Source: Rhodocyclaceae bacterium
GTDB taxonomy: Bacteria; Pseudomonadota; Gammaproteobacteria; Burkholderiales; Rhodocyclaceae
Direction: 5' to 3'
NCBI GenBank assembly: GCA_020445665.1
Contig: JAGRGD010000067.1
Span: forward strand, 1-41,176
Length of the DNA: 41,176 nt
The notes beneath the pieces were generated by a model. That model was not told the DNA's origin. It made no database searches and saw only the letters and a program-made list of their open reading frames with translations. Made by a program: the position numbers and the translations under genes. Positions within the stretch are counted from its first letter, which is position 1. Each line of letters begins with the position of its first letter. Of the stretch, positions 1 through 41,176 are shown one piece after another.

Positions 1-198
1 CGACGAGCGCAACGAAGTGGCGCGGGCTCACAGCCTCAACCCGTTGGGCTGTGGTCTGCGGGGCCCGTTGACCGCGTTACGCCTCCTTGCCTGGGGGCCA
101 CCCAGGCCGCGTCGGCGCGCCTTGTCCTCGAACCCAGCAGACCACAGCGCGACCGCCATACAAATGCCCACAGACCCTAGGGTCGGCAGCCAGGCCGG
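1..198. other. Structured non-coding region with nested inverted repeats
   Basis: I find no convincing gene here. The stretch holds three perfect or near-perfect stems. CACAGCC (29-35) and CAAC (37-40) pair with GTTG (43-46) and GGCTGTG (47-53), with one bulged T. GCTGTGGTCTGC (48-59) is the exact reverse complement of 137-148. GCCTGGG (89-95) pairs with CCCAGGC (101-107). The first two stems share bases and are mutually exclusive. The region lies downstream of the minus-strand HD-GYP gene that ends at 199. It could be a terminator region, a mobile-element end or an RNA of unknown type; I do not recognise a family. Confidence 0.4.
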
Positions 199-1275
199 TC
201 AGCCACAGGGGGCCGTGCACGCGTTGGCGTGAAGGGTCTCAATCCGGGACAGGTTGGCGACAAACAGGTCGACGAGGTGGGGGTCGAACTGCTTGCCCGA
301 CTGGGCGATCAGGTAGTCCACCGCGTTCTGCACGGACCAGGGGTCCTTGTAGGGCCGTGCCGAAACCAGCGCATCGAAGACATCGCAGATCGCCGTGATG
401 CGCCCTTCGAGCGGAATTTCCTCGCCGCGCAGGCCGTTCGGGTAGCCGGTGCCGTCCCAGCGCTCGTGGTGGCTGGCCGCGATGTCGGCGGCCATGCGCA
501 CCAGCGGGGATTCGGTGTTGTCGAGGAGCAGGCTGCCGTCACCGGCGTGGCGCTTGATCTGCTCGAACTCCGCTTCGGTGAGCTTGCCCGGCCGCATCAG
601 CAGTTCGTCGGGCACCATGACCTTGCCCACATCGTGCAGGGGCGCGGCCCGTTCGATCAGTTGTGCGGTCTCTTCGGGCAGTTCCGCGAGCTGGGCCAGC
701 AGGCCGGCGAGGCGGCCGACCCGGCGGATGTGGGGGCCGGCGCTGCGGTCGCACATCTCGCAGATCTCGCCCAGCTTGTGAACGAACGTGGCGGTGGCGG
801 TGTCGAGTTCCCGGGTGCGCTCCTGCACCTTGGCCTCGAGATCGCGATTGACTTCGCGCAGGCGGGCCAGCGAATCCTGCATCCGCAGGGTGTTGCGCAC
901 CCGCAGGATCACCTCGGTCTCGTCGAAGGGCTTGCGGACGAAGTCGTTGGCGCCCAGTTCCAGCGCCCGCAGCCGGACCTCGTCCGAGTCGATGCCGGTG
1001 ACGACGATGATCGGCACCTGCTCTTCCTCGGCGAGCTCACTGCGCAGCAGCTCCATGACCTCGAAGCCGTGCAGATGCGGCATCTCCAGATCGAGCAGCA
1101 GCAGGTCGAAGTCGCCATGACCCGACAGGGTGGGCAAGACCCGGCGGGGGTCATTGACGACGACTACCTCCCGAACGCCGCCGCGCGTGAGCACCTCATG
1201 CAGCAGCGCGGCATGGCTGGGCGAGTCGTCGCAGACGAGGATCTTGGATTCGTAGAGGTGTGGGTCGATCAGCAT
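199..1275 (-). CDS. Response regulator with HD-GYP output (c-di-GMP phosphodiesterase, RpfG type)
   Basis: The 358-residue protein has an N-terminal receiver domain (about 10-130; acidic pocket D16/D17, phospho-acceptor D62 in LLDLEMP, K115 in RKPF). A coiled linker follows (about 135-165), then an HD-GYP domain (about 165-345). The HD-GYP signature is complete: H182 in the first helix, H214-D215 (HDVGK), H243, H269-H270, and GYP at 277-279, with DALVSARPYK intact. The family hydrolyses c-di-GMP to pGpG/GMP when the receiver is phosphorylated. The start ATG at 1275 has a weak GGATG element upstream. No cognate kinase gene is adjacent, so it is probably served in trans. It contrasts with the degenerate HD-GYP protein at 8091-8954, which has lost key metal ligands. 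Confidence 0.93.
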   Translation of the reverse strand: MLIDPHLYESKILVCDDSPSHAALLHEVLTRGGVREVVVVNDPRRVLPTLSGHGDFDLLLLDLEMPHLHGFEVMELLRSELAEEEQVPIIVVTGIDSDEVRLRALELGANDFVRKPFDETEVILRVRNTLRMQDSLARLREVNRDLEAKVQERTRELDTATATFVHKLGEICEMCDRSAGPHIRRVGRLAGLLAQLAELPEETAQLIERAAPLHDVGKVMVPDELLMRPGKLTEAEFEQIKRHAGDGSLLLDNTESPLVRMAADIAASHHERWDGTGYPNGLRGEEIPLEGRITAICDVFDALVSARPYKDPWSVQNAVDYLIAQSGKQFDPHLVDLFVANLSRIETLHANACTAPCG

Positions 1276-1333
1276 CGTTCATCCGCTTGTGGCGCGGTAT
1301 GGCCCCCAATCAACGGCCGCCGGACGACGAGCT

Positions 1334-1978
1334 TTAGGGCGTCGCGGACGGCTGGGCCGGCAGCAGCAATGCGCGGCAACCCAGCACCCAAAGCCAGCCG
1401 GCCAGCAGGCCGACGACGACGTCACTGGGGAAGTGAACCTGCAGGTAGAGCCGGGTGAGCGCGACCCCCAGCACCGCGACCAGCATCAGGAGCAGGGCCG
1501 GCCGGCGCCAGCGGGTCGGGGCGACGAGGGCCAGGATCAGCAGGCCGGCGGCGGCCTGCATCGTATGGGCGCTCGGGAACGACGGATCGCCCGGCAGGGC
1601 GCCGACCAGTTCGTGCAGCCCCGGTCGGGGCCGCTGGATCCAGTATTTGAAGCCCTGGCAGAGGGCCACCGCACCCGCCATCGCGCCCACCACGAAGACC
1701 GCCTCATCGCGACGCCCCCGTCGCGCCAGCATCAGCGCCACCAGCGCCAGCAGCGGTCCAAGGAGCACGATCGAGCCCAGCCAGGTCCAGCCGGCGGCCA
1801 GTTCGTCCCAGAGGGGGCTGCGCATGGCGCTCAGCGCCGCCAGCAGGTCGCCGTCGATGGGCGGCACCCTGCACTGGCCATCCGGGCAAAGCCATCGGGC
1901 GCCGGCCAGGGGCAGCGCAAAGGCCAGCAACCAGAGCGAAAGCGCGAAGCGCGGGGAGGCACGGAGGTCGGCAGTCAT
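1334..1978 (-). CDS. PAP2-superfamily membrane phosphatase
   Basis: A 214-residue integral membrane protein with about five to six hydrophobic segments. The three type-2 phosphatidic acid phosphatase motifs are present: K111-x4-R116-P117-R118-P119, then P135-S136-A137-H138 with the catalytic His, and R176-x5-H182-x3-D186. Members dephosphorylate lipid phosphates such as undecaprenyl pyrophosphate, phosphatidate or phosphatidylglycerophosphate at the outer face of the inner membrane; the substrate cannot be chosen from sequence. It lies 49 bp downstream of the lysE-like gene on the same strand, with a stem-loop between them, so partial co-transcription is possible. No good ribosome binding site is seen in front of the ATG. 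Confidence 0.88.
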   Translation of the reverse strand: MTADLRASPRFALSLWLLAFALPLAGARWLCPDGQCRVPPIDGDLLAALSAMRSPLWDELAAGWTWLGSIVLLGPLLALVALMLARRGRRDEAVFVVGAMAGAVALCQGFKYWIQRPRPGLHELVGALPGDPSFPSAHTMQAAAGLLILALVAPTRWRRPALLLMLVAVLGVALTRLYLQVHFPSDVVVGLLAGWLWVLGCRALLLPAQPSATP

Positions 1979-1988
1979 CAGCAGGAAG

Positions 1989-2009
1989 ACCGGCAGGCCG
2001 ACTGCCGGT
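1989..2009 (-). terminator. Stem-loop between lysE-like and PAP2 genes
   Basis: A perfect 8-bp stem (ACCGGCAG / CTGCCGGT) with a 5-nt loop lies between the stop of the lysE-like gene (2028) and the start of the PAP2 gene (1978). On the minus strand it is followed only by TCTTCCT, so a rho-independent terminator is possible but weak. It may instead attenuate transcription or protect the mRNA end. Confidence 0.35.
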
Positions 2010-2027
2010 TCCCGTCTGCCGCGCCGC

Positions 2028-2642
2028 TCAGCGGGTTGCCGGCAGGGCCACGCCCATGAGCATGAAGAGCCCGCCGCAGGTCTTGTTGAAGCGCCGGCCG
2101 ACCCGCTGCAGCCAGGGGCGGATTCGGTGGGCGAGGCGCGCCAGCAGGTACTCGACCGCGAATTCCACGATGGCGAAGGTGGCGGCCATGAGCACGAACT
2201 GCCCGGCGAGGGGGCGCGCGGGATCGATGAACTGGGGCAGGAAGGCGCCGTAGAACAGCAGCACCTTGGGGTTGGATACCGCCGCCAGGAAGCCCTGGCG
2301 CAGCAAGGTGCCCGCCGCCTGCCCCCGATGCCCCGGCGCCAGCGGCGCCAGGTCCGGCGCCGGTGCGCGCCACAACTGGACGCCGAGCCAGATGAGGTAG
2401 GCCCCGCCGACCAGTTTCAGGATCAGCAGGGCATTGGCCGAGGCCTTCAGCAGTGCGCCGATGCCGAGCATCGACATGGCGATGAGGAGCACGAAGCCGA
2501 GGCTGCCCCCGGTGATGGTGAGCAGCGTGCGACGGTGGCCGTGGAGAGCGCCGTGGGTCAGGGCCAGCAGGCTGTTGGGGCCCGGCGTGAGTGACAGCCC
2601 GATGACCGCGCCCAGATACAGCAACCAGGTTTCCATCGCCAT
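2028..2642 (-). CDS. LysE/RhtB-family amino-acid exporter
   Basis: A 204-residue membrane protein of the LysE/RhtB fold with six predicted membrane helices. The N-terminal helix carries the family signature [15 protein letters not shown], and a conserved [23 protein letters not shown] segment sits in the middle. Members export amino acids or homoserine lactone-like compounds using the proton gradient. The start is set by GGGAGG: the ATG at 2642 lies 6 nt downstream, while in-frame ATGs at 2645 and 2636 are less well placed. It is divergent from the VOC gene at 2749. Substrate is unknown. Confidence 0.9.
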
Positions 2643-2748
2643 CATGCACCTCCCGAATCGAGCGCCGACCTGCCCACCGGCACCCCCGCTGGCGCGCCCT
2701 CGACAGTGCTGCCATGATAGCCGTACCCCAGTCGAGGAGCGCACGCAG

Positions 2749-3171
2749 ATGCCCGCCCAGCCCTTTCACCTCGCCTTTCCCGTTGACGATCTCGACGCCG
2801 CCCGGCAGTTCTACGGCGATCTGCTCGGCTGCCCGGAAGGCCGCAGCGCCGAGCACTGGATCGACTTCGATCTCTACGGCCACCAGATCGTCGCCCACCT
2901 GGCGCCGGGGCGCAGCGGGCGGCAGGCGAGCAACGCGGTCGATGGCGACGACGTGCCGGTGCCCCACTTCGGCGTGGTGCTGGAAATGGGCCAGTTCGAG
3001 GCCCTGGCCGCGAGGCTGCGCGAGGCGGGTACGCAGTTCGTCATCGAGCCTCATGTCCGTTTCAAGGGCCTTCCGGGCGAGCAGGCCACGATGTTCTTCC
3101 TCGATCCGTCGGGCAATGCGCTGGAGTTCAAGGCCTTCGCCGACATTGGCCAGTTGTTCGCCAGGCAATAG
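2749..3171 (+). CDS. VOC-superfamily (glyoxalase/dioxygenase-like) protein
   Basis: A 140-residue single-module VOC protein. Paired beta-alpha-beta-beta-beta motifs are recognisable from [10 protein letters not shown] at the N-terminus, the central PHFGVVL, and the C-terminal [10 protein letters not shown]. His near residue 7, His in the central strand and Glu in the C-terminal strand sit where metal ligands occur in this superfamily. Members include glyoxalase I, fosfomycin-resistance thiol transferases and extradiol dioxygenases; the sequence does not select one. The ATG is preceded by GAGGAG about 9 nt upstream. It is monocistronic and divergent from the lysE-like gene. Confidence 0.85.
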
Positions 3172-3225
3172 GGCTGGCCCGCGAATCGAGTGCGATAACG
3201 TCCTGTTACAGGCTGTCGGCGGACC

Positions 3226-3242
3226 CTTAAGTCTGGTTTAAG
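3226..3242 (+). promoter_or_regulatory. PmrA/QseB-like tandem box upstream of degQ
   Basis: The sequence reads CTTAAG, five bases, TTTAAG. This is an exact fit to the (C/T)TTAA(G/T)-N5-(C/T)TTAA(G/T) direct repeat bound by PmrA/BasR and related QseB-type response regulators. The half-sites are 11 bp apart, one helical turn. A plausible -10 element, GATAGT, lies at 3254-3259, which puts the boxes over the -35 region as in activated OmpR/PhoB-family promoters. No PmrA/QseB gene lies in this window. Confidence 0.6.
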
Positions 3243-3317
3243 TCCACCCCTCCGATAGTGGTCCCACAGCGCGCACCGACGCGCACAACGACAAGACCAC
3301 GTATCAGGAGAACAGCC

Positions 3318-4769
3318 ATGCAACAGAAAGCTCTTCGGCGCAGTGCCAGTGCGCTGGCCGTGGCGCTCGCCATCGGCGGCAGCTTCCAGATCGGCCGGAT
3401 GGCCGTGCCCGAGGCCCAGGCCGCGCCAGCCGGCGTTGCGCCGGCGGTGGCGGCCCCGACCATCACCCTGCCCGACTTCCAGTCGATCGCCGCGCGGCTC
3501 GGCCCCGCGGTGGTCAACATCTCGGTGGAGGGCACGGTCAAGACCCGGGCCCACGCGCCGATCGCGCAGCTGCCGCCCAACGCCCCGTTCTCGGAGTTCT
3601 TCAAGCGCTTCGGGCCAGGCCTGCAGGTGCCCGGCGGCGAGCGCACCGTGCGGGGCCAGGGCTCCGGCTTCATCGTCAGCGAGGATGGGGTGATCCTGAC
3701 CAACGCCCACGTCGTCGACAACGCCACCACCGTGACGGTGCGCCTGACCGACCGCCGGGAGTACACGGCCAAGGTTGTGGGCATCGACAAGCCGACCGAC
3801 GTGGCGGTGCTGAAGATCGACGCCGAAGACCTGCCGACGATCCCGCTGGGCAGCCCGGAGAGTGCCCGCGTCGGCGACTGGGTGCTGGCCATCGGGTCGC
3901 CCTTCGGCTTCGAGAACAGCGTCACGGCGGGCATCGTCTCGGCCAAGTCGCGCTCGCTGCCCGACGAAGGCTACGTGCCATTCATCCAGACCGATGTGGC
4001 GATCAACCCGGGCAACTCGGGCGGGCCGCTGATCAATCTGGCGGGCGAGGTGGTCGGCATCAACTCGCAGATCTACTCGCGCTCCGGCGGCTACCAGGGC
4101 CTGTCGTTCGCGATTCCGATCGATGTCGCCGCCAACATCAAGGACCAGCTGCTGGCCGATGGCACGGTCACCCGCGGTCGCATGGGCGTCGGCATCCAGG
4201 ACATGAACCAGGCGCTGGCCGAGTCCTTCGGCCTCGAGCGCGCGCGCGGCGCCCTCGTCACCCAGGTCGAGTCGGGCAGCCCGGCCGACCAGGCCGGCCT
4301 GCGCTCGGGTGACGTGATTCTCGCCCTGGACGGCGAGCCGGTCGAGCGCTCGGCGGAGCTGCCGCCGCGGGTGGCATCGATGGCGCCGGGGACCCCGGCG
4401 CGGCTGACCGTGTGGCGCGATGGCGACGAGAAGACGCTCGACGTGACGGTGGGCAAGCTCGAGTCGAAAGTCGCGGCGGGCGCGGCGGATGATGAAGCCG
4501 ATCAGGGTCGGCTCGGCCTGGCACTGCGCCCCCTGACCGCCGATGAGCGTCGCCAGGCGGACGCGGGTGAAGGACTGCTGGTGCTCGACGTCGCCGGGCC
4601 GGCCTCGCGAGCCGGCATCCGCCCGGGCGATGTGCTGCTGGCACTCAACGGCCGTGCGGTGTCCACCGTGGAGGATCTGCGAAAGCTGCTGGATGGTGCC
4701 GGAAAGCACGTGGCCCTGCTGGTGCAACGCAACGACGCCCGGATCTTCGTTCCGGTCGAGCTCGGATGA
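3318..4769 (+). CDS. degQ: Periplasmic serine endoprotease, DegQ/DegP (HtrA) family
   Basis: A 483-residue exported protease. A signal peptide (about 1-36, ending near AQAA) is followed by a trypsin-like domain with catalytic triad H131 (TNAHVV), D161 (TDVAVL) and S234 (GNSGGPL). Two PDZ domains follow (about 285-380 and 395-480), each with a carboxylate-binding loop and an AGLRSGDVILALDG- or AGIRPGDVLLALNG-type motif. The family degrades misfolded periplasmic and outer-membrane proteins as oligomeric cages. The start ATG at 3318 has AGGAG 7 nt upstream. Two small exported proteins follow on the same strand. The PmrA/QseB-like box at 3226 suggests envelope-stress or cation-responsive control. 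DegQ, DegP and MucD cannot be separated reliably here. Confidence 0.95.
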   Translation: MQQKALRRSASALAVALAIGGSFQIGRMAVPEAQAAPAGVAPAVAAPTITLPDFQSIAARLGPAVVNISVEGTVKTRAHAPIAQLPPNAPFSEFFKRFGPGLQVPGGERTVRGQGSGFIVSEDGVILTNAHVVDNATTVTVRLTDRREYTAKVVGIDKPTDVAVLKIDAEDLPTIPLGSPESARVGDWVLAIGSPFGFENSVTAGIVSAKSRSLPDEGYVPFIQTDVAINPGNSGGPLINLAGEVVGINSQIYSRSGGYQGLSFAIPIDVAANIKDQLLADGTVTRGRMGVGIQDMNQALAESFGLERARGALVTQVESGSPADQAGLRSGDVILALDGEPVERSAELPPRVASMAPGTPARLTVWRDGDEKTLDVTVGKLESKVAAGAADDEADQGRLGLALRPLTADERRQADAGEGLLVLDVAGPASRAGIRPGDVLLALNGRAVSTVEDLRKLLDGAGKHVALLVQRNDARIFVPVELG

Positions 4770-4816
4770 CGACGGGGCGGGCGGGTCGCCCCGCCCGGTC
4801 CCGCGAGGAGGACGAC

Positions 4817-5059
4817 ATGCGACATCTTTCCCAGGCGACCATTCGTCAGTTCCTGCGCACGGCGGCCGTTGCCCTGGCCCTCGGCAACGAGGCCGCCCAG
4901 GCGGCCTCGGGCGGCCAGGTCGTGGCGAAGCCGCCCTTGCAGGACAAGGAAAATTCCACTCTGGCACTGGCGCAGAAGGCGCGTTCCGGGCCACAATTAC
5001 AGATTGCCGGCAGCCATCCGGAACGCCGCGCCCGGCGACCACAACCCCCGACTACCTGA
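4817..5059 (+). CDS. Small exported protein of unknown function, first of a pair
   Basis: An 80-residue protein starting at ATG 4817 after a good GAGGAG site, 47 bp downstream of degQ and probably in its operon. The N-terminus looks like a signal peptide with an AQAAS cleavage region near residue 30. The segment TIRQFLRTAAVALAL closely matches TMRQILRTAAFAIAV in the next gene, also at nucleotide level, so the two probably arose by duplication. After residue 31 the similarity ends, and the C-terminus (RRARRPQPPTT) is basic and low-complexity, which could mean a frame-shifted or decaying copy. I do not recognise a family. Confidence 0.5.
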   Translation: MRHLSQATIRQFLRTAAVALALGNEAAQAASGGQVVAKPPLQDKENSTLALAQKARSGPQLQIAGSHPERRARRPQPPTT

Positions 5060-5089
5060 TGCCGATCGGGTAGCGCAGAATTTTGTGGC

Positions 5090-5111
5090 TTGTCCCCTTG
5101 TCCGGGGACAA
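5090..5111. promoter_or_regulatory. Perfect inverted repeat between the two small exported-protein genes
   Basis: TTGTCCCC (5090-5097) and GGGGACAA (5104-5111) are perfect 8-bp arms around a 6-nt spacer. No T-tract follows. It could be an operator for the downstream gene at 5186 or an RNA hairpin separating the two small genes. Confidence 0.4.
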
Positions 5112-5185
5112 TCCGCCCCCAACATAGGTACCTTGGAGTTGGCCTGTTGCCGTGCACCGGCAGCCAGGCTTGATCGGAGCCCGCC

Positions 5186-5560
5186 ATGAATCGCCAGACT
5201 GACAACACGATGCGCCAGATCCTGCGCACCGCCGCCTTCGCCATCGCCGTTCCGACCGCCGCCAGCAGCGTGGCCGCGGTGCGCCCCGAGGCCACAGACG
5301 CTCCGCCGCTCTTCCCGCTCAAGCTCGCGCCGAAGATCGGCAGCACCGAAGAGGATGTCGCAGAACCGATCAGCGTGCGGGTTCTCGATGCGGCGGGTCG
5401 CTGCGTTCTGAACGCGCGGACCCACGGCAAGTGCACGGTCGGCCCGCTGCCCGCCGGCGAGTACGTGGTGCAACTGCAGGCCGGCTCATTCGCCGAAGAG
5501 CATGCCCTGCGCCTCGGCAGCGGAAAGCGCGGCCTGTTGCGCTACCACCTCGGCGCCTGA
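5186..5560 (+). CDS. Small exported protein with beta-sandwich-like C-terminus
   Basis: A 124-residue protein with an N-terminal signal-like segment (MRQILRTAAFAIAV, then Ala-rich to about 32) related to the preceding small protein. The rest (about 60-124) has the alternating pattern of a carboxypeptidase-regulatory or CnaB-like beta-sandwich: ISVRVLDAAGRC, then GPLPAGEYVVQLQAG. Two Cys residues flank a short loop (RCVLNARTHGKC) and could form a disulfide. It is probably a periplasmic or surface protein linked to DegQ by position. It ends 3 bp before the convergent FAH-family gene. No function can be assigned. Confidence 0.65.
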   Translation: MNRQTDNTMRQILRTAAFAIAVPTAASSVAAVRPEATDAPPLFPLKLAPKIGSTEEDVAEPISVRVLDAAGRCVLNARTHGKCTVGPLPAGEYVVQLQAGSFAEEHALRLGSGKRGLLRYHLGA

Positions 5561-5563
5561 CGC

Positions 5564-6613
5564 TTACGTCTTTGGTTTGGCCGACGGCCGGGGATTCCCC
5601 CGGCCGTTGCCGTTGACGACCCCCTGATCGATCGCTCCGAACAGACTGAGACCCAGTCCGTCGAGCATCTCGATGCGCACCCGGTCGCCCTCGGCCAGAT
5701 ATGGCGTTTTCGCGTGACCCAGCTCGATCTGTTCGAGCAGGCGCCGCTCGAGCAGGCAGCAGCATCCCTGACCACCCCGTTCCACGCGCGAGGCCTCAAG
5801 CCCGTTCTGGGCCAGCGACACCGTTCCCGAGCCGACGATCGTACCGGCACCGAGGCGCCGTGTCCGGGCCGCATGCGCAATCAGCGCACCGAACGGACAG
5901 TGCATGCCGTCGCCCGCAGGAACGCGGGCAAACGGCTTGCCATTGAGGTCGACACGCATCTCCCGGTGAACCCGTCCGCCCTGCCAGGCGTCGCCCAGCT
6001 CGTCGGGTGTGATGGCCACCGGCGAGAAGCTGGTGGACGGCTTGGACTGGACGAAGCCGAAGCCGCGGGCCAGCTCGGCGGGGACGAGATGGCGCAGCGA
6101 GACGTCGTTGGCGAGCATCAGCAGCCGCACGGCGTCGAGGCCCCCATCGGCATCCATGCCCGCCGGGACGTCGCCGGTGATCACCGCCAGTTCCGCCTCG
6201 AAGTCCAGCCCCCAGGCCGGATCAGCCCTCAGGGGCCGGCAGGGCCCGGCAAGATCGTCCGAGCCGCCCTGGTACATCAGCGGGATGGCCTCGAGGTCCG
6301 GGGGCAGAGCAGCGCCACGCGCCTGGCGGGCCAGGCGGACGTGGTTGAGGTAGGCCGAGCCGTCCAGCCACTGATAGGCCCGCGGCAGGGGCGCCAGGCA
6401 GGTGGCCGGGTCGAAGGGCTCTGCGTGGCGCGCGTGGGCGGCCTCGAGATGGCATGCCACCTCGGTCAGGCGCGGCGCGCAGCGCGGCCAGTCGTCGAGC
6501 GCAGCCTGCAGCGTCCTTGCGATCTCCGGAACCGTCTGACAGCGGGTGAGATCGCGGCTGACGACCGCCAGTGTGCCGTCCCGGCCACCTCGATTCAGGC
6601 TGGCGAGTTTCAT
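5564..6613 (-). CDS. Fumarylacetoacetate hydrolase (FAH) family protein
   Basis: A 349-residue cytosolic enzyme. Residues 1-85 form the N-terminal FAH domain. Residues 85-345 form the catalytic FAH fold, with metal-binding LDFEAELAVI (E139, E141) and D170 (ANDVSLR), plus QSKPSTSFSPVAI and GSGTVS motifs. The family cleaves C-C bonds or hydrates/tautomerises diketo acids; classic members convert fumarylacetoacetate to fumarate and acetoacetate in tyrosine degradation. No homogentisate dioxygenase or maleylacetoacetate isomerase lies nearby, so the substrate is open. I chose ATG 6613 (MKLASLN) because longer readings add an Arg/His-rich, non-family N-terminus. It is convergent with the small exported-protein gene. 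Confidence 0.9.
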   Translation of the reverse strand: MKLASLNRGGRDGTLAVVSRDLTRCQTVPEIARTLQAALDDWPRCAPRLTEVACHLEAAHARHAEPFDPATCLAPLPRAYQWLDGSAYLNHVRLARQARGAALPPDLEAIPLMYQGGSDDLAGPCRPLRADPAWGLDFEAELAVITGDVPAGMDADGGLDAVRLLMLANDVSLRHLVPAELARGFGFVQSKPSTSFSPVAITPDELGDAWQGGRVHREMRVDLNGKPFARVPAGDGMHCPFGALIAHAARTRRLGAGTIVGSGTVSLAQNGLEASRVERGGQGCCCLLERRLLEQIELGHAKTPYLAEGDRVRIEMLDGLGLSLFGAIDQGVVNGNGRGNPRPSAKPKT

Positions 6614-6799
6614 GAACGCGGGGCGGAAATGGAGGACGCAGCGATGGTGGCACCGCCAGGGGCCGGGCGGCAAGTCGTGGCCCCGGTGGGCCGGCCATGG
6701 GGCGGTGCGAACACACCAGAAGGTGTACCTGGGTCAACGCGCGTGGGCGCCCGGGACGCTAGGCTTGCGTCATTGTCCAACTGATCCGCCGGTGTCCCA

Positions 6800-7294
6800 G
6801 TGCCCGTTGTCATCGAACGTCCCATCACCGCCAAACCTCCCCTATCCGAGAGCGCAGCGGGCATCGTGCCCGAGCTTGAGTCCCTGCTGCGCGAGGCATC
6901 GCGGGGCTTGCTCGCCTTTGCCGCGAAGCTGATGGTGCTCGAAGGCAGTGCCAGTGCCGCGCAGCCCGGCCACGTCCGGACCGAGCTGCCCGAGCTGCTG
7001 GCCGAGCTGACGGCCTATTGCGACGACCACTTCCGGCAGGAGGAGGCGATCCTGCGCTCGGCCGGACTGGCCATTTTCGACAGGCTGTGGGAGGCCCACA
7101 CGAGCGCCCACGCGGAACTGATGCGCGGCTTCTCCGCGGCTGCCGACGACGTCGTGCAGGATTCCGCACCGCAACTGGTGGGGCGCGTGGTGACCCTGAT
7201 CGAACAGTTCTGGTCGGTTCATCACATCGAGCATGACCGGCTGGCCTGTGATGTGTTGCGACGCCACCTGTCGGCCCCGACCTTCACGGCCTGA
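6800..7294 (+). CDS. Hemerythrin-like protein lacking the first iron-ligand His
   Basis: A 164-residue helical protein with most hemerythrin ligands: H77 and E81 (HFRQE), H100 and H104 (HTSAH), H141 and D146 (HHIEHD). The usual first-helix motif (D-x-Q/D-H) is absent: the equivalent segment, ELESLLREASRGLL, has no His. The diiron site may therefore be incomplete or use another ligand. Hemerythrins bind O2 or NO at a non-heme diiron centre. GTG 6800 is the only reasonable upstream start, with a poor ribosome binding site. It is divergent from the FAH-family gene and may be monocistronic. Compare the complete bacteriohemerythrin at 29739-30179. Confidence 0.75.
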   Translation: MPVVIERPITAKPPLSESAAGIVPELESLLREASRGLLAFAAKLMVLEGSASAAQPGHVRTELPELLAELTAYCDDHFRQEEAILRSAGLAIFDRLWEAHTSAHAELMRGFSAAADDVVQDSAPQLVGRVVTLIEQFWSVHHIEHDRLACDVLRRHLSAPTFTA

Positions 7295-7296
7295 TT

Positions 7297-7314
7297 GCGC
7301 GCGCCGGCGCGCGC
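7297..7314. terminator. Perfect GC palindrome after the hemerythrin-like gene
   Basis: An 18-bp perfect palindrome made only of G and C begins 2 nt after the stop codon at 7294. No T-tract follows. It may act as a transcription pause or end structure, or as a low-complexity GC repeat. Confidence 0.3.
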
Positions 7315-7387
7315 TCCGGCACAGACGGTTTCGCGCGGATGACGAGGCGCCGATCGGAGAATTCCGCGGTGCCTGACTGCGTGGGAC

Positions 7388-7448
7388 TTAACGTCAGACG
7401 AAAGGCGTAGTACTCTCTCATTTCGTCATATTCGACAATTCCGACAAT
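7388..7448 (+). promoter_or_regulatory. Putative promoter and three 9-bp tandem repeats before the HTH-REC gene
   Basis: TTAACG (7388-7393), a 17-bp spacer and TACTCT (7411-7416) form a weak sigma-70-like promoter. Between it and the start codon lie three head-to-tail 9-mers: TTCGTCATA (7422), TTCGACAAT (7431) and TCCGACAAT (7440). The last two agree at 8 of 9 bases, and the third runs into the ATG. The arrangement suggests a repeated operator, possibly for the encoded HTH protein itself. Confidence 0.35.
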
Positions 7449-8064
7449 GGCCCGTCCCTCAGACGTCTCAGCGTACTGCAGCACGACCACGGCTGCGAAG
7501 CGGCTGGGCCTGTCGCCCGGCACTGTCCAGCAGATGGTCGAGAACGGCACCCTCGAGGCGTGGAAGACCGCTGGCGGGCACCGTCGCATCCTGTCTTCGT
7601 CGGTCGAGGCCTTTCTGGCCCGGTCGGGGGGGGTCGGTGTCCTGCCGCAGACCGAGCCCCATGACCGTCTCCGCGTGCTGGTGGCGGAAGACGACGCGAT
7701 CATGTGCAAGCTCTACGCCCACCATGTCGAGGAGTGGGAGCTGCCGATCGACCTGACCATCGTCGGCAACGGGGTCGATGCGCTGCTCGAACTGGGCCGC
7801 AGCCCACCCGACATGCTGATCACCGACCTGATGATGCCGATGATCGATGGCTTCGAGATGCTGCGCCGGGTTGCAGACAATCCCTTGCTGGCGGAAACGG
7901 ACATCGTCGTCGTGACGGGCATGACCGACGACGAGATCGAGGCGCGGGGCGGTCTGCCGGGCGACGTGACGCGGTATGGCAAGCCGGTGCCCTTCTCGGA
8001 ACTGCACGGCTATACCCAGGCCAAGGTGGTCGCCCTGCGTCGCCTGCAGCGGCGCGCGCGCTGA
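7447..8064 (+). CDS. Response regulator with N-terminal MerR/excisionase-type HTH domain
   Basis: A 205-residue protein with reversed architecture. An N-terminal excisionase/MerR-like winged HTH (about 10-58: STTTAAKRLGLSPGTVQ, then GGHRRI) precedes a C-terminal receiver (about 74-195; acidic E81/D82/D83, phospho-acceptor D127 in ITDLMMP, K179 in YGKPV). The HTH-first order differs from OmpR/NarL regulators. It is convergent with the signalling operon that ends at 8091, only 26 bp away, and may be a DNA-binding output for a kinase there; that link is inference. There is no clear Shine-Dalgarno; the start follows three tandem 9-mers. Confidence 0.88.
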   Translation: MARPSDVSAYCSTTTAAKRLGLSPGTVQQMVENGTLEAWKTAGGHRRILSSSVEAFLARSGGVGVLPQTEPHDRLRVLVAEDDAIMCKLYAHHVEEWELPIDLTIVGNGVDALLELGRSPPDMLITDLMMPMIDGFEMLRRVADNPLLAETDIVVVTGMTDDEIEARGGLPGDVTRYGKPVPFSELHGYTQAKVVALRRLQRRAR

Positions 8065-8090
8065 GCCCGCAGCGCCGCCGGCGGGGCGCC

Positions 8091-8954
8091 TCAGAAGACC
8101 GTCCACCAGTCGCCTTCCCAGTTCCGTCCGCGGGATCCCAGGCGCTGGTCGGTGACGAAGTCGCGCGCGGACGCCAGGCGCTCGAGGTTGGCGACGAAGA
8201 CGTCGACGATCTCCGGGTCGAAGCGTCGCCCGCGGGCCTGCCGGATCTCTTCCCTGACCACCTCGTCCGAGCGCTGTGCAACGCGCCCCCGGGCCATGGT
8301 GCGCTCGTCGAAGTAGTCGATCACGGCGACGATCCTGGCGGCGAGCGGGACCTGATTGCCGGCGAGCCCGGCCGGGTAGCCGCTGCCGTCCCAGTGTTCG
8401 TGGTGCCCCAGCGCGATCTCGGATGCCATGTTGAGGACCGGAATGTCGCTGCCGCCGAGGATGCGCGCGCCGATCTCGGTGTGGCTGTTCAGCAGGCGCC
8501 GCTCGACGTCGCCAGGCTCGGCCGTGCCGCGCAGGATGTCCTGGGGGACGGCGATCTTGCCGACATCGAGCATCGGCGCCGCATGGAGCAGCATGTCGCA
8601 CCAGGTGCGGGGGCGCCCCAGTTCGCGCGCCAGTATCGCCGACAGGGCGCCGATGCGGACGATCCGGACGCCGCTGTCGCCCTCCTTGAACTCCGCGGCA
8701 TGGGCCAGGCGGAACAGGGTCTCGTGGTGGGCCCGGGTGAGGGCGCGAAACGCGGCGTCGCGCTCGCAGCGGACGCGATGAAAGTCGTCGACGAGCCGGT
8801 ACATCTGGCTGAAGGCGGCTTCCCGTTCCACGCGCTCATGTTCGAGCTGTGCCCGAGGCAGCCGCAGCGGCGGGTCGCTGCGGGTCGGCACGTCGGCGTC
8901 CGACAGGGTGATCTCGGTCAGGGTGCCGAATGGGGCGATCTGAACGTCGCTCAT
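8091..8954 (-). CDS. Degenerate HD-GYP-like protein
   Basis: A 287-residue protein with an HD-GYP fold (about 75-260) but altered metal ligands. The HD dyad reads M128-L129-D130-V-G-K, so the His is Leu (codon CTC; CAC would give His). The first-helix His of the usual TGxHxxR motif is R97. The DALTxRPYK stretch is replaced by DERTMARGR. H158, H184-H185 and GYP (192-194) remain. It probably cannot hydrolyse c-di-GMP normally and may bind it or act as a partner protein. The ATG at 8954 overlaps the stop of the LOV kinase gene by 4 nt (ATGA), so it is the last gene of the 15413-8091 operon. It has no receiver domain. Confidence 0.88.
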   Translation of the reverse strand: MSDVQIAPFGTLTEITLSDADVPTRSDPPLRLPRAQLEHERVEREAAFSQMYRLVDDFHRVRCERDAAFRALTRAHHETLFRLAHAAEFKEGDSGVRIVRIGALSAILARELGRPRTWCDMLLHAAPMLDVGKIAVPQDILRGTAEPGDVERRLLNSHTEIGARILGGSDIPVLNMASEIALGHHEHWDGSGYPAGLAGNQVPLAARIVAVIDYFDERTMARGRVAQRSDEVVREEIRQARGRRFDPEIVDVFVANLERLASARDFVTDQRLGSRGRNWEGDWWTVF

Positions 8955-11900
8955 GCGTTTGCCTCCTCTGTCTGGGTTGCAGTCTGTCCGTCGCCACCGC
9001 TGGCGACAGGGAGCCACAGGGTGATGCGGGTGCCGGCGCCGCTGCGGCTCTCGAGGGCCACCCGACCCCCGTGCAGTTCGACGATCTCCTTCACCAGGGA
9101 CAGCCCGAGGCCCGTGCCGGGGATGTTTCCGGACGAGTCGGCGCGGAAGAAGCGCTCGAAGGCGCGGGCGGTCTGCTCGGGCGTCATGCCGATGCCCTGG
9201 TCGGTCACTTCGAGGCCGACGCGCTGGCCGGCGCCTTCCCCTTCGAGCAGGATGCGCAGCGTGATCTCCCCCCCTTCCGGCGAGTACTTGTAGGCGTTGG
9301 AGAGGATGTTGGTGAGTGCCTGCTGGATCTTGGCGGCGTCCACCTCGACCTCGGGCATCGGGTCGGGACGCATCACCGTCACGTGGCGTCGGTCGCCCGG
9401 CATCATCAACGCCTTGAGGGTCTCGTCCACGATGCGATCGAGGCCGATCCGGTCTATCCGGAAGTCCTTTCCGGCCCGGGCCTCGATACGGGCCAGATCA
9501 AGCAGCTCGTTGAGCAGTTGGGTCAGCCGAGTGGACTGGCGGTTGATGGTCTCGAGCAGGTCGCGGGTGCGGCCTTCGTCGTACTTGCGGTTCAGCAGCA
9601 GTTCGGAGAAGCCCATGATGCTCGCCATCGGGGTCCGCAACTCGTGGGCCGCTGTCGACAGGAACTCGCTCTTCATCCGGTCCACCTCGGATTCCCGGGT
9701 GATGTCCCGGAAATACACGACCCGGCTGGCCGCATCGGCGCCGGCCTGTCGAATGCTGCGGGACAGGACACGATGGGTCGGTTGCATCAGCGTGAGCACA
9801 TGGCGGTCCTGGCTGCGGGCGCAGGTTTCCCGTTGGTCGCAGGTGTCGCAGTCGGCCATGCAGTCGGACAGGGCCGGGAACGGCTGGGCGGGGTCGCAGC
9901 GCTCGCGCAGGCAGGCATCGAAGGCTTCGATGCTCATGCCCTCCAGCTCGCCGACGTTGAGGCCGACCATCCGCTCGAACGCAGGGTTGGCGAAGGCCAG
10001 CCGGCCCTCGCTGTCGAAGGACACGAAGCCGTCGGGGCTGAGGGTGAAGATCGTGTCGAGCCGGACAAACCACTCGAACATGCGGGCTTCGGCATCCCGC
10101 TTGTCGGTGACGTCGGTCTGTACGCCGACGTAGTGCGTCACACGGCCGGTCTGGGGATCCCGCACTGGCGCCATCGACAGCTCGTTCCAGAACATCCTGC
10201 CGTCCTTGCGGAAGTTGCGCAGCACCACCTGGCACTCGGACTCGCTGGCGAGCGCCTCGCGCAGCGTGTCCAGCTCCGGCTGGCTTGTCTCCTGCCCCTG
10301 CAGGAAGCGGCAGTTCGTGCCGATGACCTCGGCCACCTCGTAGCCGGTGATGCGGGTAAAGGCGTCGTTGGCATAGACGATCGGCTGGCCGGGCTCGGTC
10401 ATGTCCGAGATCACGATCCCGTTGGAGCTGGCCTGCAGTGCGCGGTCGCGAATGCGCAGGTCCTCTTCGGCCTGGTGGCGCTCGGTGATGTCCGAGAGCG
10501 AGCCGTTGAGGCCGCTGATCTGTCCGCCATCATCATGGGCGGCACGCGCGTGGAGGCGGATCCAGCGGAAGCCGCCGTCGGCGGTGCGGCAGCGCAGCTC
10601 GCAGGTGCAGGCGTCGCGGGTGCCGTCGAGCACCTCGTCGAGCCTGTCCCGGGCGCGCGGTCGGTCTTCCTCTAGCAGGTAGTCCAGCATCGGGCTGCCG
10701 GCAGAGGCCGTCGTGGCGAAGCCGGTGATTTCCTGCCAGGCCGGGTTGAGGAAGGTGAAGTGCTTGTGGGCGTCGGCCTGGAAGATCACATCCTTCACGC
10801 TCTCGACGACCGACTGATAGCGGCGCTCGGACCGGATGCGCTCCGAGATGTCGTTGAGGACGCCGATCATGTGGGTCACGACGGTTCCGTCGTCCTCCCG
10901 CACCGGCGAGATCGACAGTTCGCACCAGCGGCGCGCTCCGTCGCGGCAGCGCAGACGCAGGGTCACGGCACACTCGCTCCGCTGCCGCACCGCCTGGCGC
11001 AGCGTGGCAACGGCGTTCGCGTCACGACGGTCGGCATGGAGGAAGCGCCAGTCGCGCCCGATCGTTTCCTCGGCGGTGTAGCCGGTCAGGAGGGCGAAGG
11101 CCGGGTTGGCGTACTCGACCTTTTCCTCGACGCCCTGGCTGACGGCGACGATCAGGATGCCGCTGCGGCTGGATTCCAGGGCGCGATCCTTGAGTCGCAG
11201 CGTCAGTTCCGCCGCCTCACGTGCGGCCTCGGCCTCGACCTGCTCCGTGACATCGCTGATGATGCCGTCGATGTGCGCCGGCTCGCCCTGCTCGTTGAAG
11301 ACCAGGTAGATCCGCTCGAACAGCCAGCGCTGCTGGTTGTCCGGACAGCGGATGCGGTAGCGCAGCTCGGCACAGCCCTCCTCGAGCAACTCGCGGAAGA
11401 CGCTGGCGACCAACGCTTGATCTTCCTCGACGACGAGCGAGCGCAGCCATGCGAAATCCACCCGCGGGTCGAGGGAGCGTGTATTGGTGATGCGATAGGC
11501 GCTCGGGCTCATGTACAGCGTCTCGCGCAGGTCGGTGCTGACCGAATAGAGGACGTCCTGGATCGATTCCAGGATGCCGGCGAGGCGGGCCTGGGTCTCG
11601 GCGAGGGCCTGGGTGCGGCGCTCTACCTCCCGCTCGAGCCCGTCCTGGGCGCCCTGCACCGTGGCCAGCATGCGATTGAAGGCGCGCCCGACCGCGCTGA
11701 TCTCGTCGTTGCCCCGGGTCTCCACGGCACCACCGGCAGCGATGCCCTCATCGGCAATCCGGCGGGCGGTGGCGGCGAGATCCCGCAGTGGGCCGGTCAG
11801 ACGTCGGGCGGTGGCGGTTGCCAGGCTGCGGGTGGCGATCAGCGCCACCGCCGCGACCAGCAGATAGAGGAGGGAAACCTGGAGCAGGGGCGCATGGGCC

Positions 11901-12667
11901 TGGAGTGCGCTGAGTTCGGCTCGGACGAACAGGGGGGGGATGGCGGTTGCCAGACCGTCGGTCAGCGGCAGGGTCACCCCTACGCCTTCGCCGGCGAAGC
12001 TGCGCCCCGCCAGGAGCAAGGGGTTGTGGCTGGCGTCGGTGAGGGTGAGCCGGTAGTCCGCCTCCAGCGCCGCGAAGCGGGTGTGGAACAGGCCGTCCAG
12101 GTCGATCTCGACCAGCACCGCCCCTTCCGAGGTGCCGGTCGGCTCATAGATGACCGGATGAACCAGCAGCAGGTGGGCATGGGTGCCCCGTCTCAGCAGG
12201 AGCGCTTCGCTCGTGCCCGAGTCGGCGACCCGGGCCGCCACGGTCCTGTCGCTGTCGACCAGGGGCGCCTCACCGCTCCGGATCAGCGCGCGGCCACGAA
12301 AATCGACCACCTCCACCGCCCAGATGCCGGGCAGGCTGTCGCGGAATTCGCCGATGAAGGGTTCGAGATAGGCCCGCCGCCCCTCGGTGTCGGCCAGCGC
12401 GGTGCGCACCAGCGTACGGCTGGCCAGATCGCGGCTGCTCTTGACCAGGTTCTCCAGCTGGAAGCGGAAGCCCGAGGCGACATAGCCGGACTGCGCTTCG
12501 ATGCGGGCGTAGATGCGATCGCTGAGCAGCGAGCCGATTGCCGCATACGTGATGATCGAGAGGGTCAGCACGGCGGTACCCGCCAAGGCCATGGCCGCCG
12601 CCGAGAAGCGGTTGGCCAGGCTGTTGTCCACCCAGCTACGGTAGCGGGACGCAACGCGCGCGAACAT
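8951..12667 (-). CDS. Membrane multi-PAS sensor histidine kinase with LOV domain and Cys-rich PAS insertion
   Basis: A 1238-residue kinase. In order: TM1 (about 24-48), an extracytoplasmic sensor domain (about 49-258), TM2 (about 261-283), HAMP (about 284-340), a short coiled coil, then five PAS-like modules (about 363-475, 495-608, 617-730, 741-855, 865-990), HisKA with H1008 (HELRTP), and HATPase_c (N1124, DQGIG from D1156, GTGLGL from G1184). The fourth PAS is LOV-like: GTNCRFLQG with C786, NFRKDG (N818), FWN (N828) and VGVQ (Q850). The second has GRDWRFLH with W540 where LOV has Cys. The fifth carries Cys at 919, 924, 936, 940, 943 and 949. GGAGGG precedes the ATG at 12667, 2 nt after the binding-protein gene. 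An operon partner may supply the ligand. Confidence 0.93.
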   Translation of the reverse strand: MFARVASRYRSWVDNSLANRFSAAAMALAGTAVLTLSIITYAAIGSLLSDRIYARIEAQSGYVASGFRFQLENLVKSSRDLASRTLVRTALADTEGRRAYLEPFIGEFRDSLPGIWAVEVVDFRGRALIRSGEAPLVDSDRTVAARVADSGTSEALLLRRGTHAHLLLVHPVIYEPTGTSEGAVLVEIDLDGLFHTRFAALEADYRLTLTDASHNPLLLAGRSFAGEGVGVTLPLTDGLATAIPPLFVRAELSALQAHAPLLQVSLLYLLVAAVALIATRSLATATARRLTGPLRDLAATARRIADEGIAAGGAVETRGNDEISAVGRAFNRMLATVQGAQDGLEREVERRTQALAETQARLAGILESIQDVLYSVSTDLRETLYMSPSAYRITNTRSLDPRVDFAWLRSLVVEEDQALVASVFRELLEEGCAELRYRIRCPDNQQRWLFERIYLVFNEQGEPAHIDGIISDVTEQVEAEAAREAAELTLRLKDRALESSRSGILIVAVSQGVEEKVEYANPAFALLTGYTAEETIGRDWRFLHADRRDANAVATLRQAVRQRSECAVTLRLRCRDGARRWCELSISPVREDDGTVVTHMIGVLNDISERIRSERRYQSVVESVKDVIFQADAHKHFTFLNPAWQEITGFATTASAGSPMLDYLLEEDRPRARDRLDEVLDGTRDACTCELRCRTADGGFRWIRLHARAAHDDGGQISGLNGSLSDITERHQAEEDLRIRDRALQASSNGIVISDMTEPGQPIVYANDAFTRITGYEVAEVIGTNCRFLQGQETSQPELDTLREALASESECQVVLRNFRKDGRMFWNELSMAPVRDPQTGRVTHYVGVQTDVTDKRDAEARMFEWFVRLDTIFTLSPDGFVSFDSEGRLAFANPAFERMVGLNVGELEGMSIEAFDACLRERCDPAQPFPALSDCMADCDTCDQRETCARSQDRHVLTLMQPTHRVLSRSIRQAGADAASRVVYFRDITRESEVDRMKSEFLSTAAHELRTPMASIMGFSELLLNRKYDEGRTRDLLETINRQSTRLTQLLNELLDLARIEARAGKDFRIDRIGLDRIVDETLKALMMPGDRRHVTVMRPDPMPEVEVDAAKIQQALTNILSNAYKYSPEGGEITLRILLEGEGAGQRVGLEVTDQGIGMTPEQTARAFERFFRADSSGNIPGTGLGLSLVKEIVELHGGRVALESRSGAGTRITLWLPVASGGDGQTATQTEEANA

Positions 12668-12669
12668 GG

Positions 12670-13881
12670 TCAGCCCTCCGAATAGACCGGCAGCAGGCGG
12701 CCTTTCCTGTCGAAGCGGGTGAGGAGCAGATCGTCCCGCGACAGGCCTTCGTGACGATTGGCGGTAAATGCCGGTGCGTATCGCCGCACGACCCCCTCGT
12801 ACGGGGGCAGGGCCTCGAGCGCGGCGCGTATCGCCGCCCGATCGGTACTGCCGGCCTGCTGGATCGCCAGGGCGAGCAGGCGGACGAGGTCGTAGGCCTG
12901 GGCGATGCCCAGCGCTGACGGGATCTCCAGCGGATCGGACACGCCATAGGCCTGGGCGCTGCGCTCTGCCAGCCGGCGCGCCTCGGCATTGCGCAGGCGC
13001 GCGAAGCTGAAGGTCTGGATGATCTTGAGGTCGATCTCGTGCAGGGCGGGACCGCACAGCTCGGCGAAGCGACCGCCGGTCACGCCCCAGTGGCTCACCA
13101 CCGGAATCCGCCGTGATGGCGGGAGGCTGGCCATGTTGCGCACCAGTACCGCGCCCTCGGGTTCGTTCGCGACGAGGACCAGGCCGCGCGCGCCCTTTTC
13201 GAGCATCGGCAGGTAGCGGTTCATCAGGTCCGTCTCGCCGCCCCAGTTGTGCCAGGCCGTGGCCCGCAGCGCGAGTTCGGGTCGGGCGGCGATGTGGGCG
13301 CGGGCCGCGGACTCATTGCTCCGGCCCCAGCCGCTGTTGGGCACGAACAGCCCGATGTCGCGGATGCCCCGGCGGGCGAGGTCGTCGATCAGAACCTGCA
13401 TGGCCCAGCTGTCCCGCAGCCCGACGCGGAAGACGTAGTTGGGCGAATAGCCGTTGTCGACGATTCCGTCGGCCGCAGCCCAGGGGTCCAGCAAGGGCAG
13501 GCCGAGCTCGTGAATGACCGGCAGCGAGGCGAGGGCCACCGGGCTGAACTTGCCGCACAGGTAGGCGACGAGATCGTCGATCGCGCCGAAGGCCCGCACG
13601 TTCTCGATCCCCCGCGCCGGCAGGCTGCGATTGTCGAGTGCCATCAGTTGCAGGGGTCGGCCGCCGAGCAGGCCGCCGTCGCGGTTGATGTCCGCGATGG
13701 CCAGCTCGATGCCGAGGCGGATGGCTTCATCCGAGGTGCTGGTCCGGTCGCGGAACTCGGCGTCGAGTCCGATCAGGATCGGGCGCGGGCCGGCGGCCCG
13801 GGCCAGGCCACCTGCGAGCCCCAGTCCGAGGAGCGAGGCGCCGGCCGCAAGGCTGCGTCGTCGTTGCTTGTCGATCATCAT
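12670..13881 (-). CDS. Periplasmic substrate-binding protein (branched-chain amino acid/urea type)
   Basis: About 403 residues of the Peripla_BP_6 (LivJ/UrtA-like) fold. It has a twin-arginine-like leader (QRRRSLAAG, Ala cleavage near ARAAG), then two lobes starting PILIGLDAEF and continuing through DINRDGGLLGGRPL to YLCGKFSPVALA. No permease or ATPase gene is near, and it sits between a receiver gene (9-nt gap) and the sensor kinase gene (2-nt gap). This suggests it senses a ligand for the kinase rather than importing it, as LuxP does for LuxQ; that role is inference. GAGG sits 7 nt before the ATG at 13881; ATGs at 13887 and 13878 are alternatives. Confidence 0.9.
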   Translation of the reverse strand: MMIDKQRRRSLAAGASLLGLGLAGGLARAAGPRPILIGLDAEFRDRTSTSDEAIRLGIELAIADINRDGGLLGGRPLQLMALDNRSLPARGIENVRAFGAIDDLVAYLCGKFSPVALASLPVIHELGLPLLDPWAAADGIVDNGYSPNYVFRVGLRDSWAMQVLIDDLARRGIRDIGLFVPNSGWGRSNESAARAHIAARPELALRATAWHNWGGETDLMNRYLPMLEKGARGLVLVANEPEGAVLVRNMASLPPSRRIPVVSHWGVTGGRFAELCGPALHEIDLKIIQTFSFARLRNAEARRLAERSAQAYGVSDPLEIPSALGIAQAYDLVRLLALAIQQAGSTDRAAIRAALEALPPYEGVVRRYAPAFTANRHEGLSRDDLLLTRFDRKGRLLPVYSEG

Positions 13882-13890
13882 GGCCATGCC

Positions 13891-14280
13891 TCAGGCGGCT
13901 TCGCCTGCCGCGCTCTCAAGCATCATGTCGACCGTGTCGATCAGCTCGAGCGGGCTGAAGGGTTTGGTGAGGTAGGCGTCTGCGCCGGCCTTGTCGCCTG
14001 CTTCAAGGTCCGTCTGCTGACCGCGTGCGGTCAGCATCACGACCTTGGTCGGCGCCAGCGAGGGCGTGCTCTTGACCCGCTCGCAGACCTGGAATCCGTC
14101 CAGTTCTCCCGGCATCATCACGTCGAGCAGCATCAGGTGGGGCTTGAGACCCTCCACCATGCGCAGGCCACTGGCGCCGTTGTCGGCCTCGTGCAGCTCG
14201 TAGTCGCCGAACTCGAGGGTCATCCGGATCAGCTTGCGGATGTCTGCCTGGTCTTCAACGATCAGAATGATCTTGCTCAT
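13891..14280 (-). CDS. Single-domain response regulator (CheY-like)
   Basis: A 129-residue stand-alone receiver: E9-D10 acidic pair, phospho-acceptor D53 (LLDVMMPG), T84 (LTAR) and K106 (TKPF). There is no output domain, so it probably shuttles phosphoryl groups or acts by protein-protein contact. Its start overlaps the stop of the preceding kinase-like gene by 4 nt (ATGA), and the binding-protein gene follows closely. Likely phospho-donor is the LOV kinase. A CheZ-like phosphatase candidate is encoded 1.4 kb upstream at 15683-16255. Confidence 0.93.
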   Translation of the reverse strand: MSKIILIVEDQADIRKLIRMTLEFGDYELHEADNGASGLRMVEGLKPHLMLLDVMMPGELDGFQVCERVKSTPSLAPTKVVMLTARGQQTDLEAGDKAGADAYLTKPFSPLELIDTVDMMLESAAGEAA

Positions 14281-15413
14281 GTCTCGCTCCCGGATACGGT
14301 GGCCGCCGCTCTGCGGCGCTCCATCAGGCGCGCGAGGTCGCGCGCATAGCGTTGGGCCTGCTCGAGGTCGAGCTGGCCGTCCTGTTGTTGGGGTGCACCT
14401 GCGGGCAGTTCGATCACGCAGCCAAAGTCGTCGTCGCCCGCCTGCTCGATGCTCATGCGCCCGCGATGCAGTTCGATGATCTGGCGCGCGAGGGGGAGGC
14501 CCAGACCAAAACCCGGTACCTGGCGCCGGCGCGCATTGCGCCCCCGGTAAACCGGTTGCATCAGCCGCTGCCGCAGGGCCGGCGCCATCACGCCCGCGCC
14601 CGCGTTGCGGACCGTGATGCGCAGGAAGCCGTTGAGGAGGACCGCCCTGACGGCAACCTCACTGCCGTTCGGCGCGTAGGTGATGGCGTTCTCCAGGACC
14701 TCGCGCAGCGCCCGGCCGAGCCAGCGTTCGCTGCCGTAGAGGGGCGGCAGGTCATCCGCCGCCACCGCGGCGATCGTGAGGTTCCCCTTGCTGGCCAGTT
14801 CCTGCATGCCGTGGCACTCTGCGGTGAGCCACGGGCGAACCAGAATCCGGTCATCGGCGCGGATGGCGTGGCCCTCGGAGAGCGAGGCCAGGGTCGACAG
14901 GCGCGAAACCTGTTCGGCCAGCCGGCTGGCCAGGGTGGCTGCCCGCTTACGCGCGGCAGTCAGCCGCCCCTCATCGACCGGTTCGCCGCACAGCGCCACC
15001 AGTTCGCCCAGGGCCTCGTCGAGCTGGTCCATCGGGGTCCGGCACTCACGCTCTATCAGCTGGGACAGGTTGTCGATGGCGGCAGAGAAGAACTGGTCTT
15101 CCGTCAGGTTGTAGAGGACCACCACGAAATCCGTGCCGACGGGACTGGCGAGGAGGTGGGCCTGGATGGTGTCGGCGTCGGCCACCAGGCACTCCTCGCC
15201 GAGCTGGATGCGCTCGACATGCGGAACGGTCAGGTGGCCAGCGGTTGCACCTGCCACCATCCGGGCAATCTGGGGGTTGTTGATGGGCTTGTCGGTCCGC
15301 GAGGGAATCAGCCGCAGGGCGGCTTCGTTGGCGAAGCGGACCTGCCCCTGACGCGAGATGATGAACAGCCCGTCCCTGACGGTATGAAAGAGCCGTTTCA
15401 TGAGCGGATTCAT
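14277..15413 (-). CDS. Predicted pseudo-histidine kinase (PAS, DHp-like, HATPase_c)
   Basis: A 378-residue soluble protein. A PAS-like domain (about 1-105) is followed by a DHp-like helical pair (about 108-180) and an HATPase_c domain (about 190-340). Where kinases have HELRTP it reads R122-E-C-R-T-P, so the phospho-acceptor His is Arg (codon CGT; CAT would give His). The N-box is kept (EN at 241-242), but the G1 motif is N270-A-G-A-G with Asn for the usual Asp; G2 is intact (GFGLGL from 301). It is unlikely to autophosphorylate and may act as a scaffold or phosphatase-like regulator. It is the first gene of the five-gene operon. AGGATC precedes the ATG at 15413. Confidence 0.88.
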   Translation of the reverse strand: MNPLMKRLFHTVRDGLFIISRQGQVRFANEAALRLIPSRTDKPINNPQIARMVAGATAGHLTVPHVERIQLGEECLVADADTIQAHLLASPVGTDFVVVLYNLTEDQFFSAAIDNLSQLIERECRTPMDQLDEALGELVALCGEPVDEGRLTAARKRAATLASRLAEQVSRLSTLASLSEGHAIRADDRILVRPWLTAECHGMQELASKGNLTIAAVAADDLPPLYGSERWLGRALREVLENAITYAPNGSEVAVRAVLLNGFLRITVRNAGAGVMAPALRQRLMQPVYRGRNARRRQVPGFGLGLPLARQIIELHRGRMSIEQAGDDDFGCVIELPAGAPQQQDGQLDLEQAQRYARDLARLMERRRAAATVSGSET

Positions 15414-15455
15414 GGTGATCCTGGCGGCAGCGCGCTCGGAGAATTTGACGGTTTT

Positions 15456-15512
15456 ATTGAATCATGAGATTTGATGTCCAGCAACGCTGTTTATGGTTTT
15501 TGCTGTTTTTGC
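15456..15512 (-). promoter_or_regulatory. Putative promoter with A-tract UP-like element for the signalling operon
   Basis: This is the most AT-rich stretch in the neighbourhood. On the minus strand it reads TTGCTG (15484-15479), a 17-bp spacer and TTCAAT (15461-15456), placing transcription start near 15449, about 36 nt before the ATG at 15413. Immediately upstream are two direct repeats of GCAAAAAC at 15512-15505 and 15503-15496, nine bases apart, resembling an UP element. Hexamer matches are only moderate. Confidence 0.4.
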
Positions 15513-15633
15513 GGAAATTCGGCGGGTAAGTAACGATGAGCGGTCTCTCTCGAGACCTTCTCGCACCCCGGAAAGGACCTGGCTGGCCACTCCCACACCG
15601 AGCACGGTCGTCTGCCGGCAGCGGACGACCATG

Positions 15634-15655
15634 AAAAAGCCCCCTTTCGGGGGCT
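15634..15655 (-). terminator. Rho-independent terminator of the CheZ-like gene
   Basis: On the minus strand AGCCCCC, a 4-nt GAAA loop and GGGGGCT form a perfect 7-bp stem followed by TTTTT. It lies 28 bp beyond the stop of the gene at 15683 and separates that gene from the signalling operon promoter. This is the cleanest intrinsic terminator I found in the window. Confidence 0.85.
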
Positions 15656-15682
15656 GTCAGTCGGGGCGGGCGGGAAACCGGG

Positions 15683-16255
15683 TCAGAACAGCTCGACGTC
15701 GTTGCTGTCCTCGGCGCCACCAGATCTGCTGCGGTAGGTGTCGAGCGCTTCCTGGACCGGCATGCCGTTCATCACGGCCTCGAACATCTCGTGCTCTTCC
15801 GCCGTCGAGTATCGAGCGCGGATCTTCTCCTGCAAGCCGACCCACTCCGCCGGGTTGAACAGCCGGCCGTTGTCACCGACCAGCAAGCCCAGCGCATCGA
15901 GGCTGTGACAGACGTGGGCAAGCCGCTGGGCGAGCTTGTCATAGAACTGAAAAGCCACGATCGAGGCGTGCACCATCTGGCCCGCCTCCCCTGCCTGAGT
16001 GCTCAGCTGTGCCTTGATGGGGGCGTTCTCCGGCGTCTGCGGCAGGGAGTCGGCCGTGGAGGCAATCGTCCGCATGCTGCCGGCGAGCGTCGTGAAGCTG
16101 TCGATCAGCACGTCAACGAACGAGCCCCCTTCGCGCATCGCCGCTTCGATCTGTCCCGCAGCCAGTTGCAGCAGGAGTACGGTTTCCCGGACCTGACTCC
16201 AGTCGAGATCCGGTGTTCTGGCGCTGCTGCCCCGTAGTGTGTCCTTGTCTTCCAT
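15683..16255 (-). CDS. CheZ-like response-regulator phosphatase candidate
   Basis: A 190-residue, mostly helical, cytoplasmic protein. The central segment IVAFQFYDKLAQRLAHV contains D106-x3-Q110, the spacing of the catalytic Asp and Gln of CheZ (D143/Q147 in E. coli). The protein ends in a short acidic-hydrophobic tail (SNDVELF), similar in character to the CheY-docking tail of CheZ. A long amphipathic helix region (about 20-125) fits a CheZ-type helical hairpin. It lies upstream of a CheY-like gene but is separated by a terminator. I chose ATG 16255; an in-frame ATG at 16294 would add 13 residues. Overall similarity is limited, so function is a hypothesis. Confidence 0.7.
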   Translation of the reverse strand: MEDKDTLRGSSARTPDLDWSQVRETVLLLQLAAGQIEAAMREGGSFVDVLIDSFTTLAGSMRTIASTADSLPQTPENAPIKAQLSTQAGEAGQMVHASIVAFQFYDKLAQRLAHVCHSLDALGLLVGDNGRLFNPAEWVGLQEKIRARYSTAEEHEMFEAVMNGMPVQEALDTYRSRSGGAEDSNDVELF

Positions 16256-16387
16256 CGTTCTCTGTCCGGTTGGCTGGGATCGCAATGGATTCATCTTCGG
16301 CACGCGCCAGCGCTTCTTAAGCGGTGGCTGAGCCGGACCGCGCGGCATCGACCCCGTCGATATGACAATGATTCGGGCGGGCCGGCG

Positions 16388-17431
16388 TCAGGCCGGCCTG
16401 TGTCCCCCGTCTCCGCCGACGAACACCGGCTCCGGCTCCAGCGCGACGCCGTACGTCGCAGCAACCGATGCCTGGATCGCGGCTGCCGCCTCGCGCACGT
16501 CGGTGCCGGTGGCGCCGCCCAGATTGACCAGCACCAGCGCCTGCCGCGCATAGACGCCCACCGGCCCGATCGCGCGCCCCTTCCAGCCACACTGGTCGAT
16601 CAACCAGCCCGCAGCGAGCTTGGCACTGCCATCGCCAAGGTCGTGGCAGGGCGCTGTCGGGTGGGCCTGCCGGAAGGCAGCCGCGCTGCGCGGGTCGAGC
16701 ACCGGGTTCTTGAAGAAGCTCCCTGCGTTTCCCAATTGGCTGGGATCCGGCAATTTACGGCGGCGGATCGCGCTGACTGCGTCGGCCACCTGAATGGCCG
16801 TAGGCCGCGCCACGCCACAGGCTCGAAGCTCACCGGCCACGTCGGCGTAGTCGAGGACCGGCGTCCACTTGCGGGGCAGCGCGAAGCGTACCGAGGTGAT
16901 CAGCCATCGGCCGCGCTCGGCGCGCTTGAAGCAGCTGTCCCGGTAGCCGAAGGCACAGTCGGCGGCGTCGAAACGGCGGCTTCGTCCGGTGTCCATGTCC
17001 AGCGCTTCGAGGCTGTCGAAACGTGCCGCCATCTCGACACCGTAGGCGCCGATGTTCTGGATCGGCGCCGCCCCGACGGTGCCCGGGATCAGCGACAGGT
17101 TCTCGAGGCCGGGCCAGCCCTGGTCGAGGGTCCAGCGGACGAAATCGTGCCAGTTCTCGCCGGCGCCGGCCTCGACCACCCATGCCGTCTCGCGGGCCTC
17201 GACCAGGCGGCGGCCCCGGATGCCGACGTGGAGGAGCAAGCCCTCGATGGGGCCCTCGAAGATCGTATTGCTGCCGCCGCCGAGCACCAGGCGCCCGTTG
17301 GCGAGCGCTCCCGCAGCGACCAGGGCCTGGGCCTGCGCAAGGCCGTCAACCCTGACAAAACGGCGTGCCACAGCGGGCAGGCCGAAAGTGTTCAGGGACT
17401 GCAGGGGAACGTTGGTCTGGATCGGGGGCAT
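16388..17431 (-). CDS. murB: UDP-N-acetylenolpyruvoylglucosamine reductase MurB
   Basis: A 347-residue cytosolic flavoenzyme of the type I (E. coli-like) MurB family. It reduces UDP-GlcNAc-enolpyruvate to UDP-MurNAc with NADPH in peptidoglycan synthesis. The FAD-binding GGGSNTIF (51-58), [15 protein letters not shown] (117-131), active-site YR in FGYRDSCF (R164), catalytic S238 in [10 protein letters not shown] and the C-terminal LEPEP are all present. Usual family length is about 340. The ATG at 17431 (MPPIQTN) matches the family N-terminus; upstream in-frame sequence is Pro/Arg-rich and unlike MurB. Neighbouring genes are functionally unrelated. Confidence 0.95.
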
Positions 17432-17483
17432 CGCGGGCTCAGGTCGGGCTGCGGCCGATGGTGCCCGCTCGGGCCGGCGCCGG

Positions 17484-17948
17484 TCAATCCGGCGGGGCTG
17501 GCCCGGTCGCCGGGGCGGCACAGATCGGGAAGGCCCGGTCGTAGGCCAGGTTGAAGGCGAAGGCATAGACCACGTAGGCGGCGGCCAGCGCCAGATCGGC
17601 CAGCAGCGCGGCCAGCCAGCCCAGCCCGGTCCATGCCATCACGAGGGGCAGGGTGAGCAGGAGCAGCCCGAGCTCGAAGCCGATCGCGTGGATCACGCGC
17701 AGCCGCCACGGGCGACGGTCGGCGGTGCGTCCGGTCAGGTGCCCCTCGACCCGATCGAAGCCGATGTTGTAGGCCGCGTTCCAGAGCGCAGCGACGAGCG
17801 CCGCCGAGGCGAGCAGGCCGAGGGAGTGCTCGAGCCCCACCCCGGAGAGCCACATGAAGGGGGGCGTGATCAGGAGCAGGCCGCCCAGCTCGAAGAGGGC
17901 GATCTGCCGGAGGCGGTCGACGAGTCGGCGTTGGGGCGGCGATTTCAC
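17484..17948 (-). CDS. PACE-family efflux transporter
   Basis: A 154-residue inner-membrane protein with four helices arranged as two repeats of the bacterial transmembrane pair domain. Both halves show the pattern R-x-IHA/LFE ... YN ... DR: RQIALFE...[11 protein letters not shown], then RVIHAIGFE...[16 protein letters not shown] proteins export chlorhexidine and short-chain diamines such as cadaverine by proton antiport. No ATG is suitable; GTG 17948 ([12 protein letters not shown]) or GTG 17957 is the probable start. A strong inverted repeat straddling a promoter lies just upstream, suggesting repressor control. Substrate is unknown. Confidence 0.85.
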
Positions 17949-17959
17949 GGGGGGCACAG

Positions 17960-18001
17960 GCAGTCGGGCTGCAACATACCCGACTGCTGCGGGAAATCCA
18001 A
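17960..18001 (-). promoter_or_regulatory. Operator-like inverted repeat over the PACE promoter
   Basis: GCAGTCGGG (17960-17968) and CCCGACTGC (17979-17987) are perfect 9-bp arms separated by 10 bp. On the minus strand TTGGAT (18001-17996), 17 bp and TATGTT (17978-17973) form a sigma-70-like promoter whose -10 element lies inside the repeat spacer. This is the geometry expected of a repressor site. No regulator gene is adjacent. Confidence 0.5.
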
Positions 18002-18030
18002 TCGCCGGCCGCGAAAAGGCGGGCGCCGGA

Positions 18031-18288
18031 TCAGGCCGGTGGTTCGCTCGCGAGCTCGTCGGCCAGGCAGCCGACGGGTGGCCCCAGGCTGCCCGCCGCA
18101 TCCTCGAACCGGACCAGAAAGATCTCCTGGGCGGGGTCTTCGCTCAGGTGACCGCAGCGCACGACGACCCCCTTCGCGCCGGGCTCGGCGAGAACCGCCT
18201 CGTCCGGGGCGTCCGGCAGGCTGCCGTCGTTGTGGATGACCGATGAGGCGAACACCAGTTCGCCGACCCGGAAGCGTGCGTCTTCCAT
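18031..18288 (-). CDS. NifZ-family protein
   Basis: An 85-residue protein matching the NifZ domain: FRVGELVFA, NDGSLP, LAEPGAKGVVV, VRFED, and VGCLADEL at the end. NifZ assists maturation of the nitrogenase MoFe protein P-cluster, but NifZ-like proteins also occur outside nif regions with undefined roles. It starts 4 nt after the ferredoxin gene, so the two are co-transcribed. No nifHDK, nifW or nifV gene is in the window. I give no gene symbol because a nitrogenase role cannot be shown here. Confidence 0.82.
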   Translation of the reverse strand: MEDARFRVGELVFASSVIHNDGSLPDAPDEAVLAEPGAKGVVVRCGHLSEDPAQEIFLVRFEDAAGSLGPPVGCLADELASEPPA

Positions 18289-18292
18289 GGCG

Positions 18293-18619
18293 TCAGTCCC
18301 ACACGCCCGGTGCGGCCAGCAGCCGCTCGACCGGCTGGCCGCCGATGAGGTGTGTCTCGATCAGTTCGGCCACGTCGTCCGGCCCGACGCCGTTGTACAT
18401 GACGCTGTCCGGGTAGACCAGCACGGTGGGTCCGTCCGAACAGGGGCCGAGGCAACCGGTGTTGGTGAGCAAACAGTCGGCCCACAGGTTGCGCGCCTGG
18501 AATTCGTCCATGAAGCGCTGATAGACCTGGGCACAGCCCTTTTCGCCACAGGAGCCGCGTGGGTGACCAGGCGGGCGCGACTGGACACAGACGAGGACGT
18601 GCTTTCCGGGTTTAGGCAT
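18293..18619 (-). CDS. Thioredoxin-like [2Fe-2S] ferredoxin
   Basis: A 108-residue soluble ferredoxin of the thioredoxin-like family. Ligand cysteines C11, C24, C56 and C60 follow the C-x12-C ... C-x3-C pattern, with the typical TNTGCLGPCSDGP and VLVYPD...YN segments. Members transfer electrons or protect Fe-S enzymes, and several occur in nif clusters. The ATG at 18619 has GGAGG 7 nt upstream. It heads a two-gene operon with the NifZ-like gene. An inverted repeat at 18637-18657 directly upstream may be its operator. Confidence 0.93.
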   Translation of the reverse strand: MPKPGKHVLVCVQSRPPGHPRGSCGEKGCAQVYQRFMDEFQARNLWADCLLTNTGCLGPCSDGPTVLVYPDSVMYNGVGPDDVAELIETHLIGGQPVERLLAAPGVWD

Positions 18620-18636
18620 GACGGCGCCTCCGCAAA

Positions 18637-18657
18637 TGAGAGTGACAGAGACTCTCA
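18637..18657. promoter_or_regulatory. Inverted repeat upstream of the ferredoxin gene
   Basis: TGAGAGT (18637-18643) and ACTCTCA (18651-18657) are perfect 7-bp arms around a 7-nt spacer, ending 17 bp before the ferredoxin start codon and just upstream of its ribosome binding site. The position suggests a regulator site for the ferredoxin-NifZ pair. It does not match an IscR, NsrR or FNR consensus that I know. Confidence 0.4.
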
Positions 18658-18769
18658 AGCAGGAAACGGGCCCACCGGAAACCGTTGAACAATCAATGGC
18701 CTGACTCAGTTCCCCCGTCGGGTTCACGACAGGGCGACGCCATCCCGACAGGCCCTCGGGCCGCCGGAT

Positions 18770-19270
18770 TCAGGTGCGCAGGGACGGCAGCGGCTCACCC
18801 TCCGGCACGAATCGCAGCGCCACGCCGTTGTTGCAGTAACGCTTGCCGGTGGGGGGCGGACCATCGTCGAAGACGTGGCCCTGATGGCCCCCGCAGCGGG
18901 CGCAGTGATACTCGGTGCGCGGCAGGATCATCTTCCAGTCGGTCTTGGTGCCCAGGGCATCAGGCAGTGGCCGGAAGAAGCTCGGCCAGCCGGTGCCGCT
19001 GTCGTACTTCGTTTCGCTACTGAAGAGGGGCAGGTAACAGGCGGCACAAACGTAGGTGCCGTCGCGTTTTTCGTGATTGAGGGGGCTGCTGCCCGGCCGC
19101 TCCGTCGCTTCTTCGAACAGCACGGCGTAGGCCGGTGCCGGCAGCAGCGCGGCCCATTCCTCGTGGGGTTTGTCGAGGGTCATGCGGTCTTCTCCCTGGC
19201 GGGCCCTGACGGGCAGGCCGGCGCCCAGAAGGAGGCCGGCCACGCCCGCCAGCATGTCTCGTCGTTTCAT
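18770..19270 (-). CDS. msrB: Exported peptide-methionine (R)-S-oxide reductase MsrB
   Basis: A 166-residue protein with an export leader (MKRRDMLAGVAGLLLGAG, RARQ cleavage region), possibly Tat because of the RR pair. It then has a complete MsrB domain. Zinc cysteines C75, C78, C123 and C126 are present, the catalytic C146 is in RYCNNGVALRF, and the substrate region includes GTGWPSF and HCARCGGHQGHVF. It reduces the R-epimer of methionine sulfoxide in proteins, here in the periplasm. Family members usually read RYCVNS/NSxSL; the NNG variant is mild. GGGAG precedes the ATG at 19270. It fits the oxidative-stress theme of nearby genes. Confidence 0.93.
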   Translation of the reverse strand: MKRRDMLAGVAGLLLGAGLPVRARQGEDRMTLDKPHEEWAALLPAPAYAVLFEEATERPGSSPLNHEKRDGTYVCAACYLPLFSSETKYDSGTGWPSFFRPLPDALGTKTDWKMILPRTEYHCARCGGHQGHVFDDGPPPTGKRYCNNGVALRFVPEGEPLPSLRT

Positions 19271-19405
19271 CGGTGTTCTCCCATTCCTCGGCGTCATTGC
19301 CCATGCAATGGACGGGTGTCGGGGGCGGGGGCTTACAGGGCCGCTCGCACGAGGCCCCTGTGGTGGCTTGGAGCGACAGGCGAGCCAACCGTTCCGCGCC
19401 GCCTG

Positions 19406-20575
19406 TCAGGCGCCCCGACGGGCCAGGGGCGAGAGTGCCAGCAGGCCGAGTAGCGGGCCGGGCAGCAGCAGCCACGCAATGTGGCTGCCCCAGCTGTCCA
19501 CCAGCCGGGTGCACAGGGCGATCGAGCCCATCGTCACGGCGAAGCCGATCGCGTTCTGGAAGGCCAGCGCGCTGCCGACGATCTCTGGCGGACAGGCGCG
19601 CGCCGACAGGGCCGAGAAGTGGGGCGAGTCCGACACCACCGTGGTGCCCCAGAGCAGGAACAGTCCCAGCAGCATCCCGAGCGGCAGCAGGCCCGCAGCC
19701 AAGGGAAACACCGCGCAGCAGGCCGCCGATCCGGCCAGGGCCAGGGCCGCGACCCGGGCGCTGCCGATTCGCCGCGACAGCTCGCCGCCGGCGAGGCAGC
19801 CGAGCGTGCCGAAGCCCATGACCATGAAGGTAACCGCGGAGGCCCCGCCGAAGGCGTCGGCGACGCCGGTCATCAGGGCCAGGCTCGGCATGATGGTCCA
19901 CAGGGCGTAGAGCTCCCACTGGTGACCGAAGTAGGCCAGCGCCGAGGCGCGGAAGGCCGGCAGGCGGAAGGCATAGAATACGCGGCCCAGGCGCAGGGGC
20001 GGCGCATCGTGGCGTCGCTTGAGGTGGGGACCGTCGCCGAGGGCGACGATCATCGCCGCGGCAATGAGGGCGAGCGCCGACGACACCAGGATCGGCCCCT
20101 GCCAGGGCCAGTCGCCCCCGATCCAGCGCACCCCGTGGGGCAGCGCCGTGCCGAGGGTCAGCATGCCGACCAGTTGGGCGAGCGCGGCGCCGGCCCGCTC
20201 GGGCACCCAGCTCACCACCAGCTTCATCCCCAGGGGATAGACCCCGGCGAGGCAGAAGCCGACCGCGAAGCGCAGCGGGAGGCCGCTGCCCAGACCGCTG
20301 GCGAGCAGGGCGAAGGCCGCGTTGAAGCCGGCCCCGGCGACGGCGCACAGGCCGAAGATGCGGCTCGCGGCGAAGCGGTCGGCGAGACCGGTGAGCGAAA
20401 AGAACAGGGTGCCGGTGATGAAGCCGGCCTGGACCGCATTGGTCAGGGACCCCAGATCCGCGAGCGAGATGTGCCAGGTGCGCATCAGGTCATCGGCAGC
20501 ACTGTTGGCCGAGAACCAGAGGGATGTCCCGAGCAGCTGGGCGATGACGATGACGGCGACCGGAGATCGAAGCAT
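19406..20575 (-). CDS. Major facilitator superfamily transporter
   Basis: A 389-residue membrane protein with about 12 hydrophobic helices. Landmarks are [15 protein letters not shown] in helix 1, [10 protein letters not shown] (motif A-like loop between helices 2 and 3), and the second-half [12 protein letters not shown] loop. These place it in the MFS drug/metabolite:H+ antiporter group. The substrate is not evident. The ATG at 20575 has only a weak TCAGG just upstream. It is divergent from the GH17 gene at 20673 across a 97-bp gap and lies 135 bp downstream of the msrB start on the same strand. Confidence 0.9.
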
Positions 20576-20672
20576 CCTGACAGTATCCGGGCCGGCAGGA
20601 TTCCCTTACAAGTCAGGGCGTGCCCGGAGCGGCCGCGTCTGGGATAGTGCGGCCTGCCCGGATCCGACCACG

Positions 20673-22223
20673 ATGCCCCGATTCTCCTCGTCTTCCGGCT
20701 GGCGCTGGCTCGCCGGCCTTCACCTGCTCGCCCTGCTGGCCGCCCTCGTCTGGCTGGTGGGCGAGATGCAGGCGGTCGCCCTGCCCGATGCGGCCGGGCA
20801 GCGGATCCGCTGCGTCTCCTACAGCCCGTTCCACCGGCCGGGCCTGTCGCCTCTGGACCCGTCGGCGCGGATCACGCCGGCCCAGATCCGCGAGGATCTG
20901 CAGGCGCTGACGTCGATGACCGGCTGCGTGCGCACCTACGCGGTGGATCAGGGGCTGGAGGCGGTGCCGGAGATCGCCGGGGCCCTCGGCATGTCCGTGC
21001 TGCTGGGTGCCTGGATCGGCCGCGACGAGGCTGCCAACGAGCGGCAGCTCGAGCGCCTCGTGGCGCTGGCCCGGGCGCACCCCGAGACGGTGCGGGGCGT
21101 CATCGTCGGGAACGAGGTGCTGCTGCGCGGCGAACAGGAGGCGCCGGCGATGGCGCGGTATCTGGCGCGGGTTCGCGCCCAGGTCCCGGTGCCTGTCAGC
21201 TACGCCGACGTGTGGGAGTTCTGGCTGCGCCACCCGGAGCTCGCCCGGGAGGTGGATGTGGTGACCGTGCACGTCCTGCCCTTCTGGGAAGACGAGCCGG
21301 TCTCGGTCGAGCAGGCGGTAGCCCACGTGGTGGCCATCCGCCGGCAGATTTCCGCCACCTTCGACCGCCCGATCCTTGTGGGAGAGACCGGCTGGCCATC
21401 CGTTGGCCGCCAGCGGGACGGCGCCGCGCCGGGGCGCATTGCCCAGGCCCGCTTCGTCCGCGAGCTGCTGCTCCAGGCGAACCGCGAGGGCTGGGATTAC
21501 AACCTGATCGAGGCCTTCGACCAGCCCTGGAAGCGGCGCCTCGAGGGCACCGTCGGCGGCTACTGGGGCGTCCTCGATGGGAAGGGGCGTCCACATTTCC
21601 CCCTGGATGGGCCGGTCGCCGAGCGGGCTGGCTGGGGCGGCCTGCCATGGGCGGCCCTTGTCGGGGCGACCATCCTGGCCGGCGCGGCGGCCCTCGCCCG
21701 CCGTCGCCGGGAATGGCAGATCGCGTGGGGGATTGCCGGCCTGTGGGCCGGCCTTGCCCTGGGTCTGGCCGTCGAGCACGCCATGGTGGCGTGGCGCGAC
21801 TGGCGTGAGTGGCTGGTGCTTTCCGCGGTGGCGGCGCTGGGGCCGGCCTGGCTCGTGGCGACCGCGGGCGGACTGCGGCTCCGGTGGCGCGAGGGCCTGC
21901 GCCTGGCGGTGCTGTTTTGCGCCGCAACGGGGGCGCTATGGCTGGCGGTAGACCCGCGTTACCGTGATTTTCCCTGGTGGCTGTATGCCGGCGTGGCGCC
22001 ATCGATGGCGCTGATCCGGCCCAGCGGCGACAGCCGCTCGCTGGCGATTGTGGCCGCGGTGCTGGTGCTGGCGGGCCTCGCCCGGGTTCTACCCGAGCCG
22101 ACCAACCCGCAGGCGCTCGCCTGGTTCGTCCTTTGCCTGCTGCTGGCGGCGGGCGGATGGCCGGCGGGCCAGCAGGAGCAACGCGAGCAGGGCCGCGACC
22201 GAGGCCGGTTCGACGTTGTATAG
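20673..22223 (+). CDS. GH17-family glucan hydrolase/transglycosylase with C-terminal membrane domain
   Basis: A 516-residue protein. An N-terminal signal anchor (about 10-35) precedes a GH17 barrel (about 45-325) with acid/base E148 (VGNEVLLRG) and nucleophile E238 (VGETGWPS). Several hydrophobic helices follow to the end (about 335-500). GH17 enzymes of proteobacteria cleave or transfer beta-1,3-glucan and often work with a GT2 synthase, here encoded at 22741. The catalytic domain probably faces the periplasm. The last 135 bp overlap the convergent gene ending at 22089. I chose ATG 20673 because the signal anchor begins there; the ribosome binding site is weak. Confidence 0.9.
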   Translation: MPRFSSSSGWRWLAGLHLLALLAALVWLVGEMQAVALPDAAGQRIRCVSYSPFHRPGLSPLDPSARITPAQIREDLQALTSMTGCVRTYAVDQGLEAVPEIAGALGMSVLLGAWIGRDEAANERQLERLVALARAHPETVRGVIVGNEVLLRGEQEAPAMARYLARVRAQVPVPVSYADVWEFWLRHPELAREVDVVTVHVLPFWEDEPVSVEQAVAHVVAIRRQISATFDRPILVGETGWPSVGRQRDGAAPGRIAQARFVRELLLQANREGWDYNLIEAFDQPWKRRLEGTVGGYWGVLDGKGRPHFPLDGPVAERAGWGGLPWAALVGATILAGAAALARRRREWQIAWGIAGLWAGLALGLAVEHAMVAWRDWREWLVLSAVAALGPAWLVATAGGLRLRWREGLRLAVLFCAATGALWLAVDPRYRDFPWWLYAGVAPSMALIRPSGDSRSLAIVAAVLVLAGLARVLPEPTNPQALAWFVLCLLLAAGGWPAGQQEQREQGRDRGRFDVV

Positions 22224-22517
22224 CACCATGCCCGCGATGCCCAGAATCCAGGCCGACCAGGCGGCGAATCGCCAGTGGGCGATCAGCCCGAGACCCGCCG
22301 AAGCGAGCGCGACCCAGCCCAGATAGCCGCCGACGAAGCTCTGCACCACGGCCTCGCGCGCCACCAGTGCGGTGCCGCAGGCTGGATCGGCGAGCCCCCT
22401 GCAGGCGACGAGGAGGCTTTCGTTCTCCACCAGCCCGAGGCGGGCGAGCACTGCCAGAAGCAGTGCCAGCGCCGCCACGAGCATGATTCCCACCATGTTT
22501 CTGGCATCGGCAGTCAT
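22089..22517 (-). CDS. Small integral membrane protein, convergent overlap with the GH17 gene
   Basis: A 142-residue protein with four hydrophobic segments (about 8-28, 55-75, 78-100 and 105-122) and a basic C-terminal tail (RRPSARRQQQ). I do not recognise a family. The start ATG at 22517 has a strong AAGGAG 5 nt upstream, which supports it as a real gene. The last 135 bp overlap the 3' end of the GH17 gene on the opposite strand, and both proteins remain hydrophobic into the overlap. Two periplasmic-side Cys (in ACRGLADPACG) might form a disulfide. Confidence 0.75.
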   Translation of the reverse strand: MTADARNMVGIMLVAALALLLAVLARLGLVENESLLVACRGLADPACGTALVAREAVVQSFVGGYLGWVALASAGLGLIAHWRFAAWSAWILGIAGMVLYNVEPASVAALLALLLLARRPSARRQQQAKDEPGERLRVGRLG

Positions 22518-22538
22518 GCGCTCTCCTTGCCATATTGT

Positions 22539-22569
22539 GCAGCGCAAACCTTGTTACCAATTGCGCTGC
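22539..22569. promoter_or_regulatory. Inverted repeat between the small membrane protein and GH17-GT2 genes
   Basis: GCAGCGCAA (22539-22547) and TTGCGCTGC (22561-22569) are perfect 9-bp arms with a 13-bp spacer, in the 223-bp divergent intergenic region. It is a candidate operator for one or both genes. I see no convincing promoter hexamers close to it, and nothing else definite in the remaining intergenic sequence. Confidence 0.45.
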
Positions 22570-22740
22570 CGGGGTCTGACGCCCCAACGTAGAATCGCGC
22601 CGCGAAGTGCCGCTGAGAGGCGCCCCTCCGCTCCCTGCGGAAGCGGCGCGGCGGCAGTTTCCGGCGCGGTTCGCCCCGCATTCTCCGACCACCCGGCGGA
22701 GAGCGCAAGCGCCATGACACGTGGCACGAGAGGTCGTCGA

Positions 22741-25380
22741 ATGAAGAAAGCCCTGCACTGGACCTGGCGGCTGGTCGGCGCCCTGCTGGTCGCTGCACTG
22801 GTGGGGTATCTCCAGTACCTGATCTGGGGGTGGTCCAACCGGGGCGTCAGTTTCGGCGATGCCGCCGGCGAGGTGCATGGCTTCGCCTACAGCCCGTACC
22901 AGCGCGACCAGTGGCCGAGCCGGGCCGAATATCCGAGCATGGAGCAGATCAGCACCGACCTGCTGTTACTGTCCCGCAGCACCCAGCGGGTACGGACCTA
23001 CGGCGCGCTCGAGAATCCCTCGATTATCCCGCTCGCGGAACTGCACGGCATGCGCGTCACGTCCGGCGCCTGGATCTCGGGCGACCATGCCAACAACGTC
23101 AAGGAACTGGGCGCAGCGATCACCTCGGCCCGCGACTACCGTAACGTGGAACGGCTGGTGGTCGGCAACGAGGTGTTGCTGCGGGGCGACCTGCCCGTCG
23201 ACCAGCTGATTGTGTATCTGGATGTCGCCCGCAAACAGCTCGCCGGCACCGGCAAAGGGGTGTCGACCGCGGAACCCTGGCATGTCTGGCTGAAGTACCC
23301 GGCGCTCGCCGACCACGTGGACTACCTGACGGTCCATCTGCTGCCGTTCCATGAGGGCGTGCCGGTCGAGCAGGCGGTCGGCTACGCCATGCAGCGCTAC
23401 GATGAACTGATCGCCCGCTTCCCGAACAAGCCGGTGGTGATCGGCGAGATCGGCTGGCCGAGCCGCGGGCCGCAGATCGAAGCCGCCGAGGCCAGCGCCG
23501 CCGCCGAGGCGCGTTTTATCCGCGAGTTCCTGCCGCTGGCGCGCGAGCGGAACCTGGACTATTTCCTGATGGAGGCCTTCGACCAGCCCTGGAAGGTGGA
23601 CCTCGAAGGCTGGGCCGGCCCCTACTGGGGCCTCTTCAAGGCCGACCGCAGCCCCAAATTCTCCCTCGACGGCCTGATCCTCGACGACATCCGCTGGGAG
23701 CAGAAGGCGCTCGCCGCGGTCCAGATCGCCTTCGTGCCGATGTTCCTCGTCGCGCTGCTGCTGCGGGGCTGGGGCGCCCGTGGCCGGCTGTGGCTGGCCG
23801 CGCTGATCCAGGCCTGCGTCTCGGTTTTCGTGGTCAGCCTGAACGTACCCGAAGACTACTACCTGACCGACAACGCGCAGCTCGGCCTGATGCTGCTGAT
23901 CGGTGCGGCGGGACTCACCGCGGCGGTGTTGCTGGCCCATGGTTTCGAGTTCGGCGAGGTGATGTTCAAAGGCCGCTGGCGGCGGCGCTTCGGCCCGCGT
24001 CCGCCCCTCCCGGCGGGCGAGCAGCCGTTCGTGTCCGTACAGCTGGCCTGCTGCAACGAGCCGCCCGAGATGGTGATCGCCACCATCGAGAGTCTGGCCC
24101 GCCTGAACTACGCCAACTATGAAGTGCTGGTGGTGGACAACAACACCGCCGACGAAGCCCTGTGGCGCCCGGTCGAGGCCTACATGGCCGGCCTCGGTCC
24201 CAGGTTCCGCTTCTTCCACTTGCCGAAGTGGCCCGGCTTCAAGGCCGGGGCGCTGAACTTCGCCCTCGAGCAGACCGACCCGCGCGCCGAGGTGGTGGGC
24301 GTGGTCGATGCCGACTATGTCGTCGATCCCGACTGGCTTGCCGTGCTGGTGCCCCACTTCAAGGACTCGCCGGACGTGGCCGTGGTGCAGGCCCCCCAGG
24401 CCCACCGCGACTGGGCTGGCCAGGCCTTCCGCCGGATGTGCAACTGGGAGTTCGACGGCTTCTTCCGGATCGGCATGCACCACCGCAACGAGCGCAATGC
24501 GCTGATCCAGCACGGCACCATGACCCTGGTGCGCCGCGCGGCCCTGGCCGGACATGGCGGCTGGTCCGAGTGGTGCATCTGCGAGGACACCGAGCTGGGC
24601 CTGCGCCTGATCAAGCAGGGCCTCGATACCCGCTACGTGGACCACGTGCTCGGCCGTGGCCTGACGCCGTCCGACTTCGCGGCGATCAAGTCCCAGCGCT
24701 TCCGCTGGGCCTTCGGCGCGATGCAGATCCTCAAGCACCACCTGCCCTCGCTGCTCGGCACCGGGCGGCTGACCCTGGCCCAGCGCTATCACTTCCTGAC
24801 TGGCTGGTTCCAGTGGCTCGGCGACGCGCTGCAACTGGTCTTTGTCTTCGCCAGCCTGGCCTGGACCCTGGGCATTCTGTTCCAGCCCAAGGTCTTCAGC
24901 CTGCCGGTGGTGACGCTGGCCCTGCCGGTGCTCGGGTTCATGGTCTTCAAGGCGGCCCTGGGGCCGGTGCTCTACCGCCGCACGATGGCCTGCCCCTGGG
25001 TGGATATCCTCGGCGCATCGGTGCTGTCGGTGGGGCTTTCCCACGCCATCGCGCGAGGCATCTTCGCCGGCATCGTCAAGCGCCGTGGCGAGTTCATCCG
25101 CACCCCGAAGAGCTGGAAGGCCAAGGGCAAGCTGGCATTCTTCTCTCCGATCCGTGAGGAGGTGGGGCTGCTCGCCGCCCTGCTGCTGGCGGCGCTGGCC
25201 CTGGTCGGCCTGCACGACGCCCAGGGCCTGGAGTCGCGCATCTGGGTCGGCATCCTGCTGATGCAGACGATCCCGTATGTGGGTGCCATACTGTGCCAGG
25301 TGGCTGCCTATCTGCCCGAGCGCGCCGCAGTGGCCAGCGAGGTCGGCGCCTCGGCCCCTGGGGTTGCCCACGGGCACTAG
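22741..25380 (+). CDS. GH17-GT2 fusion: membrane beta-glucan synthase
   Basis: An 879-residue bifunctional membrane protein. TM1 (about 10-30) leads to a GH17 domain (about 40-315) with E144 (VGNEVLLRG) and E236 (IGEIGWPS). Membrane helices follow (about 325-400), then a cytosolic GT2 domain (about 425-660) with D523-A-D525, E615-D616 and Q652-R-F-R-W656, then further helices. The layout resembles NdvB-type synthases of beta-1,3/1,6-glucans, in which GT2 polymerises UDP-glucose and GH17 remodels the chain in the periplasm. ATG 22741 has AGAGG 7 nt upstream; ATG 22714 is a possible earlier start. The GT-C-like gene at 25425 follows closely. The glucan identity is inferred from the family. Confidence 0.93.
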   Translation: MKKALHWTWRLVGALLVAALVGYLQYLIWGWSNRGVSFGDAAGEVHGFAYSPYQRDQWPSRAEYPSMEQISTDLLLLSRSTQRVRTYGALENPSIIPLAELHGMRVTSGAWISGDHANNVKELGAAITSARDYRNVERLVVGNEVLLRGDLPVDQLIVYLDVARKQLAGTGKGVSTAEPWHVWLKYPALADHVDYLTVHLLPFHEGVPVEQAVGYAMQRYDELIARFPNKPVVIGEIGWPSRGPQIEAAEASAAAEARFIREFLPLARERNLDYFLMEAFDQPWKVDLEGWAGPYWGLFKADRSPKFSLDGLILDDIRWEQKALAAVQIAFVPMFLVALLLRGWGARGRLWLAALIQACVSVFVVSLNVPEDYYLTDNAQLGLMLLIGAAGLTAAVLLAHGFEFGEVMFKGRWRRRFGPRPPLPAGEQPFVSVQLACCNEPPEMVIATIESLARLNYANYEVLVVDNNTADEALWRPVEAYMAGLGPRFRFFHLPKWPGFKAGALNFALEQTDPRAEVVGVVDADYVVDPDWLAVLVPHFKDSPDVAVVQAPQAHRDWAGQAFRRMCNWEFDGFFRIGMHHRNERNALIQHGTMTLVRRAALAGHGGWSEWCICEDTELGLRLIKQGLDTRYVDHVLGRGLTPSDFAAIKSQRFRWAFGAMQILKHHLPSLLGTGRLTLAQRYHFLTGWFQWLGDALQLVFVFASLAWTLGILFQPKVFSLPVVTLALPVLGFMVFKAALGPVLYRRTMACPWVDILGASVLSVGLSHAIARGIFAGIVKRRGEFIRTPKSWKAKGKLAFFSPIREEVGLLAALLLAALALVGLHDAQGLESRIWVGILLMQTIPYVGAILCQVAAYLPERAAVASEVGASAPGVAHGH

Positions 25381-25424
25381 CTTCGCTGCCGAGATGGCGG
25401 CCACGCGGAGGACGCAGGGACGCG

Positions 25425-27044
25425 ATGCAACAGGTGACAGGGACGCGACTCGCGGCGGCGCCGATCCGCCTGGATCTGCGCGCGCTTGCCCAGCCGGCCG
25501 CGCGGCTCCTGGCCGTCCTCGCCCTGCTCTTCGTCGCTCTCACCTGGGATCGCCATGGCCTTGGCGTCGGCGAGGCCGACCGCCAGATGTTTGGCCGTCT
25601 GTTGCTCGATGCATACCGCTCCGGCTTCTCCGAGACCGCCGTCGGCCCGTTGCAGGCCGTGCCCGGCGGTGGCCTGTTCGACCTTGCTGCGGCCCTCGTC
25701 GAGCTGGTCTGGCATGGCAACGTCTGGGACCTGCGCCACCTCTTGAGTGGCCTGGCCGGACTGGCGGGCATCTTCGCCGCCTGGCAACTCGCGCGCAGCC
25801 TCGGCGGAGAGGTGGCGGCCCTGCTCGCAGCCCTGATCCTGTGCCTGACCGGCGCCTGGAGCGGCGCGATGTTCACCCACACCCGCGAGATTCCCCTGGC
25901 CGCGGCACTGGCCTGGGCGCTGGTCTTCCAGACCCGCCTCGTGGCAGAGCTGCCGCGACCGCGGGCGGGCACGCTGCTTGGACTCGGGGCGAGCGGCGGT
26001 ATGGCGCTCGGGCTCGGCGCCGCGGGATGGCTGCTGCCGGTTTCGCTGCTGATCACCCTGCCGGTCGCCATCTGGCGCGGCGGCGCTCGCTCGCCAGTGG
26101 CCTTGCTGGGGTCGCTGCGGCCTCTTCTGCCCGCCGCGCTGCTGGGCGGGGTGATTGCTCTGCTGGGGAGGCCGACGATGCTGATCGGACTCCTCGACGG
26201 GTGGCTCCTGGATGGCGACGCCGGGCAGGTCAGCGCGATCGTGCCGACGCTGGTGGATGGCACGCTGCTCCTGAGCAGCGATGTGCCCCGCAGCTATCTC
26301 CACACCTATCTGGTGGTGAAGCTGCCGGAGCTGATGCTGGTGGGCCTCGCCCTCGCCCTTGGAGGCCGGCCCTGGCGGGAACGGCGCGATGCCTCCGCCG
26401 CAGAGCGCCGCCATCGCTCGCGCCATGCCCATCCGATGCACCTCCCGCTGGTCCTCGCGATCACCCTGCCAATGGCCTACGCGTGGCTGTTCCGGCCGCC
26501 CCTCGCCGATGGATTGCGCGGATTCCTGCATCTGCTGCCACCGATGGCCGTCGCTGCCGCGCTGGGCTGGCGCATGCTGTGGCAGACCGCGCGAAGCAGG
26601 CCCGTCGCAGCCTGGTCGCTGGCTGCAGTCGGCGGTGCCCTGGCGGCGTCCCATCTGGTGACTCTGGCGCATCTGTATCCGTACGGTCATGCCTACTACA
26701 ACAGCCTGGTTGCCGGCCTGCGGGGTGCCGCCCAGGGCTGGGTGCTCGACTACGACGCGACGAGCGTGCGGGAGGGCGCGGAGTATCTGAACCGGTGGGC
26801 CGATTCGCAGGCGCCTGCGTCCGCTGCGCCGATCTCGGTGGCGGTCTGCGGCGATCCGGTGCAGGCCCGGGCCTGGTTGTCGGCGCAGTTCGTGGTGGTG
26901 CCCCGGGCCCGGCAGGCGGCGTTCGTGATCGCCGGCAGCCAGCCCGGATGCCCGCGCGAAAGCGGTGGCATACCGGTCCATGCCGTCGTCCGGCAGGGCG
27001 TCGTCCTTGGCCAGGTCATCGACCGTCGCCAGCCGCCCGGCTGA
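25425..27044 (+). CDS. Polytopic GT-C-like membrane glycosyltransferase
   Basis: A 539-residue membrane protein with about ten to eleven helices. The first loop carries GLGVGEADRQMF, placed where GT39/GT83-type enzymes have an acidic catalytic loop. Near the C-terminus, HAYYNSLVAGLRGAAQGWVL followed by DYDATSVREGAEYLN resembles the YyN-GG-...-DYWG-...-A-YLN signature of bacterial GT39 proteins. A soluble C-terminal domain follows (about 455-539). These enzymes use polyprenyl-phosphate sugars. It starts 45 bp after the GH17-GT2 gene, with AGGGA before the ATG at 25425, so it may decorate the glucan or another surface polymer. The family is inferred from weak motifs. Confidence 0.75.
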   Translation: MQQVTGTRLAAAPIRLDLRALAQPAARLLAVLALLFVALTWDRHGLGVGEADRQMFGRLLLDAYRSGFSETAVGPLQAVPGGGLFDLAAALVELVWHGNVWDLRHLLSGLAGLAGIFAAWQLARSLGGEVAALLAALILCLTGAWSGAMFTHTREIPLAAALAWALVFQTRLVAELPRPRAGTLLGLGASGGMALGLGAAGWLLPVSLLITLPVAIWRGGARSPVALLGSLRPLLPAALLGGVIALLGRPTMLIGLLDGWLLDGDAGQVSAIVPTLVDGTLLLSSDVPRSYLHTYLVVKLPELMLVGLALALGGRPWRERRDASAAERRHRSRHAHPMHLPLVLAITLPMAYAWLFRPPLADGLRGFLHLLPPMAVAAALGWRMLWQTARSRPVAAWSLAAVGGALAASHLVTLAHLYPYGHAYYNSLVAGLRGAAQGWVLDYDATSVREGAEYLNRWADSQAPASAAPISVAVCGDPVQARAWLSAQFVVVPRARQAAFVIAGSQPGCPRESGGIPVHAVVRQGVVLGQVIDRRQPPG

Positions 27045-27074
27045 GCGCCCGATGCGGGTGACCGCGAATACGCT

Positions 27075-28109
27075 CTAGTCGACGATCCGGTCCGGCCGGT
27101 TGTCGCCGTGGTACTCGAGGCGCCGCTCGAGTTCGCGCGTGACCTCGATGCGTCCGTCGCTGTCGACCCGCAGGACGTGGGCGACGTCGTAGCGGCGCGC
27201 CAGATCCCGCCACTCCGAACCGGCGATGAAGAGCGGCTTGCTCGCCACGTCCGACAGGGTTCCCGCGCCGGGGCGGGCGGTGACCAGCACCGACAGCGAG
27301 CGGGTCTCGCGCGCCGGCTTGCCGCTGCGCGGGTCCAGCAGGTGACTGTAGCGCTCGCCGTCCACCTCGAAATAGCGCTGGTAGTCGCCCGAGGTGCCGA
27401 CCGCCTCGCCCGCGTAGAGGGGCATCGAGGCCAGCACGCCGCCGTCCCGTGGGTGCTGGATGCCGATCCGCCAGGGCCGCTCGCCGTGGCTTCCCAGGGC
27501 CATGACATTGCCGCCGATGTTGATCAGCGCGTTGTCGATGCCCTGGTCGCGCAGGATGCGCGCCGCCCGATCGAGGGCATAGCCCTTGGCATAGCCCCCC
27601 AGGTCGAGCTGCACCAGGCGGTTGCGACTCCCCACCATCCGCCCGTCGATGCTCAGGTCGCGAATGCCGGGATGACGCGCCAGCAGCGCCCGGATCGCCC
27701 CCGGCTCGGGCAGCTTCGGCCGGAAGGTGTCGGTGTGGAATCCCCACAGCGCGATCAGCCGGCCGACGCCGGGGTCGAACAGGCCCTCGCCGAGTGCGGC
27801 CAGGCGCTTGGCGTCGGCCAGCATGCCGGCCAGTTCCGACGACACCTCGACGGTCCGGCCGTCGGCGATGGCCTGGTTGAGGGCCGTCAGCTCCGAGGGC
27901 TCCCAGGCGTGGTAGGCCCGGTGCATGCGGTCGAACTCCCGCAGCACCGCAGCGAGGGCCTCATGGGCGAGGGCCTCGTCACGGCCGAACACCACCACCT
28001 CGACCCGCGTACCGAAGACATAGGATTCCTGGCCGAAGGTCTGCTCACGGCTGCAGGCCGCGAGCACAAGGGCGAGGAACAGGAGGGCCAGGGGTCGGAG
28101 GATCGCCAT
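27075..28109 (-). CDS. apbE: FAD:protein FMN transferase ApbE, lipoprotein
   Basis: A 344-residue lipoprotein: leader MAILRPLALLFLALVLAA and lipobox Cys C19. It then has the ApbE fold with DLGGYAKGYALDRA, NIGGNVMALG and TSGDYQRYF...YSHLLDPRSG. ApbE covalently attaches FMN from FAD to Thr/Ser of partner proteins such as NqrB/C, RnfD/G or FMN-bind domain proteins. No such target gene is in the window. It is convergent with the GT-C-like gene (30-bp gap) and 55 bp downstream of the DUF1232 gene. No clear ribosome binding site precedes the ATG at 28109. Confidence 0.93.
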   Translation of the reverse strand: MAILRPLALLFLALVLAACSREQTFGQESYVFGTRVEVVVFGRDEALAHEALAAVLREFDRMHRAYHAWEPSELTALNQAIADGRTVEVSSELAGMLADAKRLAALGEGLFDPGVGRLIALWGFHTDTFRPKLPEPGAIRALLARHPGIRDLSIDGRMVGSRNRLVQLDLGGYAKGYALDRAARILRDQGIDNALINIGGNVMALGSHGERPWRIGIQHPRDGGVLASMPLYAGEAVGTSGDYQRYFEVDGERYSHLLDPRSGKPARETRSLSVLVTARPGAGTLSDVASKPLFIAGSEWRDLARRYDVAHVLRVDSDGRIEVTRELERRLEYHGDNRPDRIVD

Positions 28110-28164
28110 GGGGGCATCTTAGCGGAACGATGCTGCGGCGCAGAAATCTGGCTGGACTGGCCGG

Positions 28165-28425
28165 CTAGTCCGGGCGATCGACGCGCAGGTGGGGAGGCAG
28201 TCGGCCGACGATCCAGCTCACCACCAGCGGGATCAGCACCAGGTCGTCGATGATGCCGATCACCGGCAGGGCCTCGGGAATCAGGTCGATGGGAGAGACC
28301 ACGTAGAGGGCCAGGGCGGCGACCGCGGGCAGCAGCCAGACGGGGCGATCCGGGTGGCGCAGCGCGAACCACAGGATGGCGAGGTCCTTGCGGATCAGGC
28401 CGAACAGGGCGGCGAGCTTGTGCAT
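28165..28425 (-). CDS. DUF1232 (YkvA-like) small membrane protein
   Basis: An 86-residue protein with the DUF1232 signature: WLLPAVAALALYVVSPIDLIPEALPVIGIIDDLVLI, here described as a hydrophobic core around SPIDLIPE and IGIIDD. Two membrane-associated helices are likely. Function of the family is unknown. It follows the small Cys-rich gene by 21 bp and precedes apbE by 55 bp on the same strand, so it may belong to the argC transcript. Its ATG has no strong ribosome binding site. Confidence 0.88.
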   Translation of the reverse strand: MHKLAALFGLIRKDLAILWFALRHPDRPVWLLPAVAALALYVVSPIDLIPEALPVIGIIDDLVLIPLVVSWIVGRLPPHLRVDRPD

Positions 28426-28446
28426 GTGCTGGCTGCCCCCCGTCGC

Positions 28447-28698
28447 TCAGTGGCAACTCAGGCGGCCGGACTCCACATGGATGACGCACTGGAGGGCGCC
28501 GCACTGGCAATTGCTGACATGGGACGCCTGGCCGTCGCCCAGCGGGGTCGGCGGCGAACAGATGCAGGCCTGGGGCGCCAGCATGGGCTGGGGCGCCGGC
28601 AGCGCCGGGACCGGCTCGCGTGGTGCCGGCGCCCCAGCGTCCGCCACGGCTCCGAAGGCAAGGGCCGAGAGCGCGCTGGCCAGCCAGATCCGTCCCAT
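28447..28698 (-). CDS. Small exported Cys-rich protein
   Basis: An 83-residue protein with a signal peptide (about 1-22, GAVADAG cleavage region) and a Pro/Ala-rich linker. The C-terminal part has six cysteines (C45, C47, C64, C66, C71, C82) and His residues in NCQCGALQC and RLSCH contexts. It starts 4 nt after the argC stop, implying co-transcription or translational coupling. It could bind a metal or form disulfides in the periplasm. I do not recognise a family. Evidence is the signal peptide and tight spacing, since the ribosome binding site is weak. Confidence 0.6.
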   Translation of the reverse strand: MGRIWLASALSALAFGAVADAGAPAPREPVPALPAPQPMLAPQACICSPPTPLGDGQASHVSNCQCGALQCVIHVESGRLSCH

Positions 28699-28702
28699 GG
28701 GA

Positions 28703-29662
28703 TCAGGCCGCCAGGCCGGCGTCTTCAGGCAGACCCAGCATCAGGTTCATGCACTGGATCGCGGCGCCCGATGCGCCCTTGCCCAGGTTGTCAAAGCGCG
28801 CTGCGAGCAGGATCTGGTCGGCGTGGCCGAAGACGAAGAGTTCGGCCCGGTTGGTGTCATTGCAGGCGGTGGCGGGCAGGAAGCCGTTGTCGAGCAGCGG
28901 CGCGGCGGCCAGGGCCATCGCCTTGATGAAGGTCTGGCCGGCGTAGTGCTCGGCGTAGAAGCGCTGGATGTCGGCGGGCGTGACGGCGCGGCCCAGATGC
29001 GACGGCAGCAGCGGCACCGCAACCACCATGCCCTGGGCGAAGTTGCCGACGATCGGTGTGAACAGGGGCGGCGCCTTGAGGCCCGAGATGACCTGCATCT
29101 CCGGCAGGTGCTTGTGGCTCAGGCCGAGCGCGTAGAAACGGGGGCTCTTCATCGCGTCCGGCAGCGCGGCAGGATCCTCGTAGCTGGCGATCATCTCCTT
29201 GCCACCACCGCTGTAGCCCGTGATCGAGTAGGTGGACAGCGGGTAGTCGGCGGCGAGGATGCCGGCCGCGACGAGCGGCTGGACCAGCATGATGAAGCCG
29301 CTCGCATGGCAGCCCGGCACCGCGACCTTCTGGGCGGTGCGCACGCGTTCACGGTGCGCTGCCGAGAGCTCCGGCAGGCCGTAGACCCAGTCGGGGTGGG
29401 TCCGGTGGGCGGTACTGGCGTCGAGGAAGCGGGTGCGGGTGTTGGCCGGGTCGAGCAGGGCGACCGACTCGCGTGAGGCCGCATCGGGCAGGCACAGGAA
29501 GACTACGTCGGCGTCGTTGATGAAACGCGCCTTGACGGCAGGATCCTTGCGCTGGGCCTCGGGGATCGTGAGGATTTCAATGCCGTCGCGGCCGGACAGC
29601 CGCTCGTCGATCTTGAGTCCGGTCGTGCCGTGGCGACCGTCGATGAACACCTTGTGGCTCAT
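28703..29662 (-). CDS. argC: N-acetyl-gamma-glutamyl-phosphate reductase (type 2)
   Basis: A 319-residue cytosolic enzyme of arginine biosynthesis. It reduces N-acetylglutamyl-phosphate to the semialdehyde with NADPH. The short length (type 1 is about 340) and the sequence fit ArgC type 2: DGRHGTTG nucleotide-binding turn (8-15), catalytic C118 in VPGCHASGF, and GYSGGGKEM. GGAG precedes the ATG at 29662. A small exported-protein gene is coupled downstream. No other arg gene is present, so it is a scattered biosynthetic gene. Confidence 0.94.
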   Translation of the reverse strand: MSHKVFIDGRHGTTGLKIDERLSGRDGIEILTIPEAQRKDPAVKARFINDADVVFLCLPDAASRESVALLDPANTRTRFLDASTAHRTHPDWVYGLPELSAAHRERVRTAQKVAVPGCHASGFIMLVQPLVAAGILAADYPLSTYSITGYSGGGKEMIASYEDPAALPDAMKSPRFYALGLSHKHLPEMQVISGLKAPPLFTPIVGNFAQGMVVAVPLLPSHLGRAVTPADIQRFYAEHYAGQTFIKAMALAAAPLLDNGFLPATACNDTNRAELFVFGHADQILLAARFDNLGKGASGAAIQCMNLMLGLPEDAGLAA

Positions 29663-29738
29663 GGCCTGCTCCGCTGCGCTTGCGACAAGGCTTCCATTCT
29701 AGCGCGTCGGCAGGCGCGCACCGAGCCGGTCGCGGGGG

Positions 29739-30179
29739 TCAGTCGGAACGGCCCGCCTCGTTGACCGTGCCCCGCTCCCGCGCGCTCCGCGAGCGGGCGA
29801 TCGCCTCGCCGGCGTGCCGGTCGGCGCCGGCGATGTGGTTCACCAGCCAGCGCTGCATGAAGGTCGCAATGTCGTGGGGCATCAGGTGATCGTGAGCCAG
29901 CTCGTCCTGCATGTGCGCGACCTGCTCGGACAGGCGCCGATGCTCGTCGCGGTGCTCGGCGGCGAACTCGTAGCGGTGGATGCGCATCAGCGCCTCTTCG
30001 CGTGCGAAGTGCCATTCGGTGTAGCCGTGCAGTTCCTCGAGTACCCGTTTGGCCTCCTCGAAGTCGCCTTGCTCGTCCGCGTGCTGGATGCGCTGCAACA
30101 GGTCGAACAGCACCCGGTGATCCTGATCCATCTCGCCGACACCGATCTCGAGCGAGGGGGTCCATTCGTTGATCAACAT
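29739..30179 (-). CDS. Bacteriohemerythrin
   Basis: A 146-residue helical O2-binding protein with all seven diiron ligands visible: H21 (DQDHRVLF), H57 and E61 (HFAREE), H76 and H80 (HRDEH), H115 and D120 (HIAGAD). Such proteins carry or sense O2 in microaerobic bacteria and can scavenge NO. The start ATG at 30179 has GAGG 8 nt upstream. It begins 10 bp after the stop of the HAMP-like membrane gene at 30190, so it is probably in the same transcript as the multiheme cytochrome operon. Confidence 0.94.
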   Translation of the reverse strand: MLINEWTPSLEIGVGEMDQDHRVLFDLLQRIQHADEQGDFEEAKRVLEELHGYTEWHFAREEALMRIHRYEFAAEHRDEHRRLSEQVAHMQDELAHDHLMPHDIATFMQRWLVNHIAGADRHAGEAIARSRSARERGTVNEAGRSD

Positions 30180-30189
30180 CGTTCCATCC

Positions 30190-30786
30190 TCATTCCTGGC
30201 CCCGATCGTTCCCGGCATGGCTGCCGTGACGCAGCTGACCAGCCGCTTCCCGGAGGGCCTCCAGGGCCTCGCGCGCCTCCCGTCCGTCGGGGTCGGAGGG
30301 CAGCGAGGCCGGCAGGCGCGCCGTGGCGATCCGCAGTGCCACCATGCGCAGGCGCTCGCCTTCGATCCAGCGCTCGGTGAGGTCGATGAGGCGGTGCCGG
30401 TCCGGCGCCTCGCGCCATTGCGGGTCAGGCCGCAGGTCGAGCGTGGCGACCCGGTCGAGGCGTTCGCGCATGCCGTCGAGAACGTGACGCACGTGCCGTG
30501 TCCAGATGCGGTGGGCCGCGACGAGTGCCACCGTGTTCACCGCTGCGCAGATCAGCACCACCCGCGCAAGCTCCCAGATCAGGGCCGGCAGCAGGGGTTC
30601 CCGGTTGGCGGCGTGGATGACGTAGAGGTTCTGGTCGATGACGGCCCCGAATCGCGCGTAGAGAAAGGCGCAGGCCACCACCAGCAGCGTGACTTCCAGG
30701 GCCACGAGGGCCAGGATCAGGCGGCCCTGGATGTCGGCATCGACATAGACGCGCCTGCGGCGATGGCGTGGGTTTACCTGTTTCAT
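30190..30786 (-). CDS. Two-TM membrane protein with HAMP-like region
   Basis: A 198-residue protein. A basic N-terminus (RHRRRRVYVDADIQGR) leads into TM1 (about 20-43), a short periplasmic loop (about 44-65), TM2 (about 66-88) and a HAMP-like or coiled helical cytoplasmic tail (about 90-190). There is no enzymatic domain. The layout recalls receptor fragments found beside multiheme cytochromes in other proteobacteria. Its ATG overlaps the stop of the cytochrome gene by 4 nt, so the two are translationally coupled. It may relay the redox state of the cytochrome; that is inference. Confidence 0.8.
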   Translation of the reverse strand: MKQVNPRHRRRRVYVDADIQGRLILALVALEVTLLVVACAFLYARFGAVIDQNLYVIHAANREPLLPALIWELARVVLICAAVNTVALVAAHRIWTRHVRHVLDGMRERLDRVATLDLRPDPQWREAPDRHRLIDLTERWIEGERLRMVALRIATARLPASLPSDPDGREAREALEALREAAGQLRHGSHAGNDRGQE

Positions 30787-31562
30787 AGGTCGTGGCACTC
30801 CAGACACAGCCCCCCATTGCGCGGGGCACGGCGGATCGCGCCATGTTCCTGGCTGTAGCCCCGGTGGCAGGAGATGCAGCTCACCAGCCCGCCCGGCAGT
30901 TCGATACTCGGGTCGAGGGCGGCCTGGGCGCGGAAGCCGCCGAAGCGCACGCCCTTCTCGTAGGCCACGCCGACCGGATGGTTGACGCCGCTCGCACCGT
31001 GGCGCGAGACCGCGCTCGACCCGAGCTGGATGGCACCGTCGCCGCGCTCTCCATGGCAGTCCATGCACTGTGCCGAGAACGGGTCGAGCAGGGCTTCGGC
31101 ACCCGCCAGCGAGGAGGACTCGAGGTGGGCGGAGACGACGAGCGAACGGCCACCGTCGGCCATCCGCTCAAAGAAACCGTCGTCGTGGCAGGCGAGGCAG
31201 AATTCCCGCCGCCGGCGCTCCCCACGCATCTCGCCGTGGGTGCCGTGGATGTGGTGGCAGGAGCTGCAGGTGAGCTCCCCCTTCCAGTCGAGCGGGTAGT
31301 CGGCAACCGGGGCCATGCTGGGCTGGACGCCGGTGGGGTGGCTGGCGACCGCGGCGCGCCCATGGCACGCCGTGCAGAGCGCCTCCTGGCTCGCGCGGAG
31401 GACGCCTGCCCGCGCTGGATCGACGGATCCCGAGCTGACGTGGCAACCCCCGCAGTCGCGCTCGGCGAGGGGGTCGCTGCCCGGCATCTGGGCCGTCACC
31501 CACAGGCCGAGGCCACCCAGTGCTCCGGCCACCAGGGCGTGGCGAATGCGTCGCAGGATCAC
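30783..31562 (-). CDS. Periplasmic heptaheme cytochrome c
   Basis: A 259-residue exported protein with an N-terminal hydrophobic leader (about 8-25) and seven CxxCH heme-binding motifs starting at residues 37, 63, 99, 122, 166, 229 and 253 (CGGCH, CTACH, CSSCH, CLACH, CMDCH, CISCH, CLECH). This resembles doubled-CXXCH cytochromes of anaerobic electron transfer. Start is GTG 31562 within a GTGA overlap with the upstream HAMP-like gene, and its own stop overlaps the downstream one by ATGA. No oxidoreductase or terminal reductase gene accompanies it, so the electron donor and acceptor are unknown. Confidence 0.93.
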   Translation of the reverse strand: MILRRIRHALVAGALGGLGLWVTAQMPGSDPLAERDCGGCHVSSGSVDPARAGVLRASQEALCTACHGRAAVASHPTGVQPSMAPVADYPLDWKGELTCSSCHHIHGTHGEMRGERRRREFCLACHDDGFFERMADGGRSLVVSAHLESSSLAGAEALLDPFSAQCMDCHGERGDGAIQLGSSAVSRHGASGVNHPVGVAYEKGVRFGGFRAQAALDPSIELPGGLVSCISCHRGYSQEHGAIRRAPRNGGLCLECHDL

Positions 31563-32083
31563 AGGCGTACCTCGTCCACCAGACGCCGCAGGCGCTCGAC
31601 CGCGGCGCCCCCGTCGTCGGCGGCTCCGCGGCGGATCTGCAGCGAGGCGCTCTCGAGGGCGCCGGCGATCTCGTCGTAGTGGCGGTACAGATGTTGCACG
31701 GTCTCCTCAAGGCGGCGTGCGTCTTCCTGGGCGTCGTCCTCGACCCGCAGGCGAACGCGGGGGACCTCACCCTCGCGGATGCCGTGCTCCAGGTCCAGGC
31801 AGAAGCGGTGCAGCGGTCCGGCGACGCGGAAGCTGCTGTAGAGGGCAATCAGCCAGGTGGTCAGTGCGGTCCCGATGGCCAGCACCAGGCCGCCGATCAG
31901 CATCAGTGTCAGCAGTTGCTGCCGGCTCAGGCTGAGGTTTTGCACCAGTGCGACGTAGTCACCCTCCGCGGGGCGCGCCAGCAGCAGCACGCCGGCGAGA
32001 CCGGCGAGCGCGGCGCCGGCGAACCACAGGGACACGCGGCCGACCAGCCTGAGCTGGCCGAACTGGCGGGGAGAATTCGGCAT
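31559..32083 (-). CDS. Two-TM HAMP-like membrane protein
   Basis: A 174-residue protein with TM1 (about 14-36), a short periplasmic loop containing SRQQLL, TM2 (about 58-82), and a HAMP-like segment starting FRVAGPLHRF followed by a helical coiled-coil tail to the end. The FRxAGPLxRF motif is typical of membrane HAMP proteins near multiheme cytochromes. No output domain is present. It is the first gene of a three-gene overlapping set with the heptaheme cytochrome and a second two-TM protein. The ATG at 32083 has only a weak ribosome binding site. Confidence 0.82.
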   Translation of the reverse strand: MPNSPRQFGQLRLVGRVSLWFAGAALAGLAGVLLLARPAEGDYVALVQNLSLSRQQLLTLMLIGGLVLAIGTALTTWLIALYSSFRVAGPLHRFCLDLEHGIREGEVPRVRLRVEDDAQEDARRLEETVQHLYRHYDEIAGALESASLQIRRGAADDGGAAVERLRRLVDEVRL

Positions 32084-32146
32084 GGCGTTCGGCAGGGATC
32101 ACGAGGCGCGGACCCTGCACTCCAGGTAGCGATGTACCCGGTGTAA

Positions 32147-32231
32147 CGGCCCCGCCGAGGGGCCGCTTTAGGGACCGCAGTGCCCGCCCGGGGATATCTC
32201 GTGGCGTCCCGTGAATCCGGTCACGGGACGC
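32147..32231. terminator. Two stem-loops downstream of gshB
   Basis: CGGCCCC (32147-32153) pairs with GGGGCCG (32159-32165), and GCGTCCCGTGA (32204-32214) pairs perfectly over 11 bp with TCACGGGACGC (32221-32231). Both lie just past the gshB stop at 32249 in the direction of transcription. Neither has a U-rich tail on the minus strand, so they may be mRNA 3'-end or rho-linked structures rather than standard terminators. Confidence 0.45.
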
Positions 32232-32248
32232 ATCGTGCGAGGCGCCCG

Positions 32249-33196
32249 TCAGTCGCCCCGGGTCAGGCGCTCGAGGTGGTGGACGACCCGCCCGGCAACG
32301 TCGAATCCGGTCTGGGCCGCGATTTCCACCATGCAGGTGGGACTGGTCACGTTGATCTCGGTGAGCTGGCCACCGATCAGGTCGAGTCCGACGATCAGCA
32401 GCCCCCGGGACCACAGGATGGGTGCCAGTGCCTCGGCCACCTCGCGCTCCCTGTCGGTCAGCGGCATGGCCACGCCGCGGCCGCCGGCCGCGAGGTTGCC
32501 GCGGGTCTCGCCCTCCCGCGGGATGCGCGCGAGCGCGTAGGGAATCACCTCACCGCCGATGATCAGGACCCGCTTGTCCCCGTCGCTGATCGCCGGCAGG
32601 TAGCGCTGGGCCATGACGGTGTGGCGGCCGAGGCCCGTGAGGGTCTCGAGGATCGCATTGCGGTTCGGGTCGGCACGGCGTACGCGGAAGATGCCGCTGC
32701 CGCCCATCCCGTCGAGGGGCTTGAGGATGACGTCGCCAATCTCGTCGATGAAGGCCTGCAAGGCGTCGGCGGCGCGGGTGACCAGGGTGGTGGCCGTGAA
32801 CTGGGGGAACTCGGTGATCGCCAGCTTCTCGGAGTGATCGCGCACCGCCCGGGGATCGTTGAAGACCCGTGCGCCGGCTGCCGCCGCGCGCTCCAGCATC
32901 CAGGTGGCGACCACGTACTCGAAATCGAAGGGCGGGTCCTGGCGCATCAGGATGGCGTCGAAGGCCGCCAGATCGCGGGTCTCGCGTGCGCCGGGGACAT
33001 ACCAGGCGGCGTCGTCGGCGGTCGGTTCAATGGCCAGCGCTCCGGCGCTGGAGCGGCCCTCCCGCCAGGCCAGATCCGGCCGCTGGATGGCCCACACCGC
33101 GTGTCCCCGGGCGGCGGCGGCACGCATGATCGCGATGGATGAGTCCTTGTACGCCTTCAGGCCGTCAAGGGGGTCGAGGATCAGGGCGAGGTCCAT
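32249..33196 (-). CDS. gshB: Glutathione synthetase GshB
   Basis: A 315-residue cytosolic ATP-grasp enzyme that joins glycine to gamma-glutamylcysteine. The family motifs are clear: RQDPPFDFEY, NDPRAVRDHSEKL, KPLDGMGGSGIFR (P-loop-like), AQRYLP, GDKRVLIIGGEVIPYALARIP as the central region, and LTEINVTSPT near the C-terminus. It starts 7 bp after gshA, so gshA-gshB form an operon for glutathione synthesis. Length equals the bacterial norm (about 315). Confidence 0.96.
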   Translation of the reverse strand: MDLALILDPLDGLKAYKDSSIAIMRAAAARGHAVWAIQRPDLAWREGRSSAGALAIEPTADDAAWYVPGARETRDLAAFDAILMRQDPPFDFEYVVATWMLERAAAAGARVFNDPRAVRDHSEKLAITEFPQFTATTLVTRAADALQAFIDEIGDVILKPLDGMGGSGIFRVRRADPNRNAILETLTGLGRHTVMAQRYLPAISDGDKRVLIIGGEVIPYALARIPREGETRGNLAAGGRGVAMPLTDREREVAEALAPILWSRGLLIVGLDLIGGQLTEINVTSPTCMVEIAAQTGFDVAGRVVHHLERLTRGD

Positions 33197-33203
33197 CGCC
33201 GAC

Positions 33204-34502
33204 TCAGGCCGCCGCCTCGGCCAGCTCGGCCGGCGCGTTTTCCTCGATCTCGACCGATGCGGCCAGCAGGGCCAGGCGGGCCACCACGCCGTAGGCGTAG
33301 AACCGGTTCGGCGGGGCGTCGGGGGCCTGGTCGCAGTCGGGCAGCGAGCAGCAGGTCTCGAAGGCCAGGGGCTCGAAGTGCATGCCGGGGGCGTTGAGGT
33401 TCTCGTCGCGCCCGCGCTGGGTGTGGACCCGGTAGAAGCCACCCACCACGTAGTGATCCATCATGTAGACCACCGGCTCAGCGACGGCGCTGTTGAGGGT
33501 CTCGAAGGTGTGCACCCCCTCCTGGATGATGACGTCGTGCACAGCCAGCCCCTCCTTGACGACACTCATCTTGTTGCGTTGCTTGCGATTGAGCCCCACC
33601 ACCTCCGAGGCATCCTTGACCGTCATGACGCCCATGCCGTAGGTCCCGGCGTCGGCCTTGACCACGACGAAGGGCTCGTCGGAGACGCCGTACTCCCGAT
33701 ACTTGGCGCGGATGCTGTCGAGCATCGCGGCGACCTTGTCGGCCAGCTCCTGCTCGCCGGCCCGGGCGTGAAAATCGATGCCGCCGCAGACGTCGTAGGC
33801 CGGGTTGATCCGCCACGGGTCGATGCCGATGACCTCGGCGAACTCCTTCGTCACGCGCTGGTAGGCGTCGGCGTGGTTGGACTTGCGGCGGGCGTGCCAG
33901 CCGGCGTGCAGCGGCGGGATCACCCACTGGTCGTCGAGGCCCTCGAGGCTCGCCGGCACGCCGGCCGAGAGGTCATTGTTGAGGAGCACCGCGCAGGGGT
34001 CGAAACCCGGCAGGCCGAGCCGCCCGCCGTGGCGCTCGAGGGGTTCGAGCGTCAGCGACGATCCGTTGGCGAGCTCGATGACGGTCGGTTCGGTGATATC
34101 CGGCAACAGGGTGCCGAGGCGAACCGAGAGGCCGGTCAGGCGGAGGATGGAGACCAGCTTGGCGACGTTCTGCAGATAGAACTGGTTGCGGGTGTGGTTC
34201 TCCGGGATCAGCAGCAGCTGACGCGCGTCGGGGCAGATGCGCTCCACCGCCGCCTGGGCTGCCTGGATGCAGAGGGGCAGGAAGGCGTCGTTGAGGTTGT
34301 TGAAGCCGCCCGGGAAGAGGTTGAGATCCACCGGCGCCAGCTTGAAGCCCGAGTTGCGCAGGTCCGTCGAGCCGTAGAACGGCGGCGTATGGTCGTGCCA
34401 CTGCACGCGCATCCAGCGCTCGATTTCGGTCGCGTTGTCGAGGAAATGCTTCTCCAGCTCCAGCAGGGGGCCGGTCAGCGCGGTGGTGAGGTGAGGAACC
34501 AT
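33204..34502 (-). CDS. gshA: Glutamate-cysteine ligase GshA (Acidithiobacillus-type family)
   Basis: A 432-residue enzyme for the first step of glutathione synthesis. It belongs to the proteobacterial family first named for Acidithiobacillus ferrooxidans rather than the E. coli GshA family. Typical segments are GSTDLRNSGFKLAPVDLN with the following FPGGFNNL, LIPENHTRN, VVVKADAGTYGMGVM and GGFYRVH. The start ATG at 34502 (MVPHLTTAL) follows GAGAG. A possible -10 element TAAGAT lies at 34602-34597 on the minus strand but no good -35. It is followed directly by gshB. Confidence 0.95.
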   Translation of the reverse strand: MVPHLTTALTGPLLELEKHFLDNATEIERWMRVQWHDHTPPFYGSTDLRNSGFKLAPVDLNLFPGGFNNLNDAFLPLCIQAAQAAVERICPDARQLLLIPENHTRNQFYLQNVAKLVSILRLTGLSVRLGTLLPDITEPTVIELANGSSLTLEPLERHGGRLGLPGFDPCAVLLNNDLSAGVPASLEGLDDQWVIPPLHAGWHARRKSNHADAYQRVTKEFAEVIGIDPWRINPAYDVCGGIDFHARAGEQELADKVAAMLDSIRAKYREYGVSDEPFVVVKADAGTYGMGVMTVKDASEVVGLNRKQRNKMSVVKEGLAVHDVIIQEGVHTFETLNSAVAEPVVYMMDHYVVGGFYRVHTQRGRDENLNAPGMHFEPLAFETCCSLPDCDQAPDAPPNRFYAYGVVARLALLAASVEIEENAPAELAEAAA

Positions 34503-34599
34503 GGCTGCTCTCAGGTATTTCGCGACCTCGGGCCGCGACGACGCGCCGGGCCCGTCCCTACGGGCAAGTCGCACCGCTGCCAGTCAGTTTCGGCGAATC

Positions 34600-35901
34600 T
34601 TACACCACGCCTGCCGCACCGGATTCGGAGCGCACACGGTCATCCGGCGGTGCGGCTGTCGGACCCACGAAGCGCGCGAATGCGGCGGGTAGCGGGGCGT
34701 TCTCGAGGCTTCGCTGCGAGAACAGGAATCGACCGTCGCAGACGAAGCCGAGTTCCTCCCAGTCCACCGCGTTGAGCGCGTCGCACAGGTCGGCGACGTC
34801 CGTGGCGGGGTCCCGCGGAAAGATCGCGAGGACCGCGCCGTCGTAGTGGGGGCAGTCGTGGATGAAGAACGGCCGGCGACTGCGCGTCTTGCCGTTCACG
34901 TAGACGCGCGGCCGCTCGGACTGGTAGTAACCGCGCCCCCATTGCCACCAGTCGTTTTCGCCAAAGCGCCGGATGCGGCGGGCCATCAGGCGCGGCCGAT
35001 GAGGGAGCAGGGCCGGTGGCGGGGGGGCGTCGGGCTCGCACCAGATCATCCGTCGGGTCTGACCGTCGCGTACGGTCGAGGCGCAGACGAAGTCGCGCGT
35101 GCCGTGGACAGGGTCGGCATAGAGTGCGTCTGCACCCGAGACCGCGCCGACCTTGACGAAGGCCAGCTGGTCGAGGCGGACCGGGTGGTCGCCGCGGACG
35201 AACATCAGGTGGCCCGCGCATTCCAGCAGCTGGCGGGGCTCCCAAGGGGGCGCGCCAAGCGCCTCGGCGAGCTTGTCGCCCTGCCCGACTGCAGCCAGCC
35301 GCATGTGGCGGTCGGTCCGACCCATCTCGAATCGCCAGATCAGGCAGTTGGGCACCGCCTGGTCGAAGATCCGCGCGTCGCCAAGCTCGATGGCGTCGGT
35401 GATGGTGCCCGAGCGCCACAGCAAGCGGTTGAGGGAAACCGCCGAGGTGGCCTTGAGAAAGTCCCGCGGCGTGATGAAGATCAGCTCGCCCCCGGGCGCC
35501 AGATGGCGCAGGCACTTCTCGATGAAGAACAGGTAGAGGTTGGAGCGTCCGTCAAAGCCGTCCCTGCGCAGCAATGCCCGTGTCGAGGCGGGAATGTCCT
35601 GGAAGCGGACATAGGGCGGATTGCCGATGATGGTCGCGAAACGCTCGTGCTCCGGGTAGGCGAAGAAGTCCATCCGCAGGGCGCCATCCGGACAGTGGGC
35701 CGGATCCGCCTCAATGCCCACCGCACCGGGCAGATGGCGCAGGAAGGCGCCGTCGCCGCAGGCCGGCTCCAGCACACGGCCCCGGTTGCGGCGCAGCGCG
35801 AGCATGGCCCGCACCACGGCCGGCGGGGTGAAGACCTGACCCATCGCGGCGACATCGCGCAAGGCCAGGGCAGACTGGTCGGGTCGGGTGCTGGCAATCA
35901 T
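34600..35901 (-). CDS. N6-adenine DNA methyltransferase-like protein (M.TaqI type), orphan
   Basis: A 433-residue protein with gamma-class adenine methyltransferase order: GQVFTPP (21-27, motif X), VLEPACGDGAF (43-53, SAM-binding motif I), NPPY (94-97, catalytic motif IV). A C-terminal part (about 230-430) would be the target-recognition domain. It should methylate adenine N6 in DNA. No endonuclease gene lies beside it and the flanks are housekeeping genes, so it looks like an orphan or core methylase. The ATG at 35901 has a weak ribosome binding site. An RNA substrate cannot be excluded. Confidence 0.85.
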   Translation of the reverse strand: MIASTRPDQSALALRDVAAMGQVFTPPAVVRAMLALRRNRGRVLEPACGDGAFLRHLPGAVGIEADPAHCPDGALRMDFFAYPEHERFATIIGNPPYVRFQDIPASTRALLRRDGFDGRSNLYLFFIEKCLRHLAPGGELIFITPRDFLKATSAVSLNRLLWRSGTITDAIELGDARIFDQAVPNCLIWRFEMGRTDRHMRLAAVGQGDKLAEALGAPPWEPRQLLECAGHLMFVRGDHPVRLDQLAFVKVGAVSGADALYADPVHGTRDFVCASTVRDGQTRRMIWCEPDAPPPPALLPHRPRLMARRIRRFGENDWWQWGRGYYQSERPRVYVNGKTRSRRPFFIHDCPHYDGAVLAIFPRDPATDVADLCDALNAVDWEELGFVCDGRFLFSQRSLENAPLPAAFARFVGPTAAPPDDRVRSESGAAGVV

Positions 35902-35945
35902 CGCGGCAATGTGCCACAGCGCGCGCCGCGACGCGAATCGCGCCC

Positions 35946-38525
35946 TCAGGCCGTCCGTCCGGCAATGGCCTCCTGCAGGCTCGCGGTGGGCCGCTGGATG
36001 TGATAGCCCTGGGCCAGATCGATGTTCTGGGCGACCACCTGGGCCAGCACCAGGTCGTCCTCGACGTATTCGGCGACGGTGCGGATGTCGAGCTCGCGGG
36101 CCAGGGTCACGATGCTGCGCACCAGCGCCCGGTCCTTCTCGTTGGACTTCATGCCGAGGATGAAGTCGCCCTCGATCTTGAGGTAGTCGATCGGGAAGCG
36201 CTTGACGTAGTGGAACGAGGAGAAGCCCGAGCCGAAGTCGTCGATCGCGAGCTTGAAGCCCTCGTCGTGGAGGTTGCGGATGAAGCGCTCGAGCATCGAC
36301 ATGTTTCGGATCGTCTCGCGCTCGGTGATCTCGAACACGATTCGGGCGGGGTCGATGGCGAAATCCCTCGCAATCGAGCGGGTCTCGGCAATGAAGTCGT
36401 TGAGCACCAGAGCGCGGGGCGACATGTTGAGGAACAGCGCGCCCTGGTAGTCGCTGCTCTCGACCGCGTCGAGGGCCTGCTCCATCAGCAGGTAATCGAG
36501 CTTGTGCATGACGCCCATGCGCTCTGCCACCGAGACATAGTCTTCTGCCAGCGCGTAGTCGCCGTCGGGCAGGCGTATCCGCGACAGGACCTCGAGCGCT
36601 TCGACGTGTCCGTCGCGGGTAGACACGATGGGCTGGAAGAAGGGCTGGACACCGCGGCTGTCCACCGCCTTCAGGATCATCATGCTCTTCTCGCCGAGCG
36701 TCTTGAAGATCTCGACCACGTCCTGCTCGGTCGGCACCGCGATGCGGGCCTTTCCGTCGGCTTTGGCGCGGTACATCATGTTGTCGGCGAACAGGAAGAG
36801 ATCCTTGGCGATGCTGGCGTGGGTCGGGTAGCAGCCGATGCCGATCGAGGCGGACGCGCTCACCCGGTTGCCGTCGGGGGCTTCGAGGGCCATCTCGCCC
36901 AGCCTCGCGATGACTCGCTTGGCGACCTCTTCCGCGCCCTCGACGTCGGTCTCCGGCAGGATGATGACGAACTCGTCGCCACCATAGCGGGCCGGCATGT
37001 CGTCATCGCGGATCGCCTCGCGCAGGCATTCGCCGAAGCGCTGCAGGAAGGTGTCGCCGAAACCGTGGCCGTAGCTGTCGTTGATCGACTTGAAGTTGTC
37101 CACGTCCACCACCAGCAGCGAGAAGATGTAGTTGTGGCGCGCGGAGCGGTGGATTTCGTTGTCGATCACCTCCCAGAAGACCCGCTGGTTGTAGAAGTTG
37201 GTGAGCGGATCGCGGGTGGCGTAGTACTCCAGGTCCTTGGTGTAGCGGTCGATGGCCTTGACCGAGCCGACCACGTTGAGGAGGGTGGACAGGACGCTCT
37301 CGATGACCAGCACATGGGTCGGCTCGACATCGCCCTGGGCCTGCATGCCGATGCCGACGATGCCGCCGATGCGCGGCGCGTCCACCAGCAGCGACTTGCT
37401 TTGCAGCGCAATGCTGGCGCGGGCGACCTCGGGCATCTCCTGGCTGCGATCGGCCACGTGGTGATTGACGCGCATCGCGTAGCCGGCATCGAAGTAGTCG
37501 GTGCGCTTGAGCTCGTCGCGCAGCCGCGCCTCGAACATCTGACGCATCTCCTCGGTGGGCTCGAAGCGCCAGAAGACCTCCAGGTCGAACGCCTCTTCAC
37601 CGGTCTTGAAGATCGAGAACAGGGCGTAGGCCGGCATCACGCCGTCGATATCGAGCAGCAGGCGGATCACGTAGTCGCGCCAGTCGCGGATGACGTCGGA
37701 GGTCAGGACGAATTTCTCGAGCAGCCGGATCTCGAACTCCAGCATGTCCTTGTCCACCGCGATGGCGCGTACCCGGCTGGTGAGCTGGGAGATCTCGCGG
37801 GAGACCGGGTCGAATTCCCGGAAGCCCAGGTTTGGCGGGCTGTTCTCGAGCTGGCGCAGGTCGGCCAGGCGGTTGACCGAGCCGATGCTGTTGGCCAGTT
37901 CGCCAATGGCTCCGTCCAGGCGGCGCCGGATGAAGAGCACCATCAGCAGCGTCGCGGCAACGGCCACCGGGGCGAGGGGGATCATCGCGATGGCAAAGGT
38001 CCGCTCGTGGGCCTCGAGGACCGGTGCGATGTCCTGCCGCACGTCGATGACCCCGAGCACGTCGCCAATCTCGACGTTGGTATGACAGCCCCGGCAGACC
38101 GCCTCCGCCTTGAGCGCATAGAGGAACCGGACTTCGCCCTCGCCCTCGAAGCTGCGCGAGCGGCCCTCCCGGAAGACCTGCTCGATCGCCGCATCGGGCG
38201 CCTTCTGGTTGATCTGGCCGAACATCACGGACACCCGGTTGCCCCGATAGATGTCGATCTGGCGCCGGGAGTCCTTGACCGAAGACTGGATCGCGGCGAC
38301 GAAGCCCTCGAGCTGCTGGCGGCTCCAGCCGGTGCTCATGAGCTGGAACATCGACTTGAAGGTCAGGTCGGCGAAGCTTGACGCGTCGGTCACCGCCTCC
38401 TCGCGCAGCGAGCGCTCGAAGAGGTAGGAAACGGCGACGTGGGTCGTCACCACGATCACCGCGGAGAAGAGCACCGCGGCGATCAGCAGGACACCACGGA
38501 GGGTCTGGGTACCGGGAATACGCAT
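35946..38525 (-). CDS. Heme-c-binding periplasmic sensor with GGDEF and EAL domains
   Basis: An 859-residue membrane protein. TM1 (about 10-32) and TM2 (about 178-198) enclose a periplasmic sensor (about 33-177) with a CRGCH heme-c motif (C144, C147, H148). A coiled linker, a GAF-like domain (about 270-425), GGDEF (about 430-595; G515-G-D-E-F519, inhibitory site R506xxD509) and EAL (about 610-855) follow. EAL catalytic residues look intact (E645 in EVLSR, N700, E732, D762-D763, K783, E819). E785 replaces the usual Asp in LKID. It probably makes or degrades c-di-GMP in response to a heme-bound gas or redox signal. ATG 38525 is preferred over GTG 38534. It is divergent from oxyR. Confidence 0.93.
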   Translation of the reverse strand: MRIPGTQTLRGVLLIAAVLFSAVIVVTTHVAVSYLFERSLREEAVTDASSFADLTFKSMFQLMSTGWSRQQLEGFVAAIQSSVKDSRRQIDIYRGNRVSVMFGQINQKAPDAAIEQVFREGRSRSFEGEGEVRFLYALKAEAVCRGCHTNVEIGDVLGVIDVRQDIAPVLEAHERTFAIAMIPLAPVAVAATLLMVLFIRRRLDGAIGELANSIGSVNRLADLRQLENSPPNLGFREFDPVSREISQLTSRVRAIAVDKDMLEFEIRLLEKFVLTSDVIRDWRDYVIRLLLDIDGVMPAYALFSIFKTGEEAFDLEVFWRFEPTEEMRQMFEARLRDELKRTDYFDAGYAMRVNHHVADRSQEMPEVARASIALQSKSLLVDAPRIGGIVGIGMQAQGDVEPTHVLVIESVLSTLLNVVGSVKAIDRYTKDLEYYATRDPLTNFYNQRVFWEVIDNEIHRSARHNYIFSLLVVDVDNFKSINDSYGHGFGDTFLQRFGECLREAIRDDDMPARYGGDEFVIILPETDVEGAEEVAKRVIARLGEMALEAPDGNRVSASASIGIGCYPTHASIAKDLFLFADNMMYRAKADGKARIAVPTEQDVVEIFKTLGEKSMMILKAVDSRGVQPFFQPIVSTRDGHVEALEVLSRIRLPDGDYALAEDYVSVAERMGVMHKLDYLLMEQALDAVESSDYQGALFLNMSPRALVLNDFIAETRSIARDFAIDPARIVFEITERETIRNMSMLERFIRNLHDEGFKLAIDDFGSGFSSFHYVKRFPIDYLKIEGDFILGMKSNEKDRALVRSIVTLARELDIRTVAEYVEDDLVLAQVVAQNIDLAQGYHIQRPTASLQEAIAGRTA

Positions 38526-38778
38526 GTGCGTCACAGGTTGGCGGTCGGCGGACGGCGTCGGAAATGGTCCGCGCCTTGGTCGAGGTCATTGCAAGCTTAC
38601 GGACCCTCTCTCCCGAAAGATAGATGTGGTCATCCGCGATTCAGGCACCATGCCACAGCCATTGTCATACCATGAGGGGCGTTGCCCCCCGGTGACCACC
38701 CGCTCCCGCCGGGGATGCACCGGAACGGCCCGTGCGACTAAGATGCGCCCTTGCAATCCGGGCCGAGGAGTGCCGACC

Positions 38779-39690
38779 ATGACCCTGACCGACCTTCGCT
38801 ATCTGGTCGCCCTCGCGCGGGAGCGACACTTCGGCCGCGCTGCGGAGAAATGCCATGTCAGCCAGCCGACCCTGTCCGTGGCCATCAAGAAGCTCGAGGA
38901 TCAGCTCGGCGTGACCCTGTTCGAGCGCAGCGCCGCAGACGTCAAGATCACGGAGATCGGCCAGCGCATCGTCGACCAGGCAGAGAAGGTCCTGGCCGAG
39001 GCAAGTCTGGTCAAGGAGATCGCCGCCTCCGGCAAGGATCCGCTGGCCGGTCCGCTGCGGCTTGGCGTGATCTACACGATCGGCCCCTACCTGCTGCCGC
39101 GACTGATCCCCCTGGTGCACGGGCTGGCCCCGAAGATGCCGCTGTTCATCCAGGAGAACTACACGGGGCGGCTCACCGAGTCGCTCAAGCGCGGTGAGCT
39201 GGACGTCATCATCATCTCCCTGCCCTACCAGGAGCAGGGCATCGTGACCCGCGTCGTCTATGACGAGCCTTTCCGGGTCCTGCTCCCCAGCGGCCACGCC
39301 TGGGAGCGGCGCCGGGACATCGAGCCGGACATGCTGGCCGATGACCAGCTGCTGCTGCTGGGCGCCGGCAACTGCTTCCGGGACCAGGTCCTCGAGGTCT
39401 GCCCCCACTGTCGCACCGGCAGCGGCCTGCAGCGGACGCTGGAAGGCAGCTCCCTGGAGACGATCCGTCACATGGTGGCGACCGGCATCGGCGTGACGAT
39501 CCTCCCCAGCTCGGCTGCGGACGATCTGCCCGAGCAGAACCCGCTGCTCGCCGTGCGCCCCTTCGCCGCGCCCCAGCCGTCGCGCAAGGTGGCGCTCGCC
39601 TGGCGGGTCACCTACCCGCGGACCGGCGTCATCGACGTGCTGACCCGCGCCATCCGCGACAGCCGGCTGCCCGGCGTCGAGGGCGTCTAG
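38779..39690 (+). CDS. oxyR: LysR-family peroxide sensor OxyR
   Basis: A 303-residue LysR regulator with an N-terminal winged HTH (about 1-60: FGRAAEKCHVSQPTLSVAIKKLE) and a periplasmic-binding-protein-like effector domain. The redox cysteines are C199 (GNCFRDQ) and C208 (EVCPHC), at exactly the positions of E. coli OxyR C199 and C208; C211 is an additional Cys. Peroxide forms the disulfide and activates catalase, alkyl-hydroperoxide reductase and similar genes. GAGGAG precedes the ATG at 38779. A -10-like TAAGAT lies at 38739-38744. The 253-bp intergenic region to the GGDEF-EAL gene otherwise shows only a GGGGC/GCCCC hairpin near 38675. Confidence 0.96.
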   Translation: MTLTDLRYLVALARERHFGRAAEKCHVSQPTLSVAIKKLEDQLGVTLFERSAADVKITEIGQRIVDQAEKVLAEASLVKEIAASGKDPLAGPLRLGVIYTIGPYLLPRLIPLVHGLAPKMPLFIQENYTGRLTESLKRGELDVIIISLPYQEQGIVTRVVYDEPFRVLLPSGHAWERRRDIEPDMLADDQLLLLGAGNCFRDQVLEVCPHCRTGSGLQRTLEGSSLETIRHMVATGIGVTILPSSAADDLPEQNPLLAVRPFAAPQPSRKVALAWRVTYPRTGVIDVLTRAIRDSRLPGVEGV

Positions 39691-39738
39691 GGTCTGCGGA
39701 CGTTTGGATGGCGACCGCCGGACAAGTGTCCACAGACC
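39691..39738. terminator. Imperfect hairpin after oxyR
   Basis: GGTCTGCGGAC (39691-39701) pairs with GTCCACAGACC (39728-39738) at 10 of 11 positions, starting right after the oxyR stop. The 26-nt loop and missing T-tract argue against a standard intrinsic terminator. Confidence 0.3.
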
Positions 39739-39748
39739 CTGGCCCGTA

Positions 39749-39777
39749 TTCACGCTTGCCCGGCCGGGGCCCATAAT
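39749..39777 (+). promoter_or_regulatory. Putative promoter of the FAD reductase gene
   Basis: TTCACG (39749-39754), a 17-bp spacer and CATAAT (39772-39777) form a reasonable sigma-70 promoter with start near 39784. This supports independent transcription from oxyR. It also favours ATG 39805 over GTG 39784 as translation start, since the latter would be leaderless. Confidence 0.5.
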
Positions 39778-39804
39778 GGAGAGGTGCTGTCAGGGGAGGG
39801 CGAG

Positions 39805-40956
39805 ATGCGGAGCAGCGATTCGGACGTGGTCATCGTGGGAGCCGGGCGAGCCGGTCACGCGCTGGCGCGGGCCATCCGGCGTCGCTCCCAGACCTGCACC
39901 ATCACGCTGATCGCCGCCCACTCGGCCGAGGTCTATCCGAAATCCGCGTTCCCGGCCGCCCTGGCGGCGAACCGGGATCCGATCACCCTCGTCCAGGCGA
40001 CTGCCAGCATGGTCGCGGCGCGGGAGGATCTGCACCTGCTCGAGGAGAGTGCGGTCGACGCGATCGACGTGACGGGCGGGAATGTCGCGATGCGCCACGG
40101 CAGCATCCCGTTCGACCGCATCGTCATCGCGACCGGCGAGGAGATCGGCGTGCCCCCGGCGCTGCGGGGCAATCCGGCAGTGCAGCCCCTCAACCGGCTC
40201 GCCGACTTCCACCTCCTCCATGGCCGCCTTCGACTGGCGCGCCGCGTGCTGGTGCTCGGGGCGGGGGTGTGTTCGTGCGAGTTCGCCAACGAGCTGGTGC
40301 GCAGCGGCCGCGAGGCCATCGTCGCCGACTCGGCGCGGCATCCCCTCGGAGAGCGCCTGCCGGGGCTGGCCGGTCGTCGCCTGCGGGACGATCTGGCCCG
40401 TGCCGGGGTCAGCTTCCGCCTCGACGACCGGGTGCTGGCGGTCGATCCGATCTCGCACGGCCGCTTCCGGGCCCACACCGCCTGCAACGAGCGGCTCGAC
40501 GTCGATGCCGTGGTGTCGTTGATCGAGGCCCGGCCGCGTACCGCCCTGGCCCGTGTAGCCGGCCTCAGCCACGGCGTGCGGGGTATCGCGGTGGACACCT
40601 TCCTGCGTGCGTCGGCCGACGGAGTGTACGCCCTCGGCGCCTGCGCGGACCTGCCCGGACTGGCCCGCTACGCCAGCATCGAGTCCCAGGCGCGCGCCCT
40701 CGCCGAGACGCTCTGCGGCCGCCCTTCCCAGCCGGAAATCCGGCCCGAGCCCATGCGTCTCAACACCCCGGATGCCCGATTCGCGTTCTTTGCACCGCCT
40801 GCCATCGCCGGCGAGTGGCAGGAGCACGCCACAGCTGGCAGCGTCAGCTCGGCCTTCCTCGACCAGGCGGGTCGCCTGCGCGGCTTCGCCCTGGCCGGTC
40901 AGGCGGTGGAACAGCGGGATGCGTGGATGGCGCGGGTCGCGCTGCAGGACTATTAA
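39805..40956 (+). CDS. FAD-dependent NAD(P)H oxidoreductase, rubredoxin-reductase-like
   Basis: A 383-residue flavoprotein of the AlkT/RubB type. The FAD-binding GAGRAGHAL (G12-x-G14-x2-G17) is at the N-terminus, a second Rossmann motif VLVLGAGVCSCEFANEL occurs near the middle, and ADGVYALGACAD near residue 270 closes the FAD site. Length matches rubredoxin reductases (about 385). It would move electrons from NADH to rubredoxin or a related carrier. No rubredoxin gene is visible. It lies downstream of oxyR on the same strand with its own promoter; GGGGAGGG precedes ATG 39805. The pairing suggests peroxide or oxygen detoxification. Confidence 0.88.
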   Translation: MRSSDSDVVIVGAGRAGHALARAIRRRSQTCTITLIAAHSAEVYPKSAFPAALAANRDPITLVQATASMVAAREDLHLLEESAVDAIDVTGGNVAMRHGSIPFDRIVIATGEEIGVPPALRGNPAVQPLNRLADFHLLHGRLRLARRVLVLGAGVCSCEFANELVRSGREAIVADSARHPLGERLPGLAGRRLRDDLARAGVSFRLDDRVLAVDPISHGRFRAHTACNERLDVDAVVSLIEARPRTALARVAGLSHGVRGIAVDTFLRASADGVYALGACADLPGLARYASIESQARALAETLCGRPSQPEIRPEPMRLNTPDARFAFFAPPAIAGEWQEHATAGSVSSAFLDQAGRLRGFALAGQAVEQRDAWMARVALQDY

Positions 40957-40997
40957 CTCGGCAAGCAATCAGGCGATTCCAGTTCAGGCACTACGAC

Positions 40998-41176
40998 GTC
41001 TCCTTGCTCCCTCCCCTCAAGGGGAGGGCTGGGGTGGGGATGGGGCAAGTCGCGTGACTCAACCCCATCCCCCTCCTGGCCGCCCAGGACTGGCTTTGCA
41101 CAGCCAGTCCGTTCAGCGGGCGCGAAGCCATGCTTCGCGAATTCCCCGCTTCACCCCCCTTGAGGGGGAGGGAGAC
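40998..41176. repeat. Structured inverted-repeat element at the right edge
   Basis: No gene is seen after 40956. GTCTCC at 40998 followed by CTCCCTCCCC...TCAAGGGG recurs inverted as CCCCTTGA...GGGAGGGAGAC at 41155-41176. Inside are a perfect 9-bp stem (GGACTGGCT 41087-41095 with AGCCAGTCC 41102-41110) and a perfect 8-bp stem (CGCGAAGC 41121-41128 with GCTTCGCG 41132-41139). This resembles a dispersed non-coding repeat or MITE of betaproteobacteria. The window ends at or within it, and no target duplication can be checked. Confidence 0.55.

Follow-up and report, generated by a model that had tools for sequence, protein, structure and literature searches.

The histidine-kinase-like protein K1, encoded in a five-gene signalling operon of a Rhodocyclaceae bacterium, appears to have lost the chemistry of a kinase and probably serves a distinct function, since similar dead kinases adjoin the same type of relay protein in related bacteria. 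The operon occupies positions 8091-15413 of the window (the whole stretch of DNA that was analysed, 41,176 nucleotides), and its genes lie on the minus strand in the order K1-REC-SBP-HK-HD. We place the probability at roughly 0.45 that these genes, together with a convergent gene termed HTH-REC, form a modular multi-branch two-component cassette, in which the binding protein SBP would feed the histidine kinase HK, HK would pass the signal to the receiver REC, K1 would read REC in the manner of DivL, and HD and HTH-REC would serve as outputs. Each kind of component is already known; the K1 family is the part of interest. Among the matches listed from a search of openly licensed papers, no paper was found on this set of genes or on the K1 family.

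K1 (14277-15413, minus strand; 378 aa) is a pseudo-histidine-kinase with a PAS-like N-terminus followed by a DHp-like and HATPase_c region. Downstream are REC (13891-14280, minus strand; 129 aa), a stand-alone receiver of the CheY/PhoB type (Response_reg in Pfam); SBP (12670-13887, minus strand; 405 aa), a binding protein of the Leu/Ile/Val-binding type (Peripla_BP_6 in Pfam); HK (8951-12667, minus strand; 1238 aa), with an ectodomain, HAMP, several PAS, HisKA and HATPase_c (Pfam); and HD (8091-8954, minus strand; 287 aa), a protein of HD-GYP type (HD_5 in Pfam). All five of the packed genes described in an initial annotation of this DNA are present, and no overlap or gap exceeds 4 nt: K1 and REC overlap by 4 nt, as do HK and HD, REC and SBP are 3 nt apart, and SBP and HK 2 nt apart. 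The same annotation placed an HTH-REC gene in convergent orientation 26 bp away, and the gene does lie there (7447-8064, plus strand; excisionase-type HTH_17 plus Response_reg in Pfam), its end being separated by 26 bp from the stop codon of HD.

The six genes were found in the same order at three other loci (L032, L034 and L058), from which it follows that the arrangement is not due to chance. The closest named relatives, Rhodocyclaceae bacterium HKST-UBA161/162/163, are represented by L032-L034, and in L033/L057 the order K1-REC-SBP-HK is retained as far as the end of the contig. L058, from a different genus, has all six genes, with HK as two open frames; these overlapping kinase frames (L058, 5479-9239; one sensor/PAS, the other HisKA-HATPase) represent either a real split or an assembly frameshift. 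Many K1 loci stop at contig ends, so that the counts of HD, SBP and HTH-REC given below are lower bounds, and the gene finding and home-made profiles behind these neighbourhood counts are rough. Outside the six genes, a hemerythrin-like gene (window 6800-7294; PF01814, at the cut-off) lies just before HTH-REC and is also present in L032, its profile giving no match in the other K1 loci scanned. A protein of 221 aa is encoded upstream of K1 (window 15683-16348) and has a relative upstream of K1 in L032 and L097; its identification as CheZ was considered and rejected, as Pfam gave no credible match.

To collect K1 loci, a profile built from five K1 sequences with Arg at the acceptor site (see below) was applied at E 1e-40; this procedure misses divergent members, and the conservation observed in K1 is partly due to selection of the sample. 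The 22 K1 loci are the window (W), L032, L034, L057, L058, L064 and L097-L112; the K1 of L064 (genome G016) was found via its SBP, not by the K1 profile. At this threshold, the family sample of 395 genomes gave a K1 match in 17 and the order sample of 399 genomes in 5 (own genome counted in both), the order matches including two further families, and K1 spans three families of the order. In the genus sample, four of the six genomes (own genome included) have K1, and the other two gave only weak kinase-like matches. The only match outside the own genome in a class-wide sample of 321 genomes, which includes some of the order, was G941/L116, which was rejected as a K1, being an ordinary kinase with HELRTP. 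Absence of K1 from Thauera phenylacetica (genome G1099) was likewise considered and rejected: its locus L035 comprises REC-SBP-HK-HD with no adjacent K1, and a K1 lies on another contig, near the end of that contig. In L035, both of the first HD ligands are intact and a second HD adjoins.

A quick tree groups the 22 K1 in one clade against 42 HisKA kinases (SH-aLRT 100). For three pairs, the dN/dS ratios, which are approximate as dS is near 1, were 0.13-0.18 for K1, 0.25-0.31 for HK, 0.22-0.31 for HD and 0.07-0.16 for REC. K1 is under purifying selection, and this, together with its steady neighbourhood, led to rejection of the idea that K1 is a mere broken gene.

In the K1 of the window, Pfam finds HATPase_c and weak matches to PAS, and no HisKA. 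The H-box reads RECRTP, with Arg122 (codon CGT) in place of the phospho-acceptor His, and the G1 box has Asn in place of Asp; the protein retains the Asn of the N-box, the glycines of G2 and the Thr at +4, and with these residues it may still bind ATP or act as a phosphatase. Across the 22 K1, the acceptor column holds eight Arg, three Ser, two Thr, two Leu, one each of Gln, Val, Cys, Ala and His, and two gaps. The sole His is that of L100, where the box is otherwise degraded; with this exception, a non-phosphorylatable residue at the His site is family-wide, the substitute varying. Thirteen of the 22 keep the N-box Asn, 11 the full set of three G2 glycines, three the Thr/Asn associated with phosphatase activity, and one the G1 Asp. 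The comparison kinases have the His in 42 of 42, partly by construction, having been picked with the HisKA profile. In the family scan, HisKA gave no match in the 21 K1 scanned, and HATPase_c was found in 19 of them. The Arg codon CGT noted in the initial annotation is real, but the recent loss by a single substitution that it proposed was rejected: relatives down to 24% identity also lack the His, and the residues are lost nearly throughout an old family. Read from the sequences, the loss of the acceptor His is old and nearly clade-wide.

K1 also has conserved features that are not those of kinases, i.e., YGS with WL..AL before the N-box and a C-terminal tail, QAxRYAxDLxxL. A loose pattern for the tail, applied to all K1 loci but L057, matched 20 of 21, the exception being L111 with a variant form; it also matched a few other open reading frames, e.g. 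the GGDEF-EAL protein of L064. The structure model of K1 is poor (mean pLDDT 54). DivL (4q20) was the second-best solved-structure match in a search with the K1 profile; ordinary histidine kinases score alike and the match is therefore non-specific. No membrane part was seen in either K1 or REC.

A receiver domain on the same strand starts no more than 170 nt after K1 in 20 of the 22 loci, and no more than 44 nt after it in 19 (the distance of 170 nt is that of L112). The exceptions are L100, which has HD between K1 and the receiver, and L099, which stops at the contig edge. The phospho-acceptor Asp, the switch Thr and the Lys are retained in all 20 receivers beside K1, and the REC of the window, a receiver alone in which Asp, Thr and Lys are present, is a single-domain response regulator. 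The proposal of a stand-alone receiver beside the pseudo-kinase is thus borne out by an intact REC that follows K1 in 20 of 22 loci. The best NCBIfam matches, both below the cut-off, are PhoB for REC and PhoR for K1, a hint that the pair may descend from a kinase-regulator pair. K1-REC recurs with kinases that have CHASE or only PAS; thus SBP and LOV, which had been counted among the parts of the operon, are indeed parts of it but not its core, being optional inputs without which K1-REC also occurs.

Within the operon, HK alone is a complete kinase; with the HisKA His, the ATP-site boxes and standard residues in all columns checked, it is an orthodox histidine kinase. In 17 of the 22 K1 loci, the kinase belongs to one HK clade (SH-aLRT 99), which includes the Thauera kinase of L035; seven other kinases that flank K1 fall outside this clade, two of them adjoining K1 (L099 and L100). 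HK contains a LOV-type Cys motif, NCRFLQG, the NCRFLQ portion of which is a signature of LOV photoreceptors. The motif is also present in L032, L034 and L057, with variants in L097, L098 and L103, and the same pattern gave no match in the remaining K1 loci. The cytoplasmic domain for light or redox input that had been suggested for this kinase is consistent with the motif.

The ectodomain of HK was modelled with a pLDDT of 84 and is predicted to be Cache-like: its fold matches in the PDB are the sensor domains of KinD, DctB, LuxQ (also in the LuxP-LuxQ complex) and PctA, with query TM-scores of about 0.5. PctA has been termed dCACHE, and a relative, L025, matches dCache_1 below the cut-off. 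In eight kinases from clusters without SBP, Pfam identifies CHASE in two (L103 and L106) and PAS with no named ectodomain in six, one of which (L102) weakly matches the profile of the window ectodomain.

SBP carries an export signal whose motif looks Tat-like. It is present in 10 of the 22 K1 clusters (W, L032, L034, L057, L058, L064, L097, L098, L100 and L101); weak, more distant matches in L099 and L106 were left out of this count. A search for SBP in 150 genomes of the family gave 24 places, including the window, and in 20 of them an open reading frame with the same ectodomain adjoins. These 20 frames comprise 11 with a kinase domain, five with GGDEF or GGDEF-EAL, and four with no output domain seen, three of the four being truncated where the locus ends. 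At the other four places, three distant SBPs lie beside genes that by eye are LivH permease-like or ABC ATPase-like, and in L061 neither an ectodomain frame nor a permease-like gene was seen adjoining. The earlier suggestion of a kinase with periplasmic input gains support from the 20 of 24 places and from LuxQ among the fold matches. In the literature, the genes of characterised SBP-kinase pairs are reported as neighbours in 10 of 11 cases, and genes for SBP and HK lying side by side as not always functionally linked (PMC11113362). Since five of the 20 partners are GGDEF or GGDEF-EAL proteins, the SBP-ectodomain pair is not tied to the cassette; it is a movable input unit for kinases and c-di-GMP enzymes. 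The five (L020, L060, L066, L067 and L069) are binding-protein-linked c-di-GMP enzymes. In L070, L071, L072 and L076, the SBP frames are about 720-780 aa long and SBP matches their C-terminal half only, leaving an N-terminal part of 350 residues; the adjoining kinases are hybrids with two receivers.

A partner permease for SBP was sought with PF02653 (LivHM-type permease) in the assembly (341 contigs, 94% complete), and none was found. Nine matches were obtained genome-wide, eight of them over the cut-off and in four pairs (on C19, C24, C108 and C201), all of which adjoin other binding proteins (C19 by Pfam). To this extent, rather than as an absolute absence, SBP is without a permease, as had been stated. 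A short PF02653 match below the cut-off (window 31826-32038; 19.7 bits) lies far from the operon.

In the HD of the window, the first metal-ligand His has become Arg (CGG) and the His of the HD motif has become Leu (CTC); the later ligands and GYP are kept (HD_5, 102.8 bits), and the protein lacks the complete set of metal-ligand His/Asp of an HD-GYP phosphodiesterase. The Leu codon reported by the initial annotation is correct, but not the implied lone loss by a single substitution: the preceding ligand His is also lost, and the losses are lineage-specific. HD-GYP is present in 13 of the 22 K1 clusters (W, L032, L034, L058, L097, L098, L100, L101, L104, L106, L110, L111 and L112). Both of the first ligands are intact in five of the 13 (L098, L100, L106, L110 and L112; the HDs of L098 and L100 are without the Lys after HD-x-G). 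L058 has lost only the first ligand, and the remaining seven have neither, L111 being a badly degraded copy. The HD tree, in which 5 of 19 branches are well supported, implies at least three changes of the first His and at least four of the second, and as far as this weak tree and these residues allow, the metal-site losses are lineage-specific. Catalytic residues are lost nearly throughout the orthologues of K1, but not in those of HD, which is intact in several lineages. Orthologues with intact His had been named beforehand as counter-evidence; HD has such orthologues, whereas K1 does not. NCBIfam gave HD a single match, NF053512 (NosR-type), which scored 100 where the cut-off is 400 bits. 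The place of HD in L064 is taken by a PAS-GGDEF-EAL protein, encoded between K1-REC and SBP-HK. A second HD-GYP gene (window 199-1278) has intact metal-site residues at the positions checked. HTH-REC, a probable transcriptional output, is found near 13 of the 22 K1 genes (W, L032, L034, L058, L064, L097, L102, L103, L104, L106, L109, L110 and L112).

From gene content, order, residue losses, conservation and selection, we infer the following interactions, phosphotransfer steps, ligand and outputs. SBP, having bound a solute in the periplasm, would present it to HK at the Cache-like ectodomain, in a manner like that of LuxP/LuxQ, and in HK a blue-light or redox input via the LOV-type PAS would possibly be combined with it. 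HK would phosphorylate REC and probably also HTH-REC. K1, which would have much of the kinase fold and none of the chemistry, would bind to REC or REC~P in the way that DivL binds DivK~P, and would sense, stabilise or sequester the phospho-signal and relay it, perhaps via the conserved C-terminal helix. HD would constitute a c-di-GMP branch: it is likely a phosphodiesterase in some relatives, and in the window, where two metal ligands are missing, it is for that reason more likely an allosteric partner similar to HnoD. Confidence is highest that SBP feeds HK, and falls through the phosphorylation of REC by HK, the absence of kinase chemistry from K1 and the docking of K1 on REC to the contact made by HD. 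The intact receiver next to K1, the monophyly of K1, the shared HK clade of 17 loci, the loss of the acceptor, a dN/dS of K1 below that of HK, the conserved non-kinase motifs, the ectodomain frames beside SBP and the HD-GYP genes near K1 speak for this scheme, whereas the His of L100, the ATP-site residues and Thr kept by the K1 of the window, the seven kinases outside the HK clade, the non-specific DivL match, the poor K1 model, the use of the SBP-ectodomain pair by GGDEF proteins, the known cases of neighbouring SBP and HK genes without a functional link and the patchiness of the K1 clusters (17 of 395 family genomes; two of six genus genomes with weak matches only) speak against it.

The low-confidence model of K1 suggests a DHp-like helical hairpin, and through such helices K1 could act on HK rather than on REC, forming a heterodimer or higher complex that blocks or biases HK, as RetS is reported to do with GacS. 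Co-evolution of K1 and HK would lead one to expect the 17 K1 loci with a kinase in one HK clade, and RetS is among the solved-structure matches of K1; however, many ordinary kinases outscore RetS in that search, and in 20 of 22 loci K1 is followed directly by a receiver gene. Action on HK seems rather unlikely. We consider it less likely again that K1 is a dedicated REC~P phosphatase without kinase activity. In HisKA kinases, the residues of E-x-x-T serve phosphatase activity, and the K1 of the window has retained them (RECRT) beside the lost His, plus much of the ATP site, but Thr or Asn stands there in only 3 of 22 K1, with Ala, Asp, Glu, Gly, Gln, Val or a gap in the others, including the close relatives L034 and L057.

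An ordinary SBP-HK-REC system, with K1 and HD as functionless leftovers in decay, would account for the lack of catalytic residues in both proteins, as well as for the faster evolution of HD (dN/dS 0.22-0.31) and the changes at its ligand His (at least three and at least four, on a weak tree). Against this stand the open frames retained across genera, a dN/dS for K1 that is lower than that for HK, and the conserved new motifs of K1 and its steady position beside REC, which together make decay improbable.

A wider proposal extends the scheme in which K1 reads REC, and is put forward more tentatively than that scheme: K1 may represent a family of pseudo-histidine-kinases, from outside the alphaproteobacteria and not described before, that is dedicated to the neighbouring single-domain receiver and reverses the usual two-component flow. 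The receiver would be loaded by the active kinase and read by the dead one, which would drive the branches for c-di-GMP and for transcription. K1-REC would be the constant element, and the input would be exchangeable: SBP with the Cache-like ectodomain, CHASE, or cytosolic PAS/LOV. How widely nature uses dead kinases as sensors of receivers is a question that the DivL paper left open (PMC4211667), and with an adjoining receiver gene for 20 of the 22 sampled K1, it becomes testable with two small proteins. The losses at the HD-GYP metal site within one neighbourhood provide a natural series, possibly from enzyme to binding partner.

The closest known system for K1 is DivL/DivK of Caulobacter. 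DivL is reported to have neither kinase nor phosphatase activity and to stabilise DivK~P (PMC4211667). Like DivL, K1 has a kinase fold without the acceptor His, PAS upstream, and a stand-alone receiver as candidate partner. Unlike DivL, it has Arg and many other residues rather than Tyr at the acceptor site, one PAS-like region, and a C-terminal tail for which the compared kinases showed no counterpart; it also adjoins the gene of its candidate receiver, in another proteobacterial lineage. The SBP-HK portion resembles LuxP/LuxQ, in that the gene for a periplasmic binding protein adjoins that for a kinase whose ectodomain is predicted to have a LuxQ-like fold, but differs in the Leu/Ile/Val-type SBP, in the non-hybrid, multi-PAS/LOV kinase, and in the separate receivers.

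For the outputs, the nearest parallel is the HnoK/HnoS-HnoB-HnoC-HnoD network of Shewanella, in which the several outputs of a kinase are described as including a regulator that binds DNA and HnoD, a degenerate HD-GYP protein that suppresses the phosphodiesterase HnoB through direct contact (PMC6335343). The present operon departs from that network in that HD is without a receiver and no EAL partner is encoded in the operon, and in having K1, SBP and LOV in addition. NosR, described as a degenerate HD-GYP protein from a two-component operon (PMC12570481), is similar to HD in its altered metal site and genetic setting, but has a receiver, whereas HD has none.
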